Source: Falsiroseomonas bella
Lineage (GTDB): Bacteria; Pseudomonadota; Alphaproteobacteria; Acetobacterales; Acetobacteraceae
DNA length: 64,000 nucleotides
Direction of reading: 5' to 3'
NCBI RefSeq assembly: GCF_003173615.1
Contig: NZ_QGNA01000002.1
Location: forward strand, 248,001-312,000
The position numbers and the translations under genes are program-made. How positions within the stretch are numbered: position 1 is the stretch's first letter; the number at the start of each line of letters is the position of its first letter. Positions 1 through 64,000 of the stretch are shown piece after piece. A model generated the notes under the pieces. It was not told the DNA's origin. It ran no database searches and worked only from the letters and a program-made list of their open reading frames with translations.

Positions 1-621
1 CAGGTGCTCGTCGCCGCTGGCGCAGAACGCCACATCCGGGCGCTTCGCCTTGCAGATGCGCCGCAGCGCGTCGTAGCGGTCCACCTCCCACGATCCTTCC
101 TTCACGCCCACCACCTCCGGCAGGTCGAGCAGGGCGGCGAAGGTTTCTTCCGTAAAGGCCATGCGGCCGGCGCCGTGATGCGCGGCAAACAGGAAGGTCG
201 GCATGCCCGGCACGGCGTCGAGGATCGTCCGATGATGCAGCAGCGCCATCTCCATGGTCTGCGCCAGGGCGAAGCCGTTGGGCAGGAAGACCATGATCGC
301 GTCGGCGCCCGCCGCGCGCGCGTCCCGCGCTTCCTCGGCCGCCTCCAGGCTGCTCTCGGCGTTCACCCCAGCGACGACGATGTGCGAGCCGCCGACCGTC
401 TCGACCGCGACCTCGACGGCCCGCCGCTTCTCGGCGCGACTGAGCAGAAAATTCTCGCCGGCATGGCCGTTCATCAGCACGCCCGCGATGCCCGGCCGCA
501 GCACGCAATGCGCGGTGTGCCGCGCATAGGCCTCCCAGTCCGGCGCGAAGTTCTCGCGCGTCATCGGTAGCACGGTCGAAGGATAGATGCCGTGGAAGCG
601 CGTCGGGCCTTTGGGGATCAT
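1..621 (-). CDS. DapA-family aldolase/deaminase, partial at left edge
   Basis: Member of the dihydrodipicolinate synthase/N-acetylneuraminate lyase family, which form a Schiff base with a 2-oxo acid. The ATG overlaps the stop of the upstream oxidase gene (ATGA); 207 codons are visible and the C-terminal part lies outside the window. The probable Schiff-base lysine is in VVGVKEGS. The usual tyrosine motif (YNxP) is replaced by FLFAAHHGAG, so this is unlikely to be true DapA. It follows, in one leftward operon, the three subunits of an HcnABC-type dehydrogenase. In hydroxyproline catabolism a DapA relative deaminates pyrroline-4-hydroxy-2-carboxylate made by such a dehydrogenase, which would fit. 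Family is seen in the sequence; substrate is inferred. Confidence 0.8.
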   Translation of the reverse strand, partial: MIPKGPTRFHGIYPSTVLPMTRENFAPDWEAYARHTAHCVLRPGIAGVLMNGHAGENFLLSRAEKRRAVEVAVETVGGSHIVVAGVNAESSLEAAEEARDARAAGADAIMVFLPNGFALAQTMEMALLHHRTILDAVPGMPTFLFAAHHGAGRMAFTEETFAALLDLPEVVGVKEGSWEVDRYDALRRICKAKRPDVAFCASGDEHL

Positions 622-1727
622 GCAGCCTCCATCGCCAGCAGGCGATCAATGGGGAACAGCGGCATCTCCGGCGCTTCGCCGGCTACGGCCTGTGCCAGCA
701 GCTTTCCGAAGTATGGACCGCTGGTGTAGCCGGAATGCACGCTGCCGATGATCCATGCGTTGTCTACCCCAGGGATCGGCCCGATGGCAGGCAGCGCATC
801 CGCTGTCTCGGCTTCCAGCCCCAGCCAGGCGCGCACGACGCGCGCATCGCGCAGCGCAGGGATGGTGTGCGCGGCGAGGCGCACATTGCCCCGGAAATTC
901 TCTGCGCGCACCGCGAGCCCGCCGCGCTGCCGGTCGCCGATGCCCTGCCAGCCGCCGCCGATCAGCACCGTGCCGTTCGCATACTGCTTCAGCGACAGCA
1001 GGCCCGAGGCCACGCCAAGCACCGTGCGCATCACCGGGCGGATGCGCTCCGTGACGACAAGCTGGTTGATCAGCACCTTGATCGGCAGCCGCACGCCGAG
1101 CCAGCCGGCCATCTCCTCCAGCCAGACGCCCCCCGCCAGCACGATGCGCTTCGCCTGAAGCGGGCCGGTCTCCGTCTCCAGCACGAAGCGCCCGGCCTCA
1201 CGGTCCACGCCCCAGACCGCGCGGTTCTCGAACAGCGCGACGCCCGCATTGAGCAGCGCCGGTCGGAAGGCGCGGCCCGTCAGATAGGCGCTCGTAAAGC
1301 CGTCGATGGGGCAATGCCCGGCCAGCAGCACGCGGTCGGACAGCCCCGGCTCGATCTCCATCGCCTGCCCACCGGAGATCAGCTCGATCGGCGCGCCGGC
1401 CGCGCGGCGGGCCTTCGCGCGCTCCTCCAGCATCGCCGCCTCGCGTTCCGTGAAGGCGACCGAAAGCCCCGGGCAGGCCACCGCCAGCACATGGCCGCCA
1501 TCGCACCATTCCGCCATGCGCAGCCACATCTCATGCGCGCGCAGCGCATAGGGGATCAGCGCCGCGCGGGTCATCTGCATCGTCAGCGTGCCGGCATTGA
1601 CGCCGGACGCCTCGCGGCAGATCGCGCCGCGATCCAGCAGCGCCACGCGCATGCCAGCGCGAGCAAGGTGCAGCGCCGTGCTGCAGCCCATGACGCCCGC
1701 GCCGACGATCGCGACGTCGAACGCCAT
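618..1727 (-). CDS. FAD-dependent amine/imino acid oxidoreductase (DadA/HcnC-like subunit)
   Basis: D-amino acid oxidase-fold flavoprotein of 369 residues. The N-terminal dinucleotide-binding motif reads VAIVGAGVMGCSTALHLA, and the C-terminal FAD-closing segment around GSVHSGYTSGPYFGKLL is typical of the glycine oxidase/sarcosine oxidase beta/HcnC group. It probably oxidises a secondary or D-amino acid and passes electrons to its two partner subunits rather than to oxygen. Its start overlaps the end of the next upstream gene by one base and its stop overlaps the DapA-like start, so the four genes are translationally coupled. D-hydroxyproline dehydrogenase beta subunit is the most attractive role; hydrogen cyanide synthase or another imino acid dehydrogenase are alternatives. 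Confidence 0.8.
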   Translation of the reverse strand: MAFDVAIVGAGVMGCSTALHLARAGMRVALLDRGAICREASGVNAGTLTMQMTRAALIPYALRAHEMWLRMAEWCDGGHVLAVACPGLSVAFTEREAAMLEERAKARRAAGAPIELISGGQAMEIEPGLSDRVLLAGHCPIDGFTSAYLTGRAFRPALLNAGVALFENRAVWGVDREAGRFVLETETGPLQAKRIVLAGGVWLEEMAGWLGVRLPIKVLINQLVVTERIRPVMRTVLGVASGLLSLKQYANGTVLIGGGWQGIGDRQRGGLAVRAENFRGNVRLAAHTIPALRDARVVRAWLGLEAETADALPAIGPIPGVDNAWIIGSVHSGYTSGPYFGKLLAQAVAGEAPEMPLFPIDRLLAMEAA

Positions 1728-3166
1728 CAGAGCGGCGCCGGCGCCGGCACAGGAATGTCGGCGTAGTCGAATTCGCCGAGCACCGCTTCCATCGGCACCG
1801 GCCGCAGCGGCAGGCGACCCGTGGCGAAGCCCGCGCGCTCCCGCCCGCCGACGCGACGCGCAACCAGCTCCGCCGCGGCCTCGCCGCAGAGCCGGCCCTG
1901 GCAGGGGCCCATGCCGCAGCGGGTGAACTGCTTGAGCTGGTTCATCTCGGTCGCGCCATCATCCAGCGCCGTCTCGATCTCCGCCCGCGTCACGCCCTCG
2001 CAGCGGCAGACCACCGTCTCCGGCGCGATCGCGTCCACCAGCGCCGGGCGCAGCGCCATCATCCGCGCCATGGCCTGTCCTGCCTGCGCGGCGCGCCACT
2101 GCTCCAGGGCCGGGCGCCGTCGCGCGCGCGCATGGGCGCGGCCATCCAGCACTCCCAGGTCGCGCAACGCGGCCAGCGCCGCGAGACGGCCCGCGGCCGG
2201 TGCCGCCGCCGCGCCGCGCACCCCGCCGCCATCGCCGGCCACGTAGAGAAGCGGCACGGAAACCCGGCGATCCGCATCCAGCACCGGCACCCAGCCGCCG
2301 GACTCGCGCGCATAGCGATGCGCAGCCCGGAACACGCGCGTCGCTTCCGTCGCCGGCACCAGCCCGTGTCCGATGCACAACGCATCGCAGTCGAAGCTTT
2401 CCGCCGCGCCGCCGGAAATCGGCTGCACGCGCACGCGCTCCACCGCCCCGACACCTTCCGCCGCGATCACCGCATGGGCCTGCAGCACCGGCACGCCGTT
2501 CGTCGCCAGCGCCGCGCGCCAGGCCAGGCCTCGCGCCAGCAGGTCCGGCCGCGCGAGCAGCGCGGGCATTGCGCGCGCCCATTCGCCACGCGTCGCAAGA
2601 TCGGCGATCGCGGCCACCTCCGAGCCCGCCTTCAGCAGCTTCGCCGCCACCGCGTAGAGCAGCGGTCCCGCGCCGGCCACCACCACCCGCCGCCCCGGAA
2701 GCACGCCCTGCGCCTTCAGCAGGATCGTCGCCGCCGCCAGACCGATCACGCCGGGCAGGGTCCAGCCGGGGAAGGGGATGATCCGCTCATGCGTGCCAGC
2801 GCAGAGCACCAGCGCGCGTGCCTCCAGCGTCACCGGCTCGCCATCGGGTGGCAGCGCATCGATGCGGAACGGAACCGGCGCTTCGCCTTGCCGCACCAGC
2901 GGCCCGCCGCCCAGCCCCCAGACGCGATGACCGAGCCGCAGCTCCGCCCCGCTCGCCGCCAGCGCGGCTCGCAGGGCATCGCCGGCGCGGCGGTCCGCAT
3001 CAGGGGGCACGACGAAGCCGGGCGGCGCCGCGCGATACACCTGCCCGCCGGGTGCCGGGCTTTCCTCCAGCAGCACCACCTTTGCCCCGCGCCGCGCCGC
3101 CTCGGTCGCCGCCGCCATGCCGGCGGGGCCGGCGCCGAGCACCGCGACGTCGTAGGGGTGCGTCAT
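1727..3166 (-). CDS. NAD(P)/FAD-dependent oxidoreductase with C-terminal [2Fe-2S] (HcnB-like subunit)
   Basis: Flavoprotein of 479 residues. An FAD-binding motif opens the protein (VAVLGAGPAGMAAATEAARR), a second dinucleotide fold lies near residue 165 (VVVAGAGPLLYAVAAKLL), and the end carries a BFD-like [2Fe-2S] domain with cysteines in CRCEG and CGMGPCQGRLC. This is the layout of HcnB and of the alpha subunit of heterotrimeric D-hydroxyproline and opine dehydrogenases. The ATG at 3166 was chosen because it overlaps the preceding stop as ATGA and immediately precedes the dinucleotide fold. It acts with the genes on both sides as one enzyme; substrate not determinable from sequence. Confidence 0.85.
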   Translation of the reverse strand: MTHPYDVAVLGAGPAGMAAATEAARRGAKVVLLEESPAPGGQVYRAAPPGFVVPPDADRRAGDALRAALAASGAELRLGHRVWGLGGGPLVRQGEAPVPFRIDALPPDGEPVTLEARALVLCAGTHERIIPFPGWTLPGVIGLAAATILLKAQGVLPGRRVVVAGAGPLLYAVAAKLLKAGSEVAAIADLATRGEWARAMPALLARPDLLARGLAWRAALATNGVPVLQAHAVIAAEGVGAVERVRVQPISGGAAESFDCDALCIGHGLVPATEATRVFRAAHRYARESGGWVPVLDADRRVSVPLLYVAGDGGGVRGAAAAPAAGRLAALAALRDLGVLDGRAHARARRRPALEQWRAAQAGQAMARMMALRPALVDAIAPETVVCRCEGVTRAEIETALDDGATEMNQLKQFTRCGMGPCQGRLCGEAAAELVARRVGGRERAGFATGRLPLRPVPMEAVLGEFDYADIPVPAPAPL

Positions 3167-3471
3167 GCCTCGGTCACCACCATGCCCGCGCGCACCGGCG
3201 TGATGCAGGCCTGCGCGAGCCGGCCGTCCACGCGCAGCAGGCATTGCTGGCAGGTGCCCATCATGCAGAAGGCCGCGCGCGGCGAACCGGGGCCTTCGCC
3301 CAGGCGTCGCACGCCCGCCACAATGAGCGCCGCCGCCAGGCTCTCGCCCACCGGCGCGCGCAGTTCCTGCCCGGCGAAGCTGAACGCCACCTCGGTGGGT
3401 CGTTCGACGCCGGCGATTCGCATGGATGCACGCACGACGGAGAGGATAGTGCGTGCGGCGCGCGCGTCCAT
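3163..3471 (-). CDS. (2Fe-2S)-binding protein (HcnA-like gamma subunit)
   Basis: Small ferredoxin-fold subunit. The cysteine pattern CMMGTCQQC followed by a later cysteine (QACITP) is that of plant-type [2Fe-2S] domains found in HcnA and in sarcosine/hydroxyproline dehydrogenase gamma subunits. It would carry electrons from the two flavoproteins encoded next. The start at 3471 has a run of six G as a ribosome binding site six bases upstream; an alternative ATG at 3423 gives a length closer to the family norm but lacks such a site. It is the first gene of the operon; the promoter must lie in the 37-bp gap shared with the divergent ABC gene or overlap its start. Confidence 0.8.
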   Translation of the reverse strand: MDARAARTILSVVRASMRIAGVERPTEVAFSFAGQELRAPVGESLAAALIVAGVRRLGEGPGSPRAAFCMMGTCQQCLLRVDGRLAQACITPVRAGMVVTEA

Positions 3472-3508
3472 GCTTGACCCCCCGCGACGGCGCCGGGACA
3501 CTCGCCAG

Positions 3509-4249
<741 letters not shown>

Positions 4250-4263
4250 ACGGGAGCGCACCG

Positions 4264-5175
4264 ATGCCCTGGACCCCGCCCGGATCGCATCTGCTGCAGG
4301 GCGCGATCGACTGCCACGTACACTGCGCGCCGCATCTCAACGGCCGCTCCGTCAATGTGTTCGAGGCCGTGCGCCAGGCGGCGGCCGCGGGCATGCGCGG
4401 CATCGGCATCATGTGCAACTTCCAGAACAGCTCGGGCTTCGCCGCGCTGGCGAATGACGAGCTCGGCCATCTCGGCTGCCACGCCTTCGGCGGCGTGATC
4501 ATGCAGCCCACCGCCGGCGGCGTGACGCTGGAGGTCGCGAAGGCCGCCATCGGATACGGCTACGGCCCCGGCACGGGCGCACGCTTCGTCAGCCTGCCGA
4601 CGCACCACACGCGCTACATCGCCGAGCGCGAGGGCCGCAGCCCCGCCTTTCTCGAAACCACCTTCCAGGTGCCGCCGAACGGTCGCGTGCCGGATCCCGT
4701 CCCCGCGATCATGGAGCTCTGCGCCGAGAAGGACGTGGTTTTCGATTGCGGCCATGTCTCCGGCCGGGAAGCCGTTGCGCTTGCCGAGGAGGCGAAGCGC
4801 CGCGGCGTCCACCGCCTGCGCACGCATGGCAGCCGCTACGCCGAGGACGAGATCCGCGCCATCGTCGCACTCGGCGGCTATGTGGAACTGTCCTTTTTCA
4901 TCCTCACCCATGCCACCCAGGTCGGCCTGACCCATGTGGACGAGGAGAAGCACCGCATCGCCGGCGGCGCCACGATCCACGACTTCGCCCCCCGCATCCG
5001 TGCCGCCGGCGAGCGCTGCATCCTCTCCACCGATGCCGGCGTCTTCCTGCTGCCGCCCCCGGTCGAGGCCTTCCGCGAATACCTGCTGCTGGTGGAGAGC
5101 GTCGGCTTCAGCGAGGCGGAGATCCGCCGCATGACGGCAACGAACCCGGCGGCGCTGTTCGGACTGTCGGCCTGA
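4264..5175 (+). CDS. Metal-dependent hydrolase-like protein (resembles DUF6282 family)
   Basis: Protein of 303 residues with an amidohydrolase-like metal site: DCHVHCAPH near the N-terminus, CGHVSG near residue 160 and STDAGVF near residue 258, the pattern of TIM-barrel metal-dependent hydrolases. It resembles proteins annotated DUF6282; its substrate is unknown. The ATG is preceded by GGGAG eight bases upstream and lies 14 bp after the ABC ATPase, so the two are probably co-transcribed. A near-perfect short inverted repeat (ACACGC-GAT-GCGTGT, 5175-5189) follows the stop and may end the transcript. Confidence 0.65.
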   Translation: MPWTPPGSHLLQGAIDCHVHCAPHLNGRSVNVFEAVRQAAAAGMRGIGIMCNFQNSSGFAALANDELGHLGCHAFGGVIMQPTAGGVTLEVAKAAIGYGYGPGTGARFVSLPTHHTRYIAEREGRSPAFLETTFQVPPNGRVPDPVPAIMELCAEKDVVFDCGHVSGREAVALAEEAKRRGVHRLRTHGSRYAEDEIRAIVALGGYVELSFFILTHATQVGLTHVDEEKHRIAGGATIHDFAPRIRAAGERCILSTDAGVFLLPPPVEAFREYLLLVESVGFSEAEIRRMTATNPAALFGLSA

Positions 5176-5324
5176 CACGCGATGCGTGTGACGCTTCGCG
5201 ACAAGGCGCGCGCAGCGATCAAGCCGGCGTGAGTCACGAAGCCGTGCGCGCCACGGCTGCGGCGCGGCCGGCACGCCGGGCGTAGTGTCGCGCCCCTTCG
5301 TTCGCGCGCGGGGCACATCGTTCC

Positions 5325-6866
5325 ATGTCATCGCCTCTGGTCGGCGCCTGGCCGCCCTTTCTTGCGGCGTCCGGCTTCTGTTCGCTGGTCTCGCCCGAAC
5401 TGGCCTGGCTGCATCTGCTCTCGGACCTGGCGATCGGGTTGTCGTACCTGTCGATCCCGGCGGTCCTGCTCGTCGTGCTGCTGCGGCGGCGCGACCTTGC
5501 CTATCCCTGGCTGGTCGGGCTGTTCGCGCTGTTCATCGTCGCCTGCGGGTTGACGCACCTGATGCATGCCTGGACTCTGTTCAGCCCCGCGCCCGTGCTG
5601 GACACGCTGCTGAAGGCCATCACCGCCGCCATATCCGTAACCGTGGCGGTGACGCTCTGGCCGGTGCTGCCGCGCCTGCTGGCGCTCCGTTCGCCCGCCG
5701 CGCTGGAACGCGAGGTGATGGAGCGCCGCGCCGCCGAGGAACGGCTGGGGACCTTCCTCGCGAACCTCGCGGAAGCCGTGTTCGTCGTGCGCGTCCACCC
5801 GGACGGACGGCTGCAGATCGAAAGCGTCAACCCGGCCTTCGAGCGCATGTTCAGCGTGCCGGGCGAGGGCCTGGCAGGTGCCGCGCCCGAGACGGCCCTG
5901 CCGCCGCCCCTTGCCGAGTTGGCACTGCCGCGCTGGCGCAAGGTGGCGGAGCAGGGCGCGCCCATGGAATACGAGATCACCGCCGACCTGCCGTCAGGTC
6001 GCCTCACCTGGCAGACCGTGCTGGTTCCGCTGCGCGGCGCGGATGGCCGCGTCGAACGCCTCCTCGGCTCGGCGCGCGACGTCACAGCGACGCGACGGCT
6101 GCAGGCGGGACTGGTGCAGAGCGCCCGCCTCGCCACGGTCGGCACCATGTGCGCGGGCCTGGCGCATGAGGCAAGCCAGCCGCTGAACACCGCATCGCTC
6201 TGGTTGCGTCGCGCCCGGGCCGCCGCCCGCGGCCTGCCGGAGGCGGAACGCGCCGCCTTCGCGCGCGCCGCGGCGGTGGTGGAGGACCAGCTGCGCCGTG
6301 CCGGTGACCTGGTGGCGCGCATCCGCTCCCTCGCCGGCGCCGAACCCGAAGCCGCAGGCCGCTTCGACGCGAAGGAGCCGGTCGCAGCCGCCTTCCGCCT
6401 CGCCGCCTCGGAGGCGGCCGCGGAGGGGATCACGATGACGCTGCGCGCCGCCGATGGCCCATTGCCGGTCCAAGGCAGCGCCGGCCGCCTGGAACAGGCC
6501 ATGATGAACCTGCTCGCCAACGCCCGCGACGCCGTGATCGAGCGCCGCCGCAACCAGCCGGACGCGCCGGCTTCGGTGGAGGTGGCGCTGGCGCAGCAAT
6601 CGGGCTCGGTCGTGGTCGAGGTGCGCGACAGCGGCGTCGGTATCCCGGAGGCCGTTGCGGACGCGATCTTCGACCCGTTCTTCACGACGAAGGATCCTGG
6701 GCGCGGGATCGGGCTCGGCCTGCCCTTCGCCGCCAGCGCCGCCCGCGCCATGGGCGGCCGGCTGGAGGCGTGGAACCGCCCCGGCGGCGGCGCGAATTTC
6801 CGCCTGGAACTGCCGCTGGCCGATGCGGGTGCGGTCCCCGCGGGTGCCGGCGCGGTTCCTGCCTGA
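5325..6866 (+). CDS. Ethylene-receptor-like membrane sensor histidine kinase with PAS domain
   Basis: Sensor kinase of 513 residues. Residues about 25-125 form three membrane helices that align without gaps to the plant ETR1 ethylene-binding domain with an offset of nine: Asp34, Tyr41, Pro45, Cys74 and His78 correspond to ETR1 Asp25, Tyr32, Pro36, Cys65 and His69, the last two being the copper ligands. A PAS-like domain follows (about 150-255), then a kinase core with H-box AHEASQPLN near residue 280, N-box LLANARDAV, and G-boxes DSGVGIP and GRGIGLGLP. The C-terminus ends in a short Ala/Val/Pro/Gly repeat. The response regulator gene starts 12 bp downstream. Residues are seen directly; ethylene as ligand is inferred from the family. 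Confidence 0.88.
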   Translation: MSSPLVGAWPPFLAASGFCSLVSPELAWLHLLSDLAIGLSYLSIPAVLLVVLLRRRDLAYPWLVGLFALFIVACGLTHLMHAWTLFSPAPVLDTLLKAITAAISVTVAVTLWPVLPRLLALRSPAALEREVMERRAAEERLGTFLANLAEAVFVVRVHPDGRLQIESVNPAFERMFSVPGEGLAGAAPETALPPPLAELALPRWRKVAEQGAPMEYEITADLPSGRLTWQTVLVPLRGADGRVERLLGSARDVTATRRLQAGLVQSARLATVGTMCAGLAHEASQPLNTASLWLRRARAAARGLPEAERAAFARAAAVVEDQLRRAGDLVARIRSLAGAEPEAAGRFDAKEPVAAAFRLAASEAAAEGITMTLRAADGPLPVQGSAGRLEQAMMNLLANARDAVIERRRNQPDAPASVEVALAQQSGSVVVEVRDSGVGIPEAVADAIFDPFFTTKDPGRGIGLGLPFAASAARAMGGRLEAWNRPGGGANFRLELPLADAGAVPAGAGAVPA

Positions 6867-6878
6867 GGCAGCTTCGGG

Positions 6879-7268
6879 ATGCAGGAGCATGCCGCAACGC
6901 CGCGCATCCTGGTCGCCGAGGACGAGATCCTCGCGGCGCTGGCGATCGAGGATGAATTGCTGGGCGAGGGCTATGCCGTGGAGGTGGCGGCCGACGGCCA
7001 GGCAGCGCTCGAGGCTGCGCGGCGCCGCATGCCCGACCTGCTGCTGACCGACCTCCGCATGCCGCGCCTCGACGGCATCGGCCTGATTCGCGCCCTGCGC
7101 GGCATGGCGCCGCTGCTGCCGGTCGTGGTGATGACGGGCTATGTCCCCTCCGACGGCGCCGCCGCCTTTCGCCAGGACGGGGAGGGGCCGGTCGCGCTCT
7201 TCTCCAAGCCGGTGGACATGGATGCCCTGATCCTGGAACTCCGCCGCCTGCTGCCGCTGGTGGGATAG
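6879..7268 (+). CDS. Single-domain response regulator
   Basis: Receiver-only protein of 129 residues. The acidic pair is in VAEDE, the phospho-acceptor aspartate in LLTDLRMP, the conserved threonine in VVMTGY and the lysine in FSKPVD. It has no DNA-binding output domain, so it probably relays phosphate to another protein or acts by protein contact. Twelve bases separate it from the ethylene-receptor-like kinase, its likely partner. Confidence 0.92.
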   Translation: MQEHAATPRILVAEDEILAALAIEDELLGEGYAVEVAADGQAALEAARRRMPDLLLTDLRMPRLDGIGLIRALRGMAPLLPVVVMTGYVPSDGAAAFRQDGEGPVALFSKPVDMDALILELRRLLPLVG

Positions 7269-7362
7269 GCCCCGGGCCGTCCGCGCGGCATGATCCGCCA
7301 GGAATGCGGAAGGAGTGCAGGACGATGAGAATCATGCAGGCAGGCTTCGCAAGCGGGCGCGC

Positions 7363-8121
7363 ATGACCGGCCACTTCTCCCTTGCCGGCAGCGTCGCGCT
7401 CGTCACCGGCGCGTCCGGCGGCCTCGGCCGGCATTTCGCGCGCGTGCTGCATGTGGCCGGCGCCGCCGTGGTCCTGGCGGCACGCCGGGCAGAGAGCGTG
7501 GCCGCAGCGGCGACGGCGCTCGGCGACCGCGCCATGCCCGTCGCGCTGGATGTGACGGACGCGGGCTCGATCGCCGCGGCGCTGGATGCCGTGGAGGCAC
7601 GCTTCGGTCCCTGCGACGTGCTGGTGAACAATGCCGGCATCGCCGTCACCAAGCCCTTCCTGCAGCAGGAGGAAGCCGACTGGGACCAGGTGATGGACGT
7701 GGACCTGCGCGGCGCCTTCGTGATGGCGCAGGCCGCGGCGCGGCGGATGGTCGCGGCGGGAAAGGGCGGCGCCATCGTCAACATCGCCTCGATCGGCGGC
7801 GTCCGCATCATACCCGGCGTCGCGGCCTACACCGCGGCCAAGGCCGGGCTGCTCCAGCTCACCCGGCAGATGGGCGTGGAACTGGCGCGCCACCGCATCC
7901 GCGTGAATGCCATCGCGCCCGGCTACATCGAGACCGACATCAATCGCGATTTCTTTGCCTCCGAGGCCGGGCAGGCGATGGTGAAGCGCATCCCGCAGCG
8001 CCGGCTCGGCACGCCGGACGACCTTACGGGGCCCCTGCTGCTGCTGGCCAGCGAAGCAGGCGCGCATATGACGGGCAGCGTCATCACCGTGGATGGCGGG
8101 CACAGCGTCAACGCGCTGTAG
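7363..8121 (+). CDS. SDR family NAD(P)-dependent oxidoreductase
   Basis: Classical short-chain dehydrogenase of 252 residues: cofactor motif TGASGGLG, NNAG near residue 85, catalytic Ser in IASIGG, YTAAK with the Tyr-Lys pair, and a C-terminal GSVITVDGGHS. It resembles 3-oxoacyl-ACP reductase/FabG-like enzymes; substrate unknown. No strong ribosome binding site precedes the ATG; an in-frame GTG at 7315 would add 16 residues but these lack similarity to the fold, so the ATG is preferred. The adjacent acyl-CoA dehydrogenase suggests a role in acyl-CoA oxidation. Confidence 0.85.
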   Translation: MTGHFSLAGSVALVTGASGGLGRHFARVLHVAGAAVVLAARRAESVAAAATALGDRAMPVALDVTDAGSIAAALDAVEARFGPCDVLVNNAGIAVTKPFLQQEEADWDQVMDVDLRGAFVMAQAAARRMVAAGKGGAIVNIASIGGVRIIPGVAAYTAAKAGLLQLTRQMGVELARHRIRVNAIAPGYIETDINRDFFASEAGQAMVKRIPQRRLGTPDDLTGPLLLLASEAGAHMTGSVITVDGGHSVNAL

Positions 8122-8129
8122 CGGCCCGA

Positions 8130-8153
8130 CCCTCCCCCAGGCCGGGGGGAGGG
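8130..8153. terminator. GC-rich hairpin between SDR and acyl-CoA dehydrogenase
   Basis: Nine-base-pair inverted repeat (CCCTCCCCC / GGGGGAGGG) with a six-base loop directly after the SDR stop. No T-run follows, so it may act as a weak terminator or mRNA-stabilising structure rather than a classical rho-independent terminator. Confidence 0.4.
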
Positions 8154-8193
8154 CGTAAGATGCGCGGAACGCCAGCGCAGCCGGAACGCCGAC

Positions 8194-9399
8194 ATGGATT
8201 TCTCCCTCCCGCCCGAGATCGACGCCGTCCGCGCGAAGCTCCGCGCCTTCGTGGATGAGCGCCTGATCCCGCTCGAAGCCGACCGCGCCAACTACGACGC
8301 GCACGAGAACATCCACCCGGACGTGCTGAAGCGCCTGCGCGCCGAGGCGAAGGCGGAGGGGCTCTGGGCCCTGCAGATGCCGAAGCACCGCGGCGGCGGC
8401 GGATTGCCCGTGGTCGGCATGGCCGCCTGCTACGAGGAGATGAACCGCTCCATCTTCGGCCCCGTCGTGTTCAACAGCGCCGCACCCGACGACGGCAACA
8501 TGATCGTGCTGGAGAAGGTCGCGACCGAGGCGCAGAAGGCGAAATGGCTGCAGCCGATCGTGGACGGCGCGGTGCAGTCCAGCTTCGCGATGACGGAGCC
8601 CGATGGCTGCGGCAGCGATCCCGGCCTGACCTACACGCAGGCCGAGCGCATCGGCAACGACCGCTGGCGCATAACGGGGCGCAAGCACTACATCACCGGT
8701 GCCGGCGAGGCGAAGCACTTCCTGCTGATCGCGCGCACCTCCGACGATGAACGCAAGGGCCTCACCTGCTTCCTGTTTCATGCCGACCAGCCGGGCTGGG
8801 AGATCGTGCGTCGCATCCCGATCATGGGGCCGGAGGAGCATGGCGGGCATTGCGAACTCCGCTTCGACGGGCTCGAAGTGCCGGACGAGAATGTCCTGAT
8901 GGGCGTCGGCGACGGGCTCAAGCTCACGCAGATCCGCCTCGGGACGGCGCGGTTGACGCACTGCATGCGCTGGCTCGGCATGGGGCGGCGCGCGCTGGAG
9001 ATCGCGATGGAGCGCATCCGCACGCGCGAAAGCTTCGGCATGAAGCTGATCGACCGCGAGAGCGTGCAGGGCCTGATCGGCGAGGCCGCGATGGAGCTGG
9101 AGATTGGCCGCCTGCTGACCATGAAGGCGGCCTGGGTGCTGGACCAGGGCGGCTTCGCGCGCAAGGAGGTTTCGATGGCGAAGATCGTCGTGGCCGATGC
9201 GCTGCACAAGGCGGTGGACACCGCTCTGCAGCTGCTCGGCGCGCGCGGCTATTCCAAGGACACGCCCATCGAGTGGATGTATCGCTACGCTCGCCAGGCC
9301 CGCCTGGTGGATGGCGCGAGCGAGGTGCACCGCATGGTGCTGGCGAACTTCCTGCGCCGCGAGGGCACCGACTTCTTCCGGTGGGGCGCGCATGGATGA
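8194..9399 (+). CDS. Acyl-CoA dehydrogenase family protein
   Basis: Protein of 401 residues with the acyl-CoA dehydrogenase layout: helical N-domain, FAD-binding beta-domain with AMTEPDGCGSDP, and C-terminal helical domain with FGMKLIDRESVQGLIGEAA and the late QLLGARGYSKDTPIEWMYRYAR segment. It oxidises an acyl-CoA thioester and feeds electrons to ETF. The following phosphotransferase gene overlaps its stop by eight bases, an arrangement also seen as a fusion in the ACAD10/ACAD11 proteins, suggesting work on hydroxylated or unusual fatty acids that are phosphorylated first. That link is inference from the family. Confidence 0.9.
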   Translation: MDFSLPPEIDAVRAKLRAFVDERLIPLEADRANYDAHENIHPDVLKRLRAEAKAEGLWALQMPKHRGGGGLPVVGMAACYEEMNRSIFGPVVFNSAAPDDGNMIVLEKVATEAQKAKWLQPIVDGAVQSSFAMTEPDGCGSDPGLTYTQAERIGNDRWRITGRKHYITGAGEAKHFLLIARTSDDERKGLTCFLFHADQPGWEIVRRIPIMGPEEHGGHCELRFDGLEVPDENVLMGVGDGLKLTQIRLGTARLTHCMRWLGMGRRALEIAMERIRTRESFGMKLIDRESVQGLIGEAAMELEIGRLLTMKAAWVLDQGGFARKEVSMAKIVVADALHKAVDTALQLLGARGYSKDTPIEWMYRYARQARLVDGASEVHRMVLANFLRREGTDFFRWGAHG

Positions 9400-10393
9400 G
9401 GCGCGCCTGACCCGCCTGCGGGACTGGCTCGCCGCGGCATCCGGCGACGCATCGCTCCGCATCGAGCAGGCGCAGAAGCTCTCGGGCGGGGCGATTCAGC
9501 AGAACTGGGCGCTGGACGTCGAGACCATCGCCGGCGCGCAGCGCTGGGTGCTGCGCACCGACAGCGCCGCGGTGCTGGCCGTCAGCCTGCCGCGCACGGC
9601 GGAATACGCGCTGCTGAAGGCGGCCTGGGATGCCGGCGTGACGGTGCCGGAGCCGCTGTTCCTCTGCGAGGATCCTGGCGTCACCGGCGCGCCCTTCTTC
9701 ATCATGCGCCGCGTCGGCGGCACCGCGCTCGGCCCGCGTGTCGTCAAGGATGCTGCGCTCGGCGGCGGGCGCGAGCAGCTGGCACGCGCGCTGGGCCGCG
9801 AGCTCGCGCGCATCCATCGCATCCGCCCGCCTCGTCCGGACCTCGCCTTCCTGGGTGCCCCGCCGGCCGATGCGGGCCTTGCCGTCATCGCCACGCTGCG
9901 CGGCCGGCTCGACGCAGCGGGCACGCCGCGACCCGCCATCGAATGGGGCCTGCGGGCCGCCGAGCGCAGCGCGCCGCCGCCGGTGCCGCCCGTGCTGGTC
10001 CACAATGATTTCCGCACCGGAAACCTGATGCTGGATGCCTCTGGCGTGACGGGCGTGCTGGACTGGGAGTTCGCTGCCTGGGGCGATGGCCATGCCGATC
10101 TCGGCTGGCTCTGCGCGAAGTGCTGGCGCTTCGGCAATGTCGCGCAGGAGGCCGGCGGCCTCGGCCCGCGCAAAGCGCTCTACGCCGGCTACGAAACCGA
10201 GAGCGGCGCCACCGTGGACGATGCGCGCGTCCGCTGGTGGGAGCTGATGGCGCATCTGCGCTGGGCCGTCATCGCCGCCGACCAGGCGCAACGCCATCTG
10301 TCGGGCGAGGAGCGCAGCCTGGAACTTGCGCTCACCGGCCACATCGTCCCGGAGCTCGAATGGGAGATTCTGTTTCTTTCGGAGGGGCGCTGA
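9392..10393 (+). CDS. Phosphotransferase family protein (APH/ACAD10-11-associated kinase fold)
   Basis: Kinase-fold protein of 333 residues of the aminoglycoside phosphotransferase superfamily. Brenner-type catalytic motif VHNDFRTGNLMLD and the metal-binding aspartate in VLDWEFAAWGDGHADLGWL are present. In ACAD11 the equivalent domain phosphorylates 4-hydroxyacyl-CoA ahead of dehydrogenation; here it is a separate gene overlapping the dehydrogenase by eight bases, so the same partnership is likely. An antibiotic-resistance role is improbable given the context. Confidence 0.85.
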   Translation: MDEARLTRLRDWLAAASGDASLRIEQAQKLSGGAIQQNWALDVETIAGAQRWVLRTDSAAVLAVSLPRTAEYALLKAAWDAGVTVPEPLFLCEDPGVTGAPFFIMRRVGGTALGPRVVKDAALGGGREQLARALGRELARIHRIRPPRPDLAFLGAPPADAGLAVIATLRGRLDAAGTPRPAIEWGLRAAERSAPPPVPPVLVHNDFRTGNLMLDASGVTGVLDWEFAAWGDGHADLGWLCAKCWRFGNVAQEAGGLGPRKALYAGYETESGATVDDARVRWWELMAHLRWAVIAADQAQRHLSGEERSLELALTGHIVPELEWEILFLSEGR

Positions 10394-10704
10394 TGCTCGA
10401 GAAGCCGGACGGCCCCGACCTGCTGGCCACCGCGCGCGAGGTTCTGCTGAAGGAACTGCTGCCCGCGCTGCCGCCCGACAAGGTCTTCGCGGCGCGCATG
10501 GTCGCCAACGCCATGGCGATCGCCGCGCGTGAGGCCCAGGCGGATACTGCCGCCGTGCCGGCGCGCGACCTTGCGCAGCTTTCGCGCGAGATCCGCGCAG
10601 GCCGCCACGATCCCGGCACACCGACCCACGACGCGATGCGCACCTGGCTGCGCGACTACGCGCGGCTGCGTGCCGGCGTCAGCGCGCCGAAGGCCCTGGG
10701 CTGA
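10393..10704 (+). CDS. DUF6285-like small protein
   Basis: Helical protein of 103 residues resembling the DUF6285 family, which accompanies acyl-CoA dehydrogenase and phosphotransferase genes in Alphaproteobacteria and Actinobacteria. Its ATG overlaps the kinase stop (TGATG), making it the third gene of the operon. No catalytic motif is visible; a structural or assembly role for the partner enzymes is possible. Its end is four bases from the convergent fumarylacetoacetase gene. Confidence 0.7.
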   Translation: MLEKPDGPDLLATAREVLLKELLPALPPDKVFAARMVANAMAIAAREAQADTAAVPARDLAQLSREIRAGRHDPGTPTHDAMRTWLRDYARLRAGVSAPKALG

Positions 10705-10707
10705 GTC

Positions 10708-12009
10708 TCACACCGCGGGCGTGACGGTCCCGCGGCATTCCCCGAAGCCGATCGCCGCGAAGCCTTCCTTCCGCGCACGAGCGACCAGGAACACCTCGTC
10801 ACCATCTTCCAGGAAGCGCCGCGTCTCGCCGCTCGCCAGCGTCAGCGGCTCCCGCCCGCCGCGCGTGATCTCCAGCAGCGAGCCGAACCCCTCCGCAGTG
10901 GAGATCGTGCCGGTGCCCAGCAGGTCGCCCGGCTGCAGGTTGCAGCCGCCGCAGGTGTGATGCGTGACGAGCTGCGCCGGCGTCCAGTAAAGCCCGCTGG
11001 CTTGCCCGCGCGAAAGCCGATGCGGCGCCAGCCCCTTCTCCCGCAGGCCCGGCGTCAGCAGCAGCACTTCCAGCTCCAGCCCCAGCGCGCCATGCGCCTG
11101 GTCGGCGGAGTCCCAGAGATAGTCCATCGGCTTCGGATCGGCCTCAGGGCGCTTCGGCTGCGCGATGCGGAAGGGCGCCAGCGCTTCCGGCGTGATGATC
11201 CAGGGGCTCACGGTCGTCCCGAAGTTCTTGGCGAGGAAGGGCCCGAGCGGCTGGTATTCCCAGCCCTGGATGTCGCGCGCCGACCAGTCGTTCAGCAGGC
11301 AATAGCCCGCGATGTGCTGCGCCGCCTCGCTGATCGGGATGGACTCGCCGAGCGCATTGCCCGGCCCGATCCAGATGCCGAGCTCCAGCTCGTAGTCGAG
11401 GTTGCGCGACGGTCCGAAGCTTGGCTCCGTCTCGCTTGCCGGCTTGCGCTGCCCCTTCGGCCGCCGCAGCGGATGGCCCGAGGCAACGACGGAACTGGCG
11501 CGGCCGTGATAGCCGATCGGTACATGCTTGTAGTTCGGCAGCAGCGGATTGTCGGGCCGGAACAGCGCGCCGACATTGGTCGCGTGCACGATGCCGGCAT
11601 AGAAGTCGGTGTAGTCGCCGATCCGCATCGGAACATGCAGCGTGCAGTCCGCCGCCGCGTGCAGCATCGGCGCGAGAACCGCCTGATGGGCCGAGCCTTC
11701 GGCCAGCAGGTCGAAGACCTGCCGCCGCAGCGCCGCCCGCATGGCGGGTCCTTGTGCGAGGAAGTCGTTCCAGCCCTCCAGCAGGCTGGCATCCTCGACC
11801 GCCTCGGCGACCTCGCCGCTGATCAGCCCCGCTTCCTGCGCGGCCTCCAGGTCCAGGATGCGGTCGCCGATCGCGATGCCCATGCGCGGCATCTCGTCCT
11901 CCGCCGTGCAAAAACTCCCGAGCGGCAGGTTCTGCAGCGGGAAGTCGGGATGGCCGTTGGCGCTGGCGACGAAGCTGCGTCGCGCGGCGAGGTGCGTGTG
12001 GTCCAGCAT
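10708..12009 (-). CDS. fahA: Fumarylacetoacetase
   Basis: Hydrolase of 433 residues that cleaves 4-fumarylacetoacetate to fumarate and acetoacetate, the last step of tyrosine/homogentisate catabolism. The family core NDWSARDIQGWEYQPLGPF and FLAKNFGTTVSPWI motifs and the FYAGIVHATNVGALFRP segment are present; length matches the family. The ATG sits four bases after the homogentisate dioxygenase stop, so both are one leftward transcript. The maleylacetoacetate isomerase needed between them is not in the window. Confidence 0.95.
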   Translation of the reverse strand: MLDHTHLAARRSFVASANGHPDFPLQNLPLGSFCTAEDEMPRMGIAIGDRILDLEAAQEAGLISGEVAEAVEDASLLEGWNDFLAQGPAMRAALRRQVFDLLAEGSAHQAVLAPMLHAAADCTLHVPMRIGDYTDFYAGIVHATNVGALFRPDNPLLPNYKHVPIGYHGRASSVVASGHPLRRPKGQRKPASETEPSFGPSRNLDYELELGIWIGPGNALGESIPISEAAQHIAGYCLLNDWSARDIQGWEYQPLGPFLAKNFGTTVSPWIITPEALAPFRIAQPKRPEADPKPMDYLWDSADQAHGALGLELEVLLLTPGLREKGLAPHRLSRGQASGLYWTPAQLVTHHTCGGCNLQPGDLLGTGTISTAEGFGSLLEITRGGREPLTLASGETRRFLEDGDEVFLVARARKEGFAAIGFGECRGTVTPAV

Positions 12010-12013
12010 GGCT

Positions 12014-13345
12014 TCAGCGCCGGCCCGGATCGAAGGTCTTGCGCAGCCCCGACCAGCAGTCGAGATAGCCCTTCTGAAGCTGCGGCAGCGTCGCGGCATA
12101 GGCGGTAACGCGCTGCGGCAGCCGCGTCTCGAACATGAAGGCCATGGTGTTCGCCAGCTTGTGCGGCGCGAGCTCCGCCGTGGAGGCCTTCTCGAAGGCG
12201 TCCGCATCCGGGCCATGCGGCAACATGCAGTTGTGCAGGCTGAAGCCGCCGGGCACGAAGCCCTGCGGCTTTGCATCGTACTGGCCGTAGATCAGCCCCA
12301 TGAACTCGCTCATCAGGTTCATGTGGTACCAGGGCGGGCGGAAGGTGTTCTCGGCCACCATCCAGCGCTCGGGGAACAGCACGAAGTCGATGTTCGCCGT
12401 GCCGGGCGTCTCGGATGGCGCCGTCAGGCAGGTGAAGATCGAGGGGTCAGCGTGGTCGAACAGGATCGGCCCCACGGGCGAGTAGCGCGTGAGGTCGTAT
12501 TTGTAGGGCGCGTAGTTGCCGTGCCACGCCACGACATCCAGCGGCGAGTGGCCGATCTCCGTCGTCCAGAACACGCCGCCCCACTTCACCGTAACGCGAT
12601 GCGGGGCGTCGACATCCTCGTAGGACGCGACGGGCGAGAGGAAGTCGCGCTGGTTCGCCATGCAGTTGGCGCCGATCGGCCCCCGTTCCGGCAGGGTGAA
12701 AGCGCCGCCGTAATTCTCGCAGACATAGGCGCGGGCCGGCCCCGAAACCTCCACGCGGAACTTCACGCCGCGCGGGATCACGGCGATCTCGCCCGGCGCC
12801 GTGTCGATCACGCCGAACTCGGTGCGGAAGCGCAGGCTGCCCTGCTGCGGCGCGACCAGCATCTCCGCATCAGCGTTCCAGAACGTCTCGTCCGTCATGC
12901 TTTCGGTCACCAGCGCGATATGCGCGGCCATGCCCGTCTGCGAGGACGCGTCGCCGGCCGTGGTGATCGTGCGCATGCCGGTCAGGAAGGTCAGCGCGTG
13001 GTCCGGCAGCGGAATCGGGTCCCAGCGCAGCGGCTGGATCGGCAACTCGTTCTCCACCGTGTCCGGCGCGCTGACCCAGAAAGGCAGTGCATGCTTCCGG
13101 AAGCGCCCGATATGCGCGACCGTCGGCCGGATGCGATACAGCCAGGACCGCTGGTTGCTCGCGCGTGGCGCGGTGAAGGGCGATCCGCTCAACTGCTCGG
13201 CATAAAGTCCGTAGGCGCAACGCTGGGGCGAATTGCGCCCGATTGGCAGCGCGCCTGGCAGCGCCTCGGTCTCGAAGCCGTTGCCGAAGCCGGACATGTA
13301 GCCGGCGATCGCCGCGGTCAGGCCCTGCGGGGGGGTGATGTCCAT
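12014..13345 (-). CDS. hmgA: Homogentisate 1,2-dioxygenase
   Basis: Fe(II) ring-cleavage dioxygenase of 443 residues, converting homogentisate to maleylacetoacetate. Diagnostic stretches include [19 protein letters not shown] at the N-terminus, [15 protein letters not shown], and [20 protein letters not shown] and [13 protein letters not shown] near the C-terminus, which carry the iron-binding His and Glu residues. It is first in the operon with fahA. The 101-bp gap to the divergent thiolase-like gene must hold both promoters. Confidence 0.97.
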
Positions 13346-13446
13346 GGCTGGCCTCCTCGTTTGCCCCGATATAGCGCAGCCAGCCCCGGCTTGCCCAATG
13401 CCCCGTGGCGGGGCCAGTCTGCGCCGGAAATGAGGGGAAACCGGGC

Positions 13447-14619
13447 ATGAGCCTGCGCGGCAGCGCCTGCATCGTCGGCGCATTCGAGCATCCGACCCGC
13501 AAGGCGGAAGACAAGTCCGTCGCGCAGCTGCATGCCGAGGTCGCCTGGGGCGCGCTGCAGGATGCCGGCCTCTCCAAGGACGACGTGGACGGCTATTTCT
13601 GCGCCGGCGACGCGCCCGGGATGGGGCCGCTTTCCGTCGTCGAGTATCTCGGGCTCGACCGGCTGCGCCATGTGGACAGCACCGATATCGGCGGCAGCTC
13701 CTACCTGGCGCATGTCGCGCATGCCGCGGCGGCGATCGCGACCGGACGCTGCAATGTCGCGCTGATCACGCTGGCCGGGCGGCCGCGCAGCGAGGGCCAG
13801 GCGACCGGCACCGCGACCCGCGCGCAGAACCCCGCCGTCCCGGACGACCAGTTCGAGATCCCGATGGGCCGCACCGTGGCCGCTGCCTACGCCATGTGCG
13901 CGATGCGCCACATGCACGAATTCGGCACGACGAGCGAGCAGCTCGCCTGGATCAAGGTGGCGGCCAGCCACCATGCGCAGCACAACCCGCATGCGATGCT
14001 CAAGAAGGTGGTGACGGTGGAGGAGGTGGTGAACTCGCCCCTCGTCGCCGACCCGCTGCATCGCCTTGATTGCTGCGTCATCAGCGATGGCGGCGGCGCG
14101 CTGGTCGTCACGCGGCCCGAGATCGCGCGCAGCCTGAAGCGGCCGGTGGTCAGCATCCGCGGCACCGGCGAGGCGGTGAAGAACCACGCCGGCGGCTACA
14201 ACGACCTGACCTTCTCCGGCGCCCGCTGGTCCGGCGCGCGCGCCTTCGAGGAAGCCGGCGTGACGCCGGCCGACATCCGCTACGCCAGCATCTATGACAG
14301 CTTCACCATCACCGTGCTGATCCAGCTCGAGGACCTCGGCTTCTGCGCCAAGGGTGATGGAGGAAAATTCGTCTCCGACGGCAACCTGATCAGCGGCGTC
14401 GGAAAGCTGCCCTTCAACACCGATGGCGGGGGCCTCTGCAACAACCACCCCGCCAATCGTGGCGGCATGACCAAGGTGATCGAGGCCGTGCGGCAATTGC
14501 GCGGAGAGGCGCATCCGGCCGTGCAGGTGAAGGATTGCGGGCTGGCGCTGGCGCATGGCACCGGCGGTCTGCTCGGCCACCGCCACGGCAGCGCGACCCT
14601 GATCCTGGAGCGGCTGTGA
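13447..14619 (+). CDS. Thiolase-fold protein (lipid-transfer/Ltp2-like), probable acyl-CoA aldolase or thiolase
   Basis: Thiolase-fold protein of 390 residues of the SCP2/non-specific lipid-transfer type, ending with [17 protein letters not shown] and [18 protein letters not shown]. The position that holds the nucleophilic cysteine in true thiolases reads [12 protein letters not shown], with serine, so classical thiolysis is doubtful. In steroid side-chain degradation a thiolase-like protein without that Cys (Ltp2) works as a retro-aldolase together with a DUF35 protein, and a DUF35 gene overlaps this stop by one base (TGATG). The start at 13447 follows GAGGGGAAA. Function as an aldolase is inferred from the pairing. 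Confidence 0.75.
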
Positions 14620-15008
14620 TGACCTTCGACGAGCGCCCGATCCCGGCCCCGATCCCCGACCCCATCACCGAGCCCTTCTGGCACGCGGCGCGCGAAGGCC
14701 GGCTGACGATCGGCCGCTGCAACGACACGGGGCGGCACTTCTTCCCGCCGCGCGGCGTCTCGCCCTTCACCCTCTCGCCGAATGTCGAGCTGGTGCAGGC
14801 GAGCGGCCGCGGCGTGCTCTACAGCTGGACCGTGATGCGCACGAAGGAGCCCTACATCCCGGCGATGGTGGAACTCGCGGAAGGCCCGCGCCTCTTCACC
14901 AACCTGGTGCAGGTCGCGCCGGAGGATGTGCGCATCGGCATGGCGCTGCGCGTCGTCTTCGTCCCGACCGCGGACGGCCCGCCGGTGCCGATGTTCGCGC
15001 CGGCCTGA
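14619..15008 (+). CDS. DUF35-type OB-fold protein lacking most zinc ligands
   Basis: Protein of 129 residues matching the DUF35 family (rubredoxin-like zinc ribbon followed by an OB fold) that partners thiolase-like enzymes and binds acyl-CoA. The ribbon region reads IGRCNDTGRHFFPPRGVSP: only one of the usual four cysteines remains, so zinc is probably not bound. The OB fold (SGRGVLYSWTVMRTKEPYIP onward) is normal. One-base overlap with the thiolase-like gene suggests an obligate complex. Confidence 0.75.
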   Translation: MTFDERPIPAPIPDPITEPFWHAAREGRLTIGRCNDTGRHFFPPRGVSPFTLSPNVELVQASGRGVLYSWTVMRTKEPYIPAMVELAEGPRLFTNLVQVAPEDVRIGMALRVVFVPTADGPPVPMFAPA

Positions 15009-15014
15009 CGCCGT

Positions 15015-15917
15015 TCAGCCGGCGGCGCGATGCAGGTCGCGCAACCGGCGCATGCCCATCCGCCGCACGCCTTCGCGCGCGATGGCCGCATCGCAGAAGC
15101 CGTTGCCGAACAGGCGCAGCTCTTCGGTACGCCAGTGCACCTGGGCGCGCGGATGGCCGCGCAGGATGTCGCCGATATCCTCCGGCCGGTTCGGATGCAG
15201 CGCGACATAGGTCAGGCCCGCCGTGTCCGGCGTGACGAGCCTGTCATAGGCCGCCTCGGTCTCGGCCAGGGATACGCCCGGCGTCATCGCGAAGCGGTCG
15301 ATCACCGGCAGGCCGGCCGCGTCCAGCTCGGCAACGGCCTCGGCATAGGGGCCGGGGTCCACCTCGCCCAGGCGCAGCACGCCAAGATAGCTCGGCAGGT
15401 CGCGGGGCAGCAGCAGCGGCAGGCGGTGCTCGCGCGCGATGCGCAGCGTCGCGGGCAGCAATTCGGGCAGCAGCGCCGCGCCCATATGCGTGTCCAGATG
15501 CGTCACATCCATCCCGGCGGCCAGCGCGCGGTCCAGCTGCGCGCGCATCTCTTCCTCCGCCGCGAGCGGGTCCACGGCACGGCGCAGCGAGAGGCAGTCG
15601 CGATGGAAATAGCCATCGGCATCCAGCAGGCCGGACGCCGCGCTGCGCACCGCGACCGGCCCCCAGCGATAGCCGTACCACTCGCTGGTCAGCGTCAGGT
15701 GCACGCCGAGGTCGAGCGACGGGTCGGCGGCGGCCTCGCGCGCGATCTCCGGGAACCAGGGGCAGGGCACCATGACGCTGCCGCAGTCGATCCGCCCGGC
15801 GCGGGCGAGATCGAGGAAGGCCTGGTTGGAGCCGTGGCACATCCCGACATCGTCGGCATGCAGGATCACCACGCGCGCATCCGTGGGCAGGCCGAGCAGG
15901 CGAAGGGTCGGGCTCAT
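15015..15917 (-). CDS. ChbG/YdjC-family carbohydrate deacetylase
   Basis: Protein of 300 residues of the YdjC/ChbG family, metal-dependent deacetylases of N-acetylated sugars. The metal-binding motif ILHADDVGMCHGSN is at residues 18-31, LGVHLTLTSEW provides a further histidine, and THLDTHMG the third. As the last gene of the leftward sugar operon that also holds a NagB-like enzyme, it may deacetylate the imported amino sugar. Its start overlaps the preceding stop. Confidence 0.82.
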   Translation of the reverse strand: MSPTLRLLGLPTDARVVILHADDVGMCHGSNQAFLDLARAGRIDCGSVMVPCPWFPEIAREAAADPSLDLGVHLTLTSEWYGYRWGPVAVRSAASGLLDADGYFHRDCLSLRRAVDPLAAEEEMRAQLDRALAAGMDVTHLDTHMGAALLPELLPATLRIAREHRLPLLLPRDLPSYLGVLRLGEVDPGPYAEAVAELDAAGLPVIDRFAMTPGVSLAETEAAYDRLVTPDTAGLTYVALHPNRPEDIGDILRGHPRAQVHWRTEELRLFGNGFCDAAIAREGVRRMGMRRLRDLHRAAG

Positions 15918-16684
15918 CCGCGCTCCAGCATCCAGCGCAGCACCAGCGGGATCTGCGCGGCCATCATCGAGTAGCCATGGTCGGCGACGGCGCCGCGCGC
16001 CCGGGCGGCCACCATCAGCGGTGTGTCGGCGCGGTTCACCACGTCATAGACGAAGCCCGGGATCAGCGCGGCGTCGCAGGGCAGGCGGTCGTCGCTGCCC
16101 ATCCCGATGGCCGAACAGTTCACCAGCACCTCGCTCTCGCCAAGATGCCGCTGCACCGGCACGCCCGGGAACTCCGCCGCGACCGCCCCGACCAGCGACT
16201 CCGCGCGGACCGCGTCGGGATCGTGGATGGCGAGCGCGGCCGGCCCCTCGCCGGCTATCGCCATCGCCACCGCGCGGCCCGCACCGCCGGCGCCGAGCAG
16301 TTGCACGCGACGGCGCGCGAGCGGCAGCCCGGCGGCGCTCGCCGCGGCCAGGAAGCCGGCGCCGTCCACCATGCTGGCCTCCCACCCGCCCGCGCCGTCG
16401 GGGCGCAGCAGGTTGGCGCTTCCGGCCCGGCGGGCCGCGGTGTCGCAGCGACCGATGCGCGCGGCATCCTGCTTGTGCGGGATGGTGCAGACCACGCCCG
16501 CGAGGTTTCGCAGATGCACCACGCCGGCGAGGAAATCCTCGAGCCGCCCGGCCGGCACATGCGCCGGGAGATACGCGCAGTCATGCCCCGCAGCGGCGAT
16601 GGCCGCTGCGTATTCCGCATAGCCCTTGGTGTGGCCGATAGGATCGCCGGCCAGCAGGATCAGGCGGGTGCGGCCGGAGATCAT
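15914..16684 (-). CDS. Shikimate dehydrogenase-family protein
   Basis: Protein of 256 residues with the shikimate/quinate dehydrogenase fold: N-terminal substrate domain with GDPIGHTK and TIPHK (catalytic lysine), then NAD(P) domain with LLGAGGAGRAVAMAIA. The substrate-domain sequence is divergent (LAGDPIGHTKGYAEY rather than GxPIxHSxSP), and it sits in a sugar uptake operon, so it probably reduces or oxidises a shikimate-like or sugar-derived cyclic polyol rather than serving aromatic amino acid synthesis. Four-base overlaps join it to both neighbours. Confidence 0.75.
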   Translation of the reverse strand: MISGRTRLILLAGDPIGHTKGYAEYAAAIAAAGHDCAYLPAHVPAGRLEDFLAGVVHLRNLAGVVCTIPHKQDAARIGRCDTAARRAGSANLLRPDGAGGWEASMVDGAGFLAAASAAGLPLARRRVQLLGAGGAGRAVAMAIAGEGPAALAIHDPDAVRAESLVGAVAAEFPGVPVQRHLGESEVLVNCSAIGMGSDDRLPCDAALIPGFVYDVVNRADTPLMVAARARGAVADHGYSMMAAQIPLVLRWMLERG

Positions 16685-17070
16685 GGCTTCAGCACCAGCG
16701 GCGCGGGCAGGTCGGCATCCTGCGCGCGGAACAGCAGGCGGAGCGTGGTGCGCTCGGACTTGCCGAGGCCGGGCGCCTCGGCCTGCAACTGCACGGCATG
16801 GCTGGCATTGCCCTCGAAGCGGAAGCGTCCGTCGGTGCCGGTCGTGGTGCGCTGCTTCTCGGTGTTCACGACGAAGCTGCGTTCGAAAAGCTGGACGGTT
16901 GCGTTCGGCACGGGTTGACCGCCGGGCCCGACGACCCGCCCGCGGATCTCGCCGGTGGCGTTCATCGCGACGTTCAGGTTCCAGCCGAAGACCAGGATCA
17001 GCAGCACGGCCGGCACGATCACCCAGCGGGAGAGCAGCCAGGGATGAAGCCTGCGCCTCGGCTGGCTCAT
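16681..17070 (-). CDS. Membrane-anchored carboxypeptidase-regulatory-like domain protein
   Basis: Protein of 129 residues: a positively charged N-terminus, one membrane helix at about 17-32 (VIVPAVLLILVFGWNL), then a periplasmic beta-sandwich with GEIRGRVVGPGGQPVPNATVQLFERS and GRFRFEGN, the carboxypeptidase regulatory-like (Ig) pattern. No catalytic residues. It is embedded between the permeases and the shikimate dehydrogenase-like gene; it may help hold substrate or the binding protein near the transporter. Role unknown. Confidence 0.6.
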   Translation of the reverse strand: MSQPRRRLHPWLLSRWVIVPAVLLILVFGWNLNVAMNATGEIRGRVVGPGGQPVPNATVQLFERSFVVNTEKQRTTTGTDGRFRFEGNASHAVQLQAEAPGLGKSERTTLRLLFRAQDADLPAPLVLKP

Positions 17071-17882
17071 CCTTTCGTCGCCCCGTGCGTCAAGCCGCGG
17101 ATGAAGGCCGACTGCGCCATCAGGAACACCAGGATGCCCGGCGCCAGCACCAGGCAGACAAAGGCGTAGAGCGCGCCCGTCGTGTCCTCCATGTAGGAGA
17201 GGAAGCGGGCGAGGCCGAGCGGCAGCGTCTGCATGTCAGCATCGCGGGTGATGATGAGCGGCCACATGAAGCTGTTCCAGGACCAGATGAAGGCCAGGAT
17301 CACATTCGTCGCGATGGCCGGGCGCGACAGCGGCAGCAGCACATGCGTGATGATGCGCCATTCCGAGAGGCCGTCCATCCGCGCTGCCTCCACCAGGCTG
17401 CGCGGCACGGCCTCGAAGGCCGATTTGTAGATGAAGATGCAGACGATGGTGGAGAGCAGCGGCAGCGCCAGGCCGAGATAGGAATTCAGCAGCCCGATCC
17501 GCGCCGTGATCAGGTAGGCCGGGATGATCGTGGCCTGGAAGGGAATCAGCATGCAGGACAGCAGCAGCAGGATCACCAGCTTCTTCGCGCGAAAACTCTG
17601 GGTGAGCGCATAGGCCGCCATGGCGTTCAGCACCACGTTGCCGACCACGGCCAGCAGCGAGACGACGATGCTGTTCAGCAGGTAGCGCGGGAAGGGGATG
17701 AGGTACCAGACATCCACGAAATTGTAGGGATGCGGATTCTGCGGCAGCAGTCTGGGCGGATAGGCGTAGATGTTCTCGTCCGTGATCGCCGTCTTCAGCA
17801 CCCAGTAGAAGGGCAGCAGCATCGCGGCGCTGACCAGGATCAGCACGGCATGGCGCAGCCAGGGCACGCCGCGCCGCATCAA
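17067..17882 (-). CDS. Carbohydrate ABC transporter permease (MalG-like)
   Basis: Inner-membrane permease of 271 residues with six predicted helices and the EAA loop EAARMDGLSEWRIITHVLLPLSRPA that docks to the ATPase. Belongs to the CUT1 (MalG/UgpE) class for oligosaccharides and sugar derivatives. Its start overlaps the stop of the MalF-like gene by four bases, and its stop overlaps the next gene. Confidence 0.93.
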   Translation of the reverse strand: MMRRGVPWLRHAVLILVSAAMLLPFYWVLKTAITDENIYAYPPRLLPQNPHPYNFVDVWYLIPFPRYLLNSIVVSLLAVVGNVVLNAMAAYALTQSFRAKKLVILLLLSCMLIPFQATIIPAYLITARIGLLNSYLGLALPLLSTIVCIFIYKSAFEAVPRSLVEAARMDGLSEWRIITHVLLPLSRPAIATNVILAFIWSWNSFMWPLIITRDADMQTLPLGLARFLSYMEDTTGALYAFVCLVLAPGILVFLMAQSAFIRGLTHGATKG

Positions 17883-18835
17883 TCCTTCTCCACCGCGCCG
17901 GCGTTGCCGCCGGCCAGCCGGTTCGCCAGGAAGGTCAGCACCAGCAGCAGCAGGAACTGCACCACGGTGACCGCGGCGGCGTAGTCGAACTTCGTCTGCC
18001 CGAAGCCGAGCTTGTAGATGTAGGTGACCAGCAGTTCCGTGGCGTGGCCCGGGCCGCCATTGGTCATCACATAGACCAGGTCGAAGCTGGTGAAGCTGTT
18101 GAGAAGGCCGATCACGGCGCAGAGGAAGAGCGATGGCCGCAGCATCGGCAGGGTTATGTGCAGGAACACCGCGTGGCGCGGCACGCCATCCACGCGCGCG
18201 GCTTCATACAGGTGCTGCGGGATCTGCTGCAGGCCGGTCAGCAGGATGATCATGTAGAAGCCGATCACCTGCCAGATGTCGGTCAGGATCACGCTCGGCA
18301 TCGCCAGGTCGAAGGACTGCAGGAAGCCGAGCGGCTTGTCGATGAGGCCGAGCTCGCGCAGCGCCCAGTTGATGAAACCGCCGCGCTCGTCGTACATCCA
18401 GCGCCATATGATGCCGACCGCGACCGTCATCAGCGGGTAGGAGAGGAAGACGATGGTGCGGTAGACGCTCGCACCCTTCAGGTCGGAATTGACCAGCAGC
18501 GCGATCCCCAGCGCCAGCACGATTGCCAGTGGCGCGGCGCCGATCCAGATCAGCGTGTTCCACAAGGCCGTCCAGAAGACGTCGTCGTAGAACAGCATCT
18601 CCTCGTAATGCTCGAGGCCGACCCAGCGCGGCGGGCGCATCGGCGACCAGGACTGGAAGGACAGCACCGCGTTCCAGCCCAGTGGGATCACGCGATACAG
18701 CAGGAAGATCGCCAGCGAGGGCAGCAGGAAGCACAGGATCATCGCGGCCTGCCGCGTGCGCTTCCGGCCCCACCATCCCGTGCTTCCGCCGGCCCCGATG
18801 CGGGCTGGCGGCAGTTCGGCGCGCGTGCCGCTCAC
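17879..18835 (-). CDS. Carbohydrate ABC transporter permease (MalF-like)
   Basis: Inner-membrane permease of 318 residues, CUT1 class. A first helix near residue 30 (AMILCFLLPSLAIFLLY) precedes the core, and the EAA loop reads YEAARVDGVPRHAVFLHITLP. It pairs with the MalG-like subunit encoded next, forming the channel for the binding protein upstream. The start overlaps the binding-protein stop by four bases. Confidence 0.93.
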   Translation of the reverse strand: MSGTRAELPPARIGAGGSTGWWGRKRTRQAAMILCFLLPSLAIFLLYRVIPLGWNAVLSFQSWSPMRPPRWVGLEHYEEMLFYDDVFWTALWNTLIWIGAAPLAIVLALGIALLVNSDLKGASVYRTIVFLSYPLMTVAVGIIWRWMYDERGGFINWALRELGLIDKPLGFLQSFDLAMPSVILTDIWQVIGFYMIILLTGLQQIPQHLYEAARVDGVPRHAVFLHITLPMLRPSLFLCAVIGLLNSFTSFDLVYVMTNGGPGHATELLVTYIYKLGFGQTKFDYAAAVTVVQFLLLLVLTFLANRLAGGNAGAVEKD

Positions 18836-20079
18836 CCGCGCGAGAGTTCCCTGCCCACGCGGCGCTCGGCATCGGCCAGCGCCTGGCGCGCGCTCTTGCG
18901 GCCGAGCAGCGCGCTCTGCAGCTCCGGCCAGAAGGCGTCCTTCACCCGCGCATCCTGCGGCAGCGGCCAGTTGCCCACCATCTTGTCGGTGTGCTCGATC
19001 TGGGTCTTCAGCACGTCATGGACCAGTGGATCGGCGGTGCGCAGCGAGGCCAGCAGCGCCTCGTCCACCGCCGTGTTGCCCGTCAGGATGCGCCGCTGCG
19101 TCGCAAGCTGGTTCGCCTGCTCGTTGGCCGTGACGTGCTTCACGAAGGCCCAGGCGAGATCCGGGTTGCGCGATCCCTGCGACACGCCGAGCCCGTGGCT
19201 GTTCGGCGTGGAGTAGTTGCCCGGCGCATGCGCCACGCCGAGCGTCTCGCCATTCACCCAGTTGCCCTGGCCGCGGATGAAGAAATAGGCCGGGCTGTGG
19301 GCGTGCAGCATGCCGACATTGCCCGTGGCGAAGGCGCCGTTCGGCTCCACCCAACGGCCCGTCCAGGAGATCTTGTTGATCGCGCCGCTCTCGCTGGCCC
19401 GCGCCAGCTTCTCCACCACCTCGATCGCCTTCGGCGTGTTGAAGGCAGGCCGCTTCAGGTCGGGCGTCAGCAGATTCACGCCGTTCATGGCGAAGAGCGG
19501 CCAGTAGAGCCAGTCGAAGTTCAGGGTCAGGAAGCCCGTGGCATCGCCCTGCGCCATCTTTCCGGCATGGGCCAGGATCTCGTCGAAGCTCTGCGGCGGG
19601 CCGGACAGGCCGGCGCGCTGGAACATGGTCTTGTTGTAGAACAGCAGAGTCTTGGTGATGTAGAAGGGCAGCATCCAGTTCTTGCCGCCTAGCGTCCAGT
19701 TCGACAGATAATTGGCGTTGAAGCGGTTCTTCACGTCGGCCTCCGCGGCCAGCCGCGGCGTCATGTCCATCAGGACGCCATTCGCCGCGTACTCCATCCA
19801 CAGCGCGCCCTGCGTGTTGATGACGTCGGGCGGCGTGCCGGCGGCGAGCTGCGTCTGGTAGAAGGCCGGCAGCTCCGGCCCCTTCTTGTCCAGCCACTCG
19901 ACCTCGGCGCCCGGATTGGCGCGCTGGAAGCTGGCGATCCAGCCGCGGATCAGCGGCTCCTGGTCGATGATGTTCCAGGTCAGGAAGCTGATCCGCCGCG
20001 TCGTCTGGCCGATGGCCGGGGCGGCGAGCGCGGCCGGCAGGGCCGCCGAGGCTTTCAGAAGCGTGCGCCTGGCAAGCAT
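18832..20079 (-). CDS. Extracellular solute-binding protein, family 1 (sugar)
   Basis: Periplasmic receptor of 415 residues for the CUT1 transporter. The N-terminus has a twin-arginine-like signal (RRTLLKAS followed by a hydrophobic stretch and APAIGQ), and the mature part has family-1 features such as ISFLTWNIIDQEPLIRGWI and PDVINTQG. The start at 20079 is preceded by GAGGAGGAAG. A 55-bp gap separates it from the upstream dehydrogenase gene, so it could also have its own promoter. Ligand not predictable; the neighbouring NagB-like and deacetylase genes point to an amino sugar. Confidence 0.9.
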   Translation of the reverse strand: MLARRTLLKASAALPAALAAPAIGQTTRRISFLTWNIIDQEPLIRGWIASFQRANPGAEVEWLDKKGPELPAFYQTQLAAGTPPDVINTQGALWMEYAANGVLMDMTPRLAAEADVKNRFNANYLSNWTLGGKNWMLPFYITKTLLFYNKTMFQRAGLSGPPQSFDEILAHAGKMAQGDATGFLTLNFDWLYWPLFAMNGVNLLTPDLKRPAFNTPKAIEVVEKLARASESGAINKISWTGRWVEPNGAFATGNVGMLHAHSPAYFFIRGQGNWVNGETLGVAHAPGNYSTPNSHGLGVSQGSRNPDLAWAFVKHVTANEQANQLATQRRILTGNTAVDEALLASLRTADPLVHDVLKTQIEHTDKMVGNWPLPQDARVKDAFWPELQSALLGRKSARQALADAERRVGRELSRG

Positions 20080-20134
20080 GGTCCGTTCTTCCTCCTCGTT
20101 TCGCCCGTGCCGGGCGTGATAGCTGTTGCGCAGC

Positions 20135-21169
20135 CTAGGCTGAGACGGCCGTTTCGTTCCAAGGAATCTCACGCCCCTCGCGGGCAGATCGTTCGGCCAG
20201 CAGGCAGCAGCGCACGGCGTCGCGCGCCGCCTCTGGCGGCACCAGCGCGCGGCCGGCCCGGAAACCCTGCACGGCCTGCTCGGCCTGCGTCACCAGTTCG
20301 AAGACCTCGCCGCTCTCCCCGAGCGGCAGCGCCTCGGCCTGCTCGCCGGGCTGGGCGCGGCCGCGGAACAGGTGCAGGCTGGCCGCGGGTGCGAAGCTGC
20401 GGTCCATCGCGGCGGACCAGAGGCTGCGGATTGCGCCGGCTTCGCCCATCACATGCACCGCGACGTGATGCTCGAAGCCGCCCACCACCGTGTTCAGCGT
20501 CGCGAATTGTCCTCCGTCGAAGCGCAGCGTCACGGCCAGCGCTTTCGGCATGGCGGGGTCGCCCGAGGCGAGCGCACGCAACGCGACCGGCCGCCCCCAG
20601 CTTTCGCCGTACCACAGCAGCAGGTCGAAGAAATGCACCGGCTCCTCCAGGATCCAGGAGCCGACGCGGCCGAGGTCGTAGCGCCAGCCGCCCGAGCCGG
20701 TGCGGTAGGGGAAGCGGAAGAGCGAGACGCTCGCATGCCGCGTTTCGCCGATCGCGCCCTCCGCGATCAGCGCCTTGATCCGCCCCCATTGCGTCGAGAC
20801 GCGCAGCTCATGCCCGATGGTCAGCACGCGGCCGCTGGCCCTCGCCGCGGCGATCAGCGCATCGCAATCCGCCAGCGTCAGCGCCATCGGCTTCTCGAGC
20901 AGCACATGCTTGCCGGCGCGCAGCGCCGCCAGGCCGAGATCGGCATGCAGCGCGTTCGGCGCGGCGATCACCACGGCCTCGATCGCCGGGTCGGCGAAGA
21001 CCGCGGCCGGATCGCGATGCACCGCGATGCCGGGCCGATCGGCGGCGGCCTGTGCCGCGCTGGCCTCGCCATGCGCCACGACGGCGACGAGCTCGGCCGA
21101 GGGCGCTTGGTCCAGCGCGCGCGCATGGTGCCGGCCCCACGCCCCGTAGCCGATCAGCGCGACGCGCAT
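20135..21169 (-). CDS. Gfo/Idh/MocA-family sugar oxidoreductase
   Basis: NAD(P)-dependent oxidoreductase of 344 residues. The N-terminal Rossmann motif is VALIGYGAWGRHHARAL and the family EKP motif appears in LLEKPMALTLADC with the catalytic lysine. These enzymes oxidise or reduce a hydroxyl of sugars, inositols or amino sugars. The ATG shares one base with the stop of the NagB-like gene. It probably acts on the sugar imported by the adjacent transporter. Confidence 0.9.
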   Translation of the reverse strand: MRVALIGYGAWGRHHARALDQAPSAELVAVVAHGEASAAQAAADRPGIAVHRDPAAVFADPAIEAVVIAAPNALHADLGLAALRAGKHVLLEKPMALTLADCDALIAAARASGRVLTIGHELRVSTQWGRIKALIAEGAIGETRHASVSLFRFPYRTGSGGWRYDLGRVGSWILEEPVHFFDLLLWYGESWGRPVALRALASGDPAMPKALAVTLRFDGGQFATLNTVVGGFEHHVAVHVMGEAGAIRSLWSAAMDRSFAPAASLHLFRGRAQPGEQAEALPLGESGEVFELVTQAEQAVQGFRAGRALVPPEAARDAVRCCLLAERSAREGREIPWNETAVSA

Positions 21170-21998
21170 CACGCCAGCGTCGCCCCCGGCATGCGGGTGA
21201 CCTCCTCTGTCACCACCAGCGCGCAGTCGGGATGCCGCTGCGCGTAGCTCGCGGGCACGGCGGGCGTGACCGGCCCGTGCAAGAGCTTCCGCACCATCGC
21301 CGTCTGCCAGGGACGGTTCATGAACAGCCGCAGCTTCCGCGCGCCCAGGATCTCCTTCATGCCCACCGTCACGGCGTATTCGGGGATCAGGTCGATGGCC
21401 CCGCGCGTGGCGGTGACGGAGTTGATCGTCCGCGTCTCCCGCGTCAGGCGTTGCACGCGCGTCGGCCGCTGCGCGAAGGCCTCCACATCCACGACCTCCC
21501 CGGGTTCGGGCGGCTCGTTGAAGGCGATGTGGCCGGCAATACCGACGCCGCCGAAAGCGACATCCACGCCGCCATGCCGCGCGATGAGCGCCGGCACTGC
21601 ATCCAGTGCGTGCGGATCGGGAAAGACGATGCGCGGCGCGCGGCCCGGCGGCATCGCCGCCGTCATGCGCCGCTCCATGTGGCCGCGGAAGGAGAGGGGA
21701 TCGGTCTCGGGTATCCAGTCGCCTGCGGGCGTCAGGTATTCGTCCATGCCGATCATCACGAGGTCGGCGAGCGACTGGTCCTGCTCGGCGCAGAGCCGCG
21801 CCAGCACGTCGTATTGCCCGACCGGGCCGACCGGCACGATGAACACCACCGTCTCGCGCCCGGCCGCCTTCGCCAGGCGGCACTCCGCAAGCAGCGCCTC
21901 CGCGAAGGCCTGGGTCAGCGCGGCGGCGTCGGGCACCACGCGCACCGGGATGCGCGTGCCGCGGCCGAGATCCTCCGGCCGGATCGCCAGCACCTCCG

Positions 21999-22002
<4 letters not shown>
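21169..22002 (-). CDS. Glucosamine-6-phosphate deaminase/6-phosphogluconolactonase-like protein
   Basis: Protein of 277 residues in the NagB family. MIGMDEYL matches the NagB region holding the deprotonating aspartate, and GGVGIAGHIAFNEPP matches the active-site loop. In NagB this loop reads with an aspartate before GHIAFNE; here it is alanine, so ring opening or the exact reaction may differ. The start overlaps the ABC ATPase stop by four bases. With the transporter and the deacetylase it supports an amino sugar pathway, but a variant substrate is likely. Confidence 0.8.
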
Positions 22003-23057
<1,055 letters not shown>

Positions 23058-23210
23058 TGCCGTTCCGCTTCCTTCCCCTTCAGGATGCTAGGCGTCTGCC
23101 GGCGCGCCGTGCAAGCGGGGTGGGCGCGCCGGGCCTGGCCCCGGCGGGCCGCAGGGGGTTGCGGCCCCCCGCCCAACCCGCTAGGAACCCGGCCGCTTCC
23201 GTGTCGGCCC

Positions 23211-23286
<76 letters not shown>

Positions 23287-23354
23287 GCCAACCCCCTGAT
23301 CCGTAAGGCTCCGCGAGGACTCGAAGGGAGCGCCGCGACCGCCCGTCGCGCTTT

Positions 23355-23373
23355 CCTGTGTCAGGATCGTGCC
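23355..23373 (+). repeat. Candidate arm-type site, left end
   Basis: 19-bp sequence CCTGTGTCAGGATCGTGCC, 69 bp inside the left repeat and overlapping the integrase stop codon. It recurs in direct orientation with one mismatch at 62685-62703, 128 bp inside the right repeat. In the excised circle the two would flank the crossover core, as arm-type binding sites of tyrosine integrases do. Function is inference. Confidence 0.4.
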
Positions 23374-24710
23374 TCGGCGCGGCCCGCGAAGAACGCCCGG
23401 ACGAGCGGCGCGAGCTTATTCGGCAGCAGGTGGATGTAGCGCTCGACGCTCTCGAGGCTCTTCCAGTCGCCCCGCTCCTTCACGCGCAGGATGTCGCGGT
23501 CGTCCGCGTAATCCCAGCTCGCGCTGGTATGCCGCAGCGGGTGCATCGTGAGGCGGCGGGCGTCGGGGATCTTGAGCTCGACGGCGATTTCCCGGAGCAC
23601 GCGGTTCATCTTCTTCCCGAGGGCACCCGGGTCGGGGAACGGCGTCCCGTCGGCGGTCCGGAAGACCGGGCCGTGCGAGATGCCGGTGAGCGCGCGGTAT
23701 TCCCGCAACGCCTGGACGGTGCGCGGGCGCATCTCGGGGATCAGGCGCTCGCGGGTCTGGCCGGGCAAGGACTTCACCCGCCCGAGCAGCATGGAACCCC
23801 GCTCCAGGTCCACATCCGACCAATGCAGCCGGTGGAAATCCCCGCGTCTCGGGCCCTCGCAGACCCCCACGACGAGGACGACGACGAGCGTGTGCTCGCC
23901 CCTGGCCTTCGCCACCTCGATGATGCGTTCGGCGTCGTCGGGCCTGAGGCAGACCTCGCGCCGTTTGGAGACCGGGATCGGGTCGAATTCCGGCCTGAAG
24001 CAGCCGCGCGTGGCCCCGAGCCGTCGCGCCGCCAAGTTCAGCACGGCCTTCGCCGGAATCACGACCTCCCGGCCGAAGGACACAGCGGGTATCGTGTCGG
24101 GAGGCGCCTTCCCACGGCGTTCCGCCCGCTCGGCTTTCGCGCTGAGAACCTTTGGGCGAACGACCTCCTTCAGGAAGTTCGCGGTTATGTCCTCGCACCT
24201 CGTGTCTGGCCCGATCAGGCCGAGCAGCCTCTTCACGCGTGTCTCCGTATCTGGCGATCTGGCCTCGTCCGCGAGGTAGACCTGCACCGCCTCGCCGAAA
24301 GTCGCCTTGGGGGGCGCGTCGCGTACCTCCGGCTCGACTAGGAGCACCGCCACGGGCGGCGGCGGCGGCGGCGCGGCGGGTGCGCGCGGGGGCGGCAGGA
24401 CGACGCCGTCGAACCTCGCGTCAATCTCCCTCAGGGCGTCGGCCAGGTGGCGATGGGCGCGATCGCGGTCGGTCTCCCCGGTCGTCCGGCGGACCCTTGT
24501 CCCGCGATACGTCCCCACGACCTGCCAGATGCGCCCCCGGCGCTTCAGGTGCAGCCCCTTCGCCAGGCTGCCCCGGCGCCTGCGTCGTCCGCCCTCCGGG
24601 TTCGACAGTCCCCGTCCTGTCTGCATCGCCGCCCCGCGTGTCGCTTCCACGTCGCGCGCCGCGTCTCCCCTCGGGGTTCCGGCAGCGCCGATCAAGTCAC
24701 GTACGTCCAT
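23361..24710 (-). CDS. Tyrosine site-specific integrase of the island
   Basis: Phage-type integrase of about 450 residues. An N-terminal arm-binding-like segment (RRGRIWQVVGTYRGTRVRRT) precedes a core-binding and a catalytic domain with the conserved arginine in CEGPRRGD, HPLRHT (His-x-x-Arg), the later histidine/tryptophan region GDWKSLE and the nucleophile tyrosine in VERYIHL. It recombines the 51-bp tRNA-Thr core. The reading frame is open to 24806; ATG 24710 is taken as start, with ATG 24626 (preceded by GGGGCGG) an alternative. The long Arg/Gly/Pro-rich N-terminus is unusual and favours a downstream start. Confidence 0.92.
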   Translation of the reverse strand: MDVRDLIGAAGTPRGDAARDVEATRGAAMQTGRGLSNPEGGRRRRRGSLAKGLHLKRRGRIWQVVGTYRGTRVRRTTGETDRDRAHRHLADALREIDARFDGVVLPPPRAPAAPPPPPPVAVLLVEPEVRDAPPKATFGEAVQVYLADEARSPDTETRVKRLLGLIGPDTRCEDITANFLKEVVRPKVLSAKAERAERRGKAPPDTIPAVSFGREVVIPAKAVLNLAARRLGATRGCFRPEFDPIPVSKRREVCLRPDDAERIIEVAKARGEHTLVVVLVVGVCEGPRRGDFHRLHWSDVDLERGSMLLGRVKSLPGQTRERLIPEMRPRTVQALREYRALTGISHGPVFRTADGTPFPDPGALGKKMNRVLREIAVELKIPDARRLTMHPLRHTSASWDYADDRDILRVKERGDWKSLESVERYIHLLPNKLAPLVRAFFAGRAEARS

Positions 24711-25186
24711 CGGGCGGTCATTCCAAGCATCTGTTTTTGCTTGATGAATCCCCGTCTCAAGTACTGCTCCGACGCGGCCAGGAACAGTCCGCGCAATTGC
24801 GACCATTTGATTTCAAAACCGGCCGCCGTCGCGCCGACGCAAGCCATCCTGTTGTTGGCAATGCTGCACGACTACGGAAGAATGCTGATGCCGCATCGGC
24901 TGCGCCCTTGCCGATCACGGGGCGATTCCCCAGGCGCGTCCCCGGATGCGCCGTCGGCCTGGGCTTATCCCGGGGAGTCCAAGCCCGGCTTCGGGCGGTC
25001 CCCGGGCGGCGCGGAGGCGCCGCCTTCCGGCTGAAGGACTGCGCAAGGTCGGGCGGAAGACCCTGCGCGGCCACCGCCCGATCACGGGCGCGCGAGGAGG
25101 CTGGCGGCGCGTCCGGGGCGGGTGCCGGGCTTCGTGTTGACAAGCAGGCAGCCCGGCGCCGGGAATTCACCGGCGCGATGCGGCGT
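24711..25186. other. Region between the two integrases, no gene recognised
   Basis: No open frame here has convincing protein-like composition; the longest are Arg/Ala/Pro-rich shadows. An eight-base-pair GC hairpin (25005-25024) is present without a T-run. The segment 24712-24860 is visibly richer in A/T than its surroundings and may hold the integrase promoter. Confidence 0.5.
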
Positions 25187-26249
25187 TCATGCCTCGGCCG
25201 GACTGGCGAGCCGCCCCCAGAACCGCTCGATCTCCGGCGCCATCCCGGGTGGTGCGAGGTGGGCGTAGCGGTCCGCCATCTCGAGCGACTCCCAGGCGCC
25301 CTCCTCCTTCAGCCGCTTCAGGTCACGGTGGACGCAGTAGTGCCAGCTCGCCCAGGAGTGCCGGATCATGTGCAGGGTCACGTGACGGTCGATCCCGGCG
25401 GCTCTGGCGATCTTCCTGAACGCCTTGTTCAGCTGAGCGCCGGAGACCTTCGGGTCAGGGTGCCACTCGCTGCCATCGGCGCGCCGGAACACCTGCCCGC
25501 TGGACGAGACCGCACGCTGGCGCTGCAGCGCCGCCACGGCGCGCGGCTCCAGGTCGCCGAGGCGGTCCTTCACGTCGCCGGAGCTGGCCTTCACGTCGCG
25601 CAGCGTGGCCCGCGCGTAGCGGAGCTGGACGTATTTTCCAGTCCAGGTTCAGCGTCTCGCCGCGGCGCGGACCGACGCAGAACATAAACTCGAATAGCGG
25701 CGCCAGGTGCGGCGGCGACGCCGCGACGATGGCCTCGGCCTCCTCGGGCGTCAGCCACTCCTTCCGTCGCTTGCCCTGGCGGATGCTCTCGAACACCGGC
25801 AGGCGGCACCAGCCCCGGATCGCGCCGTGCCGCAGCACGGTGCGGACCGGCGAGACGACCTCCCGCAGCCGCGTCGTGTCGGCCGCGCCCGGCCGCAGCA
25901 GGTCCTCGCACGCCTCGTCCAGCAGCTCCTGGTTCACGTCGTCGCAGCGGATGGCCTGCCGGTTCGTGCGCTTCAGGAAGTCCAGGAAGCGGTTGAGCCT
26001 CCGCTTGGTGTCGTCGGACCTCTCCCGCTTCAGGTAGCTCAGCGCCGCCTCGGCGAAGCCGCGCGAGGCCGTCACCCCGTGGACGGCTCCCCGGTAGATC
26101 TCCGCTTCGCGCGCCGCGCGCCTCTCCTCCGCGAGGGCGGGGTCGTCCGTTCCAGTGCTCTCTCGAACGCGTTGGCCGCGCACGGTCCCCGAGAGCCAGA
26201 GGACGCGGGTGCCGGGGCGGGAGACGACCTTGAGGGGCATCGGAGACAC
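25187..26249 (-). pseudogene. Second tyrosine integrase, broken by a +1 frameshift
   Basis: Two overlapping frames together encode one phage-type integrase of about 350 residues. The N-terminal piece carries the catalytic arginine in CVGPRRGETLNLDW; the C-terminal piece carries HMIRHSW (His-x-x-Arg) and the tyrosine in MADRYAHL. The frame breaks at a run of four T on the + strand (25634-25637); removing one base joins TLNLDWK to YVQLRYARATL, as expected for the family. So it is either a recent knockout in a homopolymer or a sequencing error. It lies downstream of an excisionase-like gene whose 3' tail it overlaps by 178 bp. Confidence 0.85.
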
Positions 26250-26572
26250 TCGATCAGGTGGTTGAGGGCGACGGGGTCGAAGCGCACGCGGCGACCAGCC
26301 CGGATGACCGGCGGCTGGTGTCGGGCGACAAGCGCGCGCAGCGTCCGCTCGGGAATTCGGAGGTGGCTCGCCGCGTCGGCGAGCGTCATCAGCCCGGTCG
26401 GCGACGCCCGCGCCTCAGGGGGTCTCGACGCCTCAACCGATGGCGTCAGGCGGTCCTCTTCCCGTTTGCCCGTTCGCAGCGACGGGGGACGGTCACGCAT
26501 GAGCAGCGCCGTCTCCGCCTGGGCGCGCGCGAGCGACGCGTGCAGCGCGCCCGTTTCGGTGACGGCCCTCAT
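26072..26572 (-). CDS. Excisionase-like helix-turn-helix protein
   Basis: Protein of 166 residues with a central MerR/Xis-type winged helix: MTLADAASHLRIPERTLRAL followed by the wing APPVIRAGRRVRFD-like stretch (residues about 62-105). Such proteins bind near attachment sites and steer integrases toward excision. The ATG overlaps the stop of the AAA+ protease gene (ATGA). The last 60 residues are Ser/Arg/Pro-rich and overlap the start of the broken integrase, so the functional protein may be the HTH part only. Could instead be a simple repressor of the operon. Confidence 0.7.
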   Translation of the reverse strand: MRAVTETGALHASLARAQAETALLMRDRPPSLRTGKREEDRLTPSVEASRPPEARASPTGLMTLADAASHLRIPERTLRALVARHQPPVIRAGRRVRFDPVALNHLIECLRCPSRSSPAPAPASSGSRGPCAANAFERALERTTPPSRRRGARRAKRRSTGEPSTG

Positions 26573-28584
26573 TGACGGCTTCCGGCGACGATGCGCTGGA
26601 CCTCCTCGCCGCTCAGCGTCTCCCGGTCGATGAGCGCGCGGGCGACCTCCTCGACGGCAGTCTCATGCTTCTGCACGAGCCGCATCGTCGTGGCGTAGCC
26701 GTCCGCCATCAGGAAGCCGACCTCGCGCGCCAGCGTCTGGTCGACAGCAAGGAGTTGCGGCACCCGCTCCACCGACGGCAGGCCCTTCCAGATCGGTGGC
26801 TCCACACCGTCGGTGCCGAGACCGAAGGCGGTCACCGCGACGGTCGCGATCCAGGTCGCCTGCGCGATGTCGCTGGTCGGCGATCCGCCCGCACCTGCCG
26901 ACACTTCGTTCAGCAGCAGATGCTCGGCGGCGCGTCCGGCCAACTTCTCGGCGATGGCGTTGACGATGACCTCGCGGGTGACGTGGCGGTCGCCCTCGGC
27001 GGAGTTGAAGCCGAACTCCGAGGCGACCGTGCCGAGGGTTCCCCGGTCGAGGGTCGCCTTCGGCACCGAGACCGAGCGCAGCGCGCCGGGTCGGTTCAGC
27101 GCGATGACCACGGCGTGGCCCCCCTCGTGGATGGCGACGCGGTGCCGCGTCGCGTCGGGAACCGGCGTCGCCCTCCCGATCTCCGCTTCGAGGTCGGCCA
27201 GCATGGGGCGGCGGTCCTCGCGCCGGGCACGGCGGCGCATGCCGCGGACGGCCTGCTCGACGTGCGCGCCGCTGAGCCCGACGCAGGCACGAGCGAGCCA
27301 CGACACGTCGACCTCCTTCAGGTCGTCGGCGAGGTGGTGGCGCAGGATGCCCGTCAGCGCCTCGGCGTCCGGCAGTCCGATGCCGACGATGCGGTCGAGC
27401 CTGCCGGGACGGAGCAGCGCCGGGTCGATGGCATCCGGCCGATTGGTCGCCGCGACCACCACGACACCCTCGCGCGACTGGGCGCCGTCGAGGAGTTCCA
27501 GCATCGCGTTCAGCACCTGCACGCTGTAGTCGCGGTGCCGGGCGTCGAAGGTCGCGCGGTTGCCGACACCGTCCACCTCGTCGATGAGGAGGATGCAGGG
27601 CGCGGATCTCCTCGCCTCGTCGAAGGTCGTCCGCATCGCTTTCAGCATGTCCCCGAGGTGCCCGGTGCCGGACGCCTGCCAGGCGCCCAGGCTGCCGATG
27701 ACGAGCGGAATCCCGCACGAGGCGGCCAGGGCGCGGGCGAAGGTCGTCTTGCCCGTGCCGGTGGGACCGGCGAGCAGCACGCCCTTGTCCACGTCGCGCC
27801 AGGGCAGTCGTCCCGCGCGGTAGGCGCCGAGGTCGTGGCGCAGGTCCAGGCCCCAGCGCACCGCCTCGTCCATGCCATGCAGGTCTTCGAGCCGGGGAGC
27901 ATCGGGCGTGGTTCCGGTCCGCGCCGACGCCAGCGACAGGGCGCGCCGGAGATGGCCGTCGGGGTCGCGGCCCGGGCGGCAGGCCAGCAGCAGGTCGCCT
28001 GGCGTCACCAGGCGCGCCTCGGCGTCGTCCGGTACGAACGAGGGCGCCGCCCCGTGGTGCAACGCCATCGCCTCGACGAGGGCGGTTCTGTCCGGTCGCG
28101 GCAGGACCACGTGCCGGTCGGCCGAGCGCAGCAGGTCCGCCGGGAGGCAGCGCCCCGGCTCGGGGCTGAAGGCGTAGACCTGCCTGCCCCGCGACAACGC
28201 GCTCCCGATGCGGGCCGTCGTCTCCAGTGGATTGCCCTTGGGCGGTTCGTTGCGCCGAAACTCGAGCCAATCCTCACGCGGCGGGTCGGCGTCGTCCCCG
28301 TCGTCGGGGACGGCCTCGGTCGCGCGGACCTCGGCACGCCACGCCTCGGCGACCGGGTCGGTCCAGTCGCTGTCGGGGACCTCGACCACGACGACCGCCG
28401 CCGGGGCCAGCGCGATCTCCTTCAGCTCCGGCTCGTCCGCCAGCGCCCGGCGCACCAGGGCGCGGGCGGCGGCCTGAACCGGGCAGACCCGGTCGTGCGG
28501 GCCGTCGTGCGCCGCAGCGTCGGCGCCGACCAGCAGCGCTTCCACGAACTCGCTCCGCGAGCCGTCTTCCTTCCTGTCGGTCAT
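26569..28584 (-). CDS. Soluble FtsH-like AAA+ zinc metalloprotease
   Basis: Protein of 671 residues with an AAA+ domain and a peptidase M41 domain, as in FtsH, but without any membrane helix. Walker A GPTGTGKTTFARAL near residue 275, Walker B ILLIDEVDGV near 333, sensor AATNRPDAIDPALLRPGRLDRI near 380, HEGGH zinc site near 485, and the third ligand aspartate in SPTSDIAQATW. The first 240 residues are unique and acidic. It should be an ATP-driven cytoplasmic protease with a dedicated substrate. It lies 11 bp after a DUF6634-like gene and overlaps the excisionase, so it may degrade an island regulator such as the excisionase or a repressor; that is inference. Confidence 0.88.
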   Translation of the reverse strand: MTDRKEDGSRSEFVEALLVGADAAAHDGPHDRVCPVQAAARALVRRALADEPELKEIALAPAAVVVVEVPDSDWTDPVAEAWRAEVRATEAVPDDGDDADPPREDWLEFRRNEPPKGNPLETTARIGSALSRGRQVYAFSPEPGRCLPADLLRSADRHVVLPRPDRTALVEAMALHHGAAPSFVPDDAEARLVTPGDLLLACRPGRDPDGHLRRALSLASARTGTTPDAPRLEDLHGMDEAVRWGLDLRHDLGAYRAGRLPWRDVDKGVLLAGPTGTGKTTFARALAASCGIPLVIGSLGAWQASGTGHLGDMLKAMRTTFDEARRSAPCILLIDEVDGVGNRATFDARHRDYSVQVLNAMLELLDGAQSREGVVVVAATNRPDAIDPALLRPGRLDRIVGIGLPDAEALTGILRHHLADDLKEVDVSWLARACVGLSGAHVEQAVRGMRRRARREDRRPMLADLEAEIGRATPVPDATRHRVAIHEGGHAVVIALNRPGALRSVSVPKATLDRGTLGTVASEFGFNSAEGDRHVTREVIVNAIAEKLAGRAAEHLLLNEVSAGAGGSPTSDIAQATWIATVAVTAFGLGTDGVEPPIWKGLPSVERVPQLLAVDQTLAREVGFLMADGYATTMRLVQKHETAVEEVARALIDRETLSGEEVQRIVAGSRQ

Positions 28585-28595
28585 GGCGCGCCCCC

Positions 28596-28949
28596 TCAGT
28601 GCCGGGCGGGCTTGCGGAAGGGGACGGCGACCGAGGCGTGCGGCCGCCCGAGCGCGTAGAGGCGCGACAGGGTCCGGGCGAAGCCGAGACCCGGCGCGAG
28701 CGCCCAGACATCGCTGGTCCGGACGGTCGGGCCGCCTAGGACGGGGTGGCCGCTGACCCGCCCGGTCAGGCAGGGCACCGGGCGCTGGGACAGGGTCCAG
28801 CCGTCGAGGAAGGGGGCATCGCGCAACTCGGCGTCTGTCGGCAATCCGCCGCTGGCCAGGCGCTTCAGGTCGTCGAGCAGCGCCGCGAGGCGTGCGATTT
28901 CGGCATCGGCGGCGCCCATGTCGGCGCCCGCCTTGGTGATGAGGATCAC
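28596..28949 (-). CDS. Small protein resembling DUF6634 family
   Basis: Protein of 117 residues with the conserved block ELRDAPFLDGWTLSQRPVP, GHPVLGG and RTSDVWALAPGLGFARTLSR, the pattern I associate with DUF6634. No enzymatic motif. The GTG start follows GGAG eight bases upstream. It is the first clear gene of the mobility operon, about 210 bp from a predicted promoter/LexA box. Function unknown; it may deliver substrates to the AAA+ protease encoded 11 bp later. Confidence 0.6.
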   Translation of the reverse strand: MILITKAGADMGAADAEIARLAALLDDLKRLASGGLPTDAELRDAPFLDGWTLSQRPVPCLTGRVSGHPVLGGPTVRTSDVWALAPGLGFARTLSRLYALGRPHASVAVPFRKPARH

Positions 28950-29163
28950 TGTGGTTCTCCGCTCCGTGGTGTGTCCGGGGCCGTCGAGGACGGCTGGCCG
29001 CGGACGCCGACCGGGGCGGAGGGACCGCTACCCGATCAGGCGACCGAGGCGCGGAGCGGTATTCGGCGGGGCAGGAGGATGAGCAGCGCCGACGCGGACG
29101 CCGGGGCGAAGGTGCCCTGTCGGGAGGTGGTCCGGCGTCGGGAAGGGCGCGGGCTCATGACGA

Positions 29164-29178
29164 GAACGAATACAGAAC
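29164..29178 (-). promoter_or_regulatory. Candidate LexA (SOS) box upstream of the mobility operon
   Basis: On the minus strand the sequence is GTTC-TGTATTC-GTTC, a perfect match to the alphaproteobacterial LexA site GTTC-N7-GTTC. It overlaps the -10 element of the predicted leftward promoter, the position expected for repression. Confidence 0.6.
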
Positions 29179-29198
29179 AGATGCGCCACCCAAGTCAA
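29169..29198 (-). promoter_or_regulatory. Predicted sigma70-type promoter reading toward the mobility operon
   Basis: Minus-strand TTGACT, 18-bp spacer, TGTATT. It is the only good promoter match in the 270-bp gap between the HNH gene and the DUF6634-like gene, and it points at the latter. The intervening 210 bp has a possible 40-codon ORF (29158-29036) starting almost at the transcription start, of doubtful reality. Confidence 0.5.
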
Positions 29199-29219
29199 GC
29201 ACCTCGCGCGGCGGCGGCA

Positions 29220-30161
29220 TCACGAACCGGTGGAATCGGCTGGATCGTCGTCCGTCTCGAACCCCTGCGTCGAGAAGAGGGTGTCCTCAGCCTCTGCAAG
29301 TTCCTCCTCGAAGCGCATCCGGACCCTTCTGCCGTCGGGCTGCGGACGCCAAGCCGACATCTCCGGAAACGGCAGAGCAGCCGCCGCTTCCTCGACGAGG
29401 GTTTCCTCTCCAAAGAAGCCGACGATACGCATGCTGCGATTCCACTCGAGCGCCCACGACCAGATCGGCTTCAGCTCGGGATGGCGTCGAATGACGGCCT
29501 TGAAGAAGCCGTTGGCCGCGATGCCACGGAAGCGAGGCAACCAGTTCGCGGTGTACTCCGCGAACGCCTTCAGCCGAACATTTCCCCAATCTGCGCGTCT
29601 CGCCTCAGCCACGGTGCAGAAGACACCGGGCAAGGCCGACCCGTTCTTCGTCTGCTCGTCCAGCGTGAGCAGGAAGAAGATGGCCTGGACCTGCATGTGC
29701 GCGAGTCCATCGGCGTCGTCGGGAGGAACCTGAGGTGGACCGACGATCTGAAATGACAGGCTGGCGCTAGGTCCGAGGTTCCCGTGAAGCACCTGTTCAG
29801 TCCGGCTATCGCGGACAGCACGCTTCGTCTTCGGGTGCCTCGCGCTGCCTTTCCTGGCTGCCTCCTGCCGCACGAGATCCATGTCCGCGGGGTGCTGCCC
29901 GAAGGCGTCTGGCTGCAGGATCACCGCAGAGACGACGCTTTCATGGCGAGACTTCTTCTCGTTGCACGCGCGGCAGCTCTTCACGAGCAGGTTCCATTGG
30001 CCCTCAATCGAGCCCAAGGGCACGAAGCGCCGCCCGATCACGTGGTCCACGTTCGGCTCGACCTGTCGAACGAGAGGCCGGATGCAGTACGGGCAGATGG
30101 TGTTCTTCAGCCGGACAACGTGCTTCGGCGATGCCACCTTTAGCGGTCCCGTGGCGGCCAT
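29220..30161 (-). CDS. HNH endonuclease domain protein
   Basis: Protein of 313 residues. Residues 20-70 form a zinc-supported HNH nuclease: CPYC, then EPNVDHVIGRRF with the catalytic histidine, QWNLLVKSCRACNEKKS with the asparagine and second CxxC. The remaining 240 residues have no motif I recognise. The start at 30161 has a strong ribosome site (AAGGGGGAAGG). It follows hsdR by 64 bp in the same direction, so it may be a cargo nuclease co-expressed with the restriction system or a separate restriction factor. Target unknown. Confidence 0.8.
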   Translation of the reverse strand: MAATGPLKVASPKHVVRLKNTICPYCIRPLVRQVEPNVDHVIGRRFVPLGSIEGQWNLLVKSCRACNEKKSRHESVVSAVILQPDAFGQHPADMDLVRQEAARKGSARHPKTKRAVRDSRTEQVLHGNLGPSASLSFQIVGPPQVPPDDADGLAHMQVQAIFFLLTLDEQTKNGSALPGVFCTVAEARRADWGNVRLKAFAEYTANWLPRFRGIAANGFFKAVIRRHPELKPIWSWALEWNRSMRIVGFFGEETLVEEAAAALPFPEMSAWRPQPDGRRVRMRFEEELAEAEDTLFSTQGFETDDDPADSTGS

Positions 30162-30225
30162 CGGGCCTTCCCCCTTTTCGTGGGCGCTCGCGCTGTTCAG
30201 GCGTCGCCGCGCGGCGCGGTAGCGA

Positions 30226-33200
30226 TCATGCCGACCCTGCCGTGGGCTGCGCGGCCAAACCGCCCTGCTGAACCGCCGCAGCGACCTCAGGTGCGACGTC
30301 GTCCTGGGACCGCAGCGCCTCCCACAGGCGTCCCGGCCCGAGGAGGACGGACAGGATCCGCGTCTGGATGGCCTCGGAGTTCAGCGCCTGCGTGCTCATG
30401 GACTGGTGGGCCGCCATCGCGTCCATGATCGCCTTCAGCAGCTCGTCATGGAGGTTCGGCGAGCTGGCGAACTGCTCCTTCGTGTTGGCCGCCGCCTGCG
30501 CGCGCAGCGTCTCGGACTCCATCATCTTGGCCTTCAGCACGCCGTCCACGTAAGCCACGGCGTCGCCCTCGGTGATCTCGCCCTCGAAGAGGTCGTTGAT
30601 CGCCTGGATGATCTCGGCCAGCAGCATCCTGTGCTTGTCCTGCACGCGGCCGGACCCCGTCTCGGTCATCGGCATCAGCGGCGCCGCAGGCTGGTTGCCG
30701 CCGTTCAGGTTCAGCGTCCGCTGGCCCAGGTCGCGCATGCGGTGGTGCGTCAGGCGCAGCGCAGACAGGTCCACCCCGTCTCGCTCGCGGCCGAAGTCCA
30801 GGAGCGGCACCAGCATCTTCGCGAAGAGGTAGAGCTTCTCGTAGTCGGTGTTCCCATAGTCGAACATCTGCCCCAGGAACTCGTAGGCCCGGATGTACGT
30901 GCCGAGATCCTTCTTGAAGAGGTGGAGGGCCTCCATCTCGTCGGTCGCTTCCTTGTGCGCCTTCGACCCCTCGGGTTCCGCCTTGGCGGTCTGCTGAGCC
31001 TGCTTGAAGCTGACAAGCAGGCGGTTGCTCACGGGGCCGATCGCCGCGTCGAGGTTCGCCTGCGTCGCCTTCGGGTTCACCGCGACTGCCGCGACGCGCT
31101 CCACCTCGAACTGGTCGTAGGCCCCGGCGGCGTCCAGCTTGTTGCGAAGATCCAGCACCACCTCCGGTTTGCTGACATCGGCCAGCTCGGCGGTGCGATG
31201 ATACTGCCTGAACGCCTCCAGGATCTCGTCCGGCTCGTTGACAAGTCCACGACGTAGGTGGTGTCCTTACCCGAATGGGCGCGGTTCAGGCGCGACAGGG
31301 TCTGGACGGCCTGGATGCCAGCCAGCCTGCGGTCCACGTACATCGCGCAGAGCAGCGGCTGGTCGAAGCCCGTCTGGAACTTGTTGGCCACGAGCAGGAT
31401 CGCGTACTGCTCGGTCGCGAACGCCTCGCGGATGTCCCGCCCGTGCAGGCCGGGGTTCATGTTGGTCTCGCTGAACGCCTCCGGCCCGCTCTCCGGGTCG
31501 TTCACCTCGCCCGAGAAGGCCACCAGCAGGCCGATCGGGTAGTTCCGCTTCTTGATGTAGTCGCCCATGGCCTTCATCCAGCGGACCGCCTCCTTGCGGC
31601 TACTGGTGACGACCATGGCCTTGGCCTTGCCGCCAAGCAGGTGGGCGACGTTCTGGCGGAAGTGCTCGACGACGATCTGGACCCGAGCGGCGATGTTGAC
31701 GGGATGCAGCCGCACCCAGCCCATGATCCCCTTCTTGGCGTCATTCGCGTCCACCTCCTTGTCGGTGAACTCCTTGCCGTTATGGGTCAGGCGGAATGCG
31801 AGCTTGTAGGACGTGTAGTTCTGCAACACGTCGAGGATGAACTTCTCCTCGATGGCCTGCTTCATCGAGTAGACGTGGAACGCGGCGGGCAGGTTGTCCT
31901 TCGCCGCCGGTCGCGTCGGGTCCGGCCTGGTCCCGAACAACTCCAGCGTCTTGGCCTTGGGCGTCGCGGTGAAGGCGACAAAGGTGATGTTCCGGTCCTG
32001 CTCGGCGCGGGCCGCCATCTTCGCGGCGAGGATGTCCTCGACCCCGATCTCGCCGCCATCCTCGAGTGCGGCGATCTCTTCCGGCGTCAGGATCATCTTG
32101 AGTTCGGCCGCCGCCTTTCCGCTCTGCGAGGAGTGCGCCTCGTCGGCGATCACGGCGAACCGCTTGCCCTTGGTGGCCGACAGCTTGCGGACCTCGTCCA
32201 TGGCGAACGGGAAGGTCTGGATGGTGCAGACCACGATCTTCTTCCCGGCCGCCAGCGCGTCGGCGAGTTCCTTGCTCTTGCTGGAGCCGTCGCCCGTGAC
32301 GATGGCCACTACGCCCTTGGTGCGCTCGAACCCCTCGATGGCCTGCTGGAGCTGCTTGTCCAGGACGTTCCTGTCGGAGACGACGATGACCGTGTCGAAT
32401 AGCTTCGCGTTCTTCGCGTCGTGCAGGTCGGCGAGGAAGTGGGCCGACCAGGCGATGGTGTTGGTCTTCCCCGACCCGGCCGAGTGCTCCACCAGGTAGC
32501 GGCCGCCCGGCCCCTCCTGCAGGACGGCGCCGACGAGCTTCCGCGTGGCAACGAGCTGGTGGAAGCGCGGGAAGATCCAGCCCTTGAGGTCCTTCTTCGC
32601 GCTACGGACCGGGACGATGTAGCGCCCCAGGATCTCCAGCCATCCGTCGCGGTCCCAAATCTCCTCCCACAGGTACGCCGTCGGCGCGCCGTTCGGGTTC
32701 GGCGGGTTTCCGGCGCCGAAATCGTGACCCTTATTGAAGGGCAGGAAGACGCTGTCGGCCCCGGCCAGCCGGGTGCACATGTGCACCTCGCTGTTGCTGA
32801 CCGCGAAGTGGACCAGGGCGCCGCCCGGGAAGGACAGCAGCGGCTCGGCGACGTTCTTGCCGGGGGCCTTCGGCAGCCTGTCGTAGCGGTACTGGTCGAT
32901 CGCGTCCTTCACCGACTGGGTGTAGTCGGACTTCAGTTCCGCGGTGGCGACCGGGATCCCGTTCAGGAACAGGACGAGGTCCAGGCTCTCCTCGCCATGG
33001 GCGGAATACCGGACCTGCCGGACGACGCGGAGCCGGTTCGCCGCGTAGCGCGCCGTCAGGGTCTCGTTCATCGCCAGGGCGGGCCTGAACTGGCACAGTG
33101 ACAGCGTCGCCTTCAGGCCGACCACGTCCAGGCCATGCCGCAGCAGGTGCAGCGTCCCCTGCTTGTCCAGGGCGGCGCGCAGCTTGTCGGCAAGCGTCTT

Positions 33201-33401
33201 CGCGGCGGCCGCGCCGTGGGTCTTCGTCAGGGTCGCCCACGCATCGGGCTGGCTCGCCTGCGCCCAGGCGGCCAGATCCTCGACGAACAGGGCGCGCCAT
33301 CGGTCGTAGCGGTCGGCGGAGCCTTCCTCGTACAGCCAGCCATGCGCGGCCAGATGCGCGCAGATGCCCTCCTCGAACGCCTTTTCCTTGTGGATGCTCA
33401 T
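30226..33401 (-). pseudogene. hsdR: Type I restriction enzyme R subunit, broken by a -1 frameshift
   Basis: HsdR translocase/nuclease. The 5' frame (from ATG 33401) has the PD-(D/E)xK-like nuclease segment VATAELKSDYTQ, Walker A SAGSGKTNT, DEAH in VIADEAHSSQSG, motif III FTATPKAK, and motif VI near VQTLSRLNRAH. At 31242-31243 one base is missing: TYVVD should continue VNEPDEILEAFRQY, which is found in the next frame and runs to 30226. As read, translation makes 774 residues with nuclease and motor domains but without the C-terminal helical domain that contacts HsdM. Real truncation or a sequencing error cannot be told apart here. ATGA overlap with hsdS. Confidence 0.88.
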
Positions 33402-34759
33402 GCGGCCTCCTCCAACGGGACGAGGCCGCGGACATCGATCTTGCCCGTGACGGCTGCCGAGATCAGGGCGGCCCTCCGCTCTCTGAGGAGGGATATCGCC
33501 CGTTCAGCTTCTTCCCTGAGCGAGTCCAATTCGCCGCATGTTTGATCGAGGTACTCGGTAATTTCGTTCTGCTCTGCACGTGGCGGCAATGCGATCTTGA
33601 GATTGGACGCAGTTTCCACGTTGAAGTGCGTATGGATCGCGCCTTCGGCACCCAACTCGTACTGAACTCTGCAAGTTTCTGAGTTCATCGCGTAGGCCAG
33701 GAATCGAGACGAGAAAGCAGACGACTTCCTGATGATGATAAGGTCAATGCAGTTCGCGCCATCGAAGTCCGGACCGACCACCGCAGTTGTGCCTGGTTTG
33801 CCTGTCCGTACGGCAACCAAATCGTCGATGCGCAGCGCCGATTTTTGCAGTTCGGCGTGGGCGTCTGGACGGAAAAAGACGAGATTCTCGTCAACAAGGC
33901 GCATCTCACGGACGTTCAGGGAACGAAGAGCAGGCACCCCATCATCAGCATAGTACTTGGTCGGGGTGACCACGACTCCTACGGTCAGCCCTCCCACGAA
34001 ATGCTTCAGGCGCGTTAGTTCCCAATGTGCTGGGATCGCCCCAAGCCACTCGATGCCCAAGTCCTTCATCGGAACATCGTGGTTCAGCCCCCGGGTAACC
34101 GCCTGAGAGATGACTGCCTGCCGCTTCTCATCCAGCAGCGCGACCAGGCGCTCCTGCTCGGCGATAAGGGTATCGATTTTGCTGCACTCGCGGCCGAGAA
34201 AATCGGCGATGTCGCGCTGCTCGTCGAGAGGCGGGACTGGTACGATAACGCGCCCGATTATCGTGCCGTTCAGGTTGGCCAAGCCCGTGGTGGAATTTGA
34301 GAGAAAATCGAACTGAATGCGCGCAAGGTCGCTATTGAGCACGTACCAGGCTAGTTCTGGCAACAACGAGCTATTCAGGCGGATCCGCTGCATGAAATTG
34401 GAGTAGCAGCAGCGCAGCGCTGCTACTCTCCGGTCCACGAGTGTCGTTTTGCCAATGTGAAGAGAACTACCGCTGGATTTCGTTAGCAGGAGATCACCTT
34501 CAATCAGCAGGGTGGCCTCAATCTCGTCCGCGGTGAGTTTCCGCACTGCGGGATCCTCAATGCGCCAGCGCCCGTCGACGGTCTGCTCAGTCGAGCGAAG
34601 CACGACCGTGTCTTTCACCCCGTCCGGATCGCTCCCCCACACTCCTCCGTCGTTGCGCTCGATCAGTCCCTTGAGCGGAGTGACGTTCCAGTGCGCGGGC
34701 ACGGCGCCAATCCAATCGACGCCGCTTTCGCGATACCCTGGGTAAGCAGGGGCGCTCAC
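33398..34759 (-). CDS. hsdS: Type I restriction-modification specificity subunit
   Basis: Protein of 453 residues with two target-recognition domains, each opened by a similar phrase (VDWIGAVPAHWNVTPLKGL and IEWLGAIPAHWELTRLKHF) and each followed by a conserved helical spacer (PPLDEQRDIADFLGRECSKIDTLIAEQE; PPRAEQNEITEYLDQTCGELDSL). It sets the DNA sequence recognised by the complex. The GTG start overlaps the hsdM stop and the stop overlaps the hsdR start. The target-recognition domains are visibly less GC-rich than hsdM and hsdR, usual for swapped specificity modules. Recognition sequence not predictable. Confidence 0.95.
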   Translation of the reverse strand: MSAPAYPGYRESGVDWIGAVPAHWNVTPLKGLIERNDGGVWGSDPDGVKDTVVLRSTEQTVDGRWRIEDPAVRKLTADEIEATLLIEGDLLLTKSSGSSLHIGKTTLVDRRVAALRCCYSNFMQRIRLNSSLLPELAWYVLNSDLARIQFDFLSNSTTGLANLNGTIIGRVIVPVPPLDEQRDIADFLGRECSKIDTLIAEQERLVALLDEKRQAVISQAVTRGLNHDVPMKDLGIEWLGAIPAHWELTRLKHFVGGLTVGVVVTPTKYYADDGVPALRSLNVREMRLVDENLVFFRPDAHAELQKSALRIDDLVAVRTGKPGTTAVVGPDFDGANCIDLIIIRKSSAFSSRFLAYAMNSETCRVQYELGAEGAIHTHFNVETASNLKIALPPRAEQNEITEYLDQTCGELDSLREEAERAISLLRERRAALISAAVTGKIDVRGLVPLEEAA

Positions 34760-36597
34760 GCTGCCAGCCTTTCCAGCATCGCCAGAATGCGGCTGGTAGC
34801 CTGCTTCAGGTCGGCATCGATTTCTGCCAACGAGCGCGGTGGCTCGAAGACATAGAAGAATCGATTGAAAGGGATCTCGTACCCGATACGCGTCTTCTCT
34901 TCATCCATCCAGGCGTCCGGCGCGTGCGGCAGAACCTCACGCGCCATGTGGCTGTCGATGTCCTCGCCAAGGGGGACCATCTCGGTGTCGCGCAGCTCCG
35001 GGTCCGGTACCGGCTTGCCCTTCCCCTTGCCCTTCTGCCCGACAATGACGTGGCCTCGGGCATCACGCTGCGGGCGTTCCACGGTGATGCTGCGGTAGCC
35101 GAACGCGTCGCTCGAGAAGATGCGCGAGAAGGGCGACAGCCTGACGCTGCCGTTCGTAGGCGCGATGGGCGGCTTCTCGCCCTCGCGGACCACCACCTGG
35201 GTGACCTTGCCATCAGCGTCGGTCACCGTCGCGATCTGCGCCTCCACGAAGGCGCCGAAGATCTCGGTCACCATCGTGATGTGCGTCTCGCTCATCTCCT
35301 TGCGCTTGGAGCCGAGGCTCTTCCGCATCTTCTGCCAGAGCGCCGAGCCGTCGATTAGCTGGACCTTGCCCTTGCGGGTGCCGGTCTTCTTGTTCGACAC
35401 GATCCAGACGTAGGTCGCGATCCCGGTGTTGAAGAACATGTCCGTCGGCAGCGCGACGATGGCCTCGAGCAGGTCGTTCTCCAGAATGTAGCGCCGGATC
35501 TCAGACTCTCCGGACCCAGCGCCCCCGGTGAATAGCGGCGACCCGTTGAGCACGATGCCGAAGCGGCTGCCGCCATCCTGCGCGGGGCGCATCTTCGAGA
35601 CCAGGTGCAGCAGGAAGAGCATGGCGCCGTCGCCGATGCGCGGCAGGCCAGGGCCGAACCGCCCCGCGTAGCCCTGCTGCTCGTGCTCGCGCCGGACCTC
35701 CTTCTCGATCTTCTTCCAGTCCACGCCGAAGGGCGGGTTCGACAGCATGTAGTCGAACTTCCGCCCCGCGTGGCCGTCGTCGGAGAGGGTGTTGCCCGCG
35801 ACGATGTTGCGGACGTCCTGGCCCTTGATGAGCATGTCCGCCTTGCAGATGGCGTAGGACTCGTCGTTGAGCTCCTGCCCGAACAGGGTCAGCGACGCCT
35901 TCGGATTGTGCTGGCGCAGGTATTCCTCGGCGTCGGACAGCATCCCGCCCGTCCCCGCCGTCGGGTCGTAGATTGTGCGGACGACCGGGTTGCCCGGCGT
36001 CAGGATGTCGCTGTCCTCGATGAAGAGCAGGTTCACCATCAGCTTGATGGCGTCGCGCGGCGTGAACTGCTCGGCGGCCTGCTGGTTGGAGTGGTCCGCG
36101 AACTTGCGGATCAGCTCCTCGAACATCAGGCCCATGTCGCGGTTCGAGACCTTGTCGGGACCGAGGTCGAAGCCCGCGAATTTCTCGGTGACCTTGTAGA
36201 GCAGGTTCGCCTTCTTCAGCCGGTCGATCTGATCGGCGAAGCGGAACCGCTCGAAGATGTCCCTGACGGACTCCGAGAAGCCCTGGATGTAGGCCGTCAG
36301 GTTGGTGGCCAGGTGGTCCTGGTCCCCCATCAGCTTCTTCAGGTCGAGCGGCGATGTGTTGACAAACTTCTGGTCGGATATCCGCAGCAGGAAGGGTTCA
36401 GGGTTGACCTTCTGCTTCTCCCGGGCGGCCTTCTCGGCCAGCACCTTCTCCTTCGTCGGCGCCAGCACGCAGTCCAGGCGCCGGAGGACCGTGAAGGGCA
36501 GGATGACCTTGCCGTACTCGTAGGGCTGGTAGTCGCCCCGCAGGAGATCGGCGACGGACCAGATCAGGCCGGACAGGGAGGTGGTGGACTGGCTCAC
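34756..36597 (-). CDS. hsdM: Type I restriction-modification DNA methyltransferase subunit
   Basis: N6-adenine methyltransferase of 613 residues. SAM-binding motif I is DPTAGTGGML and the catalytic motif IV is NPPFGVDW; the N-terminal helical domain begins SLSGLIWSVADLLRGDYQPYEYGKVILPF. The GTG at 36597 is chosen because it directly precedes this domain and follows GGAG; the longer open frame to 36711 has no matching sequence. With HsdS it protects host DNA. It is the first gene of the operon and is divergent from an XRE regulator gene. Confidence 0.95.
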   Translation of the reverse strand: MSQSTTSLSGLIWSVADLLRGDYQPYEYGKVILPFTVLRRLDCVLAPTKEKVLAEKAAREKQKVNPEPFLLRISDQKFVNTSPLDLKKLMGDQDHLATNLTAYIQGFSESVRDIFERFRFADQIDRLKKANLLYKVTEKFAGFDLGPDKVSNRDMGLMFEELIRKFADHSNQQAAEQFTPRDAIKLMVNLLFIEDSDILTPGNPVVRTIYDPTAGTGGMLSDAEEYLRQHNPKASLTLFGQELNDESYAICKADMLIKGQDVRNIVAGNTLSDDGHAGRKFDYMLSNPPFGVDWKKIEKEVRREHEQQGYAGRFGPGLPRIGDGAMLFLLHLVSKMRPAQDGGSRFGIVLNGSPLFTGGAGSGESEIRRYILENDLLEAIVALPTDMFFNTGIATYVWIVSNKKTGTRKGKVQLIDGSALWQKMRKSLGSKRKEMSETHITMVTEIFGAFVEAQIATVTDADGKVTQVVVREGEKPPIAPTNGSVRLSPFSRIFSSDAFGYRSITVERPQRDARGHVIVGQKGKGKGKPVPDPELRDTEMVPLGEDIDSHMAREVLPHAPDAWMDEEKTRIGYEIPFNRFFYVFEPPRSLAEIDADLKQATSRILAMLERLAA

Positions 36598-36741
36598 GGG
36601 CGGCGCTCCGCGGCCACCCGCCGCCCACGACCACGCACCTCGGGCACCCCGGCCCGGACCGATCCCAGCTTCCCGACCATCAACGGCAGTCCCTCGATCG
36701 CGCCGCCCCACAAACGGCGGCCTGCTTTACGTCAAGGGTTG

Positions 36742-36755
36742 CGTTTTCCGAAACG
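36742..36755. promoter_or_regulatory. Palindrome in the hsdM/XRE divergent region (candidate operator)
   Basis: CGTTT-TCCG-AAACG, a perfect inverted repeat with a four-base centre, 17 bp before the possible GTG start of the XRE gene and 145 bp from hsdM. Size and symmetry suit an XRE dimer. Confidence 0.45.
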
Positions 36756-36810
36756 GGAGGCAAGGATTTTGGTGGCGTTCCGGAAGGAATTCTACGTCGG
36801 TGCTGATTCC

Positions 36811-37077
36811 ATGACCCCGGCCCAGTGCAGGGCCGCCCGCGGGATGCTCGCCTGGACGCAGGCCGAGCTGGCGACCCGTGCGCGCGTCCACGAGGCGACC
36901 GTCCGGGGATTCGAGCTTGGCCGGAAGGAGCCGATCCGGGTCAGCCTGGACGCTATCAGGCGCGCCCTCGAGGAGGCGGGCGTCTCGTTCGTCATCGACC
37001 GCCTGAAAGGCGAAGGGGTGTTCCTGATCGGGCAATCCCAACCCAGAGCGGCGCAGGGGGGCGGGGCCGGTGAATGA
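36811..37077 (+). CDS. XRE-family helix-turn-helix regulator
   Basis: Small DNA-binding protein of 88 residues: QCRAARGMLAWTQAELATRARVHEATVRGFELGRK is a clear XRE/Cro-type HTH, followed by a short beta tail EAGVSFVIDRL typical of this subfamily. An in-frame GTG at 36772 has a better ribosome site (GGGAGGCAAGGA) and would add 13 residues. Divergent from hsdMSR and beside a palindrome, it probably controls the restriction operon, itself, or the rightward Druantia-like genes that begin 129 bp downstream. Confidence 0.85.
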   Translation: MTPAQCRAARGMLAWTQAELATRARVHEATVRGFELGRKEPIRVSLDAIRRALEEAGVSFVIDRLKGEGVFLIGQSQPRAAQGGGAGE

Positions 37078-37205
37078 GACCGGCCGCCGCGCCACTAAGA
37101 CAGTGTGTCAACTTCCTGGCGTAAAGCGCGGCCGGGTGCTCTCGCGACAGTCGCTCGCGGCTCAACGCCCAGTGCATAATCGGATCATGCGGTAGCCGGG
37201 GTCTC

Positions 37206-40200
37206 GTGGTGTCGGGAGGGGGGGCAGACAAGCCGGGCGTTCTTCGGGCAGCGGCCCGTGCCTTCGCGCGTCTGCTGGGCGCGCCGGTGCCCAGGTCCGC
37301 GCCAGCGAACTCCGCCTCCACGGCTTCGGCCCGGCCGAAGGCCATGGCGGGATCGCCAGCACCCGTCAGGCCCAGCGCGCCGAAGCCGGGTCTCGCCGCC
37401 TCCCCCAGCATCAAGGTCGCTTCACCAGGCCCTGATGGAGCGCCTTCGCGCGCGGACGTCCCGGCGGGTTCCCTCCAGGCGGCGATGGTTCTCCCGGACC
37501 TCAGGCCGGAGCCGTCGAGCCCTATCCCCGATCACGCCGAGACTTCGGCGAACGACCTGGCCTCGGTGCATCTGGATGTCCACGAGGATCCGACCTCGCC
37601 CTCGGTAGCGACGGCGACGGACATCCTGGGCCAGACGCGGACCGACGCCCCGATCGCTGCGGGCGACGAGGCGGCGTCCAGCCGCGACTGGCCCGAAAGG
37701 GTCGGCCTCGAGGTGCTGGGAGGTCTCGACGCCGAGGCGCCTGCCGACGCCCTCGCGGGCGAAGACGCTGCGCTCTGCGAGGCGCCGCTCCACCGATTGG
37801 ACGAATGGTGGGAATCGCCAGCCGCCAGGCGAGCGATACACCGCGCCGCTGCCAGAAGGCTGGGCCGCCATGTGCTCCGCGACATCAGGATCAACCCGCT
37901 TCCTGCGACAGCCGAGCCGCGCACGCTCGAATGGGTCGGCCTCGCCGAGCAGGAAGACGTCTCGGCATGGGTGGCCTCCGACCCGGAGGCCCGCCGCTCC
38001 CTGCAGGCGCTCCTGCACTGGCTCGACGGGGGATCTCCGTCGTTCGGTCATGCGATCGCGGAGGTGTTCGGCGCCCACGAGCTCTTCCGCGGGCTGCTCC
38101 ATGATCTCGAGGAGCGCGACTGGAGCATCGTGAGCAAACGGCTCGCGGGCGAGACGCTTGAGGACGTCTCTCTCGCCGTCGACGTGAGCCGCGAGCGCGT
38201 TCGCCAGCTTCTCGACAAGATCGACCAGCGCATCACCAGCCGTCTGTTCTCCGCGAGGGCGATGGGACACCCGGCCGCCCTCGCGCTCGACGTCCACCTT
38301 CGCAGGATGGCAGTCGAGGTTACGGAAGCCGCGTCGCGCGCCGAAGGGCGGCTCCTGGATCGGGATCGCCCGGACTGGATCCGGAAGGCGCTCCCACCGG
38401 ACGAGGCGCTGGTTCTTGGCGCTGTCACACGCGGCCCGTTTCGCGAGTACCTGTCCGAAGTCGGTCAGCCACTAGCCGATGGGCGCACCACCCTCGCCCT
38501 CTCCGACGCCGACCTGGAGCGGGTCCGCTCGACGCTCCAGCACGTGGCTGGCGAGCGACAGATGGCGCCCCTCTCCCAACTCGCGTCGGAGGTCGGCCTG
38601 CCGGAATCCGAAGTCCGTCTCCTGGCGGATCTCGGCGGCATGGAACGAGACGGCGACGCCGTTCTGGTCCCGGGGGTCCGGGTGGCGGACATGCGGCGGG
38701 CACGCGCCGCCGAAATCCTGCGGAACGCAGGCCGGGCGATGCACAGCGCCGAGATACTGCTCGCGGGACTTGGACATCTGCGGCCACCGGGCTGGAACTC
38801 GGCCAACCTCGTGCGCTCCATGAGCGACGAGCCGGACAGATTCTCGAACGACGGCTTGGGCCTCTGGTGCCTCGCGGGAGAGACGCCGACCGGGCTTGCC
38901 GACCTGCGCGGAGAATGCCCGAGCCCGACCTGGGCGATCCCAGCCGACGAGCTTCGCCAACGGATACGACAGGCCGCCACCGACTGTCCTGCCGCTTGCC
39001 ATGCACCAATGCTTGGCGGCCTCGATCCCGCGTTGCCGCAGTTCCCCCAGCAGGTCGCCGCCCGCGTCGCGGATCGCCTTGCGGACATCCTCCCGCCCGG
39101 ACAGCGCTCCGTGCGCGAGAAACTTGGCCACCCCGACGATCTCACACTGCTTCAGCATTGGTTGATGGCGGAGCGAGAGGGCGCCGAGGCGCCAGGGGAC
39201 CGGCTTGAAGGTCTTCTCGTGGACGAAGCTGCATTCGGCTTGACTTTCCTCAGCGCTGCCGTCGCGGCGCTACAGGCGCCGCGACGGCAGCGCAGCGACG
39301 GATGGGTGGCCGTGCGGACCGCCTGCTGCCCCAGCATGCGGAGGGCCCTGTTCTCTGGCTTCGCCCTCCAGCGGCGGATCACGAGCGCGCTCGTGCATGC
39401 GGCCGGACGGTATGGCCTGCGGCATGCGTTCGACGTCCGCTCCGATGCCTGGCTCACGCTGCTGGAACTCCAGGCCGGGCTCACGCGAGGGAGCCTGCAC
39501 GGGGTTCCAGCGTGGTTGGACGGCTCGCTCGCGGCCCCGGACGCCGTCGGACTCCTGACGACACCGGGGAGAAACCAGAGCGAGTCCTTCGCGCTCCTCT
39601 GGCATTCGCTGGCGGCGTATCGGCGCAACGAACTGGGCGAAGAGGACGTCGCGGCGCTCGCCGAGACATCCCCATGGTGGCCCGGATGGTCGCTGGCGGA
39701 AGCCTTCAGCATTCTCCGTTCCGAACCGGATGCGTCCTCCCGTCCTGTGGTCGGGGATCGGACCAGGCGGAGCGTGGAGGAAGGCGACGAGGCGTCGGAG
39801 GGCGATGTCGCGGTCGACGGCGGGTTCGAGGAACTCTCCGTCTCGCTCGACCTGGGCTCGGGGTCTTTCGTCGTGGTGCTGCCGGAACGCCTCGACGTGA
39901 AGGCCGGACCGGTGGTCGTCTCGGGGGACGGCTTCCGCGCAGGCGGCACGGTGGACGAGGACGGCCGCGTCACGTGGCATGGCGAGCCGCGAATCAGGCT
40001 TCTCCTGCGCGGCGCCCCGAACAGACCTGCGAGGCTGGAGGTCTCCGGCGACGTGGTCGGCGAACCGCAGATCCAGCTCTGGCGTCCCGCCGACTTCATC
40101 GCGTTCTTCGACCTGGGGTCCGGCGGGGCGACCGCGCAGGATCCCTACACGGCGCTCCCGTCCGCCTCGGGGCCGCATGCCCTCGTCCTGCATCCGAGCC

Positions 40201-41882
40201 TCACCCCGGCCGTGCCCGCCGACGAGGAGCGGGAACTGGACCAGGGCTACCTGCTGCACGTCTACCGCCAGGGCTTCCCGGAAGGGATGTCGGTGTCCTG
40301 CGATGGCGAACTCCTCTGGGAGCCGCGCCGACGGACGGAGAGCCAGATCGTCCTCGACGTCGCGCCAGTCGCGCTGTCCGGAGACGCCGGAGACCTCAAA
40401 TGGGGCGAGGCGTGCGAACTCCGCGCCTTCGGGGTGCCAGACGGCTTCGTCCCCGTCCGCGCGGTGATCGGAAGCCAGCGGCTTGAAGCGGTGGCTGACC
40501 AAGCGCCATGGCGCTTCGGCGGATTCGTCGTGCTGCCCGGCACGGACCCGCTTCGCCGCAGGGGACGAATTGAGGGCAGCTACCGAGGACAGCGGGCGTC
40601 CGCGCCCGCCGTGGTCATGCTCCGGCGTCCCGCACAAGGAGCGGTGCTGCGCGACGGGCGGTCCTCCCGTCCGCTAGACCGCGGCGAGGTCATCGATCGG
40701 ACGCGCGACCGCGACTGCCGTCTCTGGGTGTTCCGACCCAAGGACGACTCCGTGGCGGAGCACGTCGTATTCGAGGGCGTCCGACCCGCGGCGCGATATG
40801 GCATGCACGGAGCCAGGTTGGCCGGAGTGCTCTACGCCCTAGGCGAGCCGCTCGTGATTGCGCCGACGGCGTTCAACAGGGACGAGGAGAACTGCGCGCA
40901 GGTCGCCGCAGCCGTTCTCGACAGCGGAATCGTTTCCGGCGCCAGCGGCGATATGCCCGTTCTCCGGATTAGGTTCCGCTCCCCCGTCGGCTGGACGGAC
41001 CGACATCGAGTCGTCGCGTGGGGGTCAGCCGGTTTCCACGACTGCTCTGTCACGGAAGTCGCGTCCGACGGGTGCGAGGTCACGGTCCGGGCGGCGGAAG
41101 ACCTCGAGGTCGCGGGGATCGCCGTGTTGTTCGGCAACGAGTGGCTGGGAACGGCGCATCTCGCTCCCGACCCCGTGCAGTCTGCCGCACGCCTCCTCGC
41201 CACGGACGACTTCTGCGACCGACTGGCATTGGCCATCCGCGCACGACTGCCCCTCCTGGGGGAGGCTGCCTCCCGCAGGGCTATGCTCCAGACCATCCGG
41301 CACGGCCCTGACGCGGTCCGGGTGCTGGTGAGGGGGGCGGACAACCCCGAGCGTCAGCACCTGGCCAGTCAGATTCTCGCGCGTTGGGCGGCGCGCCAGG
41401 ACGACGCGCAGAGAATGGTGCAGGACTTCGCGTCGGCTCTCGAGCAGCCGCGGCCGCCCACGGCCCTGATAGAGCGCCTCGCAACGGTCTCGCCCTGCGC
41501 CGTGGTCAGGGTGCTGCGAGAGGGAATGGCCCGCCTTCCGCGCCCCGAACAGAAGCGTCTTCTCGCCGCGCTCATTGTCCGGACTCTGCCCGCGGATCTT
41601 CCCGAGGATGTCCGGGCGGCGATCTCGCCGGTCAACCCGGATCGCTGCGCCGCGGGCGCCGACGCGGCCATGCTCCGGGAGGTCTGCAGCGCGACGCGGC
41701 TGGATGACCAGTTCTTCGCCGCCCGCGACAAGGGCATTGGCGATCAGGCTTGGAAAATCGCGACCGCCGCAGGACCGCCGCCAGCACTGTCCGGCAACGT
41801 CGCCATCGCGATGACCCAGCCTTCCGTTCGGCGCTGGCTCGCGACCCACTTCTTCTCGCGGCTCATCCTCCAGGGACTCTGA
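37206..41882 (+). CDS. Large Druantia-associated protein (DruH-like candidate) with sigma-region-4-like HTH
   Basis: Protein of up to 1558 residues. The first 150 are Ala/Pro-rich and probably disordered; the GTG at 37206 may not be the true start. Near residues 310-345 is a sigma70 region 4-type HTH (ETLEDVSLAVDVSRERVRQL). At about 455-520 lies a winged-helix/HARE-like segment (LSQLASEVGLPESEVRLLADL; RAAEILRNAGRAMHSAEI). Residues about 860-1330 are beta-rich, Ig-like. The end is helical. No catalytic motif seen. It lies 10 bp before a DruE-type helicase, the arrangement of Druantia type III (DruH-DruE), so a defence partner role is likely. Assignment as DruH rests on context and size. Confidence 0.6.
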   Translation: MVSGGGADKPGVLRAAARAFARLLGAPVPRSAPANSASTASARPKAMAGSPAPVRPSAPKPGLAASPSIKVASPGPDGAPSRADVPAGSLQAAMVLPDLRPEPSSPIPDHAETSANDLASVHLDVHEDPTSPSVATATDILGQTRTDAPIAAGDEAASSRDWPERVGLEVLGGLDAEAPADALAGEDAALCEAPLHRLDEWWESPAARRAIHRAAARRLGRHVLRDIRINPLPATAEPRTLEWVGLAEQEDVSAWVASDPEARRSLQALLHWLDGGSPSFGHAIAEVFGAHELFRGLLHDLEERDWSIVSKRLAGETLEDVSLAVDVSRERVRQLLDKIDQRITSRLFSARAMGHPAALALDVHLRRMAVEVTEAASRAEGRLLDRDRPDWIRKALPPDEALVLGAVTRGPFREYLSEVGQPLADGRTTLALSDADLERVRSTLQHVAGERQMAPLSQLASEVGLPESEVRLLADLGGMERDGDAVLVPGVRVADMRRARAAEILRNAGRAMHSAEILLAGLGHLRPPGWNSANLVRSMSDEPDRFSNDGLGLWCLAGETPTGLADLRGECPSPTWAIPADELRQRIRQAATDCPAACHAPMLGGLDPALPQFPQQVAARVADRLADILPPGQRSVREKLGHPDDLTLLQHWLMAEREGAEAPGDRLEGLLVDEAAFGLTFLSAAVAALQAPRRQRSDGWVAVRTACCPSMRRALFSGFALQRRITSALVHAAGRYGLRHAFDVRSDAWLTLLELQAGLTRGSLHGVPAWLDGSLAAPDAVGLLTTPGRNQSESFALLWHSLAAYRRNELGEEDVAALAETSPWWPGWSLAEAFSILRSEPDASSRPVVGDRTRRSVEEGDEASEGDVAVDGGFEELSVSLDLGSGSFVVVLPERLDVKAGPVVVSGDGFRAGGTVDEDGRVTWHGEPRIRLLLRGAPNRPARLEVSGDVVGEPQIQLWRPADFIAFFDLGSGGATAQDPYTALPSASGPHALVLHPSLTPAVPADEERELDQGYLLHVYRQGFPEGMSVSCDGELLWEPRRRTESQIVLDVAPVALSGDAGDLKWGEACELRAFGVPDGFVPVRAVIGSQRLEAVADQAPWRFGGFVVLPGTDPLRRRGRIEGSYRGQRASAPAVVMLRRPAQGAVLRDGRSSRPLDRGEVIDRTRDRDCRLWVFRPKDDSVAEHVVFEGVRPAARYGMHGARLAGVLYALGEPLVIAPTAFNRDEENCAQVAAAVLDSGIVSGASGDMPVLRIRFRSPVGWTDRHRVVAWGSAGFHDCSVTEVASDGCEVTVRAAEDLEVAGIAVLFGNEWLGTAHLAPDPVQSAARLLATDDFCDRLALAIRARLPLLGEAASRRAMLQTIRHGPDAVRVLVRGADNPERQHLASQILARWAARQDDAQRMVQDFASALEQPRPPTALIERLATVSPCAVVRVLREGMARLPRPEQKRLLAALIVRTLPADLPEDVRAAISPVNPDRCAAGADAAMLREVCSATRLDDQFFAARDKGIGDQAWKIATAAGPPPALSGNVAIAMTQPSVRRWLATHFFSRLILQGL

Positions 41883-41892
41883 GGACCAGACC

Positions 41893-44800
41893 ATGCAACC
41901 CGAGAAGTCCCTCCAGATCGACGCAATCCGGACGCGGGCGAACATTCAGGAACGCCTTGTCGATAGCGCGTCCGCCAACGCCTACCTGCGCGACCCTGAC
42001 CTTCAGGCGCGGGTCCGCGACATCTGGCTCGGCGCCGACGAGGACGGCGGGTGCGCGAGCGAGCTCTTCATCGAGGGCATCTTCCCCGCCCGGGAAGGCG
42101 AAGCGAGCGTCGACAAGCTGGTCAAGGATGGCCTGTTCTCCGGCGACTTGCGCGACCAGCTCGGGCGCTCCGGCAGGTTCCCGACCGGGCGCGACCTATA
42201 CGAGCATCAGCGCCGGGCGATAGAACTCGGCGCCCGGGAAGGCTCGCCGCGGCCCGTCGTGGTCGTCCGCGCCGGTACGGGCATGGGCAAGACCGAGGCG
42301 TTCCTACTACCGCTCCTCAACGATCTGCACACGCGGCCAAGGAAGGACAGCTCGGGCGGCGTGCGCGCCATCGTGCTCTACCCGATGAACGCGCTGGTAA
42401 ACGACCAGGTGGAGCGCCTGCACGGGTGGCTGAAGGGGCAGTCGAGGTGTCGCCTGTTCCACTTCACCGGGGAGACGCCGGAGGACAAGCGCGCGGCCGA
42501 CGGGACGAACTACCCGGTGTTCGATGAGTCTCGCCTCCGCACGCGCGAGGAGGCGAGGGCCAATCCGCCGGACGTCCTCGTCACGAACTACTCCATGCTG
42601 GAGTACATGCTGATCCGGCCGCAGGACGCCCCGTTCTTCGGGCCGGACCTCAGCGTCTTCGTCCTGGACGAGATGCACCTCTATTCGGGCACGCTCGCGG
42701 CGGAGATAGCGCTTCTCCTGAGGCGCGTCCTCCTGCGCTGCGGACGGCGCCCCGAGGACGTCCTGTTCCTCGGTGCGTCGGCGACGCTGGGCGGCGACCT
42801 CGGCGAGTTCAGCGCGGCCCTGTTCTCCCGGAAGCCCGCGGACGTCCATGTGCTGCAAGGCGCCAAGAAGCGGCCCGATCTCGGCGCTCCGGACGACCCG
42901 GGGATCCCGCTGACGCCCGCCACCGTTCCCGAGCCTCTACCTGAAAGGCCGTTCCTCGACGAGGATGGACTGGTCGAGGACGCCGAGGCGGCGCGCGCGG
43001 TGGTCGCGGAGTGCGCCCCGCTCGCTGGCGCGGGCGCGAGAGCGGAGGCGGCGGGCCAAACGCACCCGGCGCGGGCGCTGGCAGCCGTCCTGAGCAGGGC
43101 GCCGGTCATGCGGCGCGTCCAAGACATCCTGTGGGACGCCAGCGCCGCCGGAGACATCGTGCCTCTGGCCCGCCTGAGCGGCCAGCTGTGGGGCAAGTCA
43201 GGCCATGCGGAGAGGGCGGGCACCGAGAAGCTGCTCCGGCTCGGCGCCCGCGCGAGGTGGAACGCGGACGAACTGCCCCTCTTCCCGCACAAGATCCATT
43301 TTCTCGTTCGCAGCCCCATCACGCCCATGGCGTGCGTGAACCCGGAATGCACCCACGGTTCCGCTCATCGGTTGCCCGGGGCAGGACCGGTGCTGTCCGG
43401 GAGCCGCGAGGCATGCCCGGCCTGCTCGTCCCAGACGCTGCCGCTTGCCCGTTGCCGGTCGTGCGGGGAGTGGTTCCTGGGAGCCGTCCACCGGACGGCA
43501 GACAACCGATACCGGCCGCTGCGTGACTGGCGCGACGAGGAGATCGACCTCGAGGAGGAGCAGGCTGGGGAGACCCGCACGCGTCTTTTCCTGCGCCCCT
43601 GCGCGCCGGATGCCGAGGGCGGCAGTCCTTATCAGCTCGCGAACGGCCGACGCGAGACGGTGAAGCCGCATGCGTGGCTCCTGGCGCATGATGCCTGCCC
43701 GAGCTGCGGCGACGACAAGTTCGGCTTGGTGCAGCTCGCCGACGACAACGGCCTGGGCATCGCGGCCGAGACGATGCTCGCGTCCATGCCGCCGTGGCCC
43801 GGCCCCGATCGCGCCTGGCGGCCCGCAGAGGGGCGCCGCCTGATCGCGTTCAACGACACGCGCCAGTCCGCGGCGCGTCTGGGTCCGGCCCTGACGGCGA
43901 CCCACGAGGTGCAGATGGCCCGCGCCATGATCGCGGACCGCCTGCGAGAGGGCGCGGTGAACGAGGCCCGCCTCAATCGCCTCCGGCGCCGGGAGCGCGA
44001 ACTCGTCGAGGAGCTGGCCGAGGCGCAGGGCGCGGAGCGCGAGGCCATCGAGTACGACCTGGCGCGGTGCCGCGGGGAACTCAGCGCCGCCCTGGCTGGC
44101 GGCAAGATGGAGTTCTGGCTCGACCAGCTCCGCCGCCACCCGCTCGTGGCGCAACTGTTCGACCGTGAGAAGGGCCAGGTCCATCAGGCGGGCTCGTGGG
44201 ACCAGTCGGCATGGGACGCGAACACGGAGAGCGTCCGGCGCCGACTGAATGCCGTGCTGGCGCGCGAGTTCGCCATCCCGCTACCGGCGGGCCTCGGGCT
44301 CGAGACGGTCGGCCTCGCCGAGATCGTCTACCCCGGCCTCGAGGGGATGGAACTGCCTGAAGCGTTGAGCGGCCAGCTTCCTTCCCAGGAGGTTCGCGAA
44401 GTCCTGGAGGCGGCTTGGTCCGGCGTGCTGACGGGACTCTGCGACACGCTTCGTATGAACCGATGCGTGACCTTCGGGGACGAGGAGATGGACCGCTCCG
44501 CGGCCTTCTTCCCGGTCGGCCCGTGGATGTCGCTGTCGGCCTCGGGACCCTACCTCTTCTCGTTCCTGCCCGGGCGGACCGGAGCGACCCGGCGGACGCA
44601 GTTCGCGGCCGCGGTGCTGCGCGCCGCCGGTTGCAACGAGGCCATCGCCGAGGCGAAGGTCATCCCGCTGCTGGAAGCGGCCTTCGGCCAGCTCGTGCGC
44701 GCCGCGCGCGACGGGACCCTGCCATGGCTGGAGGTGGCCGACAGGCAGGTGGCCGGGCGCACCTCGGCCGAGGCCATCCGCGTCAGCTTCTTCGGCCTGA

Positions 44801-47154
44801 GCCTCCGGGCACCTCTGAACGTCTATCGCTGCCCACGCACGGGGAACGTCTGGCCGCGCGCCGTCCTAGGGTGCGCCCCAATCCGCGGCTCGCAGGGCGG
44901 CATGGAGAGCATCAGCCAGGACGAGGTGGACCAGCATCCGCGCATCTCCCGTGCCCGGCGCGCCTACCGGGAGGAAGGGGCCGTGCGGATCGGGCTGTGG
45001 GCGGACGAGCACTCCGCCCAGTTGGCGTCCGAGGAGAACCGAAGGCTCCAGGAGCTCTTCTCCAAGGGCGCCCGTAACGTCCTCAGCGCGACGACGACCA
45101 TGGAGGTCGGAATCGACATCGGCGGCCTGTGCGGGGTGCTGATGGCGAACATGCCGCCCGGGCTCGCGAACTACCTCCAGCGCGGCGGCCGCGCGGGACG
45201 CCGCGCGGACGGCGCGTCCATCGTCTGCACCTTCGCGCGCCGACAGCCCTATGACCAGGCCGCCTTCGACGACTTCCAGTCGTTCTTCCGGCGCGAGCTG
45301 CGGCGCGCCAACGTCATGCTCGAGCGAGAGGGCATCGCGCGCAGGCACCTGCAGGCGCTGCTGCTGGGGGAGTTCTTCCAGGCGATAAGGCCGCCGTCGG
45401 AGCGCGCGGGCGCGATGGACGCCTTCGGGCGGATCGGGCGGTTCTGCGGCGTGGCGGTCCTGCCCCATGCGAAGGACGACATGATGGGTGCGGTGGAGGT
45501 TCAAAAGCCGCGCGCGCTCGATGCCGCGATCCGGAGACCCGAGCCGTGGTGGGACGTCGCGGCGGAGCCGGACCTGTCGCGCGAGTTCTTGCTGTTCCTG
45601 GACCACGTCGGGCGCGCGGGCGGCCGGATCGCCGCACTGGGACGAAGCCTCGTCGCGGGAACGGGATTCGAGGCGGCGGTCCGCGACTGGGCGAACTGCC
45701 TTGGCGGCGTGACGGACCGCTTCGGCGCGCTGATCGGGGACTGGCGGGACGACTACGAGCGCGTGGTGTCGGCCTGGACCGAGGAGAGCCGTTCCGGCGG
45801 ACGGGGGCAGCGCCCGCGCATGAACGCCCTGGCGCGACAGGCGCGCGAGCTGCGCGAGGTGACCGTCGTCGAAGAGCTCGGCAATAGGAAGTTCCTGCCG
45901 CGCTACGGCTTCCCGATCGGCCTGAACACGCTTCTGGTGAACATGGACCGGGAGGAAGGCGAGAAGTTCAAGCTCCAGCGCGACGGCTTCGTGGCGATGT
46001 CGGAGTACGTCCCTGGCTCCGTCATCGTGGTAGGCGGCCAGTACGTCCGGTCGCAGGGCGTCCAGCGCGCGTTCGGCGCCGACAAGGAGGACATGGTCGG
46101 CGTCACCCTGTGGCGCTTCGAATGCGAGGACGGCCACTCGCAGTGCCTGACGGTGATGGAGCCGCCGGACCGCACATGCGGCGTGGATGGCTGCACGGCC
46201 AGGGTGGGCCGCAGGCCGGAGCGGCTGCTCGTACCGCGCTACGGGTTCGCGACGGCCGCTTCCGATCCGCCGTCATGGTACGGCCAGCGGCACCGGGTCG
46301 GCGCCGTCGAGCTCGTCATCAACCACTCCGAGGGCAGGCAGACCCTGTCGGAGATGGACTTCGGCGGCATGCCGGGACTCCGCGCCGACTTCCTCGAGAA
46401 CGTGGAACTGCTCGCCGTCAATTCCGGAGACGAGGACAGGGGATTCGCCATCTGCACCGCATGCGGATACGCGGAGGAGGAGAAGGTTGCCGAGGGCCAG
46501 GGCGCCGTGGACCTGCCGTCCGCCTACACGCGGCATGTCCCTCTGTTCCGTTCGTCCGGCGCGCCGTGCGCCGGTGCGAGCGGCCAGGCGCCGCCGCTGC
46601 GGAACGTCGTCTTCGCGGCTCGCCAGTTCACCGACGTGGTCCGCTTCGACTTCACCGCCGTCGCCGGGGTGGACGAGGTCGCCCTGACGACGCTCGGCCA
46701 TGCGCTGGCGCTGGGCGCCGCCGAGGTGCTGGAACTCGACCAGCGCGAGATCCGGATGGCGGTCGATCCCCTTCGAGGAGACCGTCGTGTCGTCCGGGTG
46801 TTCGACGCGGTGGGGCACGGCAGCGGCCACATGGCGGAGCTGTTCCGGCGCGGCGGCGAGTGGCTGGAGGCCGCCCGTCGCGTGGTGTGGCGGTCCGAAG
46901 CCCACGACGCCCGGTGCAGGACGGCATGCATCACTTGCGTGCTGTCTTCAGTCAGCCAGGACGACGCCCGGAACGGCAGGCTCGACCGCCGCCTCGCGCT
47001 CGGGGTGCTGGACGGCAGCGCGCGCCACGGCGGGGGCCTCAAGGCGGAGGCGGTCGCTCCGGGGCCGAGCGGTCAGGGAGACCTTCTCGCCGCTTTAAGG
47101 GCGCGGCGAGAGGCAGCCACGGGCCGCAGGTCACCTACTCCAAGAGCACGCTAG
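41893..47154 (+). CDS. druE: DruE-type helicase with DUF1998/MrfA zinc-binding domain
   Basis: Superfamily 2 helicase of 1753 residues. Walker A AGTGMGKTEAFLLPLL near residue 130, motif Ia YPMNALVNDQVERL, motif II DEMH near 258, motif III GASATLGGD near 295, motif V TTTMEVGIDIG and motif VI QRGGRAGRR near 1095. About 700 residues are inserted between the two motor lobes and hold cysteine pairs (CVNPEC, CPACSS, CRSCGEW, CPSCGDD). The C-terminal DUF1998 domain carries CTACGY and CRTACITC. Length and layout fit Druantia DruE better than the shorter YprA/MrfA repair helicase or the split DrmA/DrmB of DISARM. ATG preceded by GAGGA. Confidence 0.8.
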   Translation: MQPEKSLQIDAIRTRANIQERLVDSASANAYLRDPDLQARVRDIWLGADEDGGCASELFIEGIFPAREGEASVDKLVKDGLFSGDLRDQLGRSGRFPTGRDLYEHQRRAIELGAREGSPRPVVVVRAGTGMGKTEAFLLPLLNDLHTRPRKDSSGGVRAIVLYPMNALVNDQVERLHGWLKGQSRCRLFHFTGETPEDKRAADGTNYPVFDESRLRTREEARANPPDVLVTNYSMLEYMLIRPQDAPFFGPDLSVFVLDEMHLYSGTLAAEIALLLRRVLLRCGRRPEDVLFLGASATLGGDLGEFSAALFSRKPADVHVLQGAKKRPDLGAPDDPGIPLTPATVPEPLPERPFLDEDGLVEDAEAARAVVAECAPLAGAGARAEAAGQTHPARALAAVLSRAPVMRRVQDILWDASAAGDIVPLARLSGQLWGKSGHAERAGTEKLLRLGARARWNADELPLFPHKIHFLVRSPITPMACVNPECTHGSAHRLPGAGPVLSGSREACPACSSQTLPLARCRSCGEWFLGAVHRTADNRYRPLRDWRDEEIDLEEEQAGETRTRLFLRPCAPDAEGGSPYQLANGRRETVKPHAWLLAHDACPSCGDDKFGLVQLADDNGLGIAAETMLASMPPWPGPDRAWRPAEGRRLIAFNDTRQSAARLGPALTATHEVQMARAMIADRLREGAVNEARLNRLRRRERELVEELAEAQGAEREAIEYDLARCRGELSAALAGGKMEFWLDQLRRHPLVAQLFDREKGQVHQAGSWDQSAWDANTESVRRRLNAVLAREFAIPLPAGLGLETVGLAEIVYPGLEGMELPEALSGQLPSQEVREVLEAAWSGVLTGLCDTLRMNRCVTFGDEEMDRSAAFFPVGPWMSLSASGPYLFSFLPGRTGATRRTQFAAAVLRAAGCNEAIAEAKVIPLLEAAFGQLVRAARDGTLPWLEVADRQVAGRTSAEAIRVSFFGLSLRAPLNVYRCPRTGNVWPRAVLGCAPIRGSQGGMESISQDEVDQHPRISRARRAYREEGAVRIGLWADEHSAQLASEENRRLQELFSKGARNVLSATTTMEVGIDIGGLCGVLMANMPPGLANYLQRGGRAGRRADGASIVCTFARRQPYDQAAFDDFQSFFRRELRRANVMLEREGIARRHLQALLLGEFFQAIRPPSERAGAMDAFGRIGRFCGVAVLPHAKDDMMGAVEVQKPRALDAAIRRPEPWWDVAAEPDLSREFLLFLDHVGRAGGRIAALGRSLVAGTGFEAAVRDWANCLGGVTDRFGALIGDWRDDYERVVSAWTEESRSGGRGQRPRMNALARQARELREVTVVEELGNRKFLPRYGFPIGLNTLLVNMDREEGEKFKLQRDGFVAMSEYVPGSVIVVGGQYVRSQGVQRAFGADKEDMVGVTLWRFECEDGHSQCLTVMEPPDRTCGVDGCTARVGRRPERLLVPRYGFATAASDPPSWYGQRHRVGAVELVINHSEGRQTLSEMDFGGMPGLRADFLENVELLAVNSGDEDRGFAICTACGYAEEEKVAEGQGAVDLPSAYTRHVPLFRSSGAPCAGASGQAPPLRNVVFAARQFTDVVRFDFTAVAGVDEVALTTLGHALALGAAEVLELDQREIRMAVDPLRGDRRVVRVFDAVGHGSGHMAELFRRGGEWLEAARRVVWRSEAHDARCRTACITCVLSSVSQDDARNGRLDRRLALGVLDGSARHGGGLKAEAVAPGPSGQGDLLAALRARREAATGRRSPTPRAR

Positions 47155-47183
47155 GGAGCACAAGCCGATTCACGAGCGGGGTT

Positions 47184-48284
47184 TCAGATGTTGTGTCCGC
47201 CAACGAGCGTCGCTCCGAACTCCGCCAGCACGGCCGCAATCGGCATGATGTAGGTAACGCCGCCAGCCTGACCGCCCAGGATCAATCCGACGGCAGCAGA
47301 CCCGTCCTCGGTGACAACCAGGGATCCGCTGTCGCCGAACGTGGAGAATTCGTCTCCATGGAGACCCGCGACCGACCAGACGCCTTCGAAGTGGACGTTC
47401 GCCTTGAATTGCGGGGCGGCGTAGGGGAAGACGAGCGGCGTCTTCACCTCGCCGACCACTCGCCCACTGGTCAAACCTGACGTCCTCCCGACCTTCTTGA
47501 GGCGCATCTGTGCGGCGGGAGGCACCACGGCAGCGGGCGTATCGTACTGCTTGTCGCCCTGCCAGCTGGTCACGAGGTTCTCGTCGTTGATGGTGAAGAT
47601 GGCGACGTCCAGCCGCTGCTTTGAAAGCTGACCGGGATCGCCTGCCCTTATCTCCGCCAGTCGCAGATGCTTGCCGATCGCCGTCGGCGGCGGTTGATTC
47701 ACGGCGGCATCAACCGTCGAGGGGCACATGACGTGCATTCCGACTTCCGTGTAATTGCACGCCCCCGTGACGTGGTTGTTCGTGAGCCCGCAAAGACGGC
47801 CGTCAGCCAGCCGGATCAACGCGCCCATCGTGCCCGCCGAGTGAATCGGAGCCGCCGTGATGGAGCTGCCGCACGCGAAGCGGCCTCCGGGCGTCCAGAA
47901 CCGCGATCCGCCAAGGGCCGCAGAATGCGGCGCCACACTCGGCGGAAAGCTTGGTGCTTCGGCATGACCAAGGAACTCGATGGAGAAGTCGCCGAGCTTC
48001 GTCGGAAGGCTCCTGATCGCCGCCTCAGACACCTGGGTCTTGACCAGGACGCCGACATGGTTCGCGTCATCGTCCGCGACGACCGCCACGACCTTCATCT
48101 TCCTCAGGCGCTCGACGGCCTGCGCTTGCTTGGCGTCGCAACTGACCCCTAGGTAGGTCGCGAGCCCGGGTCCACCCAGGCCGCTGCCTGATCCGTCGGC
48201 GAGGGCGCCGACCTCCTTGGCCCACTCATAAATGCGGCCTGCCATCCAGGTGGCGGTCCGACCAGAACCGGCGCTGTCGAGCAT
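47184..48284 (-). CDS. Trypsin-like serine protease (cytoplasmic)
   Basis: Protein of 366 residues with a chymotrypsin-fold protease from about residue 150: His in LTNNHV (about 170), Asp in LDVAIF (about 226), Ser in FGDSGS (about 317). The first 140 residues are unlike known prodomains. No signal peptide or membrane helix, so it acts in the cytoplasm. The ATG at 48284 (GGGA upstream) is preferred to 48386, whose extra residues look random. It is divergent from a sigma-factor-like/HTH gene pair with a 263-bp gap, and its 3' end is 30 bp from the convergent DruE gene. Substrate unknown; one attractive idea is cleavage of the neighbouring regulator or sigma factor. Confidence 0.82.
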   Translation of the reverse strand: MLDSAGSGRTATWMAGRIYEWAKEVGALADGSGSGLGGPGLATYLGVSCDAKQAQAVERLRKMKVVAVVADDDANHVGVLVKTQVSEAAIRSLPTKLGDFSIEFLGHAEAPSFPPSVAPHSAALGGSRFWTPGGRFACGSSITAAPIHSAGTMGALIRLADGRLCGLTNNHVTGACNYTEVGMHVMCPSTVDAAVNQPPPTAIGKHLRLAEIRAGDPGQLSKQRLDVAIFTINDENLVTSWQGDKQYDTPAAVVPPAAQMRLKKVGRTSGLTSGRVVGEVKTPLVFPYAAPQFKANVHFEGVWSVAGLHGDEFSTFGDSGSLVVTEDGSAAVGLILGGQAGGVTYIMPIAAVLAEFGATLVGGHNI

Positions 48285-48547
48285 CGTACGTTCCCAGCAA
48301 GGCGGGCTGAACGCCCGATTCGTATGTTCCCGAATCGTGCCATGTGGCGCCCGCGATCCGCTACCAGGAAGCGATCGGCTGTCCACATCTTTTTCTGCGG
48401 AACGACTTCCGATCGGAGGCTGCGTGGATCGCTACCCCACTGCAGGGTGGATTGGTCCCTCGCTGGACCTAAGCCCGAGGAGGCAACCACAACACGGGGA
48501 GGCAACGATGTCTGGTCTGGGAACGAGAGAGAGAATGGAGTTCAAAA

Positions 48548-49210
48548 ATGTCGGTTACCTCTGGTGCAGGAAACGAGCCGGGCACTGACGCCTCTGCATG
48601 GATCGAATCGCTGCGTGACGGTTCGCTTCGGAAGCGGCGAGCCGAAGAGATCTTCCGGGCATGCCGCGGCATGGACCCCGAGAGGGATCAGCGGGTTCTG
48701 GGCGAGCTTCTGCAGGAGCTGGCGGACCGCGCCACGCGCCACCTGCGGAAGCGCGTGAACAGGAATCTGCCCAACGAGGGGCTCGATCTGATCCAGTCAG
48801 CCGTCGACAAGATGGTTGACGCGGCCCTCGGACCGGATTCCCCCGACGCCGAAGGCTTCTGTCAGGCTTTCTATGCCCGGCTCAGCTTCAGGCTCACCGA
48901 CCGAATCCGGAGCGCAAGCCGGATCGGCGACAGGGAGCAGCCGTACGTCAGGGATGAGGAAGGTAACGAAATCCCGGCGCCCGACTTTAACGCGATCAAC
49001 CCGGAGCAGGCGCTCGTCATCAAGGAGCTACTGGCCGATGTGGATCCGCGAAAGAGGCGGGCGCTGGCCCTGGTCAGCATGGGCTATCTCGTCTCATCAG
49101 CCGACCCCGACAAGCAGACGGTGAGCTCGCTCTTGAAGGTGAGCCCCAGAACGGCCGAGGGATGGGTGCGAGAGATGAAGGCCCTGATCCTCGAAAGGAC
49201 GAAACAATGA
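48548..49210 (+). CDS. Sigma70-family-like transcription factor
   Basis: Protein of 220 residues with a sigma-factor layout: a region-2-like helical part (AFYARLSFRLTDRIRSASRIGDREQP) and a C-terminal region-4-like HTH (DPRKRRALALVSMGYLV, then VSSLLKVSPRTAEGWVREMKALI). There is an extra loop in region 4. The ATG follows GGAG by eight bases. It is coupled by an ATGA overlap to the HTH gene downstream, as sigma/anti-sigma or sigma/co-regulator pairs often are, and is divergent from a serine protease. It could direct transcription of the protease, itself or the ubiquitin-like operon. A bona fide RNA polymerase interaction is not proven. Confidence 0.65.
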   Translation: MSVTSGAGNEPGTDASAWIESLRDGSLRKRRAEEIFRACRGMDPERDQRVLGELLQELADRATRHLRKRVNRNLPNEGLDLIQSAVDKMVDAALGPDSPDAEGFCQAFYARLSFRLTDRIRSASRIGDREQPYVRDEEGNEIPAPDFNAINPEQALVIKELLADVDPRKRRALALVSMGYLVSSADPDKQTVSSLLKVSPRTAEGWVREMKALILERTKQ

Positions 49211-49821
49211 ACAAGGACGCCGATGCCGTCCTGCTCGACGAGGTTCTCTTCGCCTTCAGGCGGGACAACGCTCTGCCCACGCCTGACGCCGTGAGCGACT
49301 GGTGCAGGCGCCATCCCCGCTTCGCAGAGGACATCCAGGAGGAGGCGATGCTCTGGGCCGAGGAAGAGATGATGGCGGCGCTTCATCGTCACTTGCCCGA
49401 GGACGAGGCGGTGGTTCAGGAGGCGCGTGCACGTGCGGTGAAAGCTGTGGAGCACGGCGCTGCGCGCGTCGCCGCGGCAAGCTCCGATACCTTCGCCGAC
49501 GCCCTTCGATCTGCCGGGATCGATCAGGCCGAGGCGGCCCGCCAGCTCGGGATGCCAGCTTCGGTGCTGAAGCGACTTATCCGCGGTGAAATCATGGGGG
49601 CCACGATCCCGCAGACGTTCACCTACATGCTCTCGCGCCTGCTAGGGCAAGCCGAAGAATGGGTGCTCGCGCGCTACCCCGCGACGCTTGCGGCGGCACA
49701 GGACGCCTCGTGCCGCCCAACGCCCGGAGCGGGGTTCGGGACGATCTCATTTCAGGAGGCGGTCGCCGATGCGGACGACGCCACCGAAGAGGAGCGCGCG
49801 TTCTGGCTTGAGGAAGCCTGA
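49207..49821 (+). CDS. Helix-turn-helix protein coupled to the sigma-like gene
   Basis: Protein of 204 residues. The N-terminal 90 residues are acidic and helical (LPTPDAVSDWCRRHPRFAEDIQEE; AEEEMMAALHRHLPEDEAVVQEA). A central XRE-like HTH reads FADALRSAGIDQAEAARQLGMPASVLKRLIRGEI. The end is acidic. ATGA overlap with the sigma-like gene implies production in fixed ratio and a common function; it may be a negative partner of the sigma-like factor or the sensor that is cut by the protease. A terminator follows. Confidence 0.65.
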   Translation: MNKDADAVLLDEVLFAFRRDNALPTPDAVSDWCRRHPRFAEDIQEEAMLWAEEEMMAALHRHLPEDEAVVQEARARAVKAVEHGAARVAAASSDTFADALRSAGIDQAEAARQLGMPASVLKRLIRGEIMGATIPQTFTYMLSRLLGQAEEWVLARYPATLAAAQDASCRPTPGAGFGTISFQEAVADADDATEEERAFWLEEA

Positions 49822-49854
49822 ATCGCTGCTGGATTCGTCACCGTCGGCCGTTTC

Positions 49855-49889
49855 CGGCCCCGGGCTTCGGCTCGGGGCCGCGTCTTTTT
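49855..49889 (+). terminator. Rho-independent terminator after the sigma/HTH genes
   Basis: CGGCCCCG and CGGGGCCG form an eight-base-pair stem with a ten-base loop, followed by CGTC and five T. It ends the sigma/HTH transcript 34 bp after the stop, so the downstream ubiquitin-like operon needs its own promoter; a TTGACG element is visible at 49964-49969. Confidence 0.75.
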
Positions 49890-50006
49890 CGGCCCCTGCG
49901 ATCCTACCCAAGAATTCTTTCGGCCCAGCTTCCGATCTTGGCTCTCTTCCCTCGCTAAGCCATTGACGGGGCAAAGAGGTGCCCTTTGGGATCGGAGGAT
50001 CCGAAG

Positions 50007-51462
<1,456 letters not shown>

Positions 51463-51466
<4 letters not shown>

Positions 51467-52845
51467 ACGCGTTCACCCGGTTTTCCCCCGAGACGATGCA
51501 CCGGGGCGCGAAGCTGTTCATGGATCGTGGCGACGCGCCTTCCTACGGCGAGGCGCTCGGGATGCTCGAACGGCTCCGCCTCGACATCGCCATCGGCGAG
51601 GGCGCGGCATGCACCGAAGCCGGGCAGATCGCGCTGCTCACTGCGGTCAATCTGGCCCGGAGAACCATGCTCGGCGGCGTGCGGGTCATCTGCTGCCCGG
51701 ATGAACCCTGTCTGACCCGTCTCGGTGCCGCCGCGACCCTGCGGGGCGCCGTCCTCGAACTGGGCGGGATGCATTCGCTCGCTCCGGTCGGGGGAGCTAC
51801 GACCTTGGTGATCGGAGATCCTGCATTCAGCCTCTCCGATCCCCGCGGCCTGCGCGTCACCTGGAGCGAATGGTCAGGGGGCGTCGTCCCCATCCGGGAT
51901 GACCGCAGACTCTCCGAGCCGCGCGGTGGCGGACTCGGCCCGGTGCTGGCGGCCGCCATCGCGGTCGGGGATGCATTCCAGTCGGCCACGGGCGAGACGC
52001 CCGATGCCGGACGCCGAGCGGTCGGCCTGTCGCTCTGGAATCCCGGCGCGTGTTGGATGGCATCGGACCCAGGCGACACCCGACTTGCCTGGCTGCCTTC
52101 TCGTCTGTGGTTGATCGGGCTCGGCAATCTCGGGCAGGCGTTCCTGTGGTGCCTTGGGGCGCTGCCGTATTCCCGGGCGGGCGACCTTGCCGTCACGCTC
52201 CAGGACGACGACGTGGTCCAACCGTCGAACGACAGCACCTCTGTGCTGACCTCGGCGTCCTCGTTCGGGAAGGCGAAGGCCAGGATGGCTGCGGCCTGGG
52301 CCGAGGGCGTCGGGTTCCGGACGCGCGTCGTGGAGCGGCGCTTTGGTCCATGGACACGGCGCGCGGACGAGGCCGGAGATCCAGCCGTCGCACTCTGCGG
52401 CGTGGACAACGCGCTCGCCAGGATGGGACTCGAGGACGCTGGCTTCGCGGGCGTGTTCGAGGCCGGTCTCGGCGCCGGACCTCAGGGCTATCTGAACCTG
52501 GCCACGCACGCCTTCCCGGGGGCGGCACGGGCGCGGGACATCTGGTCGAGGGTCAGCCAGCGCGCCGCGACCGAGAACCCGGTGGGCCGCCCTGCGTACG
52601 AGGCGGCGGCCCGGGAGGGGATGGGCCAGTGCGGGCTGTTGACCCTCGCGACCCGCACCGTCGGCGTCCCGTTCGTCGGGGTGGCTGCCGCGACCTTGGT
52701 GATCGCGGAGATCCTCCGGCGTATCCACGGCGGGGCGGGCCTCGACGCGTGTTCCTTGTCGCTGTCCTGCCCCGGCGACGCGGAGGTGGTCGAGGCTTCG
52801 ACCCGATCTGCCTACCTCGGAGGCACGGCGCCTGCGGCCGCCTGA
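51463..52845 (+). CDS. bilD: BilD-like E1 ubiquitin-activating enzyme
   Basis: ThiF/E1-type adenylating enzyme of 460 residues. An N-terminal domain of about 200 residues precedes a Rossmann ATP site LIGLGNLGQAFL (about 217), the LQDDDVVQPSNDSTS acidic/Asn region and a catalytic cysteine candidate in GMGQCGLLTLATRTVGVP (about 390). It activates the C-terminus of the BilA-like protein and loads the E2. Its last 34 bp overlap the convergent dinB gene. Confidence 0.85.
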
Positions 52846-53957
52846 GTCATCCCATCCTCGCGGTTCTCGTCGGCACCGTCGAAGTCGAATGCGGGCTGGT
52901 CCGCAACCGAGTGATCGGCCCCAAGGTCGAACCCGGACACCGTCACGCCCAGAAGCCGCACCGGCTTCTCCAGCGGGAACAGCCCCCGCGCCAGCGCGAC
53001 GGCGGTGCCGGACAGCGCGTCGAGGCCGCCGACCGGGGCCGCGGCGCTGCGGCTGCGCGTCAGGGTCCGGAAGTCGGCGTAGCGCAGCTTCACGGTCACC
53101 GTCCGGCCGCGGGCGCCGGTCCTCTCGCACCAGGCCCAGACCTCCCCGGCCAGGGCGCGGATGGCCGCCTCGACCTCGTCGGGGGTCTCCAGGTCGTGCG
53201 GGTAGGTGGTCTCGCTTCCGGCGGACTTCCTCGGGCGGTCGGGAACGACGTGTCGGTGGTCCTCGCCGCGCGCGATGGCGTGGAAGTGGGCGCCCGCCTT
53301 GCCGAAGTGCTCCGTCAGGAAAGCCAGCGACATCTCGCGCAGGTCCTTCCCCGTGCGGATGCCCAGGCGCTCCATCTTGGCCGCGGTCGCCGGTCCGACG
53401 CCGTGGAAGCGCGACACCTCGAGCGTCTCGACGAAGGCCGGTCCCATCTCGGGCGTGATGACGAACTGCCCGTTCGGCTTGCGCTGGTCCGACGCCAGCT
53501 TCGCGAGAAACTTGTTGTAGGAGACCCCCGCCGACGCGGTCAGTCCGGTCTCGGCGAGGATGCGCGCGCGGATCTCGGTCGCGACCTTCACGGCGGTCGG
53601 GATGCCCTTCAGGTTCTCCGTCACGTCGAGGTACGCCTCGTCGAGCGACAGCGGCTCCACCAGCGGCGTGTACTCCTCGAAGATGTCGCGGATCTGCCGC
53701 GACACGGCGCGGTAGACCTCGAAGCGCGGCTTCACGAAGACCAGCTCCGGGCAGAGGCGCATGGCGCGCACCGACGGCATGGCGGACCGCACGCCGAACC
53801 TGCGCGCCTCATAGCTGGCGGCGGCCACCACGCCCCTCTCGCGAGAGCCGCCCACGGCGACGGGCAGCCCGCGCAGTGCCGGGTCGTCGCGCTGCTCCAC
53901 CGACGCGTAGAAGGCGTCCATGTCCACGTGGATGATCTTGCGGACAGGGGGCGTCAC
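52812..53957 (-). CDS. dinB: DNA polymerase IV (Y-family translesion polymerase)
   Basis: Polymerase of 381 residues. Catalytic acidic residues are in IHVDMDAFYASVEQRD and YSLDEAYLDVTEN; palm, thumb (helix-hairpin-helix VSRFHGVGPATAAKMERLGI) and little-finger domains follow. The C-terminus is extended past the usual end by an acidic tail. It makes error-prone bypass synthesis past lesions. The GTG start lacks a clear ribosome site and is preceded by an eight-base-pair hairpin. An island-borne copy probably duplicates a host gene; it lies with a UDG-like gene in a repair pair. Confidence 0.93.
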   Translation of the reverse strand: MTPPVRKIIHVDMDAFYASVEQRDDPALRGLPVAVGGSRERGVVAAASYEARRFGVRSAMPSVRAMRLCPELVFVKPRFEVYRAVSRQIRDIFEEYTPLVEPLSLDEAYLDVTENLKGIPTAVKVATEIRARILAETGLTASAGVSYNKFLAKLASDQRKPNGQFVITPEMGPAFVETLEVSRFHGVGPATAAKMERLGIRTGKDLREMSLAFLTEHFGKAGAHFHAIARGEDHRHVVPDRPRKSAGSETTYPHDLETPDEVEAAIRALAGEVWAWCERTGARGRTVTVKLRYADFRTLTRSRSAAAPVGGLDALSGTAVALARGLFPLEKPVRLLGVTVSGFDLGADHSVADQPAFDFDGADENREDGMTQAAAGAVPPR

Positions 53958-53966
53958 GGCGCGTCG

Positions 53967-53992
53967 GGCTGAACCTGCTGCTCGGTTCAGCC
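53967..53992. promoter_or_regulatory. Hairpin just upstream of dinB
   Basis: GGCTGAAC and GTTCAGCC, eight-base-pair perfect inverted repeat with a ten-base loop, nine bases before the dinB GTG and 18 bp after the upstream stop. No T-run; it may limit read-through or mask the dinB ribosome site. Confidence 0.4.
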
Positions 53993-54009
53993 TACCACGC
54001 GCGTCGGGG

Positions 54010-55191
54010 TCAGGCCCCTCGGCCGCGGATGGAGTCCGGGCTGATCAGGCTCGGCGCGACGCCGGGCGCGCTCATCCGGAGCTTCAGTCCGCGTCGCAGG
54101 TAGTCGTCGAGCGGCTGGTCGACCGAGAGGCGGATGTAGTCCGCCTCGAACCTGGTCGGGCTGACGACGTGGCAGCCGTCCGCGTGCACGTGCGGCCGTA
54201 GCACCGTCCCGGCTTTCGGGCCGCGGCTGACCGTCGCATGCAGGCGACCATTCGGTCCCGGGCCGCCCGGTGCCGTCGCGGCGTGCGCAGCCGGGGCGAC
54301 CCGGCCAGGCGCGGGCGGCTGCTCACGGGTCGGCGCCGGAGAGGTGGCCGACGGAGTGGACGAGCGTACCTCGGGGACAGCCGCCCCGCGGCCGCCCAGC
54401 GCCGCCACGGCCGCCCGCATCCGCGCGGCGTTCCCGAGCAGCCGGGCGACGCGGCCGCGCACCGGGTCGCGCGGCTTCAGCGTCTCAGGATCGCGCTCGC
54501 CGATATAGACATCGACCTGCGACCCGGCGCCCGCCGACGGATGGGCAAGCGCGCCGAGGACGCGCTCCCGAGGGAGCAGCCCGCGCTCGACGCAGTGGTC
54601 GAGGGCGTCGAGGGGCGTCGGACCGAGCGCCACGAAGACCGCGTCAGCGGGCAGCAGGGCCAGCTCGCCCACGAAGTCCCGCTCGAAGCTCCCGCGCAAT
54701 GCCGGGGATGCGAGGACCTCCTGGAAGGAGCCGTTGAACATCTTGTCGTTCTTGAACGCCGCGTGCGGCACCACCGAGGTCGAGTGGACGAGTTGCGACG
54801 CCGAATCCCAGAGGTCGGCCTCGTCGTGAACGCCCAGCAGCGCGGCGAAGCCGAAGTGCCGCAGCATGCGAAGGAGGTTCTGCCGCATGGGGCCGCCGAA
54901 CGCGGCATGCGCCTTCACCGCCCGGAACACCTTGTCCCTGGGCATCCCCTGCCGATGCAGCTCGTGCACCTTCTTGTAGGCCATCTCGAGCTGCGTCGTC
55001 CCCGGCGTGATGCCGACGATGACGAGCCTGGCGCTCCGCTCGACGTGGCCGAACGGCATGTAGAAGACCTGATGCGGGCCCGAGGCGCCGACCAGCGTGT
55101 CGGCGCGCCGGACGGCTGCGCCGCCGTCACGGCAAATCGCGTCGTAGATACCAGAAATCATGACATCTCGGTTTCCTTCATTCGGTGTCAT
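54010..55191 (-). CDS. Uracil-DNA glycosylase superfamily-like protein
   Basis: Protein of 393 residues. The segment LVIVGITPGTTQLEMAY near residue 58 resembles glycosylase motif 1 (GxxPG) and LGALAHPSAGAG near residue 210 resembles motif 2 (HPS), with a central VFVALGPTPLDAL strand. The C-terminal 130 residues (Pro/Ala linker, then LRPHVHADGCHVVSPTRFE) are not recognised. It could excise or sense modified bases, including those of phage. Start at 55191 chosen for the strong AAGGAGGAGA upstream. Next gene in the same direction is dinB, 52 bp away. Confidence 0.55.
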   Translation of the reverse strand: MTPNEGNRDVMISGIYDAICRDGGAAVRRADTLVGASGPHQVFYMPFGHVERSARLVIVGITPGTTQLEMAYKKVHELHRQGMPRDKVFRAVKAHAAFGGPMRQNLLRMLRHFGFAALLGVHDEADLWDSASQLVHSTSVVPHAAFKNDKMFNGSFQEVLASPALRGSFERDFVGELALLPADAVFVALGPTPLDALDHCVERGLLPRERVLGALAHPSAGAGSQVDVYIGERDPETLKPRDPVRGRVARLLGNAARMRAAVAALGGRGAAVPEVRSSTPSATSPAPTREQPPAPGRVAPAAHAATAPGGPGPNGRLHATVSRGPKAGTVLRPHVHADGCHVVSPTRFEADYIRLSVDQPLDDYLRRGLKLRMSAPGVAPSLISPDSIRGRGA

Positions 55192-55227
55192 GGAATCAGA
55201 TCTCCTCCTTGAAGTTTTAAATAAAAA

Positions 55228-55264
55228 GGGAGAGCCGATCCTGTCGGCTCTCCCGAGTTTTTTG
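55228..55264. terminator. Bidirectional terminator-like hairpin in a divergent intergenic region
   Basis: GGGAGAGCCGA and TCGGCTCTCCC form a perfect 11-base-pair stem with a five-base loop. Seven T follow on the + strand after GAG, and five A precede it, so it has the terminator layout on both strands. Unusually it lies between the 5' ends of two divergent genes where no gene ends, 37 bp before the UDG-like start. Confidence 0.75.
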
Positions 55265-55355
55265 CCAGATGAAAGGACGTGTTGGGCATGTCCGCTTCGT
55301 CGCCCGGATTATCTTCAGGAGGCGGGAAAGTATCAACATCTTTGTTCAGGCAAAT

Positions 55356-55385
55356 TTGGACAATTCGAACGAAATGTCCTACTTT
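55356..55385 (+). promoter_or_regulatory. Possible promoter for the coiled-coil gene
   Basis: TTGGAC, 18-bp spacer, TACTTT in A/T-rich sequence, 24 bp before the start of the rightward gene at 55409. Weak match, but the only one in position. Confidence 0.3.
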
Positions 55386-55408
55386 GTACGCCGGACAGGG
55401 AGGTGGGG

Positions 55409-55831
55409 ATGGCAACCGGGCGAGAGCGAGAGCTGGCGGCGCAGGTCGAGCGGCTTCAGGCGGAGGTCGCTCGGCTTCAGGCGGAGGTCGCTCGGCTCCA
55501 GGAAGAGCTGGCCCGGATCGGGCAGGGGCGCAGGCGGCAGGTGGAGCGGGCGAACGCGGCTCGGTCTGCCAGATCCGCGGCGACGGACGACCTCGTGTTC
55601 GCGGCCGTCCTGGATGAACTCCAGGAGCGCTACGAGTTCGACGTGTCCAAGGTGGACCTATCGATGCTGGGGTATCCGCACTTCCGGGACGGGCATCTGC
55701 ACCGGGCGGTCGCTGCCGCCCTGAACGCGAAAGGTGTCCCCGCGCCCCGGGGCGGTTCCTGGTCGACGAAGCAGGTCACCCGGGCGCTGGTGCGGCGTGC
55801 GGAGCACAGGTCGGCGGGCGAGTCGGCGTAG
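55409..55831 (+). CDS. Coiled-coil protein with recombinase-like C-terminal helix
   Basis: Protein of 140 residues. Residues 6-38 are three heptads of a coiled coil (RLQAEVA repeats), encoded by near-perfect 21-bp tandem repeats. The C-terminal part LNAKGVPAPRGGSWSTKQVTRALVRR matches the DNA-binding recombinase segment of large serine recombinases (new genes with ARGIPTPRGGxW). It has no catalytic domain, so it is likely a DNA-binding accessory or regulator. The ATG is preceded by AGGGAGGTGGGG. The frame is open to 55160 but the extra part runs through a terminator hairpin. Confidence 0.6.
   Translation: MATGRERELAAQVERLQAEVARLQAEVARLQEELARIGQGRRRQVERANAARSARSAATDDLVFAAVLDELQERYEFDVSKVDLSMLGYPHFRDGHLHRAVAAALNAKGVPAPRGGSWSTKQVTRALVRRAEHRSAGESA
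55451..55492 (+). repeat. Tandem 21-bp coding repeat
   Basis: Two identical copies of CGGCTTCAGGCGGAGGTCGC plus T, and a partial third, coding for heptads of the coiled coil. Copy number could vary by slippage. Confidence 0.85.
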
Positions 55832-55896
55832 CTCCCGACTTCCTGCTTCCGTCACGCTTGGCGTGCCGCCTGATATCCACAGGCCCTCCCGAATCT

Positions 55897-55911
55897 GTTC
55901 ACTTTTTGTTC
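55897..55911 (+). promoter_or_regulatory. Candidate LexA (SOS) box before the 55933 operon
   Basis: GTTC-ACTTTTT-GTTC, a perfect alphaproteobacterial LexA site (GTTC-N7-GTTC), 21 bp before the start codon of a two-gene operon and in a T-rich stretch. Confidence 0.6.
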
Positions 55912-55932
55912 GCTTTCGGGCATGCTCCGGCC

Positions 55933-56238
55933 ATGCCGCCCGACCCGCTCCCTTCCGGCCAGCAGGATCCCGATGCGATCGGGGTCTCCGCCTCGCGGGG
56001 AGCGGGCGCGACGGGATTCCCGACGCTGGAGGCGGCCATCGCGGAGGTTCGCGCCCTGCATCCCGCGTGGCCCGCGACCCTGGTCCGCGAGGTCGCCGGA
56101 CGCCTGGTCGGCATCGTCGCGGCCGCCCGGAACCCGGATCCGCCGCCTGCTCAGGTGCTCGCGGGTCTGGCGTTGGTCGTCAGTCCGGGCGCGATCGGGG
56201 ACGCCGCGACGCAGGCCGACGGGCGTGGCGATGGCTGA
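55933..56238 (+). CDS. Small protein of unknown function, possibly SOS-regulated
   Basis: Protein of 101 residues, not recognised. After a Pro/Gly/Ser-rich N-terminus there is one helical unit (PTLEAAIAEVRALHPAWPATLVREVAGRL) and a second (PPAQVLAGLALVV). The start at 55933 is preferred to 55858 because the longer frame would cover the LexA-like box. Its stop overlaps the next gene by eight bases. Confidence 0.5.
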   Translation: MPPDPLPSGQQDPDAIGVSASRGAGATGFPTLEAAIAEVRALHPAWPATLVREVAGRLVGIVAAARNPDPPPAQVLAGLALVVSPGAIGDAATQADGRGDG

Positions 56239-56671
56239 CCTGCGGCTTGCCCACACGGGGGTCACCACGACGACCGGCCAGCGCGTGGACATCAGCGTCC
56301 AGCCCGAAGGCCGTCACCACAAGGGCCGCGTGCTGCGCTGGCACGGCGGCGTCTACGACGTGGAGTTGCCCGACGCCGAGGCTCTGAAGCTCCTGCGGGT
56401 GCTGCTGGCGCACTACGCGGTCCCGGAGACGACCCGGCCGCCCTCGGGGCGGGTCACGCGCCTGACGGTGGAGGTCGCCCTCCAGGACGCGGCGGCCGAG
56501 GCGCCGCGCCGGACGGCAGCGACGTGCCGGTTGTTCAGCCTGGCGCTTGCGCGCCTCTGCGCGGGCGAGGCCGAGGGGCTGGTGGCGGACGAGACCGGCG
56601 AGAGGCGCGTCGTCTGGCGCTTCACGGCTCCCACGCGGAGGAGGGCGGCGAACCGGGCCGGAGAGACCTGA
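56231..56671 (+). CDS. Protein of unknown function, second gene of the SOS-box operon
   Basis: Protein of 146 residues. The beta-rich N-terminus (LRLAHTGVTTTTGQRVDISV, VLRWHGGVYDVELPDAEAL) and helical C-terminus are not matched to any family I know. It begins inside the previous gene (eight-base overlap), so the two probably form a unit. The high Arg/Ala content of the end is typical of island proteins of this GC. Confidence 0.5.
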   Translation: MADLRLAHTGVTTTTGQRVDISVQPEGRHHKGRVLRWHGGVYDVELPDAEALKLLRVLLAHYAVPETTRPPSGRVTRLTVEVALQDAAAEAPRRTAATCRLFSLALARLCAGEAEGLVADETGERRVVWRFTAPTRRRAANRAGET

Positions 56672-56781
56672 CCGAACGGGTCACCCGCTGATGCCGGGCA
56701 GCCGCTCGGCCGGGATTGCGCAGAACCACCGCGCGGCGTCAGCGAACGCCGTGTCCCGGGCGACCGAGAGTGCGGGCGAAG

Positions 56782-57390
56782 TCATCTCGGCCGGAAAAGT
56801 CCCTTGATGCATGCGCCGGTCCTGACGGCGATCTGCGTATGCGTCCTCACCCGGAACCCGCTCCCCGGGTAGACCTCCTCACCCTCGGTGAAGACGCCAC
56901 GAACGGTGTCGAAGGGTTCGACCCGCTCGATGCCGGGGTCCGGGTCAGCTCTGGCCTCCTCCAAGGCGGAGTGGAGGTGCTTGATGACTGCGCAGTCGAG
57001 GAATCGCAGCAGCTTGTCGCCGTTTGCGTCCCCTCCGACATCCTTGTTTCGAGGCATGGTGAGGCCGCTCGATGCATTGACCTGCACAAGACCCTCGTAG
57101 GCATCCCGCAGTAGCTCGATGTTCTCGCGAACCAGGAGGTCGAGGCAGTTGCCGAGGTCGATGACGGCACCGATGACGAAGGGGCGCGAGTAGTCTCCGC
57201 GCGCCACCTTCCATTCGGCCCATTCGCGGGCGCGCCTTGGGTCGCCCTCCCAAAAGTAGGCACCCGGCCCAAGCCAGTCGTACGACTTATCGCTCTGAAT
57301 CAGGTCGATCTGGCCCGTGAGGGCCTTCTTGCCGACCACTTCGTCGCAGCCGTGATAGCCGAGAACGAAGGACGTGGAGAGGCGGCTCAC
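56782..57390 (-). CDS. Probable ADP-ribosyltransferase-fold toxin
   Basis: Protein of 202 residues with a PARP-like pattern: GYHGCDE near the start (His of the H-Y-E signature), YDWLGPGAYFWEGDPRRAREWA (Tyr), and a later RTHTQIAVR segment that may hold the third position. It would move ADP-ribose from NAD+ to a protein or nucleic acid. The GTG start is immediately after the stop of a 67-residue gene, the arrangement of toxin-antitoxin operons with the antitoxin first. The third catalytic residue is uncertain, so fold assignment is moderate. Target unknown. Confidence 0.55.
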   Translation of the reverse strand: MSRLSTSFVLGYHGCDEVVGKKALTGQIDLIQSDKSYDWLGPGAYFWEGDPRRAREWAEWKVARGDYSRPFVIGAVIDLGNCLDLLVRENIELLRDAYEGLVQVNASSGLTMPRNKDVGGDANGDKLLRFLDCAVIKHLHSALEEARADPDPGIERVEPFDTVRGVFTEGEEVYPGSGFRVRTHTQIAVRTGACIKGLFRPR

Positions 57391-57594
57391 CTACGAACGG
57401 GAGATGGATGCCTTCCTTGGCTTCACGCTCGGTGCCGCGACCGTCCGTCCGCCGTATTCTGGCGCCAAGCGACCGTCTGCCGTATGGATGCCTTCGCGAA
57501 CCAGCGCGGCACGCGCCACCGCCCGGCTGGTGGTATTCACCGCCGTGTGCCGCTGGATGATCCTCTTGATCGCTTGACGCTGCGCGTCGGTCAT
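57391..57594 (-). CDS. Probable antitoxin of the ADP-ribosyltransferase-like gene
   Basis: Protein of 67 residues (MTDAQRQAIKRIIQRHTAVN followed by TTSRAVARAALVREGIHTADGRL), a small helical protein resembling conserved proteins that precede such toxins. No classical DNA-binding motif. GGAGGG sits four bases before the ATG. No gap separates it from the toxin gene. Neutralisation of the toxin is inferred from the arrangement. Confidence 0.55.
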   Translation of the reverse strand: MTDAQRQAIKRIIQRHTAVNTTSRAVARAALVREGIHTADGRLAPEYGGRTVAAPSVKPRKASISRS

Positions 57595-57615
57595 GTCGCC
57601 CTCCGAGCAGCGACG

Positions 57616-57644
57616 ATGCTAGTCCAGGGGATGCTTTGCGACAA
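57616..57644 (-). promoter_or_regulatory. Predicted promoter of the toxin-antitoxin pair
   Basis: Minus-strand TTGTCG, 17-bp spacer, TAGCAT, 22 bp before the antitoxin start. Confidence 0.4.
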
Positions 57645-57758
57645 CGGACATGTACGTCGTTAGGTTCCGGTTGAGACTGACGCTCCTGATCTGGACCATG
57701 CGGATCCTGCGACGGTGGCGCCTTTCGCCAAGGTCGCAGGACCTCGTCTCCCGTCATC

Positions 57759-60700
57759 CTACCAGTTCTGGAAGCCGATCTGGTTCGCCGTGATCGTGGC
57801 GTCGTCGGTGACCCTGAGGAGGAACTTCGCCTCCGAGGATCCGACGCCGTCGGGGTCGAACCAGAGCTTCCGGGTGGTCGTGTCGAAGACGACCTGCCAG
57901 CCCTCGCCATCGGCGACCGCCCCGGCGCCGCTGACGAACCGCGCCTTGTCGTCGGACGTCGGGGCGGCCTGGTCGAGCTGGCCCTGGGCGACGCCGAACC
58001 CGACGGGATCGAGCCAGATCACGTCCTCGGACGAGAAGCCGAGGACCAGGTCGCCGCCTTCGTCGGGGCTGTCGTAGCGGATCGCGTCGGGGAAGCCCCC
58101 GCCCGCGATCGTGTCCTCGCCCATCCCGCCCCAGATCCAGTCCCAACTGCCGTAGCCATGGATGACGTCGTCCCCGTCTCCGCCGCGCAGCCTGCTCCAC
58201 CCCTCCTTGCCGTGGATGGTGTCGTTCCCCGCGCCGCCGTTGGCCTCGCCCCCGAACGCCGTGTTCTCGATGGGCAGCATCGCCGACAGGGACATGAAGT
58301 CGTCGCCGTCGCCGCCCTCCAGGGTGTCTTCGCCGCCGTTCATGCCCGAGATGTGGTCGTCACCGGCGGTCCCGAGGATGAGGTCAGACCCCGCCGTCCC
58401 CAGCAGCGCGCCCGGCGCCATGTTCTCGTGCCAGACCGAGTTCATCACCGCGACCTGCGAGGCTGTCAGCGTGGACCACGGCTGGAGCGTCGCGATCAGG
58501 ACCGACGCGCCCGACCCGGCGCCGTCCGCGTCGAAGCGGACCTCGCCCGTCGTCGCGTCGTGGACGATCTGCCAGCCGTTCCCGGTGGCGACGGCCCCGG
58601 CGCCGCTGACGAACCGGGCCTGGCCGTCCTCGGTCGGCAGCGCCGTGTCGAGGTAGCCCAGCCGCAGGCCGCCGAAGCCGTGGCTGTCGAGCCAGATCAG
58701 GTCCTCGGAGGTGAAGTCCGTGATGACGTCGCCGCCCTCGTCGGGGGAGCCGTAGCGGAAGGCGTCGGCACCGGCGCCGCCGGTCAGCGTGTCGGCGCCC
58801 AGGCCGCCCCGGATCCAGTCGAACCCGGCGCGGCCGTCGATGACGTCGTCGCCGTCGTCCCCGAACAGCGCGTTGAAGGCGCCGTCGGTGCCGACGATGG
58901 AGTCGTCCCCGTCGCCGCCCCGGGCGTTCAGCAGGCCGTGGCCGAGCCAGGGATTGTGGGCGTCGAAGCCCACGATTGTGTCGTCGCCGCCCTTGCCGTC
59001 GATGACCTCCATCGCGTCGCCGACGCCGATACCGACGATGACTTCGCCGCGCTGGCTGCCGGTGATCGTGTCGGCCATGCGGGTGCCGTACAACTCCTGG
59101 ACGTTGACGAAGCGGTCCACGTCGCCCGTGTGCTTCAGGGCGATGCCCGTCTCCATGTCGATGGTCATGGAGACGTTGCCTCGGGTCTGGTCGAGCAGGT
59201 CGTAGGTCAGGCGGTTGGTGCCGCCGCCGAGGTCGATGAGGTTGCTACCCTCGGCGGGGCGGAAGACGTCGTTCCCGGCCCCGGTCAGGACGATGTGGTC
59301 GCCGACGTTGACGGACATGGCGTGGCCGTCGTCGCCGCCCACGATGAATGCGTCGCCGGAGGCGCGGTGGTAGTAGAAGCCCTCCCACGCCCATCCCGGG
59401 TTCCAGACGCCCTCGGCGAGGAAGACGGGGTTGCGCAGCACGTGGGCGAAGCCGCCGAGCCCGGCGTCGGCCAGGGCGGCCTCGACGTTCGCGGCGTAGT
59501 CGGGATCGGGGTTCGTGCTGGCCGCCTGCAGCGCGTCCAGGACCGCCAGGGCGCCCGCCCAGTAGTTGGCCTTGTCGCGCAGCGTGGTCCGGTCCTCGCC
59601 CATCTCGGCGAAGGTCGCGACGGCGTGGGCCACGGAGTGGGTACTGACGATGCTGTCGGTGCGGATGTCGTAGTGCGTGTCGCCGAGGTGCTGCGCCAGG
59701 CCGCCCTGGACGAGCAGGCGGACGGCGACGTCCTTCACGAACCCGGCCCATGCGATGTCGAGGGCGCTCCCCGCCGTCACCGTCGGGTTGGTCACGCCGC
59801 CCTCCTGGACGAAGGGCGAGGCGGTGTAGCGCTCCATCGCCGCGAGTTTCCGGGCGTCGCCAAACTCGCCGCGCGCGGCCGGGTTCAGTTCTTCGGTGTC
59901 TGCCCACCTCACCAGGAGCCCGTCGGTCCACCGCAGGGCGTTTGCCAGGAGTTGGTCGGGATCGCGGTCACCGGTCACGGCACCCCAGGTGATCTCGTTG
60001 ACCCACGGGCGGAGTCCGTCGTTGAGAGCGGCGGCGATCCGCAGGTCGGCCATGGACCCAGCGCCCCGGACGTCGGCCAGATCGAGGACGTGGAACCAGT
60101 CTTCGACGCTGACTGCACCGACGTAGTGCGTGTCCATCGGGTTGGCGGCGAAGAATACGCTGTAGGTGTCGCGCGTGGTCTCGTCGTCCATGGCGATCGT
60201 GGTCTGGCCGTACACCTGGTTTCCGGCGACGGTCGTCGAGAGCGGCGTCCAGGACAGGCTGATGGAGGCAATGCCCGCCTGCTCCATGCTCAGCAGCTCG
60301 CCCGGCTCGTAAGTCCCGTCCCCGTCCAGATCACGCCACGCGCGGAGTTCCGACCAGGCGGCGTCCGACGCGTCCAGCGTAACGTCGCCCGCCATGGCGG
60401 CCAGGTCGGCCCAAGCATTACCGCTCGTGAAGCCGACGATCTCGCCGGTCTCCGCGGTGCCGTTGGCGTTGGCGTCCCTGATCAGGATCGCCTCGTCCGG
60501 GTGCGCCCAGCCGACGCGCATCGCGAACGGGGCGTCGCCGGGGCGCAGGAACACCGAGGATTCGGCTACGGACATCAGTTCCAGGCCATCGCCGTCGAAG
60601 TCGATAATCAGCGGATCGACGTTGGCCAGCGGGTCGCTGGGCACGCCTTGCGCCAGATCCTTAGCTCCCTTCAGCGAAAGCGGGATCTTCTGGCCACCAT

Positions 60701-61730
60701 CAAGTGCAGGCGGCTCCTGATCGAATGGAATAAACTGCTCGCCTGGTGCCAGATGGACGCTCTTACCGGCGGAAACTAAGTCATAGGAGCCATCGGCGTT
60801 CAACGTCAGGCGGGATTTAAGTGCGCCCTCTTCATCCTCTACAGAAATGATAATTGAATCGTTGGTGTGGTTCCGCTGCCATGTAATAATGGAAGCATCC
60901 CACCGTGCGCCCGAAGCCAAGATTAGACGGCCATCTTCGTAGGTTGTGGTAGGCTTGTCGGTAAGTTGAGTCAGCACCGGAATCAGGCCATCTGTACCAT
61001 CGGAGCCATATTCACTCTGCGCCTGCTGTCTAATTTCATCATCAAGCGCACTCCGCCTAATGTTTATAGGATTTTGGCCGATTGCGGGAACGACGCTGTT
61101 TTGAGCACCGGGGACCCATGCATCAATGCCGGTTCCCGGTTCTCCTATGTATGCGGGCCTTATGTCAGGATTCACTCCAAATGAAGCAAGGCCACGGACC
61201 ACGGTCCATGCAAATGTATTGCAGTTGTTTGAGAAAGAATCGTAGAGTGGATTTGCTTCGTTAATCTGACTGATGATGGACGAAGCCGCGTCTCTGATTT
61301 CCGGGAATAAAGCGGCATCACCCCGCCACACTTCGGCAGAACGGAACAAACCCTGCTGTGCAGCGCCAGTAAGATTCTGGACATCCGCCAAAACGGCGCG
61401 ATTAATGTTTTGCGTTTGAAAAATAGGGTTTGTACCATCTACAACATTTGGGATCATGTGTCCGCGCATTATTCCTTGATACGATGTTCTCCCCATCGCA
61501 GATTGTATCGCCTGGAGAGGGCTTACTTCGTATATCTCATTGCTATCCGCCTTCACGTATGGATAGGCAGCGATCAGGACCGCGCCATCATTGGAGTTGG
61601 CGTTCGGCCTCATGACGATGAATGCGTGGTAGACGGTGAGGGATCCAGGTTCCCGGTAAGGATTCCCGATCCCCATCCACCCCATGGACCGGACATAAAC
61701 CGTGATGCTTGCTTCTGTCGCCCCAGTCAT
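57759..61730 (-). CDS. RTX calcium-binding protein with N-terminal papain-like domain (putative secreted effector)
   Basis: Protein of about 1323 residues. Residues 1-200 hold a permuted papain-like pattern: His in VYHAFIVMRP near 35 and Cys in FSNNCNTFAWTVV near 170, which suggests a peptidase, amidase or acyltransferase. From about 365 comes LIIDFDGDGLELM and RDLDGDGTYEPGEL, EF-hand-like calcium loops. RTX nonapeptides (GGDGDDSIVG; GGAGADAFRYG; GGDGDDVIHGYG) lie at about 930-1010 and 1140-1220, and the end (TDDATITANQIGFQNW) resembles a type I secretion signal. The ATG at 61730 follows GGGGGGAA. The 5' third is visibly A/T-richer than the RTX part, suggesting domain replacement. No secretion genes in the window. 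Confidence 0.8.
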   Translation of the reverse strand: MTGATEASITVYVRSMGWMGIGNPYREPGSLTVYHAFIVMRPNANSNDGAVLIAAYPYVKADSNEIYEVSPLQAIQSAMGRTSYQGIMRGHMIPNVVDGTNPIFQTQNINRAVLADVQNLTGAAQQGLFRSAEVWRGDAALFPEIRDAASSIISQINEANPLYDSFSNNCNTFAWTVVRGLASFGVNPDIRPAYIGEPGTGIDAWVPGAQNSVVPAIGQNPINIRRSALDDEIRQQAQSEYGSDGTDGLIPVLTQLTDKPTTTYEDGRLILASGARWDASIITWQRNHTNDSIIISVEDEEGALKSRLTLNADGSYDLVSAGKSVHLAPGEQFIPFDQEPPALDGGQKIPLSLKGAKDLAQGVPSDPLANVDPLIIDFDGDGLELMSVAESSVFLRPGDAPFAMRVGWAHPDEAILIRDANANGTAETGEIVGFTSGNAWADLAAMAGDVTLDASDAAWSELRAWRDLDGDGTYEPGELLSMEQAGIASISLSWTPLSTTVAGNQVYGQTTIAMDDETTRDTYSVFFAANPMDTHYVGAVSVEDWFHVLDLADVRGAGSMADLRIAAALNDGLRPWVNEITWGAVTGDRDPDQLLANALRWTDGLLVRWADTEELNPAARGEFGDARKLAAMERYTASPFVQEGGVTNPTVTAGSALDIAWAGFVKDVAVRLLVQGGLAQHLGDTHYDIRTDSIVSTHSVAHAVATFAEMGEDRTTLRDKANYWAGALAVLDALQAASTNPDPDYAANVEAALADAGLGGFAHVLRNPVFLAEGVWNPGWAWEGFYYHRASGDAFIVGGDDGHAMSVNVGDHIVLTGAGNDVFRPAEGSNLIDLGGGTNRLTYDLLDQTRGNVSMTIDMETGIALKHTGDVDRFVNVQELYGTRMADTITGSQRGEVIVGIGVGDAMEVIDGKGGDDTIVGFDAHNPWLGHGLLNARGGDGDDSIVGTDGAFNALFGDDGDDVIDGRAGFDWIRGGLGADTLTGGAGADAFRYGSPDEGGDVITDFTSEDLIWLDSHGFGGLRLGYLDTALPTEDGQARFVSGAGAVATGNGWQIVHDATTGEVRFDADGAGSGASVLIATLQPWSTLTASQVAVMNSVWHENMAPGALLGTAGSDLILGTAGDDHISGMNGGEDTLEGGDGDDFMSLSAMLPIENTAFGGEANGGAGNDTIHGKEGWSRLRGGDGDDVIHGYGSWDWIWGGMGEDTIAGGGFPDAIRYDSPDEGGDLVLGFSSEDVIWLDPVGFGVAQGQLDQAAPTSDDKARFVSGAGAVADGEGWQVVFDTTTRKLWFDPDGVGSSEAKFLLRVTDDATITANQIGFQNW

Positions 61731-61748
61731 GATTCCCCCCATTCACAG

Positions 61749-62147
61749 TCACTGACCGGCGTGTATATCAACAATCTGCCTTTCAGTTTTTATTACCACG
61801 TCGTCGCCGGTGTATATGATGTTGAATGCGACCTCTATGCCAGCAAATGGGCGCGTCCAATCATGGCGTCGACAGTATATGATGAACGTGTTTGCTGGAT
61901 AATTCTGAGATGAGGAGCTCGGCACTGGATAGCGTGGATTGGATGGGCTGGGACACCGATAGCCCGCCGCATCGAGGTGACCTCGGGCGTCGGAAATCGT
62001 CTTCCCAACAAGCATTTCCGGATACTTGTCCACCTCGAATGTGCGCCAGTATGACATCGGCGGCGAAGCCATGTAGAATACGACAAAAAAGATCGCCGCA
62101 CCGACGACAGCAATCAACGTCATGAATGCTCGAGCAATTCGTTTCAT
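61749..62147 (-). CDS. Small membrane-anchored protein, possible immunity partner
   Basis: Protein of 132 residues: one membrane helix at about 7-26 (FMTLIAVVGAAIFFVVFYMA), then a periplasmic domain (ISDARGHLDAAGYRCPSPSN; FNIIYTGDDVVIKTERQIVD) with two cysteines that could form a disulfide. It precedes the RTX gene in the same direction with an 18-bp gap and shares its low GC, so the two entered together. An immunity protein or inhibitor of the papain-like domain is the simplest reading; unproven. Confidence 0.55.
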   Translation of the reverse strand: MKRIARAFMTLIAVVGAAIFFVVFYMASPPMSYWRTFEVDKYPEMLVGKTISDARGHLDAAGYRCPSPSNPRYPVPSSSSQNYPANTFIIYCRRHDWTRPFAGIEVAFNIIYTGDDVVIKTERQIVDIHAGQ

Positions 62148-62186
62148 GCTGAGTCCCGGCAGCCAAATATGTTGACTGTTCTGCAT

Positions 62187-62830
62187 TGCAGAATTAAATG
62201 GTGCTCACCTGATGAGGCTGATTCAAGTCAGGAATGCATTCGGCTCGTTGAGCATGCGCCGAGGTGAATCCGCATGGCGGAACTGCGCCGCAGGTCACCT
62301 GCGGTGTCCCTGCACCTGTTCGGCTCCGGTGCGGTCGCCACCAGCATGCGGCGAAGTTCGCTGTACCGGGAATGACGGGGCGCCCGTTCGGCGCTGCGAT
62401 GGCTCGGTGTGCCAGCGAGGCAGCAGTAAGGCTGTCGCGCTGGATCGCCCCAGCCCGGCTCCGACCCGATCGAGTGTTTTCCCCGAGCATCCTGAAGGCG
62501 CACCTTCACTCGCGCCGGGGATTCAGCGGCAAAACGGCAGTCGGCCTGCATCAGCCCAGGCGCCAGCTGACCTCAGGGATTCGTGGCGGTTCCTCGCATG
62601 GCCTCCTGCCACCGAGGCGCACCGCTCCGGGCAGCGCAGCGAGCTGGCCGAGCGCGGGATCAGACCCTCGGGATGCGGTGATAGCCTGTGTCAGAATCGT
62701 GCCAGCCGGACCCGCCGCGGACTGCCGTTGTCTGCCGCCAACTGCCGCTAGGCGTGCCGGGGCTCTCCCCGTCATCCCAATTGGATCAATGACTTGGCCG
62801 GTCGGACGATTGCGGACGTGCCGGGCGAAG
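62187..62830. other. Right end of island, no gene recognised
   Basis: 640 bp between the membrane protein and the right repeat. Open frames on both strands have Arg/Ala/Gly-rich, non-protein-like translation. It returns to high GC from about 62240. It contains the arm-type-like 19-mer at 62685 and is probably the right recombination arm plus decayed sequence. Confidence 0.5.
62685..62703 (+). repeat. Candidate arm-type site, right end
   Basis: CCTGTGTCAGAATCGTGCC, one mismatch to 23355-23373 and in the same orientation, 128 bp before the right tRNA repeat. Confidence 0.4.
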
Positions 62831-62881
62831 CTCCCTTGGTAAGGGAGAGGTCGAGAGTTCAATCCTCTCCAGCAGCACCAC
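62831..62881 (+). repeat. Right attachment-site repeat (3' part of tRNA-Thr)
   Basis: 51-bp perfect copy of 23236-23286, including T-arm and CCA but lacking the D-arm and 5' acceptor strand, so not a functional tRNA. Host sequence resumes immediately after it. Confidence 0.95.
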
Positions 62882-62887
62882 CGGCCC

Positions 62888-64000
62888 TCACGCCATGCCC
62901 ACGGCCGGAAGCCTGTCGGTTCGGGCATCGGCCGGCCGGGCGCGGATCATCGCTTCGAGCTCATGACGCGTTCCGGCATGCGCCGGATCGTCCGCGATGT
63001 TGTCCATCTCCTGCGGGTCGGCCACCAGGTCGTACATCTCCGCCGCGCCGGAAATCTCCTCCACCGTCAGCTTGAAGCGCTTCGTCCGCACGGTGCGCAG
63101 GTTGAGCGGCACGCCGCAGCGGCTGTCGGACAGGTCCCATTCGCAGAAGGCGAAGTCGCGCGTCTGCTCGCCGCGCGCCACCGGCAGCAGGGACCGGCTG
63201 TGCCAGCGTTCGGGCTTCTCCACCCCGGCCAGGTCGGCGAATGTCGCCGCCATGTCGAGGGTCGAGACCGGCTCGTCGCAGGTCTTCCCCTGCGGCACGC
63301 CGGGCCCGCGCATCAGGCAGGGCACGCGGATCAGCCCCTCATAGGTGATCGGGCCCTTCAGCAGCAGGCCATGGTCGCCAAGCCAGTCGCCATGGTCGGC
63401 TGTGAACACCACCAGCGTATTGTCATCCAGCCCAAGCCGGTTCAGCTCGGTGAGGATGCGGCCGACATTGTGGTCGATCAGCGAGATCATGCCGTAGTAG
63501 TTCGCGATCACCTCGCGCAGCGTCGTCTCGGTCAGCACCGGCGTGCGGCTGTGCTTGGCGCGGAACTCGCGCAGCTTCGGGTCCGCCAGGTTCGGCACGC
63601 CCTCCAGGCTCGCCTTGTGCCACCAGGGGCGGCGGTCGAGGTCGAGCGTCCAGTGCGCCGGCAGGTCCACATCCTCCGGCCGGTGCAGCAGGCTCCAGGG
63701 CACCGGGCAGTCGAAGGGATGGTGTGGGTCGGGGAAGCTGGCCCAGAGGCAGAAGGGCCGGTCCCGCTTCTCGTTCATGTAGGCGATGGTGCGGTCGGCG
63801 ACCCAGTTGGAGTTGTGCCAGGCCTGCGGCAGGCCGGAATGCCAGGTCTGCGGCGCGCCATGCGTGTCGGGGCCGTGGTTCTCCTTGTAGAGCCGGTCCT
63901 TCAGGGCGCCGCGGCCATCGCCATGGTACCAGGCCTCGTAGGCCTGGCCGAAGGGCGGCTCCATCGGGGGGAAGGTGTTGTGGCCTTCCACCACCAGTTC
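62888..64000 (-). CDS. Sulfatase (alkaline phosphatase superfamily), partial at right edge
   Basis: The C-terminal 370 residues of a sulfatase/phosphonate monoester hydrolase-type enzyme. FCLWASFPDPHHPFDCP, LIDHNVGRILTELN and VVFTADHGDWLGDHGLLLKG (metal-binding Asp-His) are diagnostic of the choline-sulfatase/arylsulfatase group. The N-terminal part with the formylglycine-forming cysteine is beyond the window. The stop is seven bases from the right island repeat, so host DNA resumes intact. Substrate unknown. Confidence 0.9.
   Translation of the reverse strand, partial: ELVVEGHNTFPPMEPPFGQAYEAWYHGDGRGALKDRLYKENHGPDTHGAPQTWHSGLPQAWHNSNWVADRTIAYMNEKRDRPFCLWASFPDPHHPFDCPVPWSLLHRPEDVDLPAHWTLDLDRRPWWHKASLEGVPNLADPKLREFRAKHSRTPVLTETTLREVIANYYGMISLIDHNVGRILTELNRLGLDDNTLVVFTADHGDWLGDHGLLLKGPITYEGLIRVPCLMRGPGVPQGKTCDEPVSTLDMAATFADLAGVEKPERWHSRSLLPVARGEQTRDFAFCEWDLSDSRCGVPLNLRTVRTKRFKLTVEEISGAAEMYDLVADPQEMDNIADDPAHAGTRHELEAMIRARPADARTDRLPAVGMA

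Follow-up and report, generated by a model that had tools for sequence, protein, structure and literature searches.

Genes and features of the locus

The window (the whole 64,000-nucleotide stretch of DNA that was analysed) encodes BilA, BilB, BilC and BilD together, and upstream of these genes lie a sigma-like gene and an HTH gene on the same strand and a gene for a trypsin-like protease on the other. The initial annotation had placed the last three genes between a Druantia-like and a Bil system, with a terminator at their end. This arrangement agrees with the PADLOC results, which identify the upstream neighbour gene as DruE3-like and BilA to BilD downstream, and a terminator-like hairpin does follow the HTH gene. 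The features discussed below are:

47184..48386, minus strand: gene for the trypsin-like (NAL1-like) protease, regarded as a bystander (aligned triad; absent from 89 other Bil loci)
48406..48434, plus strand: promoter-like motif CTTCCGATC-N14-TCGCTA before the sigma gene (exact match)
48548..49210, plus strand: sigma-like gene (family profile; model resembles ECF sigma regions 2 and 4)
49207..49821, plus strand: HTH gene (family profile; model; weak Pfam HTH_3)
49855..49880, plus strand: terminator-like hairpin with a T run, between the HTH gene and bilA (-25.4 kcal/mol, z -2.3)
49929..49957, plus strand: second copy of the promoter-like motif, after the terminator and before bilA (exact match; 49 bases separate its end from the bilA ATG)
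50007..50498, plus strand: bilA, ubiquitin-like (PADLOC BilA, E 2.7e-39)
50503..50988, plus strand: bilB, E2-like, with Ser at a column that is Cys in 81/86 homologues (PADLOC BilB, E 3e-60)
50942..51466, plus strand: bilC, JAB (PADLOC BilC, E 2.7e-62)
51463..52845, plus strand: bilD, E1-like (PADLOC BilD, E 1.9e-149)

The sigma-like and HTH reading frames overlap by ATGA, as had been annotated, and ATGA stands at the sigma/HTH junction in 51 of the 67 homologous pairs examined. A Pfam search with the sigma-like protein of the window alone gave no sigma family match; among its relatives, one (L014) scores above the Sigma70_r4_2 and Sigma70_r4 cut-offs and another (L016) reaches Sigma70_r4_2. 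The AlphaFold model of the window protein resembles sigma factors and has the region 2 and region 4 folds by which sigma-70/ECF proteins are recognised, the matches to ECF regions 2 and 4 having moderate scores. The HTH protein is modelled with helices at the N-terminus and an XRE-type HTH in its C-terminal half, and no anti-sigma fold is found among the matches listed for this model, which one domain fills. The plasmid search with the window HTH protein and the search of the phage collection with the window sigma protein returned no match.

The protease reading frame is present and carries the annotated triad, its His (NNHV), Asp (LDVAIF) and Ser (GDSGS) falling at positions that are invariant when 4 sequences are aligned; the real start of the gene may be an internal ATG near 48284. 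Its catalytic residues align with those of the plant NAL1-like trypsin family and it has a weak match to Pfam Nal1_C, but at 25.3 bits it falls under the family cut-off of 26.1, and it is unlinked to the sigma/HTH pair. Two relatives exceed the Pfam cut-offs, L004 for NAL1_N and L005 for Nal1_C. Among the 12 protease loci compared, the sole other family common to loci was shared by one pair, L140 and L142. On a plasmid, the protease relative at L004:5016-8597 comes after a radical SAM gene and a HEXXH peptide-modification gene.

The sigma/HTH/helicase cassette at other loci

A scan of genomes (one per species) by E1 alignment gave 255 relatives, of which the best 80 were used; by their record titles these span Alphaproteobacteria to Planctomycetes, Acidobacteria and Chloroflexi. 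Nine plasmid loci, one (L003) obtained via a sigma match and eight from 36 E1-matching records, complete a set of 89 Bil loci, in which L013 and L064 represent one plasmid. At the Rhizobium phaseoli locus, found by plasmid tblastn with the sigma protein, the order is sigma, HTH (with an ATGA-type overlap), UvrD helicase, ubiquitin-like gene, E2-like gene, JAB and E1, and no protease was found in that stretch. The Rhizobium helicase contains Peptidase_M78 (IrrE/ImmA-type), UvrD and PDDEXK domains, all above the Pfam cut-offs, and HE..H is present in 64 of the 67 helicase reading frames longer than 1,000 aa.

Profile searches detected sigma, HTH and helicase relatives in 66 of the 71 Bil loci (best 80 of 255 plus plasmids) in which the DNA ahead of the E1 reading frame extends for 6,800 bases or more, the cassette being counted anywhere in the locus; when the plasmid represented by both L064 and L013 is counted once, the figure is 65/70. 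The exceptions are L017, which has sigma and HTH genes without the helicase; L027, with part of the helicase only; L018, where the helicase profile matches a stand-alone ImmA/IrrE gene that lies on the opposite strand; and L012 and L019, without sigma, HTH or helicase relatives. L062, with shorter upstream DNA, resembles the window in having sigma and HTH genes without the helicase, and the cassette frames are split in L020 and L094. The viral contigs yielded one Bil-like locus, L171, without the cassette.

The order of cassette and bil genes can be rearranged, as in L070, L072 and L074, where the cassette lies beyond (downstream of) E1 on the opposite strand. In Collimonas sp. OK412 (L027:6965-8434), which we take to be the main Bil study strain, the 3' part of the helicase alone remains before bilA, and sigma/HTH relatives were not found. 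The Mesorhizobium Bil locus L018:5009-7314, which has no cassette, has HTH, ImmA/IrrE peptidase and exonuclease genes divergently upstream, resembling a CapH+CapP-type controller. Genes annotated as CHAT, caspase-family or S8 peptidases occur near cassettes at L013:10409-12625, L153:14984-16528, L015:80-2278 and L017:12958-16387.

The cassette also accompanies other ubiquitin-like genes. The HTH profile gave 22 matches in 398 genomes, six of them with adjacent sigma and HTH relatives (including those of the window itself); the 16 weaker matches (E about 1e-6 to 1e-4) were rejected as unrelated HTH proteins, with no sigma or helicase relative within about 3.2 kb. In the five other genomes the cassette includes the helicase and no recognised Bil gene adjoins it, and selected reading frames downstream encode Multi_ubiq, Prok-E2_E, ThiF with or without JAB, DUF6527 or DUF6791 domains; two of the ThiF matches, both to DUF6791 proteins, do not reach the Pfam cut-off, and at L134 and L135 the ThiF protein alone was tested. 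The M78 part of the helicase matches 36 plasmid records, and the sigma, HTH and helicase profiles match in 6/6 of the new plasmid loci examined. Plasmids of Mesorhizobium, Agrobacterium, Cereibacter, Acinetobacter and Leptolyngbya have annotated multiubiquitin and ThiF genes next to the cassette, with DUF6527 too in four of the five, and on the sixth, from Aquincola (L154), the only gene of this kind is a short BilA relative. Overall, the cassette was found without recognised Bil genes at 10 loci, where the next genes are Multi_ubiq, ThiF, DUF6527 or DUF6791 genes. Judged by its gene neighbours, the cassette is apparently portable among ubiquitin-like systems.

Twin promoter-like motifs

The two motif copies of the window agree at every fixed position. 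CTTCCGATC-N14-TCGCTA has exactly two sites in the window, whereas shuffled sequences gave 0.14 even with two mismatches allowed, and the one-base shorter TTCCGATC-N14-TCGCTA has just two exact sites in the 5.9-Mb host genome, one ahead of the sigma gene and the other ahead of bilA. Allowing one mismatch adds a single site across the genome and allowing two adds 11 more, which makes 14 places in total vs 18 for the reversed pattern; thus, the weaker genome matches are background.

The gaps before bilA contain a repeated TTCCG element, followed by CG 17-18 bases on. The motif was first noticed at bilA, and within the window at both sites, so the cleaner test comes from the sigma genes of the other loci. 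In the interval from 300 bases upstream of the sigma gene to 30 bases inside it, the motif is present in 32 of 72 loci, window included, compared with 109/3,600 random segments (3.0%); at bilA it is present in 32 of 82 loci, compared with 56/4,920. TTCCG within 230 bases was detected at bilA in 69 of 81 loci (18.8 when shuffled) and at the sigma gene in 62 of 72 (14.6 when shuffled).

Strict copies occur at both the sigma gene and bilA in 27 loci, and the CGNN element is common to the two copies in 25 of these (permutation mean 11.6, with 0/20,000 permutations reaching 25), as is the motif spacing (25/27). When E1 proteins were clustered at 60% identity (single-linkage), which is the sole way in which the motif permutations account for the tree, CGNN agreement was 12/13 vs 5.5 (p 0.00015); the trinucleotide that follows TTCCG agreed in 11 of 13 clusters vs 5.5 (p 0.00045). 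The spacers of the twin copies differ (mean identity 41%; 21% in the window), so recent duplication of the motif is unlikely. Where no recognised Bil gene accompanies the cassette (10 loci, a count that omits L154), a TACCG/TTCCG variant is found on the payload side in eight and on the sigma side in only one, the rate in random 220-base segments being 3.6%.

A candidate controller and its relation to known systems

We consider that the pair at 48548-49821 is probably dedicated to controlling transcription of the Bil operon next to it. Computation establishes the conserved association of the pair's family with Bil and with multiubiquitin/ThiF genes, the sigma-like fold, the matched promoter-like pair and the terminator before bilA. 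More generally, the pair looks like a sigma-factor controller common to bacterial ubiquitin-like systems.

The sigma factor would drive its own gene and bilA from the motif, and the HTH protein would keep the sigma factor inactive or gate the promoters. At complete loci, the M78-UvrD-PDDEXK protein may sense DNA damage or phage DNA and cleave the HTH protein, and this cleavage would free the sigma factor for a self-amplifying burst of conjugation genes. A precedent is IrrE, which acts on DdrO. The role of sensor-protease is proposed by analogy with this case and with CapP on CapH (in the accessible part of PMC13373217). In the window the helicase is gone, and the trypsin-like protease would be a bystander. 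More tentatively, and at less than even confidence, we propose that at least two kinds of ubiquitin-like system share a portable three-gene switch, in which the M78-UvrD-PDDEXK protein would read damaged or invading DNA, cut the HTH protein and free a self-amplifying sigma factor that turns conjugation on via co-evolving twin promoters; in the window, where the sensor would have been lost, the trypsin-like protease could replace it.

The window locus might itself be decaying, and the pair a relic of a once complete module, a reading that we consider rather unlikely. A profile search of reading frames found no helicase relative between the window HTH gene and bilA. The host was also searched for the cassette helicase outside the locus, where the only match covers just the UvrD part, and a further copy was therefore rejected; two M78 genes lie elsewhere in the host genome. 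Furthermore, window BilB has Ser in place of the presumed E2 catalytic cysteine, the other non-Cys rows at that column being L081 (Ser), L038 (Val) and L018 (Tyr), with L020 misaligned. Cys138 of BilB is named as catalytic in the accessible part of PMC11354881, and from the C-x5-E-x-H spacing we infer that the column corresponds to this residue, although the fourth motif residue does not align. Without the conserved Cys, the conjugation chemistry may not be intact, while the regulation looks intact: the frames are open and the two promoter copies keep all fixed positions, which argues against decay. In any case, decay of the window locus would leave the family-level finding unchanged and is compatible with the pair being a controller.

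We regard it as improbable that the cassette is an effector arm whose helicase-nuclease hits phage DNA, with the sigma/HTH pair controlling the cassette alone and bilA-D independent of it. The helicase does resemble GajB-type UvrD proteins (PADLOC) and includes a PDDEXK domain, and the cassette is found with other payloads; however, the next genes at the loci examined are ubiquitin-like conjugation genes, one motif precedes both the payload and the sigma gene, and the window retains the pair without the helicase.

It is very improbable that the trypsin-like protease forms one system with the sigma-like and HTH proteins and cuts the latter: the three genes adjoin in the window, and the M78 helicase is absent from the window, L017 and L062, so that a substitute protease is conceivable here alone, but the protease profile matched 0/89 Bil loci (best 80 of 255 genome relatives and nine plasmid loci, L017 and L062 included), sigma, HTH or Bil relatives were found in the DNA around 0/11 protease relatives (eight genomic and three plasmid, with 3 of the 11 stretches stopping early at contig ends), and the window search found no motif copy facing the protease. 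Thus, the protease was rejected as a partner of the pair, and the three genes are not the unit that the initial annotation had suggested; the search for conserved neighbourhoods of all three gave no co-occurrence, the outcome that it had itself named as counting against the unit. From its regulatory model we retain, in altered form, the pair as a probable switch, here for itself and the neighbouring operon, and drop the part given to the protease. That a protease acts on the HTH protein is plausible at the level of the family, but the one linked to the pair is an M78 domain carried by the UvrD helicase, which is missing in the window.

With the pair read as a controller, several known systems invite comparison. 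ECF sigma systems are known to autoregulate. They share with the window a small sigma-like protein, an overlapping downstream gene and a motif before the sigma factor's own gene; here, in contrast, the partner has an XRE-type HTH, with no anti-sigma fold among the matches listed. Bil (bacterial ISG15-like) is described as the four genes BilABCD in the accessible part of PMC11354881, and all four window proteins are recognised by PADLOC, whereas the window operon adds the upstream sigma/HTH pair, as in 66/71 relatives, and its BilB departs from the family at the conserved Cys.

According to the accessible part of PMC13373217, upstream controller genes act on immune operons upon DNA damage; Bub operons carry CapW or CapH+CapP in 219/544 cases and CapK+CapS in 59/544, and CapK+CapS is found at five Bil operons. 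These Cap-type controllers likewise stand upstream of immune operons, and CapH+CapP pairs an HTH protein with a peptidase, but as described in that part of the paper they are repressor-based, whereas here the output is sigma-like, the promoters are twin and the protease domain lies inside a UvrD-PDDEXK protein. What marks the CapH+CapP type, namely linkage between an XRE-type HTH protein and a protease of M78 type, was not found here. The sigma/HTH/UvrD cassette goes unmentioned in the accessible part of PMC13373217, and no description of it was found in literature titles and abstract openings or in the accessible parts of PMC1779556, PMC11354881, PMC13373217, PMC12948488 and PMC10952713, a scope that lies outside the primary Bil/Bub papers. 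Provisionally, both the matched promoter-like motif before the sigma gene and bilA and the cassette are new here.

These results bear on how bacterial ubiquitin-like immunity gets switched on, and the cassette connects two ubiquitin-like pathways. Since a 3' piece of the helicase is all that was found of the cassette in Collimonas sp. OK412, the Bil system studied in the laboratory may be a seven-gene system in truncated form. Given a conserved sigma-factor cassette and two identifiable promoters, this regulation is directly testable with reporters.
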